A stretch of DNA of 64,000 nt, from positions 12,281,806-12,345,805 of the forward strand of contig OZ029921.1 in the NCBI GenBank assembly GCA_964023275.1, given 5' to 3'. A model generated the notes under the pieces. The model saw only the letters and a list, made by a program, of their open reading frames with translations, searched no databases and was not told the origin of the DNA. A program made the position numbers and the translations under genes. The stretch comes from Norana najaformis (lineage: Eukaryota > Annelida > Clitellata > Crassiclitellata > Hormogastridae). Positions 1-64,000 of this stretch are shown here, piece by piece. The first letter of the stretch is position 1. Every line of letters starts with the position of its first letter.

Positions 1-1333
1 GAAAGGCTGCCACAAGATCTGAAGGAAAGTGAAAAAATAGCAATACATAAAGGAGATATACTGGACTGTAGTAACTACAGAGGAATTAAGCTGCTGGAAA
101 TTGGACTGAAAGTGTATGAAAGGGTGATCGAAGGGCGCATCAGGGAACGGGTCAAGCTACATGATAATCAGTTTGGCTTTAGACCAGGTAGAGGCATAAT
201 GGATGCAATATTCATACTGAGACAGGTGCAGGAGAAAATACTTGAAGGAAACAACAAGAGATATTGGACTTTTGTAGATTTGGAGAAGGCTTTTGATAGA
301 GTACCAAGAGAGGTCATATATAAGAGTCTGAGGAAAAAGAGAGTATCAGAAAAAATATTGCAACTGGTGAAATCAATATACGAAGATGCATAGACTTCAG
401 TGAGGAGTAATATAGGAAACACAGTAAAATTTGATATTCGAGTGGGTGTACATCAGGGATCCTGCTTGAGTCCTCTCCTGTTCGTCATAGTAATGGATGC
501 CACATAGGAAAATGTGAGAAGAGAAGTATCATGGGATATGATGACCTCATAGTGGCAGACGATGCAGCGACAAAGATACAAGGGCGTTTCACTGATTGGC
601 AGAAGGCACTGGAGAGCAAGGGTCTTAAAATAAATATCAATAAAACAGAGACCATGGTATGTTTCAAAATGGATGAGACACTTGTGGTCAAGGACATTGC
701 AGAAAATGCAATGAAACAAGTAGAAACCTTTAAATACCTTGGGTCGATAATGAATGCTAAAGGAGAATGCAAACATGATGTTAAGAACAGGATTAAAGCA
801 GCATGGCCAAAAATGGAAAGACCTATCGGGTGTATTATGCGATGTCAAAATGCCAGTTTAACTCAAAGGAAAAGTATACAAAACAATGATAAGATCAGTG
901 ATGATATATGGAGCAAAAGCCTGGACATTGATGGAAGAGGAGGAGAAGCTTTTGGAGAGAACAGAAATGAGAATGCTCTGATGGATACCTGGAATCTCAC
1001 TGAAAGACAAGAAAAGGAATGAGTATATCAAACAGATATTGGGAGTGGCATGTATATCTGACAAGGTATGAGAAGTCAGGCTGAGATGGTATGGTCAAGT
1101 GATCAGCAGAGCGGAGGAAAGCTGCATTAAAAGAATTATGACAGCAGAGGTTTACGGATGCCACAGTTGGGGACGACAAAAAAAGAGATGGGGAGACATG
1201 ATTCAGCAAGACCTAAAGCTTCTCAGACTGAAGAAAGAATACACTGGAGATAGAAACAAATGGAAAAGAAGGATCCATGTGGCTGATCCCTCCTTAGGAG
1301 GTATTAATACCAGCCAGAAGGAAAGAATTTATA
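1..1333 (+). mobile_element. RTE-like LINE, family I copy 1 (edge-truncated, defective)
   Basis: Non-LTR retrotransposon RT and C-terminal remnant, cut by the window edge. Codons 112-390 give RT motifs (FGFRPGRG, FVDLEKAFDRVPRE); the frame then breaks. Stop 505-507 follows MDAT, and the catalytic YADD motif has lost its alanine codon and reads Y-D-D at 537-545 in another frame. Codons 531-1022 give the palm/thumb end (KINKTETMVC, FKYLGS) and 1099-1320 the typical C-terminus (WGRQKKRWGD ... ADPSLGG). The 3' end is near CCAGAAGGAA at about 1320. A second copy at 17241-20693 shares the same lesions. The RTE clade is my best assignment from the C-terminal motif; clade resolution would need a tree. 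Confidence 0.85.
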
Positions 1334-1695
1334 CATACTAAAAATAACAGAGGGCCTAGGATAAACCCTTGAGGTACTGCACGCTGAATGGACTTTATAT
1401 AAGACAGGGTCCCATTGCATAAAACCTGCCGTTCTCTGTTATTAAGTTAGCTATTAAACCAACAGGGTGGCATCCCTTGCACCCCATAGAATTCCAGCTT
1501 CTTTACTAGAATTGAATTCAAGTTCAATTATCCAAATTTTCATCAAATACAAATATTCAAAATATCCTATTATTTGGCTGAATATGGTGATTCAGAACAC
1601 TCTAAGAAACACTGAGGCCAAACAAACCAAAGTCATAAGAAAGCACACAAAACAAAAGCAAAATGATGCACCAGTTTATTGAAATGTGAATTCAC
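1334..1695. other. Intronic sequence, nothing recognised
   Basis: The intron downstream of the last ITPR exon in transcript order. Low-complexity AT-rich sequence with no reading frame or repeat I can name. The next ITPR exon was not found here. Confidence 0.6.
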
Positions 1696-1795
1696 CTTGC
1701 TCATGATTGGCTTGTCTTCTTCTTTGTCAATTGGAATTGAAGTACTATGCACCCAGGTGTTTGTACATAAATGGCGCAATCGTACGAAAGAAGAT
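1696..1795 (-). CDS. ITPR: ITPR exon f (IP3-binding core, MIR region)
   Basis: 100-nt exon. Acceptor TTTTAG lies immediately above 1795 and donor GTGAATTC immediately below 1696. The first base completes an arginine codon begun by AG at the end of exon 14454-14611. It then encodes 33 residues with the very conserved ITPR motif [17 protein letters not shown], followed by [10 protein letters not shown]. This is a beta-strand segment of the MIR/beta-trefoil part of the IP3-binding core. The motif is diagnostic for IP3 receptors. It exits in phase 0. The following exon (starting around SPVKEDKEAF in the family) lies outside the window. Confidence 0.96.
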
Positions 1796-2317
1796 CTAAA
1801 ATAGTTTATCTCACTGACTTTCATCAAATGCATAAAAATTAATATGAGACCAACACACCATTAAAATAAATAAAATCTAGCAATAACATTAATAAAAAAT
1901 TACACTAGTTTAATGCACAAATAAAAATTTGGCTAATTTACTTAGTAAAGTTTAATCCCACTTCTGAAAGTTCTCCTGCACTGAGAAGCCAAATCCTACA
2001 TCAATAGTTTCTAATAGGTTCTAGAGTATACCAGTTTGTCATGAAAAGATTTTAGTCATGCCATATAACATTGTGAAAAGTTTTTTGCTTCATGCAAATT
2101 TTATTGTTGAACCTTATAAAACATAATTAACTGCATATCTGGGCAACTGTTTTAGCAACTTTGAATTGCATTGCCATTATTGTAATAGCCTACACACAAC
2201 ACCACTGAACATCTATTTCTATGAAAATACTTTCTAAGCAATGCTTAATTTTGTCAAAGCACTCAGATGCACCACTAGAAAACTGCAGATTGTTATATGC
2301 CCACAGTGACAAAAAAT
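1796..2317. other. Intron, AT-rich, mostly unassigned
   Basis: AT-rich sequence just upstream of ITPR exon f. The only notable item is the 36-bp segment 1898-1933, repeated exactly at 13648-13683. No coding similarity seen. Confidence 0.6.
1898..1933 (+). repeat. 36-bp exact direct repeat, copy 1
   Basis: AATTACACTAGTTTAATGCA and the following 16 bases are identical to 13648-13683 in the same orientation. Flanks on both sides differ. Probably the conserved core of an unrecognised interspersed element. Confidence 0.85.
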
Positions 2318-2665
2318 AAATTTAATAATTACAGGCCCATCTCTGTTCTTCCCTATTTATCAAAATATTTTTAAACAATAGTTTGCGCTCGATTAACCAA
2401 TTACAGCATGGTTTTCGTTCTGGCCATTCCACCTCCATGGACCTGATAACAATGGAGAACAAAATTTCCAAAGTGATGGATAATAATCTGTTTTCCATCT
2501 GGATTTGCTTAGATTTATCAAAGACATTTGATACTGTGGACCACAGAATTTTTATAAGCAAATTAGAACACTATGGTATACGTGGGATTTGCCTCGAGTG
2601 GGATTTGCCTCGAGTGGTTCTCTAACTACCTATGCAACAGAAGGTAGTTGGTTTTGTTTAATGGC
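2318..2665 (+). mobile_element. LINE RT fragment, jockey/CR1-type superclade
   Basis: Fragment of a reverse transcriptase: NYRPISVLP near 2330, QHGFRSGHST near 2405, LDLSKTFDTVDH near 2515, then KLEHYGIRG. A 16-bp tandem duplication at 2583-2614 shifts the frame just before the WFSNYL motif. 5' and 3' ends are lost. The style (KLEHYGIRG) is typical of metazoan jockey/L2-group LINEs; the clade is not resolved. Confidence 0.82.
2583..2614 (+). repeat. 16-bp perfect tandem duplication inside LINE RT
   Basis: TGGGATTTGCCTCGAG occurs twice back to back (2583-2598, 2599-2614). Sixteen bases is not a multiple of three, so it frameshifts the RT reading frame. Confidence 0.95.
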
Positions 2666-3040
2666 AAAAAACTGATATAACATGTAACATGTTAAATGTA
2701 CTGTCTTGAAATTTGTCTAAGAAATAAGGTGACCCTATTAGTGGGACTTACTGTCCTGTAAGTCGATTTTTTCTCTCTCTTTGAGTGACTGTAATATCAA
2801 TTGTTTCTCATTTGTGATGTTCAATAAATGGCTGCTCTTCTTCTTTTATGCAAACGTCTGGAAAACTTTGCACCATACCATTGCAAAATTTAATTGATCG
2901 GAGGCAGTGTTATTCAAATTATTCATTTCATCGGCTACCACTGCCAACCTTTTTAGCCTTTGTCAACTAGCATCTGTTCTTTCCAATTTTTAAAAGTGCA
3001 GTTTGTCATTCAGTCAACAATGTCCTATTTTCTAGGTCAG
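2666..3040. other. Unassigned intronic sequence
   Basis: No recognisable coding or repeat structure. It may include the 3' remainder of the preceding LINE fragment. Confidence 0.5.
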
Positions 3041-5046
3041 TTAAACAGTCATGCAGCTTATCATGCAGAAAGGGATGAAACCACCAAGGAAGCTGAAGAT
3101 GATGAAGAGATAAGACCTTTATTGCTAAGACAGGAAGTTGAAAGACAATAGAAGAATTGAAGAATAGAAAGTCTGAAGGCATAGATGAAATACCAGCTGA
3201 GATGTTGAAAAAAACTGGAAGAAAAGGCAACAGCAGAATTGGTAACAATAAGCCAACAGATATATTTGTAATTGTATTTGATAACTTATATACCACTTCT
3301 TACAGAACAAACTACTCAGAGGAGCTTCCAGCATGAGAACCTTGGGGAAAAAAGAACAACGAGCTGACTGAGTTATATCATCAACAGTGACCCTTGCATG
3401 AAACGATAGTGGAAGTCCAATCCATACAGATGGGCTAACAACAGCAAAACATCTCGGCTGCGTAAGCGAGGACTTAACACGAGGAACGAATAGATCCAGA
3501 GGACCTAGGGAACGTAGAGGATGGGATGAGGTACTGGAGTGTGGAGGCTGAATAAGATTACAAAGATATTTTGCAGCCTGGCCCATGCAAGCTCTAAGTA
3601 CCAGAGACAAGTTTAAACTGAATATGAGATAGGATTGGGAGCCTATGAAGTTGCTGAATGATGTAATATATGTCTGGAGAGTGGCCAAAGGATTCTACGC
3701 AAACGGTAATGGTACCTACACAAAAGAAGGCAAATGCAAGTGAATGCAATGATCACAGAACAATAAGCCTCATACTGCATGCATCAAAGATCATGTTGAA
3801 ATTATTAACTCAAAGGATGGAAAGCAAAGCAGAAGCCATACAAGTTATCTGAGAAGATCAGCTTGGATTCAGAAGAGGAAGGGGAGTAAGAGATGCAATT
3901 GGGAGTCCTAAGAACACTGGAGGGAGAGACATTTACCAGATGGGAAAGATCTATATACCTGCTTTGTGGATTATGAAAAGGCCTTTGACAGAGTGAACTG
4001 GTGCAAATTCATGACAACAGTCAAAAAATCGGAGTAGATTGGAGGGATAGACAGTTAATAAGAAACTTGTACATGCACCAGTCAGTGGTAGTAAGAGTAC
4101 ATGGAATAAACTCACAACCTGGAGGAATAGGAAGAGGAGTTAGACAAGGCTGCCCGCTATCACCTTTAATGTTCAACTTTTACATACAGATGTTGGTCAC
4201 AGAAGCGCTGCAGAATATAGATGATAGAGTCAAGATTGGGGGAATCTGGTAAATGCCATAAGATTTGCAGATGATCAGGCAATGGTAGCAGACCTGTACC
4301 AATGCTCGACTACAAAGAATAATGGATGCGCTGAACAAAAAATCGGAATAACATGGTATGAAGATAAACAGAAAGAAAACAAAGGTGATGAGATTGAGTA
4401 AATGTGAGGAAAAAAGAATAACTATTGCAGTTGATGGTACAAAAATTGAACAAGTCCACCAGTTCTGTTATCTTGGAAGTTTAATATCAGATGACTGCAG
4501 ATGCAGTGCCAAGATCAAGAAAAGAATAGCAATGGGAAAAGAAGCATTCTGGATGAGAGGAGAACTTCTGAGAGGAAGGCTGATTCTGGATCTAAAGAAA
4601 AGAATGATGAAAAGCTTCATATGGAGTGTAACACTGTATGGTTCTGAGACATGGATTATGTAAAGGCAGAAACTGAGAAACTCGAGGCATTTGAAATGTG
4701 GATATGGAGATGTGGATATGGCCAAAATCAGCTTGAAAGAATTATAAAGCAAACGAGGAGGTGTCGCACTTGGTAAGGGAAGAAAGAACACTGGTGAATA
4801 CAATAAGGATGAGACACATGAACTGGATTAGTCACATACTATGTGGAAATTCCCTCCTGAGGACAGTGATTGAAGGAAGAACTGAGGGAAAGAAAGATGC
4901 AAGAAGACCAAGGAATATGTTGTTGGACTGGATGATGGATAAAGGAAGATGAGGCTACAAAGAAGTTAAGGAAGGGCACAGAACAGAGAAGAATGGCATT
5001 GTTGGATGCTTGAACCTGCCTAAAGGCAGAACACTGAAGAAGAAGA
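3040..5046 (+). mobile_element. RTE (BovB-like) LINE, family B copy 1, interrupted by a LINE
   Basis: RT of an RTE-clade LINE in several broken frames. N-terminal RT (EEIRPLLLRQEVER, GIDEIPAEML) lies at 3090-3265. A minus-strand LINE then occupies 3266-3667. The RTE resumes at 3668-3670 with MSGEWPKDSTQTVMVP, DHRTISL, FGFRRGRG-type sequence near 3870, GRGVRQGCPLSPL at 4130-4165, KINRKKTKVMRLSK at 4358, VTLYGSETW near 4630 and a degraded C-terminus. It ends in the family tail CCTGCCTAAAGGCAGAACAC followed by (GAA)n at about 5046. Frames are broken by several small indels and stops, so it is dead. Same family as 52200-53520 and the two minus-strand fragments at 49947 and 51466. Confidence 0.88.
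3266..3667 (-). mobile_element. CR1/L2-type LINE 3' end, family A copy 1, nested
   Basis: 5'-truncated LINE: C-terminal coding sequence (RSLGPLDLFVPRVKSSL, CFAVVSPSVWIGLPLSF) plus the 3' UTR ending ...AAATACAATTAC on the minus strand. It aligns by eye with 38096-39182 over its full length, to the base where it stops at 3667. It sits inside the family B RTE. The short sequence ATAT borders both sides (3262-3265 and 3668-3671) as a likely target-site duplication. Confidence 0.88.
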
Positions 5047-5182
5047 AGCAGTTCATCTCTAAAAACCTGACATTCTTACTATTTATCATCACCTCCACTT
5101 TTTACTGTTTCCTTTTCCTCTACTTCTGTTAACACTTCTGTAGTGTCTTCGATGTATAATGTCTGCCTATGGCTGCCCTAGA

Positions 5183-5458
5183 TGTTGGGGTAGTTGACCA
5201 GCAGTAGAACGAACACACTCGGTTGTAGTTGTAGACGTTTATTCAACACAAGATGCAGAGCCAGACATGAGAACTACCTTGCATGCTAAAAGCTGGCCTT
5301 TATATAGGGTTTTCAGGATGGTTTCTTCCCCTGGTTTATGCCAGTCATGACCATGTATGGTAATGTTATAACCGCTTGCCTTTTTTGGTAAGGGTAGCGG
5401 TTTGACCAAGGATTCATCACCCAGGCCTTGGCATCCATGGCCTGACACCTATACAACA
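5183..5458 (-). mobile_element. LTR of an LTR retrotransposon (solo or 3' LTR)
   Basis: On the minus strand it begins TGTTGTATAGG at 5458 and ends CTACCCCAACA at 5183, giving 5-bp inverted termini TGTTG/CAACA. It contains a TATA box (CCTATATAAAGG, near 5308) and a polyadenylation signal (GAATAAAC, near 5240) in the right order. A purine-rich stretch like a polypurine tract lies just upstream (5459-5495). No TGG primer-binding site follows the other end, and no matching LTR or target-site duplication was found. Probably a solo LTR or the 3' remnant of a truncated gypsy-type element. Confidence 0.75.
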
Positions 5459-5575
5459 TTCCATTTGCCCCACTATCTTCCATTCTTTCTCTTTCCCTCT
5501 CTCCTGAGCATTCTCTCTCTCTCTCTCTCTCACTCTTCCTCCAAAGTACCAAGCCATCCACGCTATACTTCTGTT
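5459..5575 (-). repeat. GA-rich tract with PPT-like end next to the LTR
   Basis: On the minus strand (GA)n at 5509-5533 is followed by purine-rich sequence ending GTGGGGCAAATGGAA directly against the LTR start. It reads as the 3' UTR and polypurine tract of the element that owned the LTR. Confidence 0.55.
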
Positions 5576-7140
5576 AAAATTATTCCATAGTAAATGTTTC
5601 CCTGCACTACTTAAAACTCCACGTGTCTCAAGTCTTTGTTTACTTTTTGCAAAACAATGTGGACAAAATGATGCAAAAAAGTTTTTGTTTTTGGCAAACC
5701 AGTATGGATAAAATGGTGCCAAAAATAGTTTAAGGATAAAATAGCTCAAGACATATCTCTTTCTGAACTCATATATTCAATCACACCTTCAACCTACCAA
5801 TAGCCGTAATTTCTTTGTCACCCCTCATAAAATATGAACTAAATGCAATTTCTTTCCCATTTTCACCAAATTCAGTATTTAAATGACTCATCAATCCCCA
5901 TCTGTTCATACTATAGCATCCACTACACAAGTCTTTAATACTTCAAAACTTGATACTGAATCATCTGCTAATCTTTTTCTTAACCACCTAATTATTGATC
6001 TTGATGACTTTTTCTATGCATGTAATTCTGTACTCTAAAATCCATCAAAAAACATGCTCTTTTATCAACACATCTCAATATCATGCAAAAAACCCTTGTT
6101 TAATTCTTTCCTCCAAGCTCTAAAATCACTTCAACATCACCTGGAATGAGCACACTGATGGTTTTGAGATCTCAGGAAACTCAGCTTCAACACTAATAAA
6201 TATCAAAGCCATATTCTATCTGTCTAAAGATTACTCCACATCCTCAAAATCAATGAAACACTGCAAACACCTTCCTTCATTGATGATCTCCCCATTCCCT
6301 CTAAAATACTGGAATACCTCAATTTATCACAGTCTCACAATGCATCCTTCTTCTCTGATGGTTTCCTCTCTCTGAATCTCTCAATACTGTTAAAGGCAGG
6401 GCTAAAGGCATTACAGAAGTCTGTTGTAAGCAGCGCTACATAAATAAGATTTCATGACATTATGATTAGCAATGGATGCAGTTGTTGCAATAATCTTCAG
6501 GTTGGCCTCTTTACTGTGACTGTTTTTTTGTTTGGATTCGCAGGGTTCCAACTCCCCAGTGGTAGAATACAGAATAGGGCTGCTGTGCCAGGATGATGCC
6601 AAAGGTTCTCACATCCCAGAGTAGTGCGGCAACCCATGGCCAGTTGGTGGGGTTCAGCTTTGCAGAGTATGGCCTTTTATCCTGTGAATCCTTTATATGA
6701 ACCAAATGAGGAAGACACCTGGCTAGAAGCAGAGGACATCCTTGACAACAAGTTTATATAAATGCATATAGGTAACAAAAAAACATTTAAATATGACTAC
6801 TCTATTAAACTGAACTAAGTTGCACACTAAAAGTCAATCAACTCTACAAAGACAAAGAAAGTTCACTAAGGAAATTCTGCTATACTCGTTAAGGCTGGCC
6901 TTCCAGAATCTACACTGTGCCTTATTCAGGAAAAAAATGGGAACTGACTGAAAAGAATGAATGGGTCCCTTGCCACTTGAATGAAACTTGGAGACTGTTT
7001 GTCCTTCAAGTTCAAACAAAATGGATAGCAATGTGGCGCTTCCTACTCTCTGTATCCTTGGAGATGCAAAGATGCTGTATAAATGGCTACAAATGTTACA
7101 ACATAGATAACATATTGATTGCATCTCACTGAAGCATCTG
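5576..7140. other. Unassigned intronic sequence
   Basis: No gene found. Part of 5950-6420 has the look of decayed LINE coding sequence (long interrupted plus-strand frames rich in Leu/Ser/Lys), but no motif is strong enough to name. 6880-7130 resembles a LINE 3' region only vaguely. Confidence 0.4.
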
Positions 7141-7275
7141 TTTACTCGTATGACTACCGTAGATACTCGGCTATAAGTCGACCTCGCCTATAAGTCGACC
7201 CCTAAATTTTCGACCTTGGAGAGGGTAAAAGTCTATGACCCGCGCATAAGTCGACCCCTAAACTTTCGACCTCAG
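7141..7275 (+). repeat. TATAAGTCGACC motif cluster (DNA-transposon terminus-like)
   Basis: The motif ATAAGTCGACC occurs three times (near 7172, 7190 and 7245), interleaved with two copies of TTTCGACCT. It starts with TAGATACTCGGC. Similar CTCGxxTATAAGTCGACC sequences are known to me from termini of DNA transposons in several animals, but I cannot name the superfamily. No inverted partner was found in the window, so only one end remains. Confidence 0.5.
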
Positions 7276-7602
7276 AGAGGATAAGTCTACGACGAGATCA
7301 CACAGCTACTAACTACTAAGCCCTTCCGCTCATGGTATCCAACCAATCAGCCGCTGTGAAGGCTGGATGCCTCATTGCCATCTAACGATTGACCGACCGC
7401 CCCAAGCCGCGAAGCATACGAAGAGCGAATCGGCCGGTACTCTAGGGTAGCCACTATGTATCTGAGTGGTACCGTTAAAGCCCGTGAAGCTGCCGCCAGA
7501 TATCGCAGCAACGACCAAAGCCTCTATAGGTCGCCGCTCGTCCATCTAAGCATTGCTCTGCGGGGTAGACTCACCAGGAATAGACCAACGAACTCACACA
7601 CA

Positions 7603-7635
<33 letters not shown>

Positions 7636-7645
7636 AGATAGGTCT
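7276..7645. other. GC-rich block, origin unknown
   Basis: Clearly richer in G+C and CpG than the AT-rich flanks on both sides. A 61-codon plus-strand frame (7456-7641) shows no motif I recognise. It directly follows the TCGACC motif cluster, so it is probably the interior of the same element. Confidence 0.4.
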
Positions 7646-8714
7646 AAGAAAAATTAAAATAAACTATAAACCATAGTCAAGTGCAAACAGTTCAAATCTG
7701 CTTCATTTAAAAAATAAAAACACACGTTAATAAATTGAACAAAATGCAAATGAAAACAGAAAATAAAAACACAAGATTCTTTAATAGGCCATCCTCGAGC
7801 AAAGCAAAGAGGAAAGAGATAGCTGATGCAATACATCGCACGAGTTACATCCGCTCTCACACAAAGATTTCATGTGTTCTGCCACAAACAATCCATTGCA
7901 GCTTAAGAAAGCACCGAGTCAGGAGCTAAAGCAAAATGTTGAATAAATTCAAAGTGCAGGAAAATGCTTTAGAATTGTTGCCCAAAATGAAGCTCAGAAA
8001 CAGAAAATAAATTAAAAAGATATCACAAATAGTGGGGTTCCATCTGAATCTTTTTTCCTTGACATGCGGAACCAACAGAGAGTCGGGTGGTTAGGCCTAG
8101 TCCGAGAGCAGAAATGGATTATGATGAAAAATACGTAATCCACATAACTGAAGAGAATGAGGAGAATTTGAGAGAAATTTCCAACTTAATTGGGGCCAAA
8201 TACATCAGATGAATGGGCAGCAGTAAAACTGCCAAAACTGCATATGCAAAAGCAACTGGAGTGCTTGAATTCATCAGTGTGGAAGGACAGCACTTCAAAA
8301 TGTTTAAGGTCCAACGGTCCAACAGTGCAAGAAATGCCAGTCAATGGACCATCACTCAGACAATTTTCAAGGCAAAGATTAAGTGCGCCACTGTAGCAGA
8401 ACTCGTATACATGAGGCCTGTGCAAACAAGGAAAGTCTTAAAAGCTCAACTGCGGCGATCCATATAATGCAGCCTTCAGCAGTGCACAGTGTTTAACGAG
8501 GCAAAGGAAGTCCAGAAAATAGAAATAACTGAAAAGCTATTGTGGACCAAAATTGTGTAGAGACTTGCAGACTGAAAGAAAGAGAAGGAAAGAAAGCTTT
8601 TGGTGGTTAAGATGGCCAAATCTGAACTAAACAAATGCAAGGAAAGAAGTTTTTAGGCAGCACTTAGAAATTCTGAAGGTTATGATTACAATAAGCTAAT
8701 CAGGATTTCTGAAC
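7646..8714. other. Unassigned intronic sequence
   Basis: Short open frames at 7735-7929 and 8213-8467 show no recognisable motif. No repeat structure until the satellite monomers begin at 8715. Confidence 0.45.
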
Positions 8715-8960
8715 TATATGCATGCCATATAGATCCAACGCGGTGTACCCACCTGGATTTCATATTGATTGCACATCGGTAAACAGTCTGGATTCCACAT
8801 GGTATCCATATGTCAGCTATATCTACTCAGGATTTGAGACCATATGTTCACCATATGGATCCCAGATGGTTTACTGATCTGCATTCCAAATGGACGGAAC
8901 ATAGCTTAACCATCTGGATTTTATGTGGTATCCTTAAGTTAGCTATATCAAATCAGGATG
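8715..8960 (+). repeat. 126-bp satellite-like monomer, about 2 copies
   Basis: Two diverged tandem units offset by about 126 bp. Landmarks are GGTATCC at 8801 and 8927, CCATATRGATCC at about 8725 and 8850, and GTTAGCTATATC/GTCAGCTATATC near the unit ends. The same monomer recurs at 13745-13960. Confidence 0.75.
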
Positions 8961-11530
8961 TCTAATCTAATCTATAGACTTCTATAGCACCATTATCATA
9001 ATGTCCAAGACATCAGTCAAGTCAAAATCACAGTCAAAATCATAATCCATTGGAGAAGTCGGGTTGAATTCCAAGAGATTAGAGAAACCAGAAGTTAGGC
9101 CATGGTGGATAAGCAAGTTGTAAGACATACATCTTTAGTTTAGACCAGAATGACAAAAGAATTGACAGAACGAACTGAGATGGGCAGTGAATTCCAAAGC
9201 TTTGGACTGGTTACCGAGAAGGTCCAAGAGCCCATCACTGTCCAGGTATAAAGCACAGCAAGAATCATAGGATCCATTGATCAAGTGCAATATCCATTCT
9301 TATGATGGGAAACATGGAATGTAAACAGGTTGGCTGATTTAAATGCAATACTTTGTGAACTTTGTGATAGATTTTTAATTGAATTCTTTGCTCAATGGGC
9401 AGCCAGTGTAATGAAAGTAATATTGGCTTAAGATGCTGATATGTTGGGGTTCTATGTTAGGCTCTGGCAAGAGAGTTTTGAACAATTTATAGTTTGCACA
9501 GATCTCCCTTATTTATGCCAATTAAAAGTGAGTTATGGTAGTTAAGTCTGTTGGAAAACAAATGCAGAAGCTAGTGGGACTAACACAGTTTGAGACAAAA
9601 AAGTTCTGATTCTGTGAATATCCTGTAAGTGAAGTTGAGCAGATCTGCATATGACCAGAACATCGTCAGAAAATGACATGGCGGAATCAAACACCACACC
9701 CAAACTCTATGCACATTCAGTGCAGTTAATAAGTAAGCCACCCAAATGAAAAGACGTAAGGTAATCAAATTTTCAGAGTTGTTGGCTTTTTACCTAGCAG
9801 AATAAATTCGGTTTTAGAAGGATATCATATGAAGTTTGTTATTAGCCATCCAAGACTGAACATCGTCAAATGCAGAAGTTATTGGAGGGCAGGATTAGAC
9901 ATGGAACTATTAAGCTACAGGAAGAGTTGAATATCATCAGCATACAAATTGTAGTCAAGAGCTATCAGTAAGAAGTGAACTGAATGGAATGGTGTATAAT
10001 GTAAACAGGAACAAGCCTAGTACAAAACCTTGTGGAATACCACAATTCAAACAGTGGGCGCAGAAGTGAGCTGCTTTATACGAACTGAATATGAGCGTGC
10101 AGGTAGGATGCAAACCGAGAGTAGAACCAGATAAACTAGACCAGTGTCAGCGGCGTTGAAGGAGTATATCATGATCAATGGTATCAAACACAGCAAATAG
10201 GTCAAGGAGTTACTCTTCTTTAATCCATGCAGCTGATTATGTGATTGTGAATGATAAGTAGCGCAACTACTTTTTACAGAATTTTTAAAAATGAAATTCA
10301 GAGTAGAGATGAGGCAATAGTTTGATAGATCATCAGACGAGAGAAATGGCTTTTTAAGAAGAGGGTAAACCACAGCATGAGTGATGCTGGCAGGAAAGCA
10401 GCCTTCATCTAGAGAGGAATTAACAATGGCGATGATTGGGCCCAAGACATCAAAGCAGTCTTTTAGAAGAGAAGTAGGATAAGGTCCAAGGCACAATGCT
10501 TGTCAGGAGATGAAAAAATGAGATTAAAAACCTCAATCAGTGTTCTTGGTTGGAATACACTGAGACCCTGGGGAAGAAATTTAGGATATGACAGGCCCCA
10601 TGACGAAGGAACATTAGAAACCTTACGTCGAGATCATGTCAGAAAAGAACTGTAGGAACCTGTCAGCAAGAGAAGAATGTGATGAGGAGCTGGGTAGTAT
10701 AATACATTTGTCATGGTGCAGGATCTTGTTCACTGCATACCATAATAATCTTGTAAAAGAGGAGCTCTCAGAGGCCAAACAAGATAAGCTGGTGGATTTG
10801 CTGCTGAGACAAGCTTACAGACAGTGTGACACTGGTGCCTGAATTTGAGGAGATGAAAAGGTAAATGGAAGCACTGCCAAAATCTTTCAGGCCAGCTGTG
10901 CAGCCTCCTGACAGTGGCAATATCAGGGTTATACCAGGGCTGGGAAGGGTATGCAGCAACCCTCTTTGACTTGGCAGAAATGTGTTTATCCAGGATTTCA
11001 GACAAAGTTGAATTTAGCCATATGACAAGTTTGGTAGCTGTCTGTGCTAGGCATAAACACATGGATGAGGCAAGGATGTTAGCTTTGAAGTTTGCAACAC
11101 AGAGCAATTTCCAATGGCAGTACATAATGAAATAGTAAGTGATAGGTGGCTTATGATGGGAAAAAATCTGAGCAGTAATGGCAGAGTGGTCAGACAAAAA
11201 GAACTCAAGAAGATATAGTTTTAACAGCAGAACAACTGGATCAAGTTATAAGGAGATCAAGTGTATGACCCATGTCATGAGTTGGTAAAGGGATGTGCTA
11301 CATAAGATCAAAGCCTGAGAGGAGATTCTGGAATTTTTGTGAAGTAAGGTTTGGAGTATATATATATGTGTATATTGTTATAAGTTCAGAGAGAGAAGAG
11401 ACCTGGATTTCAAGAAGTGATTGGAATTCTGTGAAAAAGTCATAAAAAGTGAAAGAGAGGACAATAGACACTGACAAAGGCGAGGTGCTGATTTCCAGAG
11501 CCCAGGGTAGGTATAAGGATTTCGAATGGC
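8961..11530 (-). mobile_element. CR1/L2-type LINE, family C, EN-RT-C-terminus
   Basis: Long minus-strand LINE in broken frames. From high to low coordinates: endonuclease remnants near 11450-11200 (FYDFFTEFQSLLE, THDMGHTLDLLITYD-like), the SDHSAI motif at 11190, linker WYNPDIATVRR, then RT with STLNFI (about 10330), GIPQGFVLG-type sequence near 10040 and an intact LYADDIQLF near 9945. The C-terminal domain has SPKLWNSLPISVRS near 9190. The 3' end is at about 8961 with a TTAGATTAGA-type tail (TCTAATCTAATC on plus). No intact frame longer than about 155 codons, so dead. A 3' fragment of the same family is at 42110-42290. Confidence 0.82.
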
Positions 11531-11556
11531 ATATGGAACATAGCTCATAAGACTCT

Positions 11557-11680
11557 CATTCATAGGTCTTTCGCTCATAAGGCCTTTCATTCATAGGTCT
11601 TTCGCTCATAAGGCCTTTCATTCATAGGATTTTTGCTCATAAGGCCTTTCACTCATAGGAAAATCACTCCTGGGACCGTC
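11557..11680 (+). repeat. 31-bp minisatellite, about 3.5 units
   Basis: Units at 11557-11587, 11588-11618 and 11619-11649 plus a partial. The unit begins CATTCATAGGTCTTTCGCTC and ends ATAAGGCCTTT. Each unit is itself two related half-units (TCATAGG...TTTCGC / TCATAAGGCCTTTCA). The first two full units are identical. Confidence 0.92.
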
Positions 11681-11689
11681 GCTCATATG

Positions 11690-13640
11690 TATAAATTTTA
11701 GCAAACTTCAGAGTAGCAATTACCTAGCAGTTACAAAAGTAATCCTTCCAATCACCAATGCTTCCAATTAAGTACATAAAAGCAGGGACAAACAACTGAC
11801 TCCAAATGAATTTTCAACAACTATACAGCTATTACAACTAAGAATTCAATATACTGAAATTCTGCACTTTGAAGAAACCGCAAATATTTATAATGTATAT
11901 GTACATCAAAGCATTGATCATTTAATTCAGCAGAAATGCTTCCCACGCTTGGTATAAAAAGGGCCTGAAATGATGACCAGTCAAACATTTGCAGCAATCG
12001 AGTCAAGAGTCAAGAAGAAAGCTTCGGCTCTTTGCTGTGTGTAAAGAAGAAATCCGAAGCCAGTTTTGCAACAGAACTGGAAGGTGAATTCAGCATCTCA
12101 AAGTCAGGAAAACAAACATTCATACTGACTGGCTTTGATTACTACAACACCGCATAACTAAAGATGGCAATAAAGTTTGACATTGCTGCATGGCCTGAAG
12201 TCTTAAATGTAAGGCAAATGTAGTTAGCACCAGAAGGAAAGTGGCCAGGATCAACAAGGCGGAACACAATCATGAAGGAAACATACCCAGAGCACTCGCT
12301 AAAAAGGAAGTTGGCCAGATGAAAACAATAATGAACAAGACATTAGCTGGGTTAGAGCAATGAATGATAATGGCCGAGAACCTGAGGTCTGCCAAATCAT
12401 TTGATAAACTGCAAGTATTAACAGGTCAAGATAAAAAGCATTATGATTCCTTCTAAAAATGCAAAACTTCTGACTAATATAAAGAAATTTATGAATTTAA
12501 GTTAAAGTATAAATGTATAACCTAGTTAATTTGAGTAGGCTATTGTAGTATATCACACTGCACAGTAAGTCTAGCCACTATAGAAGTTATTGGAGGTTAG
12601 GATGAAGGGACAGCTAATCGCAGAGAACTGATACCAACACCTGGTTTACATCAGCAGTCCCGGTCAGCGAGTAGCCAGTAGGGCTTCTGATTTATTACCT
12701 TGTCCAGACAGGTAGAGGAAATCTTAGATTTCATACAACTGACTCACCAGCCCACTCAGACAGCTGTGCAGAGACAGTGTACTGAAAGAAGAGTTTGCTT
12801 GTGAGTCCTGCGCCTCAAGGGTCGCTGACGAACACAAGTCTCCTTTCAGGATATGGTGGCGAGCGGTGCTATTGATCAGAGGCTTTACCTTCGGGGGACT
12901 TTAGGCCTTTAACAGCACGCGGGTTCGTGAATGGATCAGTCCGACCGTACAGAGATGTAACACCGATTCTTCCTTTCACACGTATATTACAACTATGTAC
13001 ACCATTATATACAGCAAGAATACATAAGGCCACACAAGTACAGATACAGATGCACATCGAAACGGAGTCAAGCCAGCGGACACGCCGAGACCAATAGAGC
13101 AAGACGGAACCAGTCAGAGAGAGATACACAGACAGACTGAGCTGAATAAAGGTGTAGATTTCAGACAAAGAGAATCCTAGCATCCAATCAAATAGATATC
13201 CGGAGTAACTCCATAACTATTGACCAGTGGGGGTTCAACACATATCGCTGGACGAGAGAACCTCAGACAGGATCTATACTAAGTCAGTCTGGCTTGAGAT
13301 ACCATACAGATCAGTCGATTAGCTCTGAGATTCTACCCTCAGAGATAGAACGCAGTTAGAAATGTAGCCATAGTGTCTAGTGTATGATCGATACTACCGG
13401 GTAAAATAGAATGAGATTTGTCTTAGGCTTAGGCTTCTGGCTCACTCCACAACTGAACTAGAATCTCGCTCGCGTTATGTCAAACAATCATTCGAAGAAC
13501 ATTCAAGTGCTGAATGACAATCCGAGAATAAACGATGAAACTGTACAATGCGAACTGGATGAGAACCTTTATCATAATTGGTAGAAATGAACTCTACCAT
13601 AAATGTGTATAAAAGCCTATTTTATCAGCAGAATTCAAAA
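11690..13640. other. Unassigned intronic sequence (two blocks)
   Basis: 11690-12540 is AT-rich with nothing recognised. 12541-13640 is less AT-rich and looks element-derived. On plus a TGGTGGCGAGCGG at 12852 resembles a primer-binding site, and on minus an AATAAA-type signal and a 104-codon frame (13183-12872) are present. No transposon protein motif, inverted termini or second LTR could be found. Confidence 0.4.
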
Positions 13641-13647
13641 TCAAAAC

Positions 13648-13683
13648 AATTACACTAGTTTAATGCACAAATAAAAATTTGGC
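13648..13683 (+). repeat. 36-bp exact direct repeat, copy 2
   Basis: Identical to 1898-1933 in the same orientation, in the same ITPR intron 11.75 kb away. See the entry for copy 1. Confidence 0.85.
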
Positions 13684-13744
13684 GTTGCCAACTTCTGGTT
13701 TCTGGTCTAGATTATTTTTACCCCAGAGATCTCGTATGTTTTAT

Positions 13745-13960
13745 ATCTGGGTTCAAAATGGCATCAATATTTCAGCTATACAGTATATAGTTAAGATATC
13801 TAGATCATAAGTATGCCATGTAGATTCAAGATAGTTTACAAATCTGCATTTCATATGGATGGCACATCGGTAAACCAGTTGAATTTTATATGGTACCCAT
13901 ATGTTAGCTATACCTGATTGGGATATCTAGACCACATTTACACCATATCTGTATCTAATT
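13745..13960 (+). repeat. 126-bp satellite-like monomer, about 1.7 copies
   Basis: Same monomer as 8715-8960: GATATCTAGA landmarks at 13795 and 13922 are 127 bp apart, and GGCACATCGGTAAAC matches the first unit of the other locus. Confidence 0.75.
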
Positions 13961-14453
13961 ACGCCCATACAATGTTAATTATACAATCAGCACTTGAAGT
14001 TTAAATTAAGCTAAAGATACGATGCACGTACATTAAGCGATCGCTGGAGGTCAACATGGCCATAACCATCATTATCAGTGGGATGCCACTCTCTACAGCA
14101 GCACTGCTGTTGTAACAACTCCAACCATCCCGGTCTTGGGCTTGTATCTATGTTTAGCCCGAAGTTGAGAGGGCAAATGTTGCCATATGGTAACCATATG
14201 TACTCCACATGACGTTACTGTTGGGGCATGGTGCATATGAATGAGTTCATCAGGGTCATGGCACCTTAGTTGTGAGTGGTGTACTGTGCAAATCTGATGC
14301 AGGCAGTAAAAGCACATCTGACATCTTCTTCTCGTGCCCTTAGGTCAATTTCTGGTGCAAGGTCACACCCAGGTTGCACAAAACAGTGAAGAAAGAGACA
14401 TCAGGGAACCGATGCTGCAGAAAGGGCAAATCAGTCTTACAGAACAGCCTTAC
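13961..14453. other. Intron downstream of ITPR exon e, unassigned
   Basis: Not AT-rich. The minus strand has a 74-codon frame (14317-14096) with several Cys/His (CFYCLHQICTVHH near its start) that resembles no family I can name. No splice-bounded exon was found here. Confidence 0.4.
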
Positions 14454-14611
14454 CTTGGCACTGTTGCTTCCTTTGTCATCGTTGTAGGGTCTAATTCAAA
14501 TATGGATGCAATGTCATGTCCATGAGGAACCGAAACCAGGCTGTAGACTGGGGCATTTGGATTTCCTCGAAGTTTTGACCTCATGAGATCTGGCATTTGA
14601 TCACTGTCAAC
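14454..14611 (-). CDS. ITPR: ITPR exon e
   Basis: 158-nt exon. Acceptor CAATTTAG sits above 14611 and donor GTAAGG below 14454. It enters in phase 0 and leaves after AG, the first two bases of an arginine codon completed by the exon at 1795. It encodes [16 protein letters not shown], then [10 protein letters not shown] and [12 protein letters not shown]. This is the segment after AEVD in invertebrate ITPRs. The vertebrate form has a longer acidic insert at this point (from memory), which points to an invertebrate-type receptor. The acceptor lies inside a retroposon tail. Confidence 0.95.
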
Positions 14612-14700
14612 CTAAATTGAAATTGTAATTGTAACTGCAATTGTAATTACGACAATTTATACAGCATCGTCAGTTGCTAGCTACTTCAAGGGTGCTTTAC
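14612..14700 (-). mobile_element. Retroposon 3' tail abutting the splice acceptor
   Basis: On the minus strand it reads ...GCTGTATAAATTGTCG followed by TTACAATT repeats and CAATTTAG, then the exon. TATAAATT plus TTACAATTAC is the tail signature of the SINE at 47493 and of LINE families A and L here. The tail supplies the last bases of the intron. Confidence 0.65.
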
Positions 14701-14726
14701 AATGTCAAATGTTGGCGCATATAAGA

Positions 14727-14797
14727 GTCCAACAATAAATAATAAATGGATGATGTACAAACTCAAAATCATTCAATTATCATTTATTGTTGGACTA
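14727..14797. repeat. 15-bp inverted repeat (hairpin)
   Basis: AGTCCAACAATAAAT at 14727-14741 is the exact reverse complement of ATTTATTGTTGGACT at 14783-14797, with a loop of about 41 nt. It may be the two ends of a tiny MITE, but no target-site duplication is clear. Confidence 0.8.
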
Positions 14798-14808
14798 GCC
14801 CAAACCAT

Positions 14809-14860
14809 AAGCTATAATTTAAATTTTATGCTAAAAGCTATAATTTAAATTTTATGCTAA
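14809..14860 (+). repeat. 26-bp perfect tandem repeat, 2 copies
   Basis: AAGCTATAATTTAAATTTTA plus TGCTAA is repeated exactly at 14809-14834 and 14835-14860. Confidence 0.95.
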
Positions 14861-14964
14861 AGCATGATGACAGGCATTGTGATAGACTGAAACAAGAAGC
14901 ATCTTTGTCTTGCCTGTCCTTGTCTAGAATGTGTGTGTGTGTGGGGGGGTGGGTGGGTGTGTAC

Positions 14965-15186
14965 AACAGTAAAAGTACACCTGTGAATTACAGTGCTGAT
15001 GCTTTTGCACATAAATACTTCTGGTTATGCAAATTTTTATTTTCTGCAGGGGAGTTGTTCAGAAAAGTAAGTGCATATGTGTCCAAAAGCAGAAGCATAG
15101 CTGTGAATCACAGGGCAGATGCTTTTGTGTATACATGGGGCTGGTAATTTGAATTTTATTTTCTGCAGAGGGAGCTACTGAGAAAT
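14965..15186 (+). repeat. ~120-bp imperfect tandem duplication, 2 copies
   Basis: CTGTGAATTACAG (14981) and CTGTGAATCACAG (15101), GATGCTTTTG, and TTTTATTTTCTGCAG recur at a spacing of about 120 bp. The copies are roughly 75-80% identical by eye. A (GT)n/G-rich stretch at 14933-14961 precedes it. Confidence 0.75.
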
Positions 15187-15239
15187 AAGTGAGTTCAGTT
15201 TATACAAATTGTTTAAAATGAACTGTCTGCATCTGAGCA

Positions 15240-15460
15240 GGAATACAGGTTCTTTTCCCACCAAACCATCACCAAACTACACTGTTATCACTTTCAACTA
15301 GGTATCCAGATTTTCAAGAATGACTTCTGCTCCTCACTTCCTTCTTCTGATTCAGACTTATCTGCAGATGCCCTCTCACCAACTTCAATCTGTTCTAACC
15401 GAACTTCTTGATAAACATATTCCTCATTGTAGCAAAACCCCATTTATTACACATTTGATT
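15240..15460 (+). mobile_element. Short LINE fragment (EN-RT linker)
   Basis: Plus-strand codons give SHQLQSVLTELLDKHIP, the pattern (ELLDKHAP) that follows the endonuclease in CR1/L2-type LINEs. Short and frame-broken. Confidence 0.55.
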
Positions 15461-17123
15461 AGAATTATATTGCGTTGTGTTACATACTTACTATTGTTGA
15501 ATCTAGTGTACAGGCTAGTTAGAGTAGCTAATTAAGATTTAGATTTAAGAGTAGCTGGCCAGCTACATAATAGGTAGGGTTTTATTATTAATAAATGGCC
15601 AGCTTAAGTAGATAGTTAGATTTCAGTCAGTTTAGCTGAGCATTTCTTACAGAATAGGATATACATTTACATGTCAGCCTAGTAATACATTGCATGACAT
15701 AAAAGCAGTTATTCTGTTAGACAGATTGATGTTGGTCAACTAGTGAAATCAAATAAGTAAGGTTTAATGCAAAATAAATTTTCTTCCTCTGTGTAGTCAA
15801 CAATTTAATTACATTAAGGGCATATTTTTCAAATCCTGGTATATGGTGCTAATATTTGTTTGGCATATTAATCATGCTGTTTTCAAGATATCTGCATATG
15901 ACATACCTATTTGTTTTGAACTACTGGAATTCTTTTGGAACTACTTTGAATATTTATATACATGATACAGGGTTTTAAACAGAACTGAATGCAGTATTTT
16001 ATTAAATAAATTCTGAATATGCGAAAATCAGACTTAGAACTCATTTTTTCAGAGCCAGTCATAAATGTGATTCTGTGGTGCATTGGCAGCCAAAGAAGAG
16101 ACTGCAGGACAAGTATGGCCACAACATTCAGAACCAACTGTAATGGTTCAATAGTGAGTTGCTATAAGCCAGCTTACTGAGGACAAACACTGAGACCAGG
16201 CTGGCAGTGACTGATTAAAGCGATCAAGGAGTTGTCAAACTTGCTTTGCAATCAGGATATCAAGTTGCCCAATCACAAATGCCAGAACAGTCTTCCTTGA
16301 TATGAACACCTGGTGCTCTGAAATAAGCTGAACATCTGACTGCAGTTCTATAGCCTGCATATGTTGGCAGTACTCCTCTTCAGTTGCAAGGCTTTAATGA
16401 CCACAAGGGTCTTGACTAAGAAGCTTGACAGCCTCAGGAGAATCTTGTTGATCCCCAATGTGAAGCATGTCAGCAACTTTGCAATTAGAAGGAAAACAGC
16501 AATTGTACCAGTCTTTGCACAGTTTGAAAACACAGACTGCAGTTCTTCAGGTATGTCACACATGCTCCTGAAAATTAGGACCCCCAGAAAGCCCTGTGGG
16601 GCACAATGAACGATCTCAAAAAGGATTCGAGAAGGCCATGCAGTTGGCCTAGGACGACCAAATGGATGAGAGTCATGAGAAGGCTCTGACAGCCCTGAAT
16701 ACCATCCTTCATACAGCAAGAAAGAAGGTCCACAACACAGCAATTTAGTGCTGCATTTTTCACATGACTTTGTACAGGCAAGTTCACCACCAGAGAGAAG
16801 ATAGAAGGAAAGAGAGAGAGAGAGAGACACTGCTTTATAGAAAGCTTACTGTTGAGCAACAAACCAGTTACTAGCATAGGAAAATGATGGCCAATCCTGT
16901 GTAGAGACTTGCATCCATGTTTGCTTGTGTCCCAAGGCATGTGTTCATGCCAAATCAATAGCAATGTGTTGCTATTAATAGAATGCAATGAATACAAGTT
17001 CCTATACAGCAAGCAATACAAAAGCCAGGACAAAAGTCGAAAATCAACAAGCTCTTTTGCTTCAAGACAAAGTCAACTAAGAATTCTAAAAATTAGCAAA
17101 AGAACTTTATGCAGATTTCTTAC
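15461..17123. other. Unassigned intron; possible decayed RT on minus
   Basis: 15545-15615 weakly resembles 50150-50230 (TGGCCARCTTAGGTAG-like words), suggesting an undescribed repeat. On minus, 16610-16500 reads CAPQGFLGVLIF...DIPEELQS, which could be a very decayed GVPQGSVLGPLLF...NDLP motif, but this is weak. Nothing else recognised apart from a short (AG)n at 16811-16827. Confidence 0.35.
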
Positions 17124-17219
17124 TTCAGCTGCCAGGTATTCACCAGTGGCAAGATGTTTGAAACGAAACAGGCTGTTCCAATAGCCAGCACCACCTCGAC
17201 AAGGATCATGATGAACAAC
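17124..17219 (-). CDS. ITPR: ITPR exon d
   Basis: 96-nt exon, 32 codons, phase 0 at both ends. Acceptor GTGTTGCAG lies above 17219 and donor GTAAGAAA below 17124. It encodes [14 protein letters not shown] and then [15 protein letters not shown], a strongly conserved MIR-repeat block of the IP3 receptor. It joins WEVE from exon 23539-23393 and continues with VDSD of the exon at 14611. The RTE family I copy 2 begins only 22 bp upstream of this exon, within the acceptor-side intron. Confidence 0.97.
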
Positions 17220-18172
17220 CTGCAACACAGTCACATGTTAATCACTATTTAGTTTATTAGCGCTCAGTATTTTAAAAGATGGCAATTGAAAAGATGAAAA
17301 ACAACAAAGCACCAGGACCATCTGGAATGACTGCCGAAATGTTTAAAGCACTTGGACATGATGGCATCGAATGGCTACACATCATTTTAAATGACTTCAT
17401 GAAACAAGAAAGGGTGCCACAAGATCTGAAGGAAAGTGAAATAATAGCAATATATAAACAAAAAAGGAGATGTATTGGAATGTAGTAACTACAGAGGAAT
17501 TAAGCTGTTGGAAATTGGATTGAAAGTTTATGAAAGGGTTAGGGAACGGGTCGAGCTACATGATAACCAGTTTGGTTTTAGGCCCGGTAGAGGCACAATG
17601 GATGCAATATTCATATTGATACAGGTGCAGGAGAAAATACTAGAAGGAAACAACATAAGATATTGGACTTTTGTAGAAAACTTTTGTGGAAAAGGCTTTT
17701 GATAGAATACCAAAAGAGTTGTATATTGGAGTCTGAGGAAAAAGGGAGTATCAGAGAAAATAGTGCGTATGAAGATGCACAGACTTCAGTGAGGAGCAAT
17801 ATACAAAATACAGTAAAATTTGATATTCGAGTGGGTGTACATCAGGGATCCTGCTTGAGTCCTCTGCTGTTCGTCATAGTAATGGATGCCACATAGGAAA
17901 ATGTGAGAAGAGAAGTATCATGGGATATGATGACCTCATAGTGGCAGACGATACAGCGACAAAGATACAAGGGCGTTTCTCTGATTGGCAGAAGGCACTG
18001 GAGAGCAAGGGTCTTAAAATAAATATCAATAAAACAGAGACCATGGTATGCTCCAAAATGGATGAGACACTTGTGGTCAAGGACATTGCAGGAAATGCAA
18101 TGAAACAAGTAGAAACCTTTAAATACCCTGGGTTGATAATGAATGTGTATCATGAGTGGCTAGCACATAGGC

Positions 18173-19710
18173 AAGAAACAAGAAAGCCTTGGCCTCCGCC
18201 CCGAAGCGTCTTCCTCGGATGCTGCTCCGACTTCAAAGGTACTCATACGAGCTTATCTATAAGCGAGGCACTGACATGCTATTAGCAGACACTCTCTCGC
18301 GTGCATTCCCTAGCGGCGCTACGGAGCCGACTGCGTTTGGAGAGGTGGTCACCCTGCTAGATCGAGTAGATGAGGAACAGATGGACGAACTGCGAACGAT
18401 AGCTTCTGCAGACACTATAGAGCGGCTGACTGATGCAGCGAAGGACGAGGACTATGCTCAATTAATACAGCAGATCGTGATAGGCTGGCCGGAAACGCCG
18501 ACCAACCTGTCGACAAATTTACGACCATACCATACGTTTGCAGATGAATTGAGTGTCAACTGCGGTCTGATCTTCAAAGGCGACTGCCTTGTCATCCCTC
18601 CTCCAATGCATGCCCACATCCTTGAACGGCTCCACAGCGCGCATACGGGTGTCAATTCCATCATTCGCCGAGCACGGGAAACGGTATTTTGGCCGGGACT
18701 CACGGCCGACATCAAACGCGTATCTGAGACTTGCGAAATCTGTGCCCGTTATCATCTATCAATGCAGAAGGAACCCCTGATGTGTCATCCGGTGCCAAGT
18801 CGGCCCTGGGAGAGAGTCGGGATAGACATCTTCACGTTTCACGACAGGGAATATTTAATCTCAGTCGATTATTTATCCGGGTTCTTCGAGATCGACCGTT
18901 TACCATCAAAAAAGGTATCGGACATCGTCTACTGCTTACGTCAACACTTTGCCAGGCACGGTTTTCCATCATTCGTAATTACAGATAATAGCCCTTTCTG
19001 TTCCCAAGAGTTCAAACGTTTCGTCGACAAGTATGAGTTCCAGCATATTACACTGTCTCCTAGATACCCACAATCAAACGGAAGGGTCGAAAACGCTGTG
19101 AAGACTGCTAAAAGAATCATGACCAAAGCCAGGGAGGCGAACTCTGACCCATTTCTGGCATTATTAGAATGGAGGAGTACGCCTTCTGAGCAACTGACTC
19201 TGTCGCCGGCTGAAATTATGTTTGGCCGTTGACTGAGAACGCGCCTTCCTGTTTCAAATAGGCTCCTCGATACAGCTACTTCAAAAGCCACCACGATCGC
19301 CCTATCAGAGGCCAAGGCCCGGCAAGCCTTCTATTATAACAGAAGCGGAAAAGCGAGGCCATCATTACCAGTCGGGCAGACAGTCCGAGTGAAGTACGAT
19401 GAACGCCCAGAATGGCGCAAGGCTCAGATAACGGCAGTCCTCCCCCACAGATCGTACGCCGTTCGTTTTGAGGATGGAACCACTCGCAGGAGAACTTCGC
19501 GCCACGTGACACCAAGCTCAGAGCCCCCCATCATGGAGGAAGACAGCGAGAGTCCGACAGACCGCAACATTCAACGAGCTAACCCCCGCAGCTGAATCAC
19601 CTTCGGTAGCCCTCTCCCCACCTCCTCCATCAGCCGCCCACGGTGGTCCGGCGCCGGTGATTACACGCTCTGGGCGAGTGGTGATACCCCCAGCTCGCTA
19701 TTCGGACTGA
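18173..19710 (+). pseudogene. Gypsy pol remnant: RNase H end and integrase
   Basis: The frame reads through LLRLQRYSYELIYKRGTD and LADTLSRAF (RNase H end, Mag-like), then the integrase. A zinc-binding region carries LHSAH and CEIC (near 18636 and 18736). The catalytic triad is visible as D in GIDIF (about 18823), D in ITDNSP (about 18979) and E in GRVENAVK (about 19090). There is one in-frame TGA at 19230-19232 where the family has arginine (a CpG transition CGA to TGA would explain it). The same frame then continues to 19595. A +1/-1 shift near 19565 moves the last residues, ending ARYSD with stop 19708-19710, into the next frame. Mag-clade assignment is by motif style. Confidence 0.9.
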
Positions 19711-19740
19711 GGCACTGCAAAGAAAAAGCCTAAAGAACTA

Positions 19741-19823
19741 GACAGTAGGACTCCATAGATTTAGACTAGATAATAGGACTCCGTAGATTTAACTAGATAA
19801 TAGGACTCCGTAGATTTAGACTT
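19741..19823 (+). repeat. ~30-bp tandem repeat, 3 units, in gypsy 3' UTR
   Basis: TAGGACTCCRTAGATTTA with an ACTAGATAA spacer occurs three times. Confidence 0.85.
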
Positions 19824-19905
19824 TTTTTTAAAAAAAAGACTTTCTTTCTCAACATATATTTCGACGCAGATGGTACTTTCAACTTGCGATTTTCTGTGGA
19901 AAGGA

Positions 19906-20084
19906 TGTATCATGAGTGGCTAGCACATAGGCCAATAGGGACACTGATATTAGGGTTGGACATATAAGCCACGCCCTGTACATGGGTGCGCAACCCTCAC
20001 TGATGCAAGGCCACCAGTCTGATAATATACATGTAGCTGAACACACGTGTCATAGTGTCTATACCTATAGGCCAACCTGAAATA
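19906..20084 (+). mobile_element. 3' LTR of the gypsy element (179 bp)
   Basis: Starts TGTATCATGAGTGG right after a purine-rich GTGGAAAGGA and ends CCTGAAATA before the GAATG duplication. A TATA-like ACATATAAGCC is near 19960. The termini are not the usual TG...CA, so the end could be mutated or atypical. Confidence 0.82.
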
Positions 20085-21036
20085 GAATGCTAAAGGAGAA
20101 TGCAAACATGATGTTAAGAACAGGATTAAGGCAGCATGGCCAAAATGGAAAGACCTATCGAGTGTATTATGCGATGTCAAAATGCCAGTTTAACTCAAAG
20201 GAAAAGTATACAAAACAATGATAAGACCAGTGATGATATATATACAGCAAAAGCCTGGACATTGATGGAAGAGGAGGAGAAGCTTTTGGAGAGAACAGAA
20301 ATGAGAATGCTCTGATGGATACCTGGAATCTCACTGAAAGACAAGAAAAGGAATGAGTATATCAGACAGAAATTGGGAGTGGCATGTATATCTGACAAGG
20401 TACGAGAAGCCAGGGTGAGACGGTATGGTCATGTGATTAGGAGAGAAGAGGAAAACTGCATTAAAAGAATTATGACAGCAGAGGTCTACGGACGCCGCAG
20501 TTGGGGACGACAAAAGAAGAGATGGGGAGACATGATTCAGTAAGACCTAAAGCTTCTCAGACTGAAGAAAGAATACACTGGAGATAGAAACAAATGAAAA
20601 AGAAGGATCCATGTGGCTGGCCCCTCTCCTAGGAGGGATTAATTCCAGCCAGAAGGAAGAAGATCGGACAACAAGGAACAGAGGCAGTATGCCTCACATG
20701 TTAGGGTTCAGAAAATGAAGTTCCTAAACACTTCATGCCTCTGACTGCCACTCAAGGTTTTCTTAACCTCCTTAGCATTAACCCCTAGCGTTACTCGGGC
20801 CCAAAATTCTATGTAAAAATTGTTAACCCCGAGCGTGACTCGGGGTAATTAGCATTCATAGTATATGGCTCTCAGCCTATTGCAAACATTATATTTTTGA
20901 AATCTAACGTCATTTAGGCTAAGATAATATAATTAAGCACAGAAATAAGTGGAAGATATTTTTAGAATTGGGTCATAAACATGAAAATCAACCAATCGAA
21001 TCGGACATTTAAATCACAAATTGCAAATAACCCAAG

Positions 21037-21470
21037 ATGGTGGCGCAGCATGGCCTTACCGACGGCGAAATTCGGCAAATGTTTGATGAATAATTGACAT
21101 CAGATGATGACAGTTTCAATTCATCTGACAACGAAAACCTGTTTGGTGCATCCAGTGTGGAAGATGAAGTGACTTTGGCTGAAGAACATTCTGACATCGA
21201 CACCGAGTTCACAGATAGCTTCTGATACAAGTTGTCAGAGCAACGTGAAACTGGGTCGGACGGATCCGATGCTAATGACTCGGGCGAGATAGACTGGACA
21301 GAATTTGTATCAGATTTTCCAGTTTAATCCTTAACTGTTTCATTTACACGTGTCTGTGGCAGACCAGCCCATGGTGCATCATTTTTTTCACTTCTTCTCA
21401 CTGTTTTTACATAACAATTTTTTGATGTGCTAGCTGAACAGACCAATCTGTATGCTCAGCAGAATAGATC
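21037..21470 (+). pseudogene. piggyBac transposase N-terminal remnant
   Basis: The ATG at 21037 opens VAQHGLTDGEIRQMFDE, then an acidic Ser/Asp/Glu-rich stretch typical of piggyBac N-termini, with in-frame stops after FDE and after TDSF. Near 21413-21466 the sequence reads FFDVLAEQTNLYAQQ, matching the start of the conserved piggyBac domain (FF...ETNRYAxQ). The catalytic DDD core was not found. It lies inside TTAA-bounded inverted repeats, which supports the call. Confidence 0.78.
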
Positions 21471-22233
21471 AGAGGAACTGCTGTTCATCATCAACTGCAG
21501 ATGAACCCATGCATGTGTCATTTACAAGTTACAACTATAATTTTCACATGGGTGGGTGGACTTGGGTAATCAGAATGCTATTACCCGGTTGGCCGGTTTG
21601 GTAATAAAATAGTGGGGGTAGATTTTCTGGTGGGAAATAATGTTGCCATTTTCATTGCCTATGAACTTCCCCAAAAGCCCAAGCAGATTTGGCAGATTCC
21701 AGAAGAAGGTCTAGGATAAAGCATCGACACTTCAGATGGGAACTTGCCAAAGAACTAAACAGAGGTTTCAGATGTGCTCGGCAGGCAACCGACTTGGGCA
21801 TGTTTCTCACCCATGCTGGCCGGAAGTGAGAGAGGTCACATCTTGGTCAGGCTTATAGGTTGCTGCCATACTTGCATCTTATGTTCAGAAATTAAGATCA
21901 CAACTCCCAAAGGGCTGCCCTAAGAAGATTAGTGTAAATGAAAAGCATTCAAAGTTGCTTTGTGCAGAGTTGGCCTCTTCCACATGTACCACAAGCAAAA
22001 TCATATAGTGGTTCCACGAACCAGTGCTGAGTAAATAAGTAAGTGCCTGTGGGGTATAAAGAAGGTAAGCAGTATAGCACATCAAAACAACTGTTCAAAT
22101 TTTCATTCTAAATTGTCTTCCTAAAACTATTCAGTCCAGTCTGTTGAGAAGGAGGAGTGGATCCAGGAAGCTTCAGCCATCTTCAAGATGACCATCCACT
22201 GTCAATCCACCACACTCAAGCATTTCTCAAATT

Positions 22234-22249
22234 GGCTCTTTTCAGAGCC
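22234..22249 (+). promoter_or_regulatory. Histone-mRNA-type 3' stem-loop
   Basis: GGCTCTTTTCAGAGCC is a perfect 6-bp stem with a 4-nt loop, followed by ACCA. It matches the consensus of replication-dependent histone mRNA 3' ends, bound by SLBP. No histone coding sequence was found upstream. A purine-rich stretch (GAAAAGGAA, 22260-22268) lies where a U7 snRNA site would be. Confidence 0.6.
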
Positions 22250-23079
22250 ACCAAATATTTGAAAAGGAAATGAACCATCAGTCTGTTTGTCTGTCTGTGT
22301 GCCTGGCTTGTTGTAATGTTTCTGTTATTACCCTGTTGTGCATCTTGTGTTTTTGATGTTGTGGTTGTATTGCTGTGCATGTGTTTGGGAGGTAGTGGGG
22401 TGGGTAGGCAACCCCAAACTTTTATTTCAAAACTGGACAAAAATATTGAAAGAGGATATAAAATGCTAAAGAATGATGTTAGTCTCAAGCCTGTATGTGA
22501 AAAATTGACCAAGATCTGATAAGTAAAAAATTTCTTACTTTTCTGGCATTTTCTTATATTTCCTTCGATTTTCACTACTACGGTCTACGTACTAAAAATA
22601 TTGTATCTTTTTAATTTATGAAAATGTTTTTAAAATTTTTGGGGGGTTTTGTCTGATAATAATTTCTGCACAGTTTTTGTGCTGACGCTACATATGTTGT
22701 CAATGAAAGTTTTTTCTATAGGGGCTTGAACATGAAAAAGTTTTAAAAATGGAGTGGGTACAGTTTGGGGCGACTTTGGGTACCCCCAAAATTTTTATGT
22801 CAAAAACTGGACGGATGGATTGGAAGTAGAGTTAAAATGCTAAAGAAGCTGTTTACCTTATGTCTCTAGGTCAAGAACTGAGATATCACAAGTGGAAAAC
22901 TTTAATTAATACGGCATTTTACGGTGATATAAAGCTCGTCAGTATTGGGATAAATATAACGTTTTCGGCATGTTTATCTGGGTGGAAATCTAACGCTAAG
23001 GAGGTTAAGGGACTGCTGTTCTCTTCTTCAGTTCATTTTAGCCCAGGTCTTGTGGTTTTAAATTTGTTTTGGATTTTAG

Positions 23080-23523
23080 TAAGAAAGTTCATTCACCTCC
23101 AGTTCAAGGTTTACTTTTGAGCTATAAGTCAGAGTATTTACACTATTTTTAAATAAAAATATTCACATATTTCCACTTCCCATAATGCCTTTGAACTGGT
23201 GGCTGCCGTAGCTGAAGTTCGTCCAGTAGTACGTAAAAAAATGTATTGCTTCTTCCGATATACATCACCAGTCAGAAATTTCTCTTGCTCAGCATGAAAT
23301 ATAAGAAAGTTCATTCACCTCCAGTTCAAGGTTTACTTTTGAGCTATAAGTCAGAGTATTTACACTATTTTTAAATATAAATATTCACATACTTCCACTT
23401 CCCATAATGCCTTTGAACTGGTGGCTGCCGTAGCTGAAGTTCGTCCAGTAGTACGTAAAAAAATGTATTGCTTCTTCCGATATACATCACCAGTCAGAAA
23501 TTTCTCTTGCTCAGCATGAAATA
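23080..23523 (+). repeat. 222-bp tandem duplication including most of an ITPR exon
   Basis: Units 23080-23301 and 23302-23523 are exactly adjacent and differ at two positions that I can see. Each contains the 3' part of the IP3-loop exon and the intron sequence downstream of it. The high identity means a recent event, or an assembly artefact. Confidence 0.96.
23171..23301 (-). pseudogene. ITPR: Dead duplicate of ITPR exon c
   Basis: The copy of exon c carried by the lower repeat unit. It lacks the first 16 bases of the exon and the whole acceptor region, because the unit boundary falls inside the exon. One of the two differences between the units changes its donor from GTATGTG to ATATGTG. 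It therefore has neither normal splice site and should be skipped. It still encodes the same residues from FHAEQEKF to WEVE if read. Confidence 0.93.
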
Positions 23524-23539
23524 GTCTGACGACATCACC
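23393..23539 (-). CDS. ITPR: ITPR exon c (IP3 phosphate-binding loop)
   Basis: 147-nt exon, 49 codons, phase 0 at both ends. Acceptor CTGCAACAG lies above 23539 and donor GTATGTGA below 23393. It encodes [18 protein letters not shown], then [18 protein letters not shown] and KALWEVE. In vertebrate ITPR1 the RTTGR run is residues 265-269, which contact the phosphates of IP3 in the crystal structure of the binding core. All five are kept here. This is the functional copy of the duplicated pair, because it alone keeps both splice sites. It is preceded by exon 41316-41233 (ends ILKG) and followed by exon 17219-17124 (starts VVHHDP). Confidence 0.97.
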
Positions 23540-23855
23540 CTGTTGCAGTGTCAGAAGAAAATATCTGTAGGCATCTGCTCTGAATATATCGAAAAGATGT
23601 TAACCATAAAGAAAACCTAAAACTAATCTGTGTGGCATGAAGGAAGAAGTTCTGTTCAATAAATGACAAAATCTATAGAAAAAAGCTTTGCTAAAGAATT
23701 ATAAGAGTTGGTCACTGAATTTACTTCAGCAACCAATTTATGGCACAAATGAATGCGAAAATCATTTTCATCATCGTCATCATTGTTGTCATGATCAACA
23801 ACAGTATTCTTTTCACATAAAGAAATTCCCCTTTGCACCAGCCATTCTGGGCTGT
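23540..23855. other. Intron next to exon c, nothing recognised
   Basis: AT-rich with no coding motif beyond the exon's own polypyrimidine/acceptor region at 23540-23565. Confidence 0.6.
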
Positions 23856-24330
23856 GGCATACCAAAGGGCTTTTTACTTGTTCTCCTCATGTTCATACTT
23901 TATACAACTCCACTTAGTCAACTGAGTTACAGATTGCTTTACTATATTTTGTATTTTGATGACATTCAACTTTTGATTTTCTTCAACAATTCCACGTCTA
24001 TTTCTTCGCTCTAACCAATAAAATCTGTCTTGTGGATATGCTGGCTTGGACAGCATTCAGTAAGCTTCTTTTCTGCACAAATCCACTGCTGTACAAGTTC
24101 GAATGCTTACATTCATGCACCTCAGCATAACAGTTGTCATTCACACTAGATCATCACATACTTTAGGCATCAATATTTGATCCAATGTGTCTTTCTTTGA
24201 ACATAGTTTTGGCCATTTGCAAAAATTTGTTCATACAGAAGCAGATACTGTTATACAGAAGATATCTGCAGAAATCACACCACATATAACTTAAGCTGTC
24301 GTCTCCATTAGATAACACCCTAGTTTCTAG
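23856..24330 (+). mobile_element. CR1/L2-type LINE RT fragment
   Basis: GIPKGFLLVLLMFILYTTPL (decayed GVPQGSVLGPLLF) near 23868, then LYFDDIQLLIF near 23950, where YADD has become YFDD. LGINI.SNVSF-like sequence lies near 24175. 5' and 3' truncated. Confidence 0.75.
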
Positions 24331-24639
24331 TTCTGCCATCCAGGTGTGTTAAGTGGATTACAGTAGAGGGATCAACAGAGGCAACTGTCCCTTGCCAACC
24401 TTTCGGATCGATCCACATAATGTCAGACGATTTAGAGGCCCTGACAAACTGTTTGGCTCTTGATGAACAAACTCACATGTGTATTTATGTATGCCTGTAT
24501 TTATGCATAAAAAATTTAATATAGCACCTTTTAAATATCTCATAAAAGTGCTGCCTGTGCTAGCCTAATTGGTGTTGAAGTTCATTAAGAACAAAACGTC
24601 CATCTGTAAGCAAACAATTCTCAGATACAATTCGTCCAG
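24331..24639. other. Unassigned intronic sequence
   Basis: Nothing recognised. It may include the start of the LINE that is clear from 24640 onward. Confidence 0.5.
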
Positions 24640-26990
24640 CATCTCCGAAGACCTAACCACATGTTTGACATCTTAGACTTAAAGCAGCTTGTGTTAGGTT
24701 CAAAACATACTGGACCAATCAACCAAGAATGTACAGATGTGTAGTAGCCACGGATTTTCTAACCACAGTCTGGTGAAGTGGATGGTTGCAATATGCCTCA
24801 ACAGAAGGCAACCAATTACAATCATATACCAGAAGCTTAAAACAGTGCTTCTCAAAGTGGTAGTCCCCGGACCGGTGCTGGTCCGCGAGCCTTCAGTTGC
24901 CTGTCCGCAACCATCTTCAAAAAAATAGAATAATGAAGAAATGGTTCCACCATATTTCTCATATAAATTAGAAAGAACTATTATATTTTTAAAAATCATA
25001 ACAATAACACTTATTAGGTTAGCATTTTAAAGGGCAATAGAGTCACAGAATTGGCTAAAAATGCATTTAATACAATTTTAAAACATATCTAAGGAATTTA
25101 GGAAATTTTAGGTGCTCGAAAAAAGCGGAATAATTGATAAATTGGACACCGGTCCTGCTGCAGTGGGAAAATTCCTGCCGGTCCATGACACAGAAGTTTG
25201 GGAAGCCGGTCTGTGACACTGAGAAGTTTGGGAAGCACCGGCTTAAAACACTTGATCTTGACTCCTTCTGACAAGCGTTGATTAATTCATCACTGTTCTT
25301 GGCTCCTGATGACACCTCTGGCGGCTTTGCTTATCAGACAGACGACATTGTCACCGACATCCTGGACCAGTTGGCTACACTCAGGAAACTTGCAAAGTGC
25401 CCAGGAAATAAGATCAATCCCTGGCTATCTCCTGAAGCCGCAGCTGTAAAATGACTTTGTAGATGCTAAGAAAAGTGACGGAAGGATACTGATGATGAAC
25501 TGAGCGTAGCAGTCAGCATGCTGTAACGCCAACAAACTCATCAACGAATCATGCCAACAATACTACAGTGACACCAAATCAGGAAAACCTAACAGACCTC
25601 ATCAACAATGGTCAGAAGTGAAGAAAGTACTACACTCCACAGAACCGTCTGAGGTGTTACCAAATGAAGAATGTCAAAAACGCTGTTCCACGTTCTCAGA
25701 CTTCTTCATAAACAAGAATAAGTCAGTAAAGGTATGAATTGCCAAGCAACTGTCTGTACAACCCATAAACCATCTCGCATCAGATAGGGACCATGTTGGC
25801 ACACATCTTGATGACCTCAGACCTGTGGATGGTGCAGAAATCTTCAAAGTACTGTATTTCTTACCAGAAAAATCATCTCTGATGGATGCTTTCCCATCAT
25901 CTTTGCTAAAGTCATGTGCAGACGCGTTCACTCCAATCATTGTTCATCCCTGCAATTTGTCTTTCAGCTGTGGACGGTTACCATCCTGCAACAGAGCTGC
26001 CTCTGTTATACCTCTGCTGAAGAATGAAGGTCTTCATCCTGATGATCCTTCTAACCATAGGCCAATCTCAAACTTACATAAACTGTCAAAAATTTTAGAG
26101 TGTGTCTTTCTGGCTTGTTTATTGCCACATGTCAGTAGCTTATTCTAACAGTCATCAGTCAGCTTACCATAGGCATCACTTGACAGAAAAATGCCTTATT
26201 GAAGATCCTTGATGATGTCTAAACTGATTCTGGATGGTGACAAAACCCCCTACTTATCGACCTCGACCTCTCCACTGCTTTTTATACGATCGACAAAACA
26301 ACACTCATCACTAGGCTGCAGAAGACATTCGGCATTACCAGTGTTTGCACTTGGTTGGATCTGCAGTTACCAGTTGGACCGGTCACAGCATGTCAGCATT
26401 GGATCATCAAGGTCGCAGTCTACTTGCAAATACGGTGTCCCACAAGTATCGGTCCTTGGCCCCATTCTTTCCATATCATATGTGGCTCCAGTCGCTGGTG
26501 TCATTTCTGCACATGGCATCAATCGCTGCCAGTGTGACGATGATACCCAACTTTACACAGTGCTTGATCATACTGACTCCAACACCAGCAACCTAACATG
26601 ATGTACTGAAGCACTACGCTGCCGGTTTCTAACTCATGGACCGTGTCCGAATCGAAAGAAGTCTGAAGTCATTGTACTTGGAACTCCCACATCAATAAAA
26701 TCGATCATGGATCTAAAAACTATTTGTCTCTTCCTGACATCTGAGACTATTGGTCTGAATTCTCCAGATGCTGATTCAGCAATTCTGCAACAGTCATCTG
26801 GAACAGTCTCCCTGTTCATATTACTCACAACAATATCTTGTTAGACATATTCGTAAGGCGGCTTAAGACTTATTTGTACCATCTTGCTTTTGTTGTCCGA
26901 CTGCTGTGACTCATCCACGCCTACAATTCCTCGCTCAGCTGATGGATGCATGGCGTGTTAACATGGCATCTTACATAATTACTTAGATAA
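24640..26990 (+). mobile_element. CR1/L2-type LINE, family B2, split by a hAT element
   Basis: The endonuclease end (HTGPINQEC near 24705, FSNHSLV near 24757) and IYQKLK near 24820 are followed by a 398-bp hAT insertion. The LINE then resumes with linker motifs (INPWLSPEAAAV near 25415) and RT: FPSSLLKSCAD (25888), NHRPISNL (26054), DLDLSTAFYTID (26255), CPTSIGPWPH-type frame of the PQGSVLGP motif, and CDDDTQLYT (26530) in place of YADDTQLY. The C-terminal TVIWNSLPVHI-like part is near 26790. It ends near CTTACATAATTAC at about 26985. Many stops, so dead. Confidence 0.8.
24843..25240. mobile_element. Non-autonomous hAT element (398 bp) with perfect 8-bp TSD
   Basis: GCTTAAAA flanks both ends (24835-24842 and 25241-25248). 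Left terminus CAGTGCTTCTCAAAGTGG; the right terminus read on minus is CGGTGCTTCCCAAACTTC. Both continue into GGACCGG-type sequence, repeated in the right subterminal region. Terminal CAGTGCTTCYCAAA plus an 8-bp duplication is typical of hAT. No coding capacity. Inserted in the LINE 24640-26990. Confidence 0.93.
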
Positions 26991-27433
26991 CTAGAAAAGT
27001 CACCTGCACACACATAAGGTCCAACAAACACAGAGTCCCATCAAGAGTTGACAACTGACACTGTGGTTAGAGTTCCTAATCCATGTTGCTCAAAGGTCGA
27101 GATATGATGACAGCAAGAAGAAGTCTGCAGCACATGATTATGACCACTTACTGGCATTCCTTTGCAGGTGGTAGAAGACACCAGATATCTCTTTGGTCAC
27201 GGAGGGCGCCGATGTTGGCCGCCAAATTTATTTCGTTGTCTGTTTTGAACTCATTTCCTTGAATTTAATTGTTTTCTAGAGTATTTTATTAAGTATTTTA
27301 CGTGCGACTGTATTAGTTTGGGACTGGGTCATGCGGTTGTGCGTTTGACCGCCCAATATTTCCTCTTTTGGCTTGGATTTTATCTTGGATTTTATCTTGA
27401 ATCGAGGATTATTTCTTCAATGCTGATGACATC

Positions 27434-30427
27434 ATGTCTCAGGCTGTTATACCACACAGATATCAACGGCGAGAGTTGTACGCCATTAGAGGAGGACCTT
27501 GTCGCGTGTCTATTCAACAGATTGCGGAGTGCGGGCTTTTACATTATCGAGGTTCGCGTGCTGGTTCACATGTCAGGGCTAGGCGAGCTCGAGCGCTGAA
27601 TCTACGCTTATCCTACCCTCCGACACAGACATGTATGCCGGATGACTGTGCGAGGCAGCAGACAGCAGGGCAGACCATTTATGTAATTACTGGTCGACGA
27701 CCTTGCCGACGACCTGCTTTGAACATACAACCCGGGGCTGCTCCGATACGTTATCTGTTATCTCCGGTTATAAATCATTCAACTACTAATATGGTGGTCT
27801 CTCAGGGATGTAGCGCACAACTTTCAACATCTTCACACCCATCGATCTATTTGATCAACCCGACCAGCTTAGCTAAACCTCATGCGATCGAACATCTTAC
27901 TGCTGATGTCATATCCTACAGCTCCGACGTCGCCATCGTTGCCGAAAGTTGGTTAAAGAAGAACCATACTGATGCACAGATGAACATTCCTGAATACACC
28001 CTATTTCGTCGCGATCGGGTTGCACGAAAGGGAGGAGGTGTTGCGATTTTCTGTAGAAGCTGTTTCAACCCTACTCGTTTCCAACCACAAACAGTCTATA
28101 CTGAAGAAATCGAATTACTTTGGATCTCACTCAATATAAATGGTTGCACGTATTACATTGGTGCTCTGTATCATCCTCCGAGACCAATTTACAATGTCGA
28201 CTAATTTATAGCATGCATCGAATCTACATTGGACGAAATATGTGCTCTACCTGGAGACTCCGTTACCATTCTCGCTGGTGACTTCAACCAGTTACCTACA
28301 TCTACTATCCTTTCGATGGGCCTTTTGGCTGAATTTGAAGGTGCATCACACGAAGGTCATTCACTGGATAGAATTTATACTTCTGAACACATATACCAGG
28401 CCTGCACAGCTATTAAATCAACAATTAAAACGAAACATTCTGCTATTATTGCGTATCCTCAAAAGAGTCCTCATATCTCTTCAGACTTTGGTTCAGTAAA
28501 AACAGTGAACCAGTTTCGACTTCGCTCGCCAAGGCAATTTGCTGCACTTCAAAACTATCTTCAAGAAACGTCCTGGGACTTTATTACAGGTTGTCCATCC
28601 ATAGATATTTCTTTCAATGCTTTCTATTCTTATGTTCCTGAAATAATTGATCAGTTTTTTCCACTAAAAAGCATTACACTTAAAAGCAAAGATCCCCCTT
28701 TTATGACCCCTGTTATCAAATGCTTACTGCGCAAACGGAACAAACTTCTTAGGCAACATAAGTTTGAGGCTGCGTCGGCCCTGGCTAATAGGATTAATGG
28801 CCTTATTGCACATAAGAATGCTTCTGTTTTTGAAAGATCCAAACGCGGTTCCAGGGAGATGTGGTCTGAGGTCAACCGTCTTCGGGGCGCCTCTAAGAAT
28901 ATCCCGTACTCTGATTGTGGCATCACCGCCGAGTGCTTGAATCAGTATTATAGGGACATGTCGACTGATCTACAATATACCTCTCCCCCGCTTAAATCCA
29001 CAACGCTAGTTAGGACCCATGATGTCTTTGATGAATTTATAATTTTTAAACTGCTTGATTCGGCTGGGCACACAGCCACAGGACTTGATGAGATACCAAT
29101 GTGGTTTCTGAAAAACACTGCACCCATCCTGGCTAAACCCCTCACTTTTCTTCTTAACCAATCAATCATTAGATCCTATGTTCCACCTCAATGGAAAAAT
29201 AGTGTCATCAACCCTGTTCCTAAGGTTCCGAACCCTACCTCATGTAGCGATTTTTGCCCAATATCAATAACTTCAATTCTCTCTCGATTACTTGAAAAAC
29301 TTATTGTTCGAAGATTCTTCTATCCTATTCTTACTGAACAATCACTCAATCGTGACTTCTTTGACCAATATGCATTCCGACCTACTGGTTCCACGTCTGC
29401 AGCTCTTATTTCTATTACTCACCATCTGTCTGAACTGCTTGCTTCTAACCAATATGTTCATCTCATATCCCTTGACTTCTCAAAGGCCTTTGATACAATA
29501 AGACATGCCTATCTCGCTGATAAACTTGCTGATCTCGCTATTCCTGATCACATTTACAATTGGATAATTTCCTTCCTAACCAACCGACAGCACTGTACCA
29601 AATTCAGTGATAGTGTCTCTACCTTAGTTGGCATAAATTCCAGTATTGTTCAGGGTTCGGGTCTGGGACCAGTGAACTTCCTAGTTGCCATATCCAATTA
29701 TAAGCCTTTAGCACCCAACAATAGGTTATTTAAATACGCTGATGACAGTTACCTTCTTGTACCATCCTGCAATAGCTTGATGGTTCAGGCTGAACTAGAC
29801 CATGTTGCCCTTTGGGCGGATAAGTGTAACTTAAAACTTAATCATAAAAAGACATGTGAAATGATAATTCACCAGCCAAGAATGAGAAATCAGCAGATAA
29901 TTTTACCTAATGTGATTCCCGGTTTAACCAGGGTACCAGAGATGACAATATTGGGTGTTACCCTATCGAGGATGTTAAATTTTGATTCTCATATTGATCG
30001 GATTCATAGTCAGGCGCGTCAGTCTTTATATGCCATACGAATTCTTGTATCACATGGCCTAACTGGCCCTCAGCTCTACGACGTTGTCCGAGCCACAACA
30101 CTGGCCAGGATGCTGTACGCCTCTCCCGTGTGGTGGGGCTATGCTGGGGCACAAGCTAGAGCTCGGCTCCAGGCTTTGATGCGGAGACTTGTGCGTCTCC
30201 GCTATCTTCCTGGGAACTCGCCAACGTTCGATGAACTCTGTGGCACAGCTGATGCTCGTCTCTTTAAAGCAATCTTGAACAACTCAAATCATGTCTTACA
30301 TCAGCTACTCCCACCAATTAAAACCCTCAGTTATTCCCTATGGCCCCACACCCATGATCGTATTATTCCTCCTGCTGACAATTTAACTCGTAAATGTGTT
30401 ACTGTTAGGATGTTGTATGATTATTAA
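27434..30427 (+). pseudogene. LINE ORF2: APE endonuclease and reverse transcriptase, one stop
   Basis: 998 codons in one frame with a single in-frame TAA at 28202-28204. Endonuclease is at about residues 138-345: catalytic E in VAESW (171), RRDRVARKGGGVAIF, then LAGDFNQ (about 282) and TKHSAII (the usual SDH motif has become TKH). RT is at about 590-830: YAFRPTGSTS, LISLDFSKAFDT, IVQGSGLGPVNF and an intact KYADDSYLL (catalytic DD about 770-771). The C-terminal domain contains ASPVWWGYAG and ends MLYDY. The first 130 or so residues show no known domain and the true start is uncertain. A reading frame in another phase (27318-27599) overlaps the beginning. Near-intact, so perhaps recently active. 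Confidence 0.88.
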
Positions 30428-30492
30428 GTTTTCTTGTGTTCTTAAATACTTGTAAACCGATGTGCGATTAGCTATTGGTTAATAAAGAATAT

Positions 30493-30524
30493 ACTTACTT
30501 ACTTACTTACTTACTTGCTTACCT
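30493..30524 (+). repeat. TTAC tetranucleotide tail of the LINE
   Basis: TACTTACTTACTTACTTAC, then TTGCTTACC. Serves as the 3' tail in place of poly(A). Confidence 0.85.
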
Positions 30525-30530
30525 GGAATT

Positions 30531-30832
30531 GTGCTAGTAGCAGGCCAAAAATGAGAATCAACTGATTCAAAATGGCAGCTGAACTTCGATGATATGCAAC
30601 CAAATACCATCAAAAAATGCATGAAATTGAAAGCACACCTTGTATGCAACCCCGAAATGCACACTCAGACCCAGCAAAAATCTGAACAAGTTATAATTTT
30701 TGAGCAAATTCTGCAATAATATCTAATCTTAAACTAAATGACTGGCAAAAACAATGACAATCTTGGCCGTGAACATGCACAGAATGGGGCTGCAGGAGGT
30801 CTGGTGTCTGGGCAGAGGAGAAATATTTATTG
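30531..30832. other. Unassigned intronic sequence
   Basis: No motif recognised between the LINE tail and the hAT target-site duplication at 30825-30832. Confidence 0.5.
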
Positions 30833-32053
30833 TGGAGTTGTTAATATCATTTTTTGGCAAACCAATTATCGGTTGTAGAAATCCGAATTTAAACCGATTA
30901 TCGGTTTTTATTGGCCTTCATAGCAATTAGCAAATTTAATATATTATTAAATAAATATAATGCAAGTTACTTTATGTATTACATACCATAAGTTACATAC
31001 ATACATGCAACGCAGTGTCAAATAAAGGAAGGATTTGGATTCCACGATCAAAATTGGTAGCATATTTTCAGCGATAAACTTAGCTACAACAGCATTAATT
31101 TTTTCCCAATGACTATTTGGACAGTTTCTTTGTGTTCCAATAAATCCTGTTACTTGGGGCTGAACATTTGAAGGAGCTGCTAACCCAGGATGTTTGCTAC
31201 ACAAATGAGCATGCAAGCCAGTAGTAGTGCCACCGCTCTAACTCATTTGTTGCGAAGAGAGTTAACAGCGAGCCATCGTCGACGACATTTTTTCAAAGTT
31301 TTCCCACACATCAGATTCATTAATACGACCAGCCATAGTTTAAACTTAAAGTTGATTTATTTAAAAATTTTTAAATGTTATTTAATGTTGAACTGACTTT
31401 AAGGGGCAAGCTGGAACAAACTGTTTACAAACTATATGAAATTGAAGTAACTTATTATTATTAATTTTATTATTGTAATCTTTTATCTTTGGGGAGTATG
31501 GCCTTTCAACAATGATGTCATAATAAAGTAGGCTACGTAATGTCATTCAGTTTGACTGGCCTCTTAAAATAAGAGAAACAAAGCTAGAATATATTTTATT
31601 GGTTAACTCTTAAACCATAGTTTATCAAATTATCATATATTTAAAATTTAAATTTATAAATTCCTTTTCCTATTTTCAAGTTCAATAAAATGTTATAATA
31701 TCCGATTTCTGTCACCTGAATCGTCATCAGACTCCAATAATGTCTTGGTAAAGGTGATGTGATCTCCATTTACACAAACCTGTTCGTTCATATCCGATTG
31801 CAGAACAGACACCAGCAAAGATGCTGCATGTAGAGCTCACAAATTTTGAACAAAGGCACCTTCTTAAATGCCGGTCATATTGGATCAAAACAATCGTAAA
31901 CACTAAACAAATCCACGAATTATTCCTTTCTGGCATTTCTTATAATTTTCACTATGAAAATGACAAAAAAATTAATTCGATTATCGTTTTGTAAATAAGA
32001 AAACCGATAATCGTTTTCGAAACCGGTTAATGGATTTTCGTTTAACATCCCTA
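30833..32053 (-). mobile_element. hAT element (1.2 kb), partial BED transposase
   Basis: Perfect 8-bp duplications ATTTATTG at 30825-30832 and 32054-32061. Termini TGGAGTTGTTAA (left) and TAGGGATGTTAA (right, read on minus) agree at 9 of 12 bases. Subterminal ACCGATTATCGGTT-like palindromes occur near both ends, typical of some hAT families. It encodes only the start of a transposase on minus; the catalytic part is gone. Confidence 0.88.
30947..31340 (-). pseudogene. hAT transposase N-terminus (BED finger) remnant
   Basis: In shifting frames, 31340 downward gives INESDVWENFEK, ARC, TTTGLHAHLCSKHPG: a BED-type zinc finger (W..F, C, H...KH). This is followed by QVTGFIGTQRNC and INAVVAKFIAENMLPILIVES (the helix region after the finger in hAT transposases; 21 residues in all, conserved start KIxxxIAxM). 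No RNase H-fold catalytic residues follow. Confidence 0.8.
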
Positions 32054-32061
32054 ATTTATTG

Positions 32062-32420
32062 TTAGCCTTATCCCTGAATCGTTTGGCAATCAGTACCCTG
32101 AAAACCTGGTGTCCACTTAACAAGTTCCTGATGGCTACTTCAAGTACACTTTTACAGATCTGACTGTTGTGATGGCCTATGCACCAATCAATGTGGCACA
32201 GAAGGCTGACAAGGACACCTTCTGTGGGACCTTGAGCATTAGACACCATTAGAAAGGAAAGGAACTGCAGTGCTGTGCATAGGAGATTCCAATGCAGTTT
32301 CACACACTAACAGGGATGGCTGTAGTCAGATGCAGAGATCATTCGGAAGTCGGCATAGGTCATGAAAATGCATTGTAGCCAAGTGTGAGATAACTGAGTG
32401 AAGCAGTCTGCAAGGTAATC
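32062..32420 (+). mobile_element. LINE endonuclease fragment (RTE-like)
   Basis: FTDLTVVMAYAPINVAQKAD near 32140-32200 and IGDSNAVSHTNRDG near 32280 match the VYAP...DKDxFY and GDFNAxVG segments of APE endonucleases of RTE-like LINEs. Stops interrupt it. No RT follows. Confidence 0.75.
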
Positions 32421-34185
32421 GTAATTGTAATCATAACTCCAAGATTTCTACAGCGCTCAATGAAAGCCACATCATGGAGGCCAGCTTATTCAGTCAAAAT
32501 AAAATCGACAGGCAAAATGGTTTGGTTCCAGGTCAAGATCCAAAAGTCAGGCAGCAAGACAGCGTAGCAGCTATGGTGGGTGGTGTTAGGGAGATTTTTT
32601 TCGAAGACAATTCTGAGATTGTCGACTGGAGAAGAGTAAGGCACAGGAAAAAGGTCTGGAGGATAGGTTAGTCTGTTTTAAAGATGACAGTGAAATCCCT
32701 CTTCATTGTTCTCAAAATATCAAGAGCTAAAAGAAAACAAAGTTCAGCTGTGCAGATAAAGGCTTTGTCTGGGAGTTTTGCTGAAAAACAGCTACTTTTG
32801 GTGCAGACAACTGTGGCTACTCAATCATCTTTTGAGCCATCAGTGTATATTTTAGTGTAAAAAGTGTAAGTTGATATCAGTTCTTGAAACATACTTTGTA
32901 GTATCTCTTGGCTGTAGTCCAACTTCTTACACATAAGCAAGTCAAATAGCAAGGGTCCAAAGAGCTAAACAGCAAGGGTCCAAGGTGGAACACCGCTATC
33001 CACGTTTCTGCATTAAGATTTGCGTCAAAGACGTGGTTGTAGGTAAATATCCATACGTGGTATAGCAGAAGGTCTACTGCTCAATAACTGTTGCTTCTGG
33101 GGCAGAAGGGATGGTCCTCCAGTACATGTGTGCTACTACTTCAAGAAGATTTTTCCCATCCACAATTTCCCCCCCTCTGGAGTTTCTCACCTAAGGTGCC
33201 CTCAGGTGCTGCCATCATTCCTTGACATGTGCTCAAAGTGCAGTAGCTCAAAACTTTAACTGGAACATCTGCAAAACTTTTATTCTAAGCCTGCGATTTC
33301 CTTTCTATTTGGACAAGGATGATTTTTGAAGAATTGCTCTCTGTCCTGCTGGTTTACCAAGAATATATGTCAACACCTTCCCTATAAGTAGGGAATAATT
33401 TCATTAGCTGCTCGTGTGCCTGCTCATCACCTCATGATATTACCAGAAACCTCTACCACTGTCCCACGACATCAAGTTCTTCATCTGAATACCTTCTTTT
33501 GTTCTAGTTTGGTTTACTAAGCCAAATTTAGATATAAAATATTCATCACCCATGTTCCCCACCCACCATAAAGTCCAACAAGAGGACATCTGGAGGTGTG
33601 GGCAGCACTCATCTGCATCAATGCCAGGGATATGACAGAAGAAATAATCGGGGTGACCTCAACTGACCCATAAGCCACCACCTTCTACAGTCTCAAGTCA
33701 GGGCAAAATAAATGTTAACATGGTTCTGAAAGAAAATGTGCAGGGAACCACTTCAGCAGTGGTGAAGGATCTCACCCAATAAATTCAGTGCAAAATGGGC
33801 AGGGTCAAGGCCATATGGTTGCTGTGTAAAACCTATACATTTACATTTACTGAAGGAGAGGAGAAGGACCAAATCAAATGTCTATTAAGCACCATAAATA
33901 TTGTTATCCAAAGAGTACAGACAGCAGGGCATGGTACAAATAGCCGATTCAGTCGCACCAGGCCAATCCGACCTCCATCTAGATGAATCCAAGGCTCAAG
34001 TTATGTGCTGAAGCAACAATGCCACAGTCAGTCAGCCACTCAATCAGCAGGATCCTCTTCTCCACCACTGCAGGTGATGGCCCGTGGCAAGCAGGCCACC
34101 TCCATTTAACTGACTGTTATGACAAGCAAAAGGATATAACAGTGGACCAATTCTAACTTCAGATCCGCAGGGGTAACAGGTCAGT
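32421..34185. other. Unassigned intronic sequence
   Basis: About 1.8 kb with no convincing coding motif, terminal repeats or exon. Short frames at 32474-32671 and 33795-33986 are unrecognised. Confidence 0.45.
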
Positions 34186-34490
34186 AGCACGCAATTGTTC
34201 TACCTTCACTTAAGAAGCCAGGACTGGATCAGGACAATATCACCAAGTACTAGCCAATCTTGAACCTTACATTTCTATAAAAGATTACTGAAGCCAGTAA
34301 ACCTTATGCTGAAGCTACAGTCAGGCTTCCAATACATATGATAGCCAAATGATGCACTTCTCTGAGTGTCACCTACAGTCACTATTGTCACTGAAGTAGT
34401 CATGGATGTCTTCCACTCGGCTTCAGCTGAACCCAACAAAGACGCAGTACATCTGGATATGTACATGCCAGGTGTGCTCAAAGACCAATG
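34186..34490 (+). mobile_element. Short CR1/L2-type LINE fragment
   Basis: LKKPGLDQDNITKY.PILNLTF near 34208-34270 and STRLQLNPTKTQYIWI at 34409-34456. The region between (including YADD) is deleted or scrambled. Confidence 0.68.
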
Positions 34491-34506
34491 AAAAGGAAAT
34501 AGTCAC

Positions 34507-37500
34507 GATTATTATTATTATGAAAATTTTTAACGCACAGATCGTCAGTCACCAGGTGAAAAGAGTTAGACATCCTGATATTTCAAAGCCAGTGAGAAAT
34601 AGTGAGTTTTCAGGCATTTCTTGAAGGAAGAAAAGGAATTTGAGCTTCAGAGAAACATTGGTAGGTGGTTCCATTGATTCCATTCCTTCAGGGGAGTGGT
34701 GTGGAATGCATGAGAGCCCAGGACAGTTCTGCATCATGGCTCAGCCAAAAGACCCGTATCTGAAGATCGCAGGCTGTGGAAAGGGATGTAAGGAGAGACT
34801 AAAGACTGAAGGTAGGTAGGAGCGCTCATAGTAAGAGTTTTGTAGGTCAAACAGGCTAGTTTATTCTTATCCGGAATTCCACAGGAAGCCAATGCAGCTG
34901 GCTTAATAGAGCTAAGGAATTCGTATCAGGAGGTGCACGCAGCACCACATGAGCAAGAGAAGTTTGAATACGTTGAACTGCTTTGAATTCAAGATTTGAG
35001 ATACCTGTAAAAACTGAGTTGGCATAATCAAGGCTAGAGCAGACTAGAGAACAGGCTACGGTTTGTGCCATGTCTTTGGTAAGAGCAGATCTGATGTGAC
35101 GTAATGCCCTGAAATGACAGAAACAAGATTTACAGAGGTATGTTATGTGAGGTTGAAATGTGAGATTGCTGTCCAAAATTACCTCAAGTGTGTTGACCAT
35201 GTCTGACAGCATGACAGCAGTGCCAGCTAGGTCAATGCTGGAATGTGAAGGGAGAGAACGCAGACATTGGCACGAGCCAAACAAGATCACCTCAGATTTA
35301 CCTTGATTTGTGGCCAAACCATTGAAACAAAACCATGCACGAATAGAAGAGAGACACTCTTCAAGTGTTGCTTTGTCTGACAGATCAGTGGGTGACAGAG
35401 CAATGTAAAGCTGAGTGTCATCAGCGTACTGCTGTAACTTCACTCCAAAGTGGTTGGCTACGTGGCTGACTGGTGAAGTGAAGATTGGAAATAATAAGGG
35501 GCCAAGGACAGATCCCTGTGGAACACCAGCAGTGCAGAAAGAAGGATCAGACCGAGCAGAACCAATGCCCACTTGCTGATACCTACTGCACAGGTAAGAA
35601 GCTAGTCAGTTTAAGGCAGTCCCAGACACACCAAAACCTTTGCTGATTCTAGAAAGAAGTAGATGGTGGTCGACAGTGCCAAAAGCAGCACTAAGGTCGA
35701 GGCACACCAAAAGGCATGCCTGTCCAGTATTGATAGATGAGAAGAGGTTGTCCAATGTGAAGGTAAGAGCAATTTTAATTGAGTAGCCTTCAGGGTAAGC
35801 TGATTGGTAAGGACTAAAGTTAGGAGATGAAGTAACGTGTTTCTTAATCCATTCAAGAATCTTAGAAACGTTATTGAGATTGGAGATGGGTCTAAAATTT
35901 GAGAAGTTGTTGGTGTCTAGGTCAGCTTTTTTAAGTAAAGGTATAACTAATGCAGATTTGATACATGATGGAAAACCAGCCTTCAGCAAAAGACAAAGTT
36001 GGCCAAGTGTGCGATCAGATGTGAGAAAACATCAGAACAAGAGAAGGATTTAGGGACAGTGTGATTAAGAAGAGACAGGACTTCAAGGTATGTGACAGAT
36101 GGAATGTCATTAAAGGCAACACAAGAGAAGTTAGAGTCAAGCAGCAAGTCATTCCATATTAGATAAGTAGTACACTGAGCAATTTTACATTTCAATTTGT
36201 TAATTTTGTTATCAAAATATGAAGCAAAGTCAGAACATAGTTTCTGGTTCTCTTGTTCTGAGCATTGGCAGGTGACAGCATCCTTTGAATGCAGAAGATG
36301 TTGGGAGATGTGCCATCAGTCCCAAGAGGTTTGAGCACTTTTCACCTAGAGCAGTAAGAGCTCCCAGAGTCACTTATGAGTTTGTTTGTGAAGGGGCACT
36401 GATGACATTACCGCTGTCTGTCCTCCTCAAGGCCTGAGCTTTTTCATCTTCGCTCTCTAGTCGACAACATTCTCTCATAACCTCTATTGCCTCTGGGGAA
36501 AGCCAAATGTTATAAGTTTAGAAGGTTGCAGACAGCAGATGTGAATAGGGGCGACTTTATCCAATGTGAGTGACAGTTCTCTTGAGCTGTTCAGCAAAAT
36601 CGTCTGCAGTGCTTGCTGGCGCTGGGAACAGATCAGACTCAATAAGCAACAGACTGAACTGTACAGGATCTGCAGCCTTGATGTTACAATATATGTGCCT
36701 CACAGGTTGGCAGTAGCAGGAGGTCATGAACTTAGTATAAGTTTGTGATCTGATACAAGACCAGCGTCGCTCACCTGGACATCGTAGACAGTGGTCCGGT
36801 CATCTGAAGCTAAGACATCTAGGAGGTTATCCCCTCGAGTTGGAACATCGACCTACTGATTAAGGCCATAGCTGGAGAAGATATCAGCCAGATCATCGCT
36901 GATGTAACCATTAGACCTAGGACAGTTCAGATCGTCACAGAAGTCTTTCATGAGCCTCGACGTAAATAGATGATATAAGAGTAAACGGGTCGTTATAGAA
37001 ATCCCGACTGCACCAGGAGGATGGTAGATGTTGGCAACAGTAATTGACAATGACGATCTGCCGAGTCGTAACAGCTGAACCTCACACGAGCATAAGCAGA
37101 GCGTTTCTGGTCAAGGATGGACGCTGATGCCTAGCGACAACTTGTAGATGACAGAGAGGTCACCACTGGCTAGAGGGCAACCTTGGGTTCTGTGTAGGGG
37201 TGCCAACTGTCCCGGATTCACCTGGACAGTCCCGGAATCGGCCTGGTGCATCCTTTGTCCTGGATTGATCCCAAACTGTCGCGGAACTTGGTGTAAATAT
37301 CCACTTCACCAAATGTTGTTCTTCTTTTCACACACTAAACTCAAACAGCCAGCTGTAAATATATTTTACAGAGTGACCATAGAATACAGGATAGTTAGAT
37401 TAGTAGACCCAATAAATGACATCTGCAAATTGCATGCATCATGCAAGTATGAACTTTGCTAGTGCTAGGCCCTGAAGCGTGGTAGGTTACTGGAATTTAA

Positions 37501-38060
37501 TAAATGTTTTGCTCTTGAAGTTGATTCAAATTTTCTATATAGGCCACTTGTCTCTTGATGATTTGAGTCAAATCATTTGACACAATTTTTAACAAATATT
37601 TGCAGTAGATTCTACATTAAGCTGATGCAACATTCGTTGCATACAGTGATGTGAACAGGGTAAATTGGTACAGGCATATCGAGTGACTATGCGGGCATAC
37701 CGGATTGGCAGAATCAAAAGTTGGCAGCCCTAGTTCCGCGGCAGTGAACATGAAGAACAGAGAAGCCATCCAGTGCAATGTCTCGCTTGATGCAGTCGAG
37801 TGTGTCATGTTTCACAAAGTGCACAGATGTCAAAGTGCACAGATGTCCAGTGTTAGTCTTTGATCAGGTCATGAATAATGGCAGAACAATGGATGATTGA
37901 CAGGATGTTGAAACTGCTGAAGTTAATGGATGCTTGCTTTGACATTGTCTTCCTGGTCTGGACTTTGTAGGAAGATGGACATGGGTTGCTCTCATCTCCC
38001 GACATGAGCAGCAGAAGAGCGATGAATTCAGAGGACAAGGAAAGGCTGCGCTGAGTGTGA
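34507..38060 (-). mobile_element. CR1/L2-type LINE, family E, EN-RT, split by a hAT MITE
   Basis: On minus it starts with LLLMSGDESNPCPS (38020) and INFSSFNILS, then the hAT MITE 37732-37195. It continues with endonuclease ANIYHPPGAVG (37035), linker LSPEAIEVMRECCRLE (36510), and RT from 35989: VIPLLKKADL, NFRPISNL, CLDLSAAFGTVDH, one in-frame stop just after GTALN (35605-35603), then GVPQGSVLGPLL and an intact QQYADDTQLYIAL. It ends with LHWLPVEFRI (34870), a 3' UTR and an (AAT)n tail at 34507-34522. The RT frame is open across about 1.1 kb except for the one stop. Confidence 0.88.
37195..37732. mobile_element. Non-autonomous hAT element (538 bp)
   Basis: Termini TAGGGGTGCCAACT (left) and TAGGGCTGCCAACT (right, read on minus). 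Flanking 8-mers GTTCTGTG (37187-37194) and GTTCCGCG (37733-37740) differ only by two C/T changes at CpG positions, so they are a decayed 8-bp duplication. It interrupts the endonuclease of LINE family E. No coding capacity. Confidence 0.88.
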
Positions 38061-38095
38061 AAAGGCCGACCTGCATGATCGTCCGCAATACGTAT

Positions 38096-39182
38096 TGTAT
38101 TTGATAACTTATATAGCGCCTCTTATAGAACAAACTACTCAGAAGCGCTTCCAGCATAAGAATCCCTGGGAAATAAGAACGTCTTTAAACGAGCTGACTG
38201 AGCTCTATCATCAACAGTGACCCTTGCATGAAATGATAGCATAAGTCCATTCCATAGAGATTGGCCAACAACAGCAAAACATCTCTGCTGCGAAAGCGAA
38301 GACTTAACACGAGGAACAAATATTTCCGGGCGATCTAGAGAACGTAGAGGACTGGATAAGATACTAGAGTGTGGAGGCCGAATAAGATCACATAGATATT
38401 TTGAGGCCTGGCTGATGAGAGCTCTAATAACCAGAGACAATGGTTTAAACTGAATACAAGATAGAATAGGGAACCAATGAAGTTGCTGAATGATGTAATC
38501 TGAGATAAGAGAGAATGGGGAAGACGTCCTATCAACCTGGATGCAGAATTTAGTACTGATCTGAAGCGAGGACAACCGATACTTAGGCAAACAGCAAGCA
38601 CAGAGTTGCAGTAATCAATGCGACAGCATATCATGGCATGAATCATAGTAGTAAAGACAGAGGAAGAAACAGAATGACGAACAACTCTTAAGCGCCTTAA
38701 TTGGTAGTAACAAGACCGAGTCAAACTAGAGATATGGTTTGCGAAGGTAAGGGGACAGTCAAGAATAACACCCAGATTGCAAACACTAGACGAAAACATA
38801 AAAGAGGGGAAAGCTTCGGATAAGCAAGAGTAGTCAAGCTGAGCAAGACAGTGTTTAGAACCAAACCAGATCAACTGAGTCTTAGCTGGTTAAGGCGAAG
38901 ATGATTGCAGGAAATCCAATGTTGAATACCATGAGTCAGGGGATCAACCTTACCAACAAGTACCAATGCAGACGGAGGTCCCTGAACAAAAGCCTGAACA
39001 TCGTCTACATACAAATGACCAACAGCCAAGTGTTCAGCAAAGAGTGATGGTATATCAGCGGTATACAAAATACATAAAAGAGGATCAAGGACCGAGCCCT
39101 GGGAACACTAAGATCAACTTTAAACCAGGATGTACAGGAGTCACCGAGCATAACCATCTGGGTTCAAACGCTAAGATAAGAA
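38096..39182 (-). mobile_element. CR1/L2-type LINE, family A copy 2
   Basis: RT end and C-terminus: VPRARSLIL (decayed PQGSVLGPL) near 39095, HLYVDDVQAFVQG (39010, YADD to YVDD), NLGVILDCPLTF (38770), HSVSSSVFTTMIHAMI, then LNSASRLIGRLPHSLLS, a frameshift, and RSLDRPEIFVPRVKSSLS and CFAVVGQSLWNGL. The 3' UTR ends ACAATAC at about 38096. 5'-truncated at about 39182. Same family as 3266-3667. Confidence 0.86.
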
Positions 39183-39190
39183 CAAAACCA

Positions 39191-40890
39191 GTATGTATGT
39201 ATGTATCTGATCTTTTACACAGCACATTTTAGGAACCCCTCAAAAGTGCTGGGAACATGGCTGCCCACAGGAATTAAATAAATGAGCCTTCATAAGCGAA
39301 AAGAATGTTGCCTGCTGAGAGTTAATAGGAACGTTACAAATGTTAATAGAGAGTAGGGCCTATGCAAGATAGTGTACGATGTTGTTGTGTAGACGTGTAG
39401 GAGCAAGGGATCTGTAGATCATAGCGAGAAGCCGAGCAAAGCGATTGTCGACCAGGCTGGGCACCCAAAGGGGCGAACAGTTCTTCAATATATGCCAGAG
39501 CAGATCCGATGACAGGACTGCCCCAGGAGCAGGAACTTAAATTTGATTCTGTCTCAAATAGGAAGCCAAAGAAGTGTATCTCCCATACATTCTGAAATAT
39601 GAGAGAATTTAGGTAGGTTGGCCGCTAGACAAGTGGCCTGTTCAGAACAGACTGGAGCTGGCAGATACGAAAATTTGGCAGTCCCACAAGAACAGAACTG
39701 TAATAATCAAATTCGTTAGGACAAAGGAATGGAGTGGAGCTGAAAAGCAACAGATTATGGTGTATCTAAGGAATTTATCGAAGCTGATAGTGGCATGACT
39801 TGTAGATCATGTTAACATGGTCGGCCATTTTCAGTTACCATCTATAAGCACGTCCAGATCATGAACAAGTCATTTGGAGCACCAGTCTGGAAATGCTGAT
39901 AGTAGCTCATGTTGATTAACTTTTGTCTGTGCATGCTGTGTGCCGATCCAAAGATGGTTTTGGCTAGGTTGAATCGAATTTGATTAGATGACATCCACTC
40001 TTGAACAGCCTTCACGAAAGTCAAGACAGATCTAAGGCAGGCAAGGGAGTCAGATGGATAGCAGCAGGAGTAAACTTGAACATCATCGGCGTGCTGATGG
40101 ACAGAGGCGCCAAGTGCCATAATTCTTCCTTCTGGATGGAATTAGTCCCTCCTAGAGGAGGGGTTAGAAACATGAATCCTTCTTTTCCATTTGTGTGGCA
40201 AAGGTGTACTGCTGTCACATGCATCCACTGGTGGCGGATGGTCAAACGACCTCTAGATATAGAGGCCGGCTGAGAAATAAGCGGGTTAACCCTTACGAAT
40301 AAGCAATCGCGGACCAAACAGCAGCAAGGCTAACAGGGCGCAGTTTGGGATGTGGGTGGCACCTGTCTCATGGTAAAAGCTGCATACGCCCCCTTGACAG
40401 CCCTGCGACATGGCGAGTACAGGCCACCATCCAAATAAGCCTGAAGCCCTCACTGCCTTGCGAGTAGGTGCTTGCACCAAAGGCTAGGATCCCAACCGAA
40501 AACAGGGTTGATGTCAGGAATGGCATCTGATCATAAAACTTCTGCTCCAAAAATTCTCTTAAATGGATCCTTCTTTTCTAGTAGACACGGGGCTAGGGGA
40601 TTCTCCCAAGCCAAGCGCCATAATGATTCAAGTCAAATCTACTAGGTAAAGAATATACAGAAGTGGCCCAAGCATTGAGCCCTGAGGAATGCCAAATGGA
40701 AAAGGCGCCAAGTCAGAGCTTGCCAAGTCAATATTCACCATCATAGCCTGCTCGTCAAGGAACAAAAGAAGCCATCCAAATGCTAAACCTCCAAAGTAAC
40801 ATGATGTTTGCCATATGGGTGCACTTTTGGATGGAGAACCATTACTGGCTGACCATGTGAACTCTCCTTGCAGGTCCTGCAACCACTAAC
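39191..40890 (-). mobile_element. CR1/L2-type LINE, family G, split by a 486-bp insertion
   Basis: RT: FPFGIPQGSMLGPLLYILY at 40705-40650, then the insertion 40609-40124, then HQHADDVQVYSCC (40095; YADD to HADD), IRFNLAKTIFGS (39965) and a decayed C-terminus. The 3' end carries a (CATA)n tail at 39191-39212, distinct from the ATTAC tails of its neighbours. Confidence 0.78.
40124..40609 (-). mobile_element. Retroposed RTE family I 3' segment or SINE, 15-bp TSD
   Basis: Flanked by GCCAAGTGCCATAAT (40109-40123) and GCCAAGCGCCATAAT (40610-40624), a 15-bp duplication with one CpG-type mismatch. On minus its last 80 bp (AATGGAAAAGAAGGATTCAT ... CCATCCAGAAGGAAGA) match the 3' end of RTE family I. 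The preceding 400 bp match neither family I copy here. It contains GATGCCATTCCTGACATCAA, a motif I associate with RTE 3' regions in other animals. Either a different RTE subfamily tail or a SINE using an RTE tail. Confidence 0.8.
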
Positions 40891-41232
40891 TGCACAAGAT
40901 ATGGGTCAATCAGTGAAAACTGTCATTCAGCACTGTTTGACATGCATTCAGAGTCCATAGCCTGAATTACATAAAAGACGGAGGATAATGATAATGTGTC
41001 TGCAGCACATAGTTGTGCTGACAGGAGCCTGACCCCCTTTGGCTGACAGTACAGCATGCACCACTGAGAAATCTGCAGGGGCTGTGCTGCACACTGAACA
41101 CAAGAAAATAATTCAGCAAGCACTAAAAAAACAATATTATGCAGCCAAATTAAACTAGAGAAAATGGCTGCTGGTCACATAGGACAAATGTATAGCAACT
41201 TTTTTGCTTTAAAATAGAATTAGTATGCATAC
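40891..41232. other. Intron downstream of exon b, unassigned
   Basis: No coding motif recognised apart from the donor region next to 41232. Confidence 0.5.
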
Positions 41233-41316
41233 CCCTTTCAGTATATTCTCTTGATTTTCATTGAATTCCATGAATAAGTTAACTTTCCAGCAGGTGTTAC
41301 TGTTGACACAATTAAC
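41233..41316 (-). CDS. ITPR: ITPR exon b (end of suppressor domain)
   Basis: 84-nt exon, 28 codons, phase 0 at both ends. Acceptor AAATACAG lies above 41316 and donor GTATGCAT below 41233. It encodes VNCVNSNTCWKVNLFMEF and NENQENILKG. The family pattern here is V-N-x-V-N-x-N-T-x-W-K-I..LFM, ending K-G before GDVVRLF. It links CKE of the exon at 59173 to GDVV of the exon at 23539. Short and bounded by introns of about 17.8 and 17.7 kb. The two Cys positions relative to the Asn/Ser differ from the vertebrate motif as I remember it (NSVNCNTSWK). Confidence 0.93.
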
Positions 41317-41836
41317 CTGTATTTATTAACACCAAAACATACAATTTTTATGTAACCACAGAATTTATGGAGAAGCTAATGCAATGTAGGGATACAAATT
41401 TGGAAATGCCAAAAGACACTGAACAGAGTCAATAAAAGTGACTCTTAATCAAAAACTTAATTTAAAAACATGTTACTATTGTAGTGACAGCATGTTGGCT
41501 TCCTGAATTATACAGTATACAGACAAGCTATGTTGGATGAGCATAGTTTGGGTGCAGAGATAAAGGCCATTTGCTGTTTAGTACGTAGACAACTACTCTC
41601 CTTCAGTTAAAAGAGACGCTACGTCTGAAAAAGATGACTAAACTAATAAACGTACAAATCAATGTACATCATCATAAACTGTCAAACAACTCCTATCTAA
41701 TTAATGTTTTACCTAAACCAGCATCTATTACTTTAATGCTAGATTTTATTCAAGACTTTAACAACTAGCCACCCTTGTTGATCCCCACAATACTTGTATC
41801 TTCACAGACCTCAACAGGCAGTGTTGCAGTTTGAAA

Positions 41837-41838
<2 letters not shown>
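41317..41838. other. Intron upstream of exon b, unassigned
   Basis: AT-rich sequence with a normal acceptor region for exon b; otherwise nothing recognised. Confidence 0.55.

Positions 41839-41919
<81 letters not shown>
41839..41919. repeat. (AT)n microsatellite, about 40 repeats
   Basis: Uninterrupted AT dinucleotides over 81 bp. Confidence 0.98.
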
Positions 41920-41921
<2 letters not shown>

Positions 41922-42109
41922 GCTTATTATAATTTGCACCTCTGTAGTACAGCTTGATAGCTATAGCCATTCTACAGAGCATTTAAGAGGTTCTTAAAGA
42001 TGCTGTAGAAACAATCAAATACATACATGCATAAATCTAGGCCAGCTCACCCTCCACCCTTCTGAGGTCAGTCCATAAGCACCAACGTAGAGTGTAGATT
42101 AAATAAGAT

Positions 42110-42290
42110 ATGTTGTTGGATAGCTATGGCAGTGTTTATGCATCAGCAGTAAGATCCTTCAAAAACGACCTGTTTTCTCCAACGGATTATGATTTTGGAT
42201 TGCAATTTTGACTTGAAGTGACCACAGACTGATGCCTTGGGCATTATGATAACAGTGTTACAGAAGATAATAGATTAGATTAGAAAACAT
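42110..42290 (+). mobile_element. LINE family C 3' end fragment
   Basis: ASAVRSFKNDLFSPT near 42138 (C-terminal end), then a 3' end GGGCATTATGATAACAGTG and an AGATTAGATTAGA-type tail (42270-42285), matching the 3' end of the minus-strand family C LINE at 8961. Confidence 0.7.
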
Positions 42291-42586
42291 TAAAAGGCTT
42301 AGACAACACTTCCTAAAAATTACTATTTAATTTTTACTTTTTACTCTTCAATTTTTAGCATCCGCTTAACTCACAGTTTTTTTCCTCGACAGATAAGTTT
42401 TTTCAATTATATTCAGATTTATGCACCTTGACCCTAACATTTCTGTACACTGTTGACATGGTAAATAAGCGAATTCACCCAGTGAGCCTTCCTCCACTCT
42501 TTCATAATCCTGAGGCCCACTTTAACACGAGTGGCAGTCTGTTAGGTTTTCCTGTGCTAGTGAGTTGCCTGCTAGCTGCAGTCCTT

Positions 42587-42587
<1 letters not shown>

Positions 42588-42659
<72 letters not shown>
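42588..42659 (+). repeat. (CT)n microsatellite, about 36 repeats
   Basis: Uninterrupted CT dinucleotides over 72 bp. Open frames across it (poly Leu-Ser or Arg-Glu) are artefacts. Confidence 0.98.
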
Positions 42660-42664
<5 letters not shown>

Positions 42665-42989
42665 GTACACCCTGTCTTCATTTTAAAGCTCACTGTGGTG
42701 TTTCTTCTTTTTTAGTGTTTCTGGTCAACTATGGACCCTTTCGCAATCTCTCTGAGAGTTATGCTATACCGAATTTCATTGACTGTTTTGCCTACAGTTT
42801 ATGCATAGTCTCTGTGCCTCTTGTTAGTCACCCACTGGTCTTTTGTCATTCTCTGAACTTTTAAAACATACCACTGATGCAATTTCCTTCTATTGTGTTC
42901 CTTCTTCTTGATTATAGCTCAATGCCAAACTGATTCTCTTCCAAGACTGAACTTTCTTGCATGGCAAAAAGTTGTGATTATCACCCAAA

Positions 42990-45350
42990 ATACATAATGG
43001 TAAGCAAGTGCATATCCTTATTCTCATACTTCTTCTGAGAGCCAGTAAATTTTTGACCTTCTTTGCTGATAAGATTTCGGGTATAAAGCTGAAATTTGTT
43101 GGTAAGGGGTCATCCATAAAGGACATCCACAAAAAATGACCTACTTTGGACTCCTCCCTCCCCCTTGTCCGCATCTGTCCGCATTTAGCCTTACCCTCCC
43201 CTCCCCCAGACGTCCGCACTCCAAAGCCAGTGGAAAAAAGACCAACATTGTGAAAAACGTCATTAATAAACTACTCGTTCTATCTTATTTGAAAGAACCT
43301 CACAATGGCACCATACATGGCTATCTAACAGATCTAAATAGATGCCTCTTAAGACAGGTTGAAACCTTGAAATGTTTCTTTAGCTGTCTGCAACGGATGA
43401 TTACTACTGATGAACCAGTGCAGTACAGAGTGTCTGTCATCTGACTGAAGTTGGTGTTTAAAGCATGGGTTGTATTAAAAGCTGTGCACATGTACCAAAT
43501 TTATATGTGGACGTCTGCAGAGGCCATAACCCTCCCTCCTCCACTGTTTGCAATTGTCCACATCTGCATGACCCCTCCCTCCCTCCTTCTTTGCGGATGT
43601 CCTTTATGGATGACCCATAGTTTGGTATATGATAAATTTCTTTATCCTAGATCTTCACCTCCAGTCTTAAATTCTTTTCTGCCAACAACTCTTGCAGAGG
43701 TTCACAGACTCATATTTTCCTCACCTAACAACCCTCTCTCCTTGACACCATTCCCACTCTTTTCTGAAGGAAGGTTTTGATGTCCTTGGTCCAACCATTA
43801 CATCAATTATCAATTTCTCATTGCTTCAGGGATCCTTCCCATCTGCTTTTGCTCATGTCATACTTCATCCTCTGCTAAAGAAACCTGCTCTCAACCCTGA
43901 TGACCTGTCTAATTACAGACCCATCTCAACTTTAAATTTTGTTTCTAAAATTCTTGAACAGGTAGGTTTGAATCATATGTAAACTAAACTGTCTTCCAAC
44001 CCACTAATTTCTCCATTTCAGTCTGCATACTTCAAGTTTCATTCAACAGAATCCACACTTCTTGCTGTTTATAATGATATCATGTGCTCAATGGAAAAGG
44101 GTAAAGTGACACCACTTGTTCTCCTTGATTTGTCTGCTGCCTTTGATACTGTAGATCATTCTCTCCTTTTGCATAGTCTCCAGTATTGGTTTGGGGTTTC
44201 TGGTCCCACCCTATATTGGTTTGCTACTTATCTCAGTCCATGCACTCAAGCAGTATATACATAAATGGCAATTATTCACCTAGTGCATTGTTGACATGCG
44301 GTGTTCCACAGGGTTCTATGCTTGGTCCTCTTTTGCTTTCACTATACACCATTCCTCTAGGTACACTGTTAGACAATCAATCACTATGTTATCACTTCTA
44401 TGCAGATATACACAAATCTACATTTCATTTGACAGTTTGTTTGGTCACTCATCTGTGCAGCTGTTGTCCGATGCCTTTGAGGAGCTGCAGTCTTGGATGG
44501 CAGTTAATAAACTCCTCCTTAACCCATCAAAGACTGAATTTCAACTACTGGGCACTCCAAAGTAACTTTAAAAGTTTGAATGGCTTAATTCCTTAAATCT
44601 GGGGAACTCGCTTGTTGAGTCAACTGATACTCATGACTTAGGCATTGTTTTTGATTCTACTTTGTCTCTCGCAAACTATGTAAATGGTATTTGTAAATCA
44701 TCTTACATGTATATTCATGACATACGCAGATTTAGGCATTATGTCCCAATATCTTCTAGAATGTCATTGGCTAATGCATTGGTCTCTAGTCGCCTTGACT
44801 ACTGTAACTCAATCCTTGTTGGTATCACAAAGTCAAATATGCAGAAGCTACAAGAGTTCAGAATTCCTTGGCTAGAGCCAAAACAAATACTTCAAAATAT
44901 GAGCATATAACCCACGCTTAAATTTTTTATTGGTTTTCTGTTCAGCAAAGGATTTCTTTTAAATTTGGATTTACAGTTTATAAAACACTGCACCGTGGTC
45001 AACCACAATACTTAAAATCAGTCCTTATTCCCCAGACTTACCATTATTCTGCAAGGTCATCTGATTGTCTTTCTTTGTTCATACCTTGGACTCGGTAAAC
45101 AGGCTTTTTCAGTTGCTGGATCTAAAGTTTGGAACTCCCTCTCTGTATCCATCTGTTTTGCTCAGTCGCATCTGTCATTTTGTTCTCAACTTAAAACTTA
45201 CCCATTTCAAACTGCTTACCTATCATAGGCTTCTTCTCTGTCTTGTGGACTGATCTTCTGGAAATTGACCTGATTGTGGCTTGGTTTTGGTGTACCTTCA
45301 GTTGATGTCTTGTGTGTTAGACACCGGTGCATTAGAAGTTACTAATTATT
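42990..45350 (+). mobile_element. CR1/L2-type LINE, family J, split by a MITE
   Basis: ASKFLTFFADKISGIKLKF (43031-43090) is interrupted by the MITE 43105-43620. The LINE resumes with FDVLGPTI (43775), ILHPLLKKPALNPDDLS (43861), NYRPISTLNFVSK (43914), VLLDLSAAFDTVDHSLL (44118), a frameshift, GVPQGSMLGPLL (44300), a damaged YADI at 44401 and LLLNPSKTEFQLLGTPK (44515). The decayed C-terminus and a 3' end ...GTGCATTAGAAGTTACTAATTA lie at about 45345. Dead by several frameshifts. Confidence 0.85.
43105..43620. mobile_element. MITE with ~26-bp inverted repeats
   Basis: GGGTCATCCATAAAGGACAT near 43107 and the same sequence read on minus from 43617, extending through CC(A/G)CAAA. The interior is pyrimidine-rich on plus (CCCTCCCTCC runs). 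Flanks TGTTGGTA and GTTTGGTA suggest a decayed 8-bp duplication, compatible with hAT, but the superfamily is unsure. It interrupts LINE family J. Confidence 0.82.
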
Positions 45351-45353
45351 ATT

Positions 45354-46890
45354 CTTGCTGGTGATACTGAGTTGAATCCTGGCCCATCGCTCCTAAGAAC
45401 CTTAAATGTTTGCCATCTAAACATTGCCTCTATCCATTCCAAGCCCCTTCTCTAACAAATTACCTGACTGAGCAACAAATTCATATCATGGCACTTGGCT
45501 ATGTCCTGATGACACTCAGTCCTTCCTTTCAAAAATAACTTCCCCTTCATTTTCACTGCTACAAGAACCATGACCGAGTGAAAACGATGGTGGATTAGCT
45601 TTCCTTTACAAATCCTTCAAGCCTCTGTCCAGATCAGTTCTCCCTTTACCTTCTCCAACATCTTTTGAAGCTTTAATCCCGACTCTGAACTTGGGCAACA
45701 AACACTATCTTTAACGGCTGACTTCAACATTCACGGCGATTCAAATGATTACATTTCTGCTACCTTTCATGAGCTCTTGACTTCTTTTGAACCATTCACC
45801 TGGTGTCCCTCCAGGTTCTGTTCTCGGCCCCTTACTTTTCGCCTTGTATATTACTCTTACTAAGTCAAAGTGGTTTGAAGCATCATCTTTATGCTGATGA
45901 TACTCAACTCCATATTTCTTTCACTAATTCCTCTTATTCCAGCTCTCTCATTCTACTGTCTGACATCTTTAATCAAGTGCAGTCTTAAATGGCAGAAAAT
46001 GGACTGCTGTTAAATCCATCCAAAACTGAGTTTCTCCTTTTTGGAACTTCACAGCAACTGAATAATTTTAACTCCGTGAATTCGCTCCATATAGCTGTTC
46101 AACCCAAATTGCTGTTGTATTTGACTCCAACCTGTCATTTAGTTAACACAATAATTCTATATGTAGGTCTGCCCACTACCATTTCTATGATACCTGTAGG
46201 ATTAGGCTCCATGTTTCTGCCCTGGTTTGTTTGGCTAATGCCCTGGTCTCCAGCTGTCTTGACTACTGCAGCTGACTTCTTACTGATATTTCAAAAGCTA
46301 ATTTTATAAAACTTCAGAGTTAAAATACGTACACAAGAGCTCTCCATAAAACTCCAAAATATGAACATATATCACCAATCGTAAAATCCTTGCATTGGTT
46401 GCCCACAGAAAAGCACATAATGTTCAAGACTGGGGTAATTGTATACAAGACTCTACATTTCAGTCAACCTCTCTATCTTCACTCTGTACTGACTCCCAAG
46501 TCTTGTCTCTACTCATCGAGGTCTTCTGGCTGTCTAAATCTGGCTATTCCATGGACAAGGACAGCTCTTGGCAGGCATACCTTTTCTGTCGGTGGCCCTA
46601 GACTCTGGAACTCTCTTCTGGCAAATGTTCACTCTGCAAAGTCTGTTTTGGCTAAAGTCTGTTTTGGCCTTCAGACCCTGACTAAAAATTCACCTCTTCC
46701 TGGACTCTTTTCCTCCATAGGCTGTCTCTGTGTCTTCTGAGATTCCCTCTTGGCTTTTTGACCCATTTTTCCATGGAATTTGGCTTGCACAATTTTGCTA
46801 AGCAGCAACCACCGACTGATTCCTTAAGCATTATTACAGTGGCAATATTGAAGTTCTTCAATTATTATTATATTATTATTATTATTACTC
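45354..46890 (+). mobile_element. CR1/L2-type LINE, family K, internally deleted
   Basis: Begins with LAGDTELNPGPS (45358) and LNVCHLNIASIHSK, the N-terminal endonuclease signature. Near 45720 LTADFNIHGDSNDYIS replaces LTGDFN. At about 45795 the sequence jumps directly into PGVPPGSVLGPLLFALY-like RT, so the linker and RT fingers are missing. Intact HLYADDTQLHISF (45885), LLLNPSKTEFLLFGTS (46006) and C-terminal LHWLPTEKHIMFK and GGPRLWNSLL (46596) follow. The tail is (ATT)n at 46861-46888. Directly follows family J head to tail. Confidence 0.85.
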
Positions 46891-47014
46891 AGATTTGCTT
46901 GCAATTACAAGAGCTGTTAGTGGCAGAATCCAGGACAAAACTGAGCAAACTTCAAGAATTACCAATGAAATGCATTTCCCAGGTTTGCCAATGTGCTGAA
47001 TCAAAATCAAGCTC

Positions 47015-47125
47015 TGAAGACTGTACTGTTCAACAGTGATTTTACTTTTTCGGGTCGGAAGCACCTCTGTTGAGTTTATCCTCTAAGAGGCGCTTCATAA
47101 ATCTCAAAAAAATCTCAAAAATTAC
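47015..47125 (+). mobile_element. LINE family L 3' end, short insertion
   Basis: About 108 bp from GAAGACTGTACTG to CTCTAAGAGGCGCTTCATAA closely match, in inverse orientation, 53660-53750, the 3' end of the minus-strand LINE there. Confidence 0.82.
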
Positions 47126-47492
47126 AAAAAGCTCTAGATAGCTCAGATTTGCTGCCAACAGTTATCAGAATTGCTTCCTTCTTCTTCTAATAGCATATAA
47201 ATTGCTTGTGATCAGAGTATACCTTAGACTTTACCTCTTATGCTACCCCTACCTTGATGCCCCTGTGTTGAAAACTGTGCAGACGCCCTTGACATTGAAA
47301 ATATAAAGGTAATAGGCTAAAGTGTACATGTACTTATTTTTTATTTTTGATGACAACAGAGTCAGCTGAGCCAAAAAAATGTTGTTACTATTTAGCTTCC
47401 AACTTTGCATCCAAAGTACCCCATATATACAAGCACACATACATACATATATACACATGTACTTACTCAAACATTTATGCCTTCATACATAC
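47126..47492. other. Unassigned intronic sequence
   Basis: AT-rich, with a short CATA-type stretch near 47445. No coding motif. Confidence 0.5.
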
Positions 47493-47853
47493 ATTGTAAT
47501 TGTAATAACAAATTTATATAGCATCAATTCAAGAGAAACTCTTCAGAGGTGCTCCCAACTTGACAACAATAAACCACAATCACACAGAATGACTTTGAAG
47601 GGCTTATGAAAAACAGGCAAAGAAAGGTCAAGAAGCTCAAGTCACTGGTGGCTAGGTAACTTATTCTCATTTCTGCATTTGTAAGCACCACTACCTAATG
47701 ACTAAGCACCAATCAATGGTGCTGAGTAACTGTGAGCGTAGGACTTGTTTAAGGTCCGTACAAAGGTCCTCCCACCTCAGGGAAGGACTCGAACCAGTGC
47801 TCTCCATATTTCAGGCTGAGCACTCTATTCAATCAGCTAATGTGCCTCACAAA
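47493..47853 (-). mobile_element. tRNA-derived SINE
   Basis: On minus the head reads TTAGCTGATTGAATAGAGTG (A-box-like, 47840-47821) and GGTTCGAGTCC (perfect B box, 47795-47785), spaced as in a tRNA promoter. A body of about 280 bp follows, ending GAGCACCTCTGAAGAGTTT ... TATATAAATTTG and a TTACAATTACAAT tail at 47493. The final 60 bp resemble the 3' ends of LINE families A and L, so the SINE probably borrowed its tail from such a LINE. Confidence 0.85.
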
Positions 47854-48596
47854 TGATGGATGGACAAAACTGAGATGCAGAGCGCCTTGGGATAAGATGA
47901 AACACCATTCGTCCAAGCTCCCACGGTTAACTGGTTTCTGAGTCTGTACTTCTTATCCTCCTTCACTGCCTCCACTTGTTCATAAGCCGAGAGTTGTGCT
48001 CGATTTTATACTCTTCCAAAAGTCACAAATTGCTGTTACTTTTCAAACATGCTTGTTTAACCTGAAAAGGATTTGATTGCTTGTTATATTCTGGATTCAG
48101 AATAATTAAGAACACTGATACCAAGTGTAATTCTTACAAGACTTGACTACTCCAAGTAGCAACTTACTCTAAGGCCTCCCTAACTGTACACAGCTTTCAC
48201 CAACAAAAGACTGCCCAACTGTGCAGTGTACCCATTATTTATACCCAGCATTTATTTTTTGTTTCTGCTTCTTTTTTTCAATCTAGCAGATCTATAATGA
48301 GCCAACGGCCATCCTGCTTATAAAATTAATTAATATTGTTCAATTGGTTTTCTTTGGCTTTATCAAACATTAAACTATTACATTATTTCCAATCTTTGTT
48401 TTTCAGTATCACTAAGCCACTACAGACTGAGTGATGACGAACCACAACTGAATGTGATATGTATCACCACAATTAGTCTCATAGTCCAATGGAACCTGTG
48501 AATTGTAGCTGATGCTAGTAAAACAGTTTCAGCAATTATCAGAGCCAGAAATGTTAAATAAATTTTAAATACATATATACGCATGTTATAAACAGG
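47854..48596. other. Unassigned intronic sequence
   Basis: No reading frame or repeat recognised. Confidence 0.5.
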
Positions 48597-48735
48597 TTGG
48601 CTGCCTGGCCAAGTTAAATGGGCTGAACTCTTTTGCCTAACAATTTTGTTTTGACTAAGCACCTGTGAATAAGCTGGTCCCCATGACGTGGCTTTCATTG
48701 GGTGCTGTAGAAATTTCTGAATTACAATTACGATT
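48597..48735 (+). mobile_element. LINE/SINE 3' end fragment
   Basis: CTGTGAATAAGCTGGTCCCC, GGGTGCTGTAGAAAT and a GAATTACAATTACG tail closely match the end of the insertion 48996-49297, in the same orientation. Confidence 0.78.
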
Positions 48736-48779
48736 TGATGATGACAAAAAAGAAGAACATGTAAAACCACAGAAAGAGA

Positions 48780-49885
48780 GTTTTGAACCCTCTTGGAGCT
48801 TGTTTACATTAACACAGGTCATAGTCTAACTGAGATCCAACAAGTGCATAAGCAACTGTTTTAGCCATGTCATCGTTCACAGAATGCCTGATATGATGAA
48901 ATGACCTGATGTGGTACAAACAAGACCTGCAAACAGAAGCATGTGAAGTCATGGTGAGCAAGTTATCAACGGTGACACCAAGAGTATTTTGTCAGATGAT
49001 GGGATTTTGGTTGCTGCAGAGTCAACAGAAGAAAGTCAAGAGGAGGCAGCATATGCTGGTGGGTTGCAAAAAACTGCGTCTGACTTATCTGAATTTATCT
49101 CTCTCTCCACTCCAATCCAAAACACCATCTGCCGTAGCCATCTGCCTATCGGCCTGCCTGACTCCAGGATCTTACCTGGAACCAAACCTTTTCTTCCTAC
49201 TGATTCTGTTTTGACTGATCAACTGTGAATAAGCTGGTTCCCATGACTCGGCTTTTGTTGGGCACTGTAGAAATACTGAGCTTACGATTACAACTGCAAC
49301 TTGTTGAGAATGGTCATTAACATAAGGAGATATCCAGAGAAGAGCAGAACATGAAACTCCAATGAATGCATATAGAGTCATAGACACATGATCTACAGTA
49401 TAAAATGCAGCACTTAAATCCAGAGATATCAGAAGAGATACTTCAACAGAACCTGTTTGCTGAGTTGAATGATGATTATGATAAACAGGCTGAAAAGAAC
49501 TAACACTTGCAGGAAATATTACATGCACCTGAAGGAGAAATGCGTGTTCAAGCTGTGAAGTGACATCATTCAGACTGGAAAAAGAATTATAATTAATCAG
49601 TCCTTATACATGATCAGGCTTTTTAGCAGAGGCATCACAAGAGCAGTTTCAAAAACAGCAGGAAGACAGCCTTTGCAAACGAAGTGATCAGCAGATGAGC
49701 AATGAGGATGGAAAACACATTAGAACAGGATTCAATACGAGAAGTTGCAATGAAGTCAAGTTGTGGTGACTTAGGTGGAACATTTCCAATAAATCTTGCA
49801 ACTTCCTGTACTGTAACTGGAGGTATGCCACAGAACTCGTCATCAGCACGTCAAATATCATAAAACGATATTTTAGCAGCAAACA
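48780..49885 (-). mobile_element. CR1/L2-type LINE, family M, interrupted
   Basis: On minus: KSPQLDFIATSRIESC (49770), FAKAVFLLFLKLLL-type KTALVTPLLKKP region, SLLISLDLSAAFYTVDH (49443), SALLWISPYVNDHSQQV (49352), then an insertion (49297-48996), then NTLGVTVDNLLTM (48988), HHIRHSVNDDMAKTVAYALV and SQLDYD. The RT section with YADD is missing at the insertion point. Confidence 0.78.
48996..49297 (+). mobile_element. Insertion in LINE M with ATTAC-type 3' end
   Basis: Plus-strand retroposon with an 80-codon frame (48989-49228, SESTEESQEEA-like acidic start, unrecognised) followed by CTGTGAATAAGCTGGTTCCC, GGGCACTGTAGAAAT and a TTACGATTACAAC tail. The last 90 bp match 48640-48735. Confidence 0.65.
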
Positions 49886-49946
49886 AATTTAAAAAAAATC
49901 ATACATTCATATCATAGATTTATAGACTACTCATATCGCATGCCAG

Positions 49947-50002
49947 TCTTCTTCTTCTGGTTCTCTGCTCTCAGAGAGGTTCAAACGTCCAATGACGCCA
50001 CT
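49947..50002 (-). mobile_element. RTE family B 3' end fragment
   Basis: On minus: AGTGGCGTCATTGGACGTTT, GAACC, GAGAGCAGAGAACCAGAAG and (GAA)n, matching the last 60 bp of the RTE at 52200-53520. Confidence 0.8.
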
Positions 50003-51465
50003 GTAGCGACCCTACCTTTAATTCGCGTTTCTATTTGTTGAGTTAAGCTGAGGAATAGCTTACTTACTTACTTAGTTAGTGTGTAGTGGTTTAGTGTAGT
50101 TGGTGTAGTAGTAGATTTATGTATAAAGGGCTGTAGTTGATATAGTATTGTAGGCAGGCCAACTTATATGAGTTATAGCTAGACTACAGCAAATGGCCAA
50201 CTTAGGTAGGAATATGGTTTTACTAGATCGTATGGGACTATGCCAAGTCAGCACAGCAGATGTTAGCCTACATGACAATTTTAACAAGAATGAATCAGAC
50301 ACAGCAGATTTGAAAATTAAACAGCTGCTGATGTCATGAGCAAACGACTTTAGCGATGGACGGTTGGCAATGGTCATGCGCAGATCAGCAAAGACGGTTG
50401 GTGGCTATTGTTCTGCAGACGAACTTTTACTGGTACAAGAAGAGGTTTCCTATATTCAGCCGGAGAGATACGTTCGTTGGTACATGTTCAGCTAGATGTG
50501 GAAACACACCTTCGAAACCTCCGTATGTACACTCGATTTGTGTGCGTACAAGTCGATGATCGATCGTTCTAATACTTCGATCATTCTTCGTATAAGAAGT
50601 TGCCTTAAAGTATAGGAACTTCTGAAGAAAAGAAAGATTTACCTGTTTCCCGAAAGCGGCGGTTGTCGTATCGGACTGAGAAATTCGTAATCCATACAAA
50701 GGATTGTATTCGAATCGACGAACTTTTCGTTCGATAGGGCTTAGCGATCTGCAGTGTAATCGTACTTTGATGAGCGAGTAACATACGTTTCATTAGCTTT
50801 AATGTCCAGTTAATGGAACAAACTGGAATTACCTTGAACTTTTGTACAATATAGTGGAAGAGTTACAAGATAGTTACAAGTTACAAGGCGAATTTCCTTC
50901 ATCTGCTCGTGGAAACCTATCAACTAAGTTTGCTAAGAAAAGGACTTCGGAAAATCGCACTTCTCCTAGAAAGTTTCTTTGAAATCAACTAATCTCCACA
51001 AGAACTCAGGCCTGGACGATCTACAACTCATCAAAGGGAGGGAAGAAATCTAATTACTTCATTAATTGATATAGTTAGTTTAGCAGTTGGCCTGGAGTAG
51101 TAGTAGCATGTGGTAGATATAGATTGATGATGTTAGAATTGAACTTGAACATATTATCTGGATTAATAATTTATTTCCATAATAAAACTGTTTATTTTCA
51201 AAACTATACAATTAGTTTTAATGAGCCAACATTGCGTCATGGTCAATTTCTTAATTTGAGATTGACAATATAGGACTTGGGATATATGTATTTCGACAAA
51301 CTGTTAGTCATCTGCATGTACTCTTTCCCAAGGTCTAATGGTAGGAGAGGTCAAGCCCTCTGGTGACTGAGATTCCAAAAATAATCTGTCACTTAGGTAG
51401 AAGATTTAAAGTGTACAACCGGTACATTTATATAGTGCCGGTAAAGCCACTCGTCTCGGTGTTCA
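50003..51465. other. Unassigned, possibly element-derived
   Basis: About 1.4 kb of moderate GC with TACTTACTTACTTAG at 50061, several short frames (50356-50559 plus, 50699-50430 minus) and AATAAAACTG near 51180. Words at 50150-50230 recur weakly at 15545-15615. It could be a long LTR or an undescribed element, but no termini were identified. Confidence 0.35.
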
Positions 51466-51605
51466 GCTTCTTTTAACCTGCTGTATCCATCCTTCATCAT
51501 CCAATCCAGCAGCATCTGTTTGGGTCTTCCTCTTCTCCTCCTCCTCTTTATTCTGCCCTCAATTATGGTTCTTAAGAGTGAGTCCCCTCTCAGTATGTGA
51601 CATCA
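51466..51605 (-). mobile_element. RTE family B C-terminal fragment
   Basis: On minus it encodes a version of LLRTIIEGRIK, RGRPKQMLLDWMM and DGYSRLKE, matching 53335-53455 of the family B copy. Confidence 0.82.
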
Positions 51606-52191
51606 ATATAGAAATATTTTGGCGCAAATACACAATATATAGAAACTGATCACTTTTGTCTCGGAAATATAATTCACAAAATGGATTTTTTGTCCTAATC
51701 ATACTATAATAAATTCTACACTAAATGAAAGTGAAATAATCTAAGATAGATTTCTAAATGAAAAGACAGCTTCTGGAACAAAATAATGTAAATTTTATTA
51801 CCTAGAAGCTGGATGAATTCACATAATCAGCAGATGGCAAGACCGCTGCATTCATAAATGAAAGGAAAAAACAACTCTAAAAGTGTGGTTTATATTTTGT
51901 CAATGCAGCTAGTGCCAAGCCTTTTAATTTTCCCATTTAGCCAATGCATCACAGATATTTTATCATAACACTGATTGACAGGCAGATGCTTCTGCGTTAA
52001 AACTCAAAGTGATTAATTAAAGGCTTTCCTCCTTACTTAACATGCATACTCAGAAACCATCCATTTCAAACTGAAACTTTACATCATGCAGAGTGTGAAG
52101 CATCACTTGGTTATAAAAACTTTTCTTCACCTTTCTAGGCTATTAGTTTTTATCTATTAATTAACTAATTAATTAGTTATTTAATGCATTT
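51606..52191. other. Unassigned AT-rich intron
   Basis: Nothing recognised. The 5' target-site duplication ATTAGGCA of the next RTE is at 52192-52199. Confidence 0.5.
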
Positions 52192-52199
52192 ATTAGGCA

Positions 52200-53500
52200 T
52201 AATGATTCCACTCAAAAAGAAACCAAACACTATGGCTTGCGCGGATCACCGTACTATTAGCCTTCTGACTCGTGCTTCAAAGATCATATTAAGAATTCTA
52301 ACAAAGAGAGTGCAGGCAAAGTCAGAAGCAACAGATTGCTTAGGTGATGACAAGTTTGGATTCAGAAAGGGCAGAGGAACAAGGGATGCTATTGGAGCCT
52401 TGAGAGTGCTCACAAAGAGGAGTTGTCAACATTGCCAAGATGTGTATATATGTTTTGTGGACTATGAAAAGGCATTTGACAAAGTCAACTGGAGAAGACT
52501 AATGCAAACACTCAGAAGACTGGGAGTGGATTGGAGGGATAGAAGGCCAATAGGAAATCTATACATGGGCCAGAAAATACGGATAAGAATAGATGGAGAA
52601 TATTCAGAACCTGGAAAACTAGGCAGAGGAGTGAGACAAGGGTGTCCATTGTCACCACTGTTCTTCAATATCTACATAGAAGAGCTTAACCGAGAGGCAC
52701 TACAAGATATGGAAGAAAGAATTAAGGTTGGAGGCAGACTGATAAAGGCTCTAAGATTTGTAGATGACCAAGCAATGTTGTCGGGTAGCCAAGAGGGTCT
52801 GCAAAGAATGGTGGATCGTCTACACCCCATATCAAAACAGTATGGTATGAAAATAAATATCAAGAAGACAAAGATCATGAGAATAAGCAAAGGAGAATAA
52901 ACAATAGTAAGAATAAACATCAACGGAGAAGAAATAGAACAAGTAAAAGAATTCTGCTACCTAGGAAGCGTTGTCACGCAAGATGCCAAGTGCCACAAGG
53001 AAATTAAAAGAAGAATAGCATTAGGCAAAGACGCATTCTCAAAACAAAAAGAGTTACTGAGAGGAAAAATGAACAAGAACTTGAAGAAATGAATGATTAA
53101 AACTCTGATATGGAGAATGGTGCTGTATGGATCTGAAACATGGACCATGAGAAAGGAGGACATCAAGAGACTGGAGGGCTGCGAAATGTGGATTTGGTGC
53201 AGGATGGAAAAAGTTAATTGGATGGAGCACATAACAAATGAGGAGGTGCTGAAAAGAGTTGAGAAAGAAAGATCCTTGATAGCTACAATAAAGAGTCGAC
53301 AACGAAAATGGATTGGTCACATATTGAGAGGAGACTCACTCTTGAGAATCATCATTGAGGGCAGATTGGAGGCAAAGAGGACAAGAGGAAGACCCAGACA
53401 GATGCTGCTGGATTGGATGATGACAGACGGATACAGCAGATTGAAAGAAGAAGCCCAGCACCGAGAGGAGTGGCGTCATCAATCGTTTGAACCTGCCTGA
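52200..53500 (+). pseudogene. RTE RT and C-terminus, two in-frame stops
   Basis: One frame runs from the insertion border to TGA at 53498-53500, with internal stops at 52898-52900 (TAA) and 53090-53092 (TGA). Motifs in order: ADHRTISLLTRASK, DKFGFRKGRGTRDAIG, YICFVDYEKAFDKVNW, LGRGVRQGCPLSPLFF, RFVDDQAM (YADD family motif as FVDD, both Asp kept), MKINIKKTKIMR, FCYLGSV, VLYGSETWTM, RKWIGHILRGDSLL, RGRPRQMLLDWMM and REEWRHQSFEPA. The order matches the RTE/BovB pattern. The endonuclease is absent because of 5' truncation. Confidence 0.9.
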
Positions 53501-53520
53501 AGGCAGAGAACCAAAAGAAA
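52200..53520 (+). mobile_element. RTE (BovB-like) LINE, family B copy 2, with 8-bp TSD
   Basis: 5'-truncated in the RT. Flanked by ATTAGGCA at 52192-52199 and 53521-53528. The 3' end is the family tail CCTGCCTGAAGGCAGAGAAC followed by an A-rich end. The least decayed family B copy in the window. Confidence 0.93.
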
Positions 53521-53645
53521 ATTAGGCAAGGAATGTCAGTAAATCTGAATACTCTGGCACAAGTTCCTGTGAAAGTCTTGTTCAGAGTCGCAACACAAAG
53601 TCCACTTTACTCCAAATTTAATTACTGAAATACTCCATTTCTATG

Positions 53646-54150
53646 GTATTTTGTAATTGTAATTTGAGATTCATAAAGCACCTCTTAGAGGATAAACTCA
53701 ACAGAGGTTCTTCCGACCCGAAAAAGTAAAATCACTGTTAAACAGTACAGTCTTCAGGCGCCTGCAGAACACTGAGAGGGGGAGAGAAAGGAGCTCAAGT
53801 TGCAATTCTTGAGGGAGATGATTCCAGCAAATGGGACCAATGTAGGCAAAGCTTCTGGACTGGGCAGTAGTGGTTCACATTCGAGGGACAAACAGGAGAT
53901 CCTGAGTGACTGAGTGAAGGGTGCTACAGCCTGGAAACGAGGGGACCAAAGTACAGGTCAATGAGGTAAAGGGGAGCAGAGCCAACAACACAACTGTGCA
54001 TGAGGGAGAGGATCTTAAAGTGGACATGCTGCTGGACAGGGAGCCAGTGAAGAATGTCACGAATATAAGATGAGATGTGACCATATTTTGGAATGCCCCC
54101 TATGAGACGAGCAGCAGAGTTAAGCACAGATTGCAGCTTAGCAGTGTTGG
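53646..54150 (-). mobile_element. LINE family L copy 2, 3' end
   Basis: On minus: LNSAARLIGGIPKYGHI (54127), LHWLPVQQHVHFKILSL, a frameshift, TTTAQSRSFA...GPICWNHLPQEL near 53850, then a 3' UTR with TTCGGGTCGG and TGAATCTCAAATTACAATTAC at about 53646. Short ATT-type repeats follow at 54150-54170. Confidence 0.82.
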
Positions 54151-55190
54151 TATTATTATTATCATTATTGCCATTATTCTTACAGTTATACTAATAATAA
54201 GTATTGTCCATAACCAAAGTCCTCATGACTTACAATCATGATTAGCTCCTAATTTTATACAAAAACATGATTTTTTCTAAATATGCACATATATTTGATT
54301 TGAAATTTTGCTCTATTCCATGTTCTAAACTAACCTACCAATATCCAGGTATCCTCTGAAAAATATCGTTTAACTGCACATGCAACTTTTTAGCCAAGGA
54401 CCTTATAAAAACAAGACCATGAGTAGAGTGCTTAATAACAGCTTTTATTTCTATGACAATTTGATGCTCTTTGTATACTATCAACCACAATAGGGTTGCA
54501 TGTACAACATTCTACACAAACAGCATACTTAGATGCTATGATATGGCTAAGCTATGGCCTTATTGGTGGATGCACTTCTTATCAAGTGATTGAAAGATTT
54601 CAGTAAGTCATGTTGACCAGTTGGTGAAATCTTCAGCTTATTACAATTTTTATTATTAAGTAGATTGTGGTCATCATTTCTTTGGTGCTATTAATACAAA
54701 ACTTGCCAACAGCCATAATCATACTCACATACATACAGGGCAGCAGGCTAGTTTTCTGTCGTCTAAAAATTTTTAACATTTTTACATAATCTGTAATGTT
54801 TTGTCTACTTGCAGCCAATTTAAGCAATATTAAATTCATTGACAGCTTCACTAAATTACATTTCTGCAGAAGTAGGGAATGTGTTGTCACAAGTATAACT
54901 AAAATAGGCTTATTCAGTGTTCTACCTCATGTTGGCAAAAATACAAAATCATAAAATTGTACTTCGGATTGTGTCACTTTTGTATTGTAAGAGAGCTTGC
55001 TTGCATCAAGCAATCATTAGATAGTAACTTCAAACGCCATGGACTACAAGAGGTTGATGTTTTTGATCAAATAGTGCTGCTAAAGCTATTATAAAAATTT
55101 ATAAGATTATAATGAAAACTCAAACTTCTTAAATAATTGGGATATTTAAGAGGTACAATATGGAGAAAATGAAAATATTGATAATACCGG
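54151..55190. other. Unassigned AT-rich intron
   Basis: About 1 kb of AT-rich sequence with no recognised motif. Confidence 0.5.
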
Positions 55191-55194
55191 ATTT

Positions 55195-56410
55195 TAGAAT
55201 TCTGCCTTTAACTGACTGGCAGTTACAATATATTTAATTGATTAATTGATTTAATTCATGTGCCATCCGTTGACACCGGCACTCTAGAAGTTTCTAATTA
55301 AAAACCTATTTTAGCCTTTGCTAATCATGCTACTGTATGCCTAATAATTTTCACCAGTAGAAATCCACAAACACTTGGAAAATTATAGATGCCAGGCAAA
55401 CACATGGTTCATTCGATGCAAGATTCATATAACACAGGAATACCAAGAAATAGCAAATAGGACTATAGGAGGGGTAACCTTAATCACAGTTTCAAGAATT
55501 TATTATTTAAGCAGTTTTAGAATCAAGACATCATCATGGTCAGTTTTACACAATGCAATGATAGTTAGAATCAAGACATCATGGTCAGTTTTACACAATG
55601 CAATGATATACTTGTGGTTTAATGATAGCTAGTTGAGCATACTGCAACTGGTCTTTATTTTGGGCACCCATTACACCTTCTACTCATGTAGGCCTATATA
55701 ATTTCAGCCGTAATAAAACCTAATGACACGAAAAATTATGAATGCCAGAAAAACATGTGGTTCATTGGACTGACCTTCTGGAGACTGACCTGATTGCAGC
55801 TTGGCTTTGACACACCATCAGTCGATGCTTGTGCATAAGACACGGGCATAATAGAAGTTACTAAGTACAATTACAATTATTTATTGTGGGATTCTTATAA
55901 TGGTCAAAATGGCAAGAAATAATCGGTTGATGCCTTGTGCATTAGACAATGGCACCACAGAAGTTGCTAATTAATACAAATAACGATTAGGCTAATTATT
56001 AAGCATTAGGTTTATTATTTAAGCATTGATTAAATAATTTTACATTCACAAAATCACAGCATTACAGAGATTGTCAGTCTGTGGTTTTAACGATACTGAT
56101 TGACACAATTGGTTGTTATTTTGGACACTCATTACACATGCTAGCAATGAAATTATCTATTTGCCCAACTGACACTTCATTATAAATATAATTCCATTCT
56201 AGCAGTAGAATATAAAAGACAACAAAACATTGCTAATTTGTAAACTTCTGACATAACTGAATGGCAGCTGATATTGTATTTAACTGATTCACCTAGTTTG
56301 GTCTTCACTGACCATGCTACTGTATACCTATTCATTTTCAACCATAAAAACAAAGACACACGGAAAACTATGGAAACCAGGCAAACGTGTGGTTTAATCA
56401 ATGCGAACTT
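55195..56410 (+). repeat. Cluster of diverged repeat modules with LINE tails inserted
   Basis: A module of about 100 bp (CATGCTACTGTATRCCTA ... TATGRATGCCAGGCAAACAC, then GTGGTT) occurs at 55325-55420, in part at 55680-55765, and at 56310-56400. A second module (GGTCTTTATTTTGGGCACCC / GGTTGTTATTTTGGACACTC, then ATTACAC) is at 55640 and 56110. Between them sit 3' end fragments of LINE family J at about 55245-55303, 55768-55890 and 55915-55985 (each ending near GAAGTTACTAA/GAAGTTGCTAA). No coding. The underlying element is unknown. Confidence 0.7.
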
Positions 56411-56599
56411 CTAGGTTGCCAAGCCATAACACCAGAGGAGTTTAAGATTTGAAATCAGGGTATTAAATTTAAGATTTCAGCGTGGGTCTGGTGAAACCAG
56501 TTGGGGTATGCCCCTGCTTACCTATGGGACTTTTGTTATCCCATGTTAAGTTTGTCTGGCCACTGAAGTCTTTGTTCCATGACCCAATGTGAACTTGCA

Positions 56600-56835
56600 G
56601 TGTCTTTTGCATGCTCTTTACTAATGCTTTGTTGTTCCTTTTCGTTGGATCATCCACCTGGAATGGCCTTCCTCTAGATGTGCATGTCCTTTAACCAGGG
56701 ACACTGCATGCTCCTTCTATAAACACTTGAAAACTGTTCTTTTCCCAGGGTTGGGCTGGGAACACCTCTGAATAGGTATCTAGGAGGGACACTACATAAA
56801 TAATCTGAAAGAATGAATGAATGAATGAGTTATTA
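56600..56835 (+). mobile_element. LINE C-terminus with (GAAT)n tail
   Basis: Codons near 56650-56740 give STWNGLPLDVHVL and FYKHLKTVLFPG in shifting frames, the end of a CR1/L2-type LINE. The 3' end is GAAAGAATGAATGAATGAATG at 56808-56828. Confidence 0.72.
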
Positions 56836-57430
56836 GATTTCTGTCTTAATAAAGTTAACAATGTTAGAGATAGTGCTGTGAACTCTCCTGAGAACCCTGT
56901 CACTGCTTTGGACTCTCTATCAACCCTTGACCTGTCACTTCCGACTAACTTGCTGACCTACTCATCAAGTCTATGTCCAAACACTGAACTGGACACTGCA
57001 CCTACAAGGCTTTGAAAGTCTCAACCTGAGATCTTTGCCATTTTCCTAAGTTTCTTTATTAATCTTTCTCTGCCTATTGGCATACTACCTTCCTCTTAGA
57101 CATAGGCAGTTATATGTCCTTGTCTTAAGAAAAGCAGTCTTGTCTCGCTCTGCCCACGCTACAGACCTGTATCTAATGCATCTTTTCTATCTAAGATGAC
57201 AGAGTGGTCCACACTCGGTTCTGTGCTTACCTCTCTGTAAACAGCCTGCTCTCGTTTCTCCAATCAGGCTTTGGGTGATTCTGTTCCCTGAGAACAGTCG
57301 TCTTGAAAGTTTATATAATGACCTTGTCCTTACTGCTGACAAGAGATGTGTAACTGCCTTAATATACCTTGCTTTCTCTGCTGTTTATAACTGCTTAGAT
57401 CGTTGTGTCCTCTTCAGTAATGGGTAAAGC
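56836..57430 (+). mobile_element. CR1/L2-type LINE RT fragment
   Basis: Frames give INLSLPIGILPSS (57058), CPCLKKSSLV, RYRPVSNASFLSKM (57160), SRFSNQALG (57255) and a decayed LIYLAFSAVYNCLDRC near 57360 in place of LDLSAAFDTVDHC. Truncated before the YADD motif. Confidence 0.72.
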
Positions 57431-57439
57431 ACAGAGTCA

Positions 57440-58030
57440 CTCACTTACATGTGGTGCCACAACGACCTCAAGATTTGCTTGATGGCATACATCAGTGATT
57501 GAGATACAGTTAGTATCCCTATCATTAAGGGTTTGTCCCAGTATGACTGCTTCACGACAAAGGCATTGCTTAGACTAAGAACTTCACAAACAGCATGCCA
57601 GCAGTCCAGCAGACATTTTGTATGTGGATCTTTTGGCATGGAGGATTGGAACCTCTGGGTGTCCATATCCAAAGCCAAAAATGAGCAGAGCACGAGGTTA
57701 CTCAGCAAATGCCCAAACCTCCAGCCTTGACTCGTATGGTAGCTTGGAGCCATTGGTTGTCAGAAAAGGGACAAACTGAATATTGTTTCCAGGCCAAGGC
57801 CCAGCAGAGAATCAATTTGTCCAAGCAGAGGTAGTCCATACAAGGAATACACCGTAAAGGGTGCAGAAATTTGGGTGGGTGACAGAGCTTCTTAGGCGAA
57901 TGAATGCATCACATCTAGCAACACCCTCTAGCCTTGAGATTGCCAGCAACACTTCAAGGCAATGGAATTCAAGAATATATTCAAAAGTGTCTGCTCTAGA
58001 GGGTACCAAGAATTATAATTTATTTAGAGA
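57440..58030 (-). mobile_element. LINE C-terminal fragment with GGLGI motif
   Basis: On minus near 57745-57700 the sequence reads WLQATIRVKAGGLGI, matching the WLQAxLPVxxGGLGIRS motif of a group of non-LTR element proteins. 57650-57500 continues with KDPHTKCLLDCWHAVC and SYWDKPL, also in the expected order. The flanking part (58009-57815) is less certain. Confidence 0.6.
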
Positions 58031-59074
58031 ACATCTGAGTACATATAGGCAGCTTATGTTTCAGGTACTGGCAACAATGGTGAGTTATGGGCAGCCAAGA
58101 AAACGACAGGCTCATGCAGGCAAATTGATCATATGGAAGTAAGTGACAGCACTATGCATCATTGTTTAACAATGCCCTGTAGACTGAAGAATTTAGATGT
58201 GCCTCCAAACATTCATTCCTGCCTCAATTATCTTGCATGATACTGAAAGGTTCATTTGTTCCCGTTTACATAACAACATTCAAAGGTTGGAAGGTTGATA
58301 TCATTCTAATCTAATCTAATCTAGAAACTTCAGGGAATATTTCGGGTGTCTTAACAGACACAAACAGGCACACTTTATTAGATCTGTTAAACAGCCATGA
58401 GTTTAGTGCATGTTTGAGAGATCTTTAGAAGGCAATATACAAATATTCAGATACAGTATCTGCATACATACACATGAAGTAAGGAAGAACTTGAACAATG
58501 AGATTCATTACTCATGACCCACTTTATACGCAAACATCAACTCCTGCTTCCTTTGGTTAGTATAGCAGACAGTGATGTATGCTCTTAATAGATGCCTACG
58601 TTATGAGTATAGTTTGTGACGACGTGTGGAATTTTAGACCTTTCGTTTGATTCTGTACTGTCGGTTTCATCAAATATCTGACATCAGCAACCCTATTTTA
58701 ACACCTCTTATGGTGAACCTCTAAATGCCAAGAGAGTCATGTAAGGTGAAAAATCCTGTAGAAGAGGCCAGTTAGCATGCATCATGCAAAAATGCTGTTT
58801 TACACTTTTTCATACATTTTTATGAGTTATGAATTTATGATTTCTTAAAAAATAGTTACAAAATAGTTAAGAAAAATGATAAGTTTTTTATCATATGCAT
58901 GGTCATCCAGTATTCCTGTATACATAACTACCTATGCTGAAGTTCTCTTGCCAAGACCTTAAGAAAATACAGCGAGCACTTCTTCAACACTTGGCTATGC
59001 AGTATGTTAGACTTCATCCATAATTGTTGCAAGAACACAATAATTTGAAGAAAGATCTGACAGTCAGCTCATAC
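58031..59074. other. Intron downstream of exon a, mostly unassigned
   Basis: TCTAATCTAATCTAATCTAG at 58304-58323 resembles the tail of LINE family C on minus. Nothing else recognised. Confidence 0.5.
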
Positions 59075-59173
59075 CTCTTTGCAACCTGGATTATCTGGTA
59101 AATCAAAGCCACTGGCATGCAGTGGCTGACCTGCATTGACTGGGTTCAAGACAACCTTGTCACCAACAACAAC
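59075..59173 (-). CDS. ITPR: ITPR exon a (suppressor domain beta-trefoil)
   Basis: 99-nt exon, 33 codons, phase 0 at both ends. Acceptor TTATTGCCAG lies above 59173 and donor GTATGAGC below 59075. It encodes [33 protein letters not shown]. The block [18 protein letters not shown] is an almost invariant ITPR signature near the end of the N-terminal suppressor domain. The previous exon (ending GDN in the family) was not found between here and 64000. The next exon is 17.8 kb downstream in transcript direction. Confidence 0.97.
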
Positions 59174-60250
59174 CTGGCAATAAAACACATGAGAAAAGCA
59201 ATCAATTTTATGACTTTAATGGCTGATTTTATTTATGTCAGTGCAAAGAACATAAAGAAACGAGTTCATTCATTACCTCAATCCATGTGAATTAGTTTTG
59301 CATCTTAATTAAGCATGACTCAGTTAAAGATAAAAAAAACTTAAAGATAAACTTGCTTACATTTCTCAATAGAAACTCATCAGAAACATGGTCCTGAAGT
59401 CAAACAAAAAGGCAAAAGCATGTCCAAAGCATCTAATAACTTACTAACTTGCACTGGTACTTATTTACTGACCTCAGTAACATGGATGGCTGAGCAGGTA
59501 CCAGATGATATGGTAGTCTATGGAAGTACAAATACTACCACATATCATTGTGTGCTAGTGATTGTACATATAAATTAAACCTTGGAAAAAGGAAAATTCC
59601 ACAACTGGTACATAGGTCAGTATGTTTTACATATGCATCTGTTATCTACCATTGAACAATCCTCATGAATGCTGATACATGGCCCTCGACACAGCCAAAA
59701 GTTCCCATGGACCATGTTGCTACCTAAGATCCAGTCAGTCTACCAGACATGCGATTCTCTGTTACTTCAACTGTCCGTAACTTATTTCAGCAGGCCTGCT
59801 AGCAGTGAAAGAACCATCTGGACTCAGTAGAATTTATGAGAAAATGCCTGATCTCAACACTTAAAAGTGCCAAGTTAGGCCCAAATAGCAGAATGTGTGC
59901 TATATCTAAAATAAAGCAACACTGCAGATCAGATGTGGTCTATAGTCATTTTGTCCACAGAGCACAATTAGGGGCTAAATTTCTGTTAAAGACTCACTAC
60001 AGGACTAACAAAAATGTTTTCAATAGCCAGCATCTTGCAAATAATTTCTGTACTTTCCTCTGTTTTGAGAAAAATATTCAGAACAAAAATATCCAGACTA
60101 AAGAGCAAGAGAAAAAATATCATAGCATTAGCATTAATAGAATTAAAATTAAAGTACCACTTAAGACATAGAACATGTCCCATTTTGTTGAAACAACAGA
60201 TCTAATCAAGCTCTTTAAAATCACAGCCATCATAATCATCACCATATAAT
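59174..60250. other. Intron upstream of exon a, unassigned
   Basis: About 1 kb, AT-rich. A 111-codon plus-strand frame (59836-60171) is Lys/Asn-rich with no recognised motif. Confidence 0.5.
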
Positions 60251-61040
60251 TAGAGCTGGCGATTAATCACCATTAATGACTGTAATTAACGCACAATTTT
60301 TTAATGCTGATTAAAAATTTTAATGCAATTGTTGCAATGTAAAATACTAGGACTATCCTGCAAATTTTTCTTAGTTTGCACCCTTTAGTAGGCGTTTTTG
60401 TATGGAACATTTTTTGTTTGTTTGTTTGTTGTTTCCAAAGTGTAGTGTCTAATTGTATTTACTGCATGCTGCATATTGATTCTGGTTGGATGACATAATT
60501 ATTTCTTTCTTGATTAGGATTTTGCACTTTATGAACAATAATTTATATGAAATGGTATCGAGTATAGGTGTTGGAAAAATAATATTGAACAGTCAGTCTA
60601 CATTTGAAACAAAAGATGTAGCTGCTTTTAAATATTGTAAGGGTGAGTTAAAATATTACCTAATTAAGTCATCATTGAATTATCACTTGTGCACAAAACG
60701 TGCGTTTACAAATTGTGCCATGAAGTCCGTAGTACAGTAATTTAGCTTTGTAGTTCAACTAAACTGATGAGCCAAGAAAAATATGACAGCATCACCAACG
60801 CTATTGCACAATGTCTTCAGGTACGGAAGATGAACCACTATTGCACTGAGTTAACCACACAAAGGTGGTTCTCCAACGATATCGAACTGAATCACATATT
60901 CACATTAACACGTGTCCATTTGTGTGGTGGAAGTTACATGCTGGGAGCCAACCACTTTTGGCCAGAATTGAGAATTGCTGGCTACAATAGTCTCCTGTCA
61001 ATGATTATTTTCTTTGTCAGGACACATAGTTACTAAGAAA
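60251..61040 (+). mobile_element. hAT element, 5' part, with BED-finger transposase remnant
   Basis: Starts TAGAGCTGGCGATTAATC, a terminus style of many hAT families. Coding near 60600-60710: ETKDVAAFKYCKGELKYY and SSLNYHLCTKRAFTN (BED finger, C..C...H....K). Then 60767-60850: KYDSITNAIAQCLQ (helix after the finger). The right end and the catalytic domain were not found; the 3' border is uncertain. Confidence 0.78.
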
Positions 61041-61149
61041 AGGACACTGCTTGATCCAAGTAATGTAAATAAGCTGGTTTGCTTAAATAACTTGCTTCAT
61101 TTGAAAGAATAAACTTGATAGGGTTAAACTTTGAAAATTAGATGGAATA

Positions 61150-63941
61150 CAGTTTTGAAAGACTATATATACTGTGTGGTTTTTTGTGCCCGACAGCCCA
61201 AAAGCACTGGGAAATAGGAAGGTCTTCAAGTGCTTGCGGAAAAGAGGGGAGAGACTAAGAAACTCCTGGTGTAGGTCATTAGGAAGACCATTCCAAAAAG
61301 CAGGACCAACCACAGCAAAACTTCTGCACTGGGCTGTAGTTGTTCGGACTGCAGGGACAAGCAAGCCACCCTGTACCGCCAAACGAAGTAGTCTGCGGCC
61401 CAGAATGGTGGAGGCCAAAACACAGAGCTCCCTAAGATAAAATGGGTGCAACCTAAGAGGCAATTACATACAAGAGCCAGGATTTGAATTTTATATGATC
61501 CCGGATAGGCAGCCAGTGAAGCTGCTCCTAAACGTAAGCAGAGATGTGGTCAAACTTCAGGATACCTCCAATAAGACGAGCAGCAGCGTGCAAGACAGAT
61601 TGTAATTGCGAGATGCAGGAGAAACTCAAGCCAGCAAAGACAGCATTGCCATAGTCAATCCTGGAACAGATAAACGCATGGACCAGAGTGGTAGCAGCCT
61701 GGGTCATGAGAGAGTGGCGGATAATGTGTAGTTGATGCAGATGGTAGAAACACGTTCGACAGATATTATTCACATGCTCCTTCAAAGTAAGTTCCTGATC
61801 CAAAATTACTCTTAGGTCACGGACTGAGGAGGAGAAGGAGATATCAGGGAAGAGTCTAAGTAATCTGGCCAGATCAGTCTTAGAAAGCTGGGCACGGCTG
61901 CCAAACCAGATAAACTGAGTCTTACCAGGGTTCAGACGGAGACGCTTTGAGTTCAACCAGGACTCAAGCGCTTCCGACGCCCAAGCATTTGGTGAACTAA
62001 GGCGACAGATTCACCTGCTGGGCCATGAATATATGCATGGCTGTCGTCAGCATACTGGTGAGACATTACCCCGGTTGGAGACAGGATAAAGCCCAAGTCA
62101 GCTGTATACAGAATAAAAAGTAAGGGAGCTAAGACAGAGCCCTGAGGTAGACCCAAGGAGATCGAGCACCAATCAGAACGAATTGAACCAAAGATCACAG
62201 ATTGATAGCGGCCAGAGAGGAGCGAACAGAACCATGAAAGATTTGGGCCAACGAGTCCAAAGGACATCTCCAGATGCCCCAGAAGGATACCGTGGTTGAC
62301 AGTGTCAAAAGCTGCACTAATATCAAAAAGTGTAAGAAGGGTAACATTCCCCTGATCAAAAACCTCAAAGACGTCAGCTAGAATGCGGGTGACGACCGAC
62401 TCTGTTGAGTGGAACCTTCTGAATTGTATCAAAACATGTTTTCAATCAATTTCGACAAAAAAGACAAATTAGAAATGGGATGATAGTTAGCCATATCATC
62501 AGAGTCTAAAACAGGGCGTTTTAAAGAAGGAAAAACAATAGTCCATTTCTGGGCGTGGGGAAGGGAAGAGCCGCATTACACAACAAATGTAAGAAAGGTA
62601 ACAGGTCATCCACAAAATCCTTGAGTAGAACAGTGGAAGGGGATCCAGTTCGCAGGACTTTGATGGCATGGAGAGTAGAAGTTCGCATAGGCCCACCGCA
62701 AAGATCGGCTCGAGGACCAACATCCTGCATTCCATCGGGAGAAAGGAAGGAGGGGAAGCACCCTCAGTAGAGCGACGAACTAAATGGACATGAAGATGAC
62801 GACTTTGGAGAGGAGCATCCAAGAATGCTGGAAAGCGATGTCCACAGCCGGCATGGGCTGGATTTTTCACAGTTGATCAACTCCTCCCAGCAGAGCAGCT
62901 CTTTCTCCCTGAACATTACATGCATTTGCTGCAGCCGGCAGATCCAGGCTGTACGTTCCATGAGGTTACATGCATGTCTAAATCGGTCCAGGCCCCGCCA
63001 GACCTGGATAGATCTGAGTGCGAAAACTGGTTGTGCATGAAGAAAGGGCATCATAAAGGTAAGAGAAGCGGAGGCTCCACCCGGAGGTCCTGCATGACCT
63101 AGTCGTCCCTCGTGACAATGATGTCCAGCCAGTCGCCCAACTTATGTATAGGCTCGGTGATGTGTATGAGCTAGACCGAATTGATGGAATAGATCACCGA
63201 AACGACATGACTCCAGAAAGCAATAGTCTTCAAGGTGAATGTCACCAGTAATGACAAGTTGGGAGTTGTAGGTAGCATATAAATGCACTAAAGAGGAAAG
63301 TTCCGTGAAGAAGGCCGGCGAAGGAGAAGAAAAGCCCGGATGGTAAACAGTAAACAAAATCATTGGTCCATGGGCCGTTGCACGTGATAGACAGGGCCTC
63401 GAAGGTACTCGGGGTGATAGGCAGGCAGCTGACCTTTAATCTTTAGGGTATTCTTGTGATACACCACTATGCCTCCATGGTTCTGCACCAGGCCCACACT
63501 CCGGGGGTCCACCATCCGTGGGTGGTTGCAGAAGGAATAACTCTGTGGGGCAGCATGGCGGACAGCCATGTCGGTGGGTGATGAATGCCATGACTCTGTG
63601 ACAGCAAGAATATCCAGATCGTGGGCAATGATGGAATTAGCAACTTCCATGAACTTGTTGCCCAGCGACCGGATGTTCCATGCCGCTAGACTAAGGTCAT
63701 AAAAATCCCCGCTAAGGGGAATGGAACGGAGGGAGCTCGGAGGTGTAGCCGCAGACGAGGGGAACAAAGGAAGTAGAGTCGCAGAGGGTCGGTTAACCCT
63801 CTCGGAAGCAGGTCCCCACAGGTAGAGACAGAATAGGGTCTCGTGTATGCCGCGATGAATAATGAGGCCAGGCCGGTCGTACGCGTGTAGTTCCGACAAC
63901 GTATATGTACGGATGAGAGGAGTGTCCACTAACAGTGCCAT
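61150..63941 (-). mobile_element. CR1/L2-type LINE, family L copy 1, EN to 3' UTR
   Basis: 2.8 kb. On minus: ATG at 63941, then endonuclease with LAAWNIRSLGNKF (63690), ILAVTESWHSSP, GGIVVYHKN (63480), a frameshift near 63360, and LVITGDIHLEDY (63255; GDFN to GDIH). The linker is decayed. RT near 62650: SKSCELDPLPL and related frames, then 62432-61953: FRRFHSTESVVTRIL, FDISAAFDTVNHGILL, LPQGSVLAPLLFILYTADL and an intact HQYADDSHAYIHG. 61956-61528: LRLNPGKTQFIWFGSRA and HAAARLIGGI. The C-terminus RTTTAQCRSFAVVGPAFWNGL is at 61350. At least three frame breaks. The element may start past the window edge. Confidence 0.87.
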
Positions 63942-64000
63942 AATCCAGAGAATTTCGATTAAAACTTAGAAAAATAATGCATCAATCGAAACTAAACAGC

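Follow-up and report, generated by a model that had tools for sequence, protein, structure and literature searches.

A recent 222-base tandem duplication within the IP3 receptor (ITPR) gene of Norana najaformis, which codes for an IP3-gated calcium channel, appears to have left a partial, acceptor-less copy of one coding exon directly downstream of the intact exon, a copy that would be removed with the intron and would play no coding role. We give this reading a probability of about two in three. Provided that the assembly is correct, the second copy is most likely an ordinary, harmless intronic exon fragment. All coordinates refer to the window, which is the whole 64,000-nucleotide stretch of DNA analysed, and those of the individual features are collected in Table 1.

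Table 1. Positions of the ITPR exons, the two tandem units and the associated splice elements in the window.
Feature	Positions	Strand	Remarks
ITPR exon A, 99 bases	59075..59173	-	tblastn, frame, AG/GT
ITPR exon B, 84 bases	41233..41316	-	tblastn, frame, AG/GT
Intact ITPR exon C, 147 bases, 49 codons, phase 0-0	23393..23539	-	tblastn, frame, AG/GT
ITPR exon D, 96 bases	17124..17219	-	tblastn, frame, AG/GT
ITPR exon E, 158 bases	14454..14611	-	tblastn, frame, AG/GT
ITPR exon F, 100 bases	1696..1795	-	tblastn, frame, AG/GT
Exon C acceptor AG	23540..23541	-	outside duplicated unit; CAG at 23542-23540
Exon C first 16 coding bases	23524..23539	-	outside duplication
Exon C donor GT (GTATGT)	23391..23392	-	
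Unit upstream in gene order	23302..23523	-	exon C minus first 16 bases, plus 91 intron bases
Unit downstream in gene order	23080..23301	-	partial second copy without acceptor
Exon remnant in second copy, 131 bases	23171..23301	-	identical to exon C throughout
AT (ATATGT) at donor position of second copy	23169..23170	-	

The host gene in the window

The exon search was carried out using tblastn with the N-terminal 884 residues of a human IP3R1 sequence as the query, and exon ends were fixed by the reading frame together with the AG/GT splice dinucleotides, both read directly from the sequence. The output comprised six minus-strand exons (A to F), the second copy of exon C and one weak match at 18947-19060, which was set aside (E 0.44). 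When joined, exons A to F yield 228 codons in a continuous frame with zero stops. The joined exons align along their whole length with the PDB sequence of IP3R1 (E 2.9e-115), the best ryanodine receptor (RyR) lying far behind (E 7.2e-09), and score above the Pfam cut-off for MIR (PF02815) and Ins145_P3_rec (PF08709). Judged by this homology, which falls in the suppressor domain and the IP3-binding core, the gene carrying the duplicated exon is the IP3 receptor gene, encoded on the minus strand. The six exons cover only approximately residues 176 to 417 of the receptor, and the remainder of the gene, with its C-terminal channel domain, is expected to lie outside the window, exon F being near its left end. 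At the join between exons D and E, which are separated by the intron at 14612-17123, the alignment omits a segment of about 15 residues which is found in some IP3R1 chains (5xa0 versus 3t8s).

The exon C peptide ends in LWEVE and holds the sequence RTTGR, which is aligned to IP3R1. The first-pass annotation of this DNA had described the exon as encoding the RTTGR loop that contacts the phosphates of IP3; the motif is indeed present in exon C, and in the part of its text used here, a molecular-dynamics study (PMC6385359) assigns contacts with IP3 to Arg265, Thr267, Arg269 and the Gly268 backbone. The exon ends at 41233 and 17124 that it had named are also right by frame and AG/GT.

Other elements were observed around these exons. 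Inside intron C-D, a match to the Rfam Histone3 3' UTR stem-loop was found at 22229-22274 on the plus strand (36.3 bits, gathering threshold 34); for the region 21300-22290, a single forward frame, its stops written as X, gave no match to any Pfam family, and inspection of the three forward frames of the same region revealed no recognisable histone. Two copies of one element, which by eye looks like a reverse transcriptase, occupy 1-1323 and 17408-20658 and show 87.9% identity in one part and 94.4% in another. The second of these copies is split at approximately 18146-20084 by a segment with an integrase-like open reading frame (Pfam Integrase_H2C2), which suggests that this segment is a nested insertion. 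Intron B-C contains an open frame of 740 codons at 28205-30427 on the plus strand that includes a reverse transcriptase domain (Pfam RVT_1, E 2e-23), perhaps a fairly recent retroelement.

The tandem units and the second copy

Tandem Repeats Finder reported a repeat at 23080-23523 with a period of 222, 2.0 copies, a 99% match and no indels. Base-by-base comparison of units 23080-23301 and 23302-23523 established that they are directly adjacent and that 2 of their 222 positions differ, namely, on the plus strand, 23156 (A) versus 23378 (T) and 23170 (T) versus 23392 (C); the exact adjacency and near-identity claimed in the first-pass annotation were therefore correct to the base (220/222 identical). 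Self-BLAST of the window returned the pair with an E value of 2.65e-109. At a lag of 222 the match can be extended by zero bases at either end, and no microhomology was found at the breakpoints, the junction being blunt with no bases in common. The unit pair aside, the region 22900-23700 produced no self-BLAST match (E up to 1e-5) within the window, and an origin of the unit in a repeat family was rejected, as no further BLAST match to it was present in the window. The longest exact run at lags of 20 to 2000 across the whole window measures 131 bases and derives from the unit pair, the next longest being a run of AT dinucleotides of 60 bases at 41839. No second tandem pair of comparable length and identity was listed in the window by either Tandem Repeats Finder or self-BLAST. 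A near-tandem pair of approximately 117 bases, sharing 74% identity and separated by 4 bases, was observed at 14958-15191 in intron D-E, possibly an older local duplication.

In gene order, the first base of the duplicated unit is 23523, which lies 16 bases into exon C, and the unit runs on for 91 bases past the exon, thereby encompassing 131 of the 147 exon C bases, the GT donor and a further 89 intron bases. Only the first unit keeps both the original acceptor and the GT donor, and the sequence directly upstream of the second copy is the intron tail of the first unit. At the donor position, the matrix score falls from 5.1 in the first copy to -5.4 in the second. That the duplication begins inside exon C, so that the copy lacks the acceptor along with the first 16 coding bases, and that one of the two differences converts the donor GT of the lower copy to AT, had both been claimed beforehand, and both were confirmed, ATATGT being read at the latter site. 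A U12-type AT-AC intron at the second copy was considered and rejected, since the U12-type donor consensus is ATATCC. The second copy is an adjacent, same-strand copy of an exon of the same gene, as in tandem exon duplication, in partial form.

These features are consistent with a history in which a recent tandem duplication with blunt breakpoints would have produced the two units. The first unit in gene order, still joined to the original acceptor, would be the exon in use; splicing would join its donor at 23392 to exon D (17219), the second unit leaving with the 6.2-kb intron. We infer that the duplication is present in the animal and that splicing skips the second unit because it has no original acceptor and carries AT at the donor position. 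As the breakpoint would have left the copy without an acceptor from birth, it would never have been a complete exon. The donor change is an event separate from the breakpoint, and we infer the relative order of the two. The divergence of 0.9% (2/222; 95% range 0.1 to 3.3%) would place the duplication at approximately 1.5 million years ago (0.2 to 5.4) at an assumed rate of 3e-9 per site per year. Both differences fall in the intron part of the unit, which has a chance of 0.17 and is uninformative. The label of a stillborn alternative exon, proposed in the first-pass annotation, is a fair description, but the copy bears no sign of ever having been alternative and “intronic exon fragment” fits better. 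To call it a clear case was too strong, as an assembly artefact competes with the duplication and splicing was predicted from the sequence, and its significance was overstated, partial intronic exon copies being expected by-products of a well-described process.

Alternative readings

The most serious competitor, to which we assign a substantial but clearly smaller probability than to a genuine duplication, is an assembly artefact in which the ends of two contigs or haplotypes were joined with a 222-base overlap left unmerged, the two differences then representing heterozygous sites or base errors. Divergence of about 0.9% is ordinary heterozygosity in many invertebrates, and the 2/222 observed here matches it in size; the blunt junction and the lack of any other tandem pair of such length and identity listed in the window also speak for such a join. 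False exon gains caused by unmerged haplotypes or by read errors are documented in assemblies in part of PMC9516828. Against this, no run of N separates the units (the window contains zero N), whereas in the NPNT example described in the same part of that paper an assembly gap lay between the copies, although a gap is one sign among several. An origin in two haplotypes would furthermore mean that one of them has a null donor at an essential exon, and such an allele should be rare; this argument is mild and does not apply to base errors.

It is also conceivable, though improbable, that the G-to-A change in the donor of the second copy was favoured rather than being idle decay, the silencing of a decoy having let the duplication persist. 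When it arose, the second copy would have had its donor intact, 222 bases downstream of the true donor, and a transcript using this second donor together with the exon C acceptor would contain a 369-base exon with in-frame stops; because of these stops, loss of the second donor might be favoured. The chance that one of two random differences strikes the donor dinucleotide is 0.018, but the test was chosen post hoc and is accordingly weak, and selection on the donor change is a possibility only. Were the silencing reading true, contraction of the two units to one would be a lasting hazard, as any crossover falling within the exon part, which makes up 131 of 221 intervals, would yield a dead exon C with the AT donor.

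Residual splice potential was assessed with simple, crude splice matrices, under which the authentic exon F acceptor scores just 0.9 and the true exon C acceptor 6.7. AG sites are present near the new junction, and the in-frame AG before 23287 scores 1.1 (50th percentile of AGs); since this exceeds the score of the true exon F acceptor, the matrix is not decisive on this cryptic site. A pseudo-donor, GAG|GTGAAT, is found at 23097 on the minus strand with a score of 7.9 (98.5th percentile of GT sites). The same sequence lies at 23319 (minus strand) in the first unit and also scores 7.9, both sites, which fall in the intron part of their units, exceeding the 5.1 of the true exon C donor. U1 binding downstream of a donor is described in part of PMC5933811. 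Candidate pseudo-exons, counted as acceptor-donor pairs contained in 23000-23392, were compared with those in 318 same-size stretches of the strand, which were unfiltered and include true exons and transposon sequence: at lenient thresholds there were 7 against a mean of 5.4 (109 of 318 stretches reach 7), six of the seven ending at 23097, at strict thresholds none against a mean of 1.4 (162 of the 318 stretches likewise have none), and at the loosest thresholds 20 against a mean of 26.9. By this crude scan, the second copy appears no more splice-competent than ordinary sequence of the strand; matrix scores alone are insufficient to exclude its use, the lenient count being slightly above the mean. 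The earlier view that splice competence was lost at both ends holds for the original sites, while weak AGs and the pseudo-donor at 23097 persist.

These sites raise the prospect that some splicing of the second copy takes place, as a poison pseudo-exon that pairs an AG by the junction with the pseudo-donor at 23097; this would add stops and lower ITPR expression. We consider this very unlikely. The score of 23097 relative to the true donor, the seven lenient pairs and the stop met after 10 further codons on readthrough from exon C all speak in its favour, but a third of the comparison stretches hold as many candidates, none survives at the stricter threshold, and exon C could be used in the modelled way only if the splicing machinery ignored the equally scoring twin at 23319.

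An arrangement of the two units as mutually exclusive or cassette exons governed by competing RNA structure is scarcely credible: a 12-base exon arm at 23413-23424 is 92% complementary to intron arms in both units, at 23318-23329 and 23096-23107, resembling the competing pairings in the consulted part of PMC6071210, but both original splice sites are missing from the second unit, the two copies do not each offer a usable acceptor, a usable donor and a compatible frame, and control by RNA structure was rejected on weak z-scores, the fold of one unit being unremarkable (z -1.33, with 20 of 200 shuffles at least matching it) and that of both units weak (z -2.05, with 2 of 100 shuffles at least matching it).

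Relation to known exon duplications

If the duplication is real, the locus offers a clean snapshot of how a tandem duplication with a breakpoint within an exon leaves an exon fragment in the intron rather than creating a further alternative exon; the gene is one in which failure should be costly. The locus serves mainly as a caution: annotation based on exon homology could call the copy a second exon, and conversion or contraction involving a tandem copy with a donor-null variant could generate a null allele. Were it an artefact, the locus would constitute one more false exon gain. Titles and the starts of abstracts in the literature yielded no recognisable report of an ITPR exon duplication, which is no proof of absence, and among the 190 and 232 pattern matches in genome and viral contig collections (non-animal) no relative was confirmed.

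Compared with the false exon gains in the consulted part of PMC9516828, the locus shares the appearance of an exon of one gene more than once in an assembly and differs in having no gap between the copies. It resembles the mutually exclusive pairs in part of PMC6071210 in that an exon and its adjacent intron were duplicated, the source exon here being of phase 0-0, but here the second copy could not act as an alternative exon with the original sites. Another close counterpart is tandem exon duplication as treated in part of PMC9013439 (Ivanov and Pervouchine 2022), which cites an earlier study for its occurrence in approximately 10% of animal genes and itself reports, for human genes, 4,027 intronic targets that lie outside annotated exons and repeats. 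In both, tandem genomic duplication has placed an exon homologue in the adjacent intron of its own gene. The unannotated copies of the human case studies there are backed by split reads or conservation, whereas the copy described here is partial, 99% identical, acceptor-less and identified from its sequence. The ITPR copy is a partial, apparently inert member of the tandem exon duplication kind.
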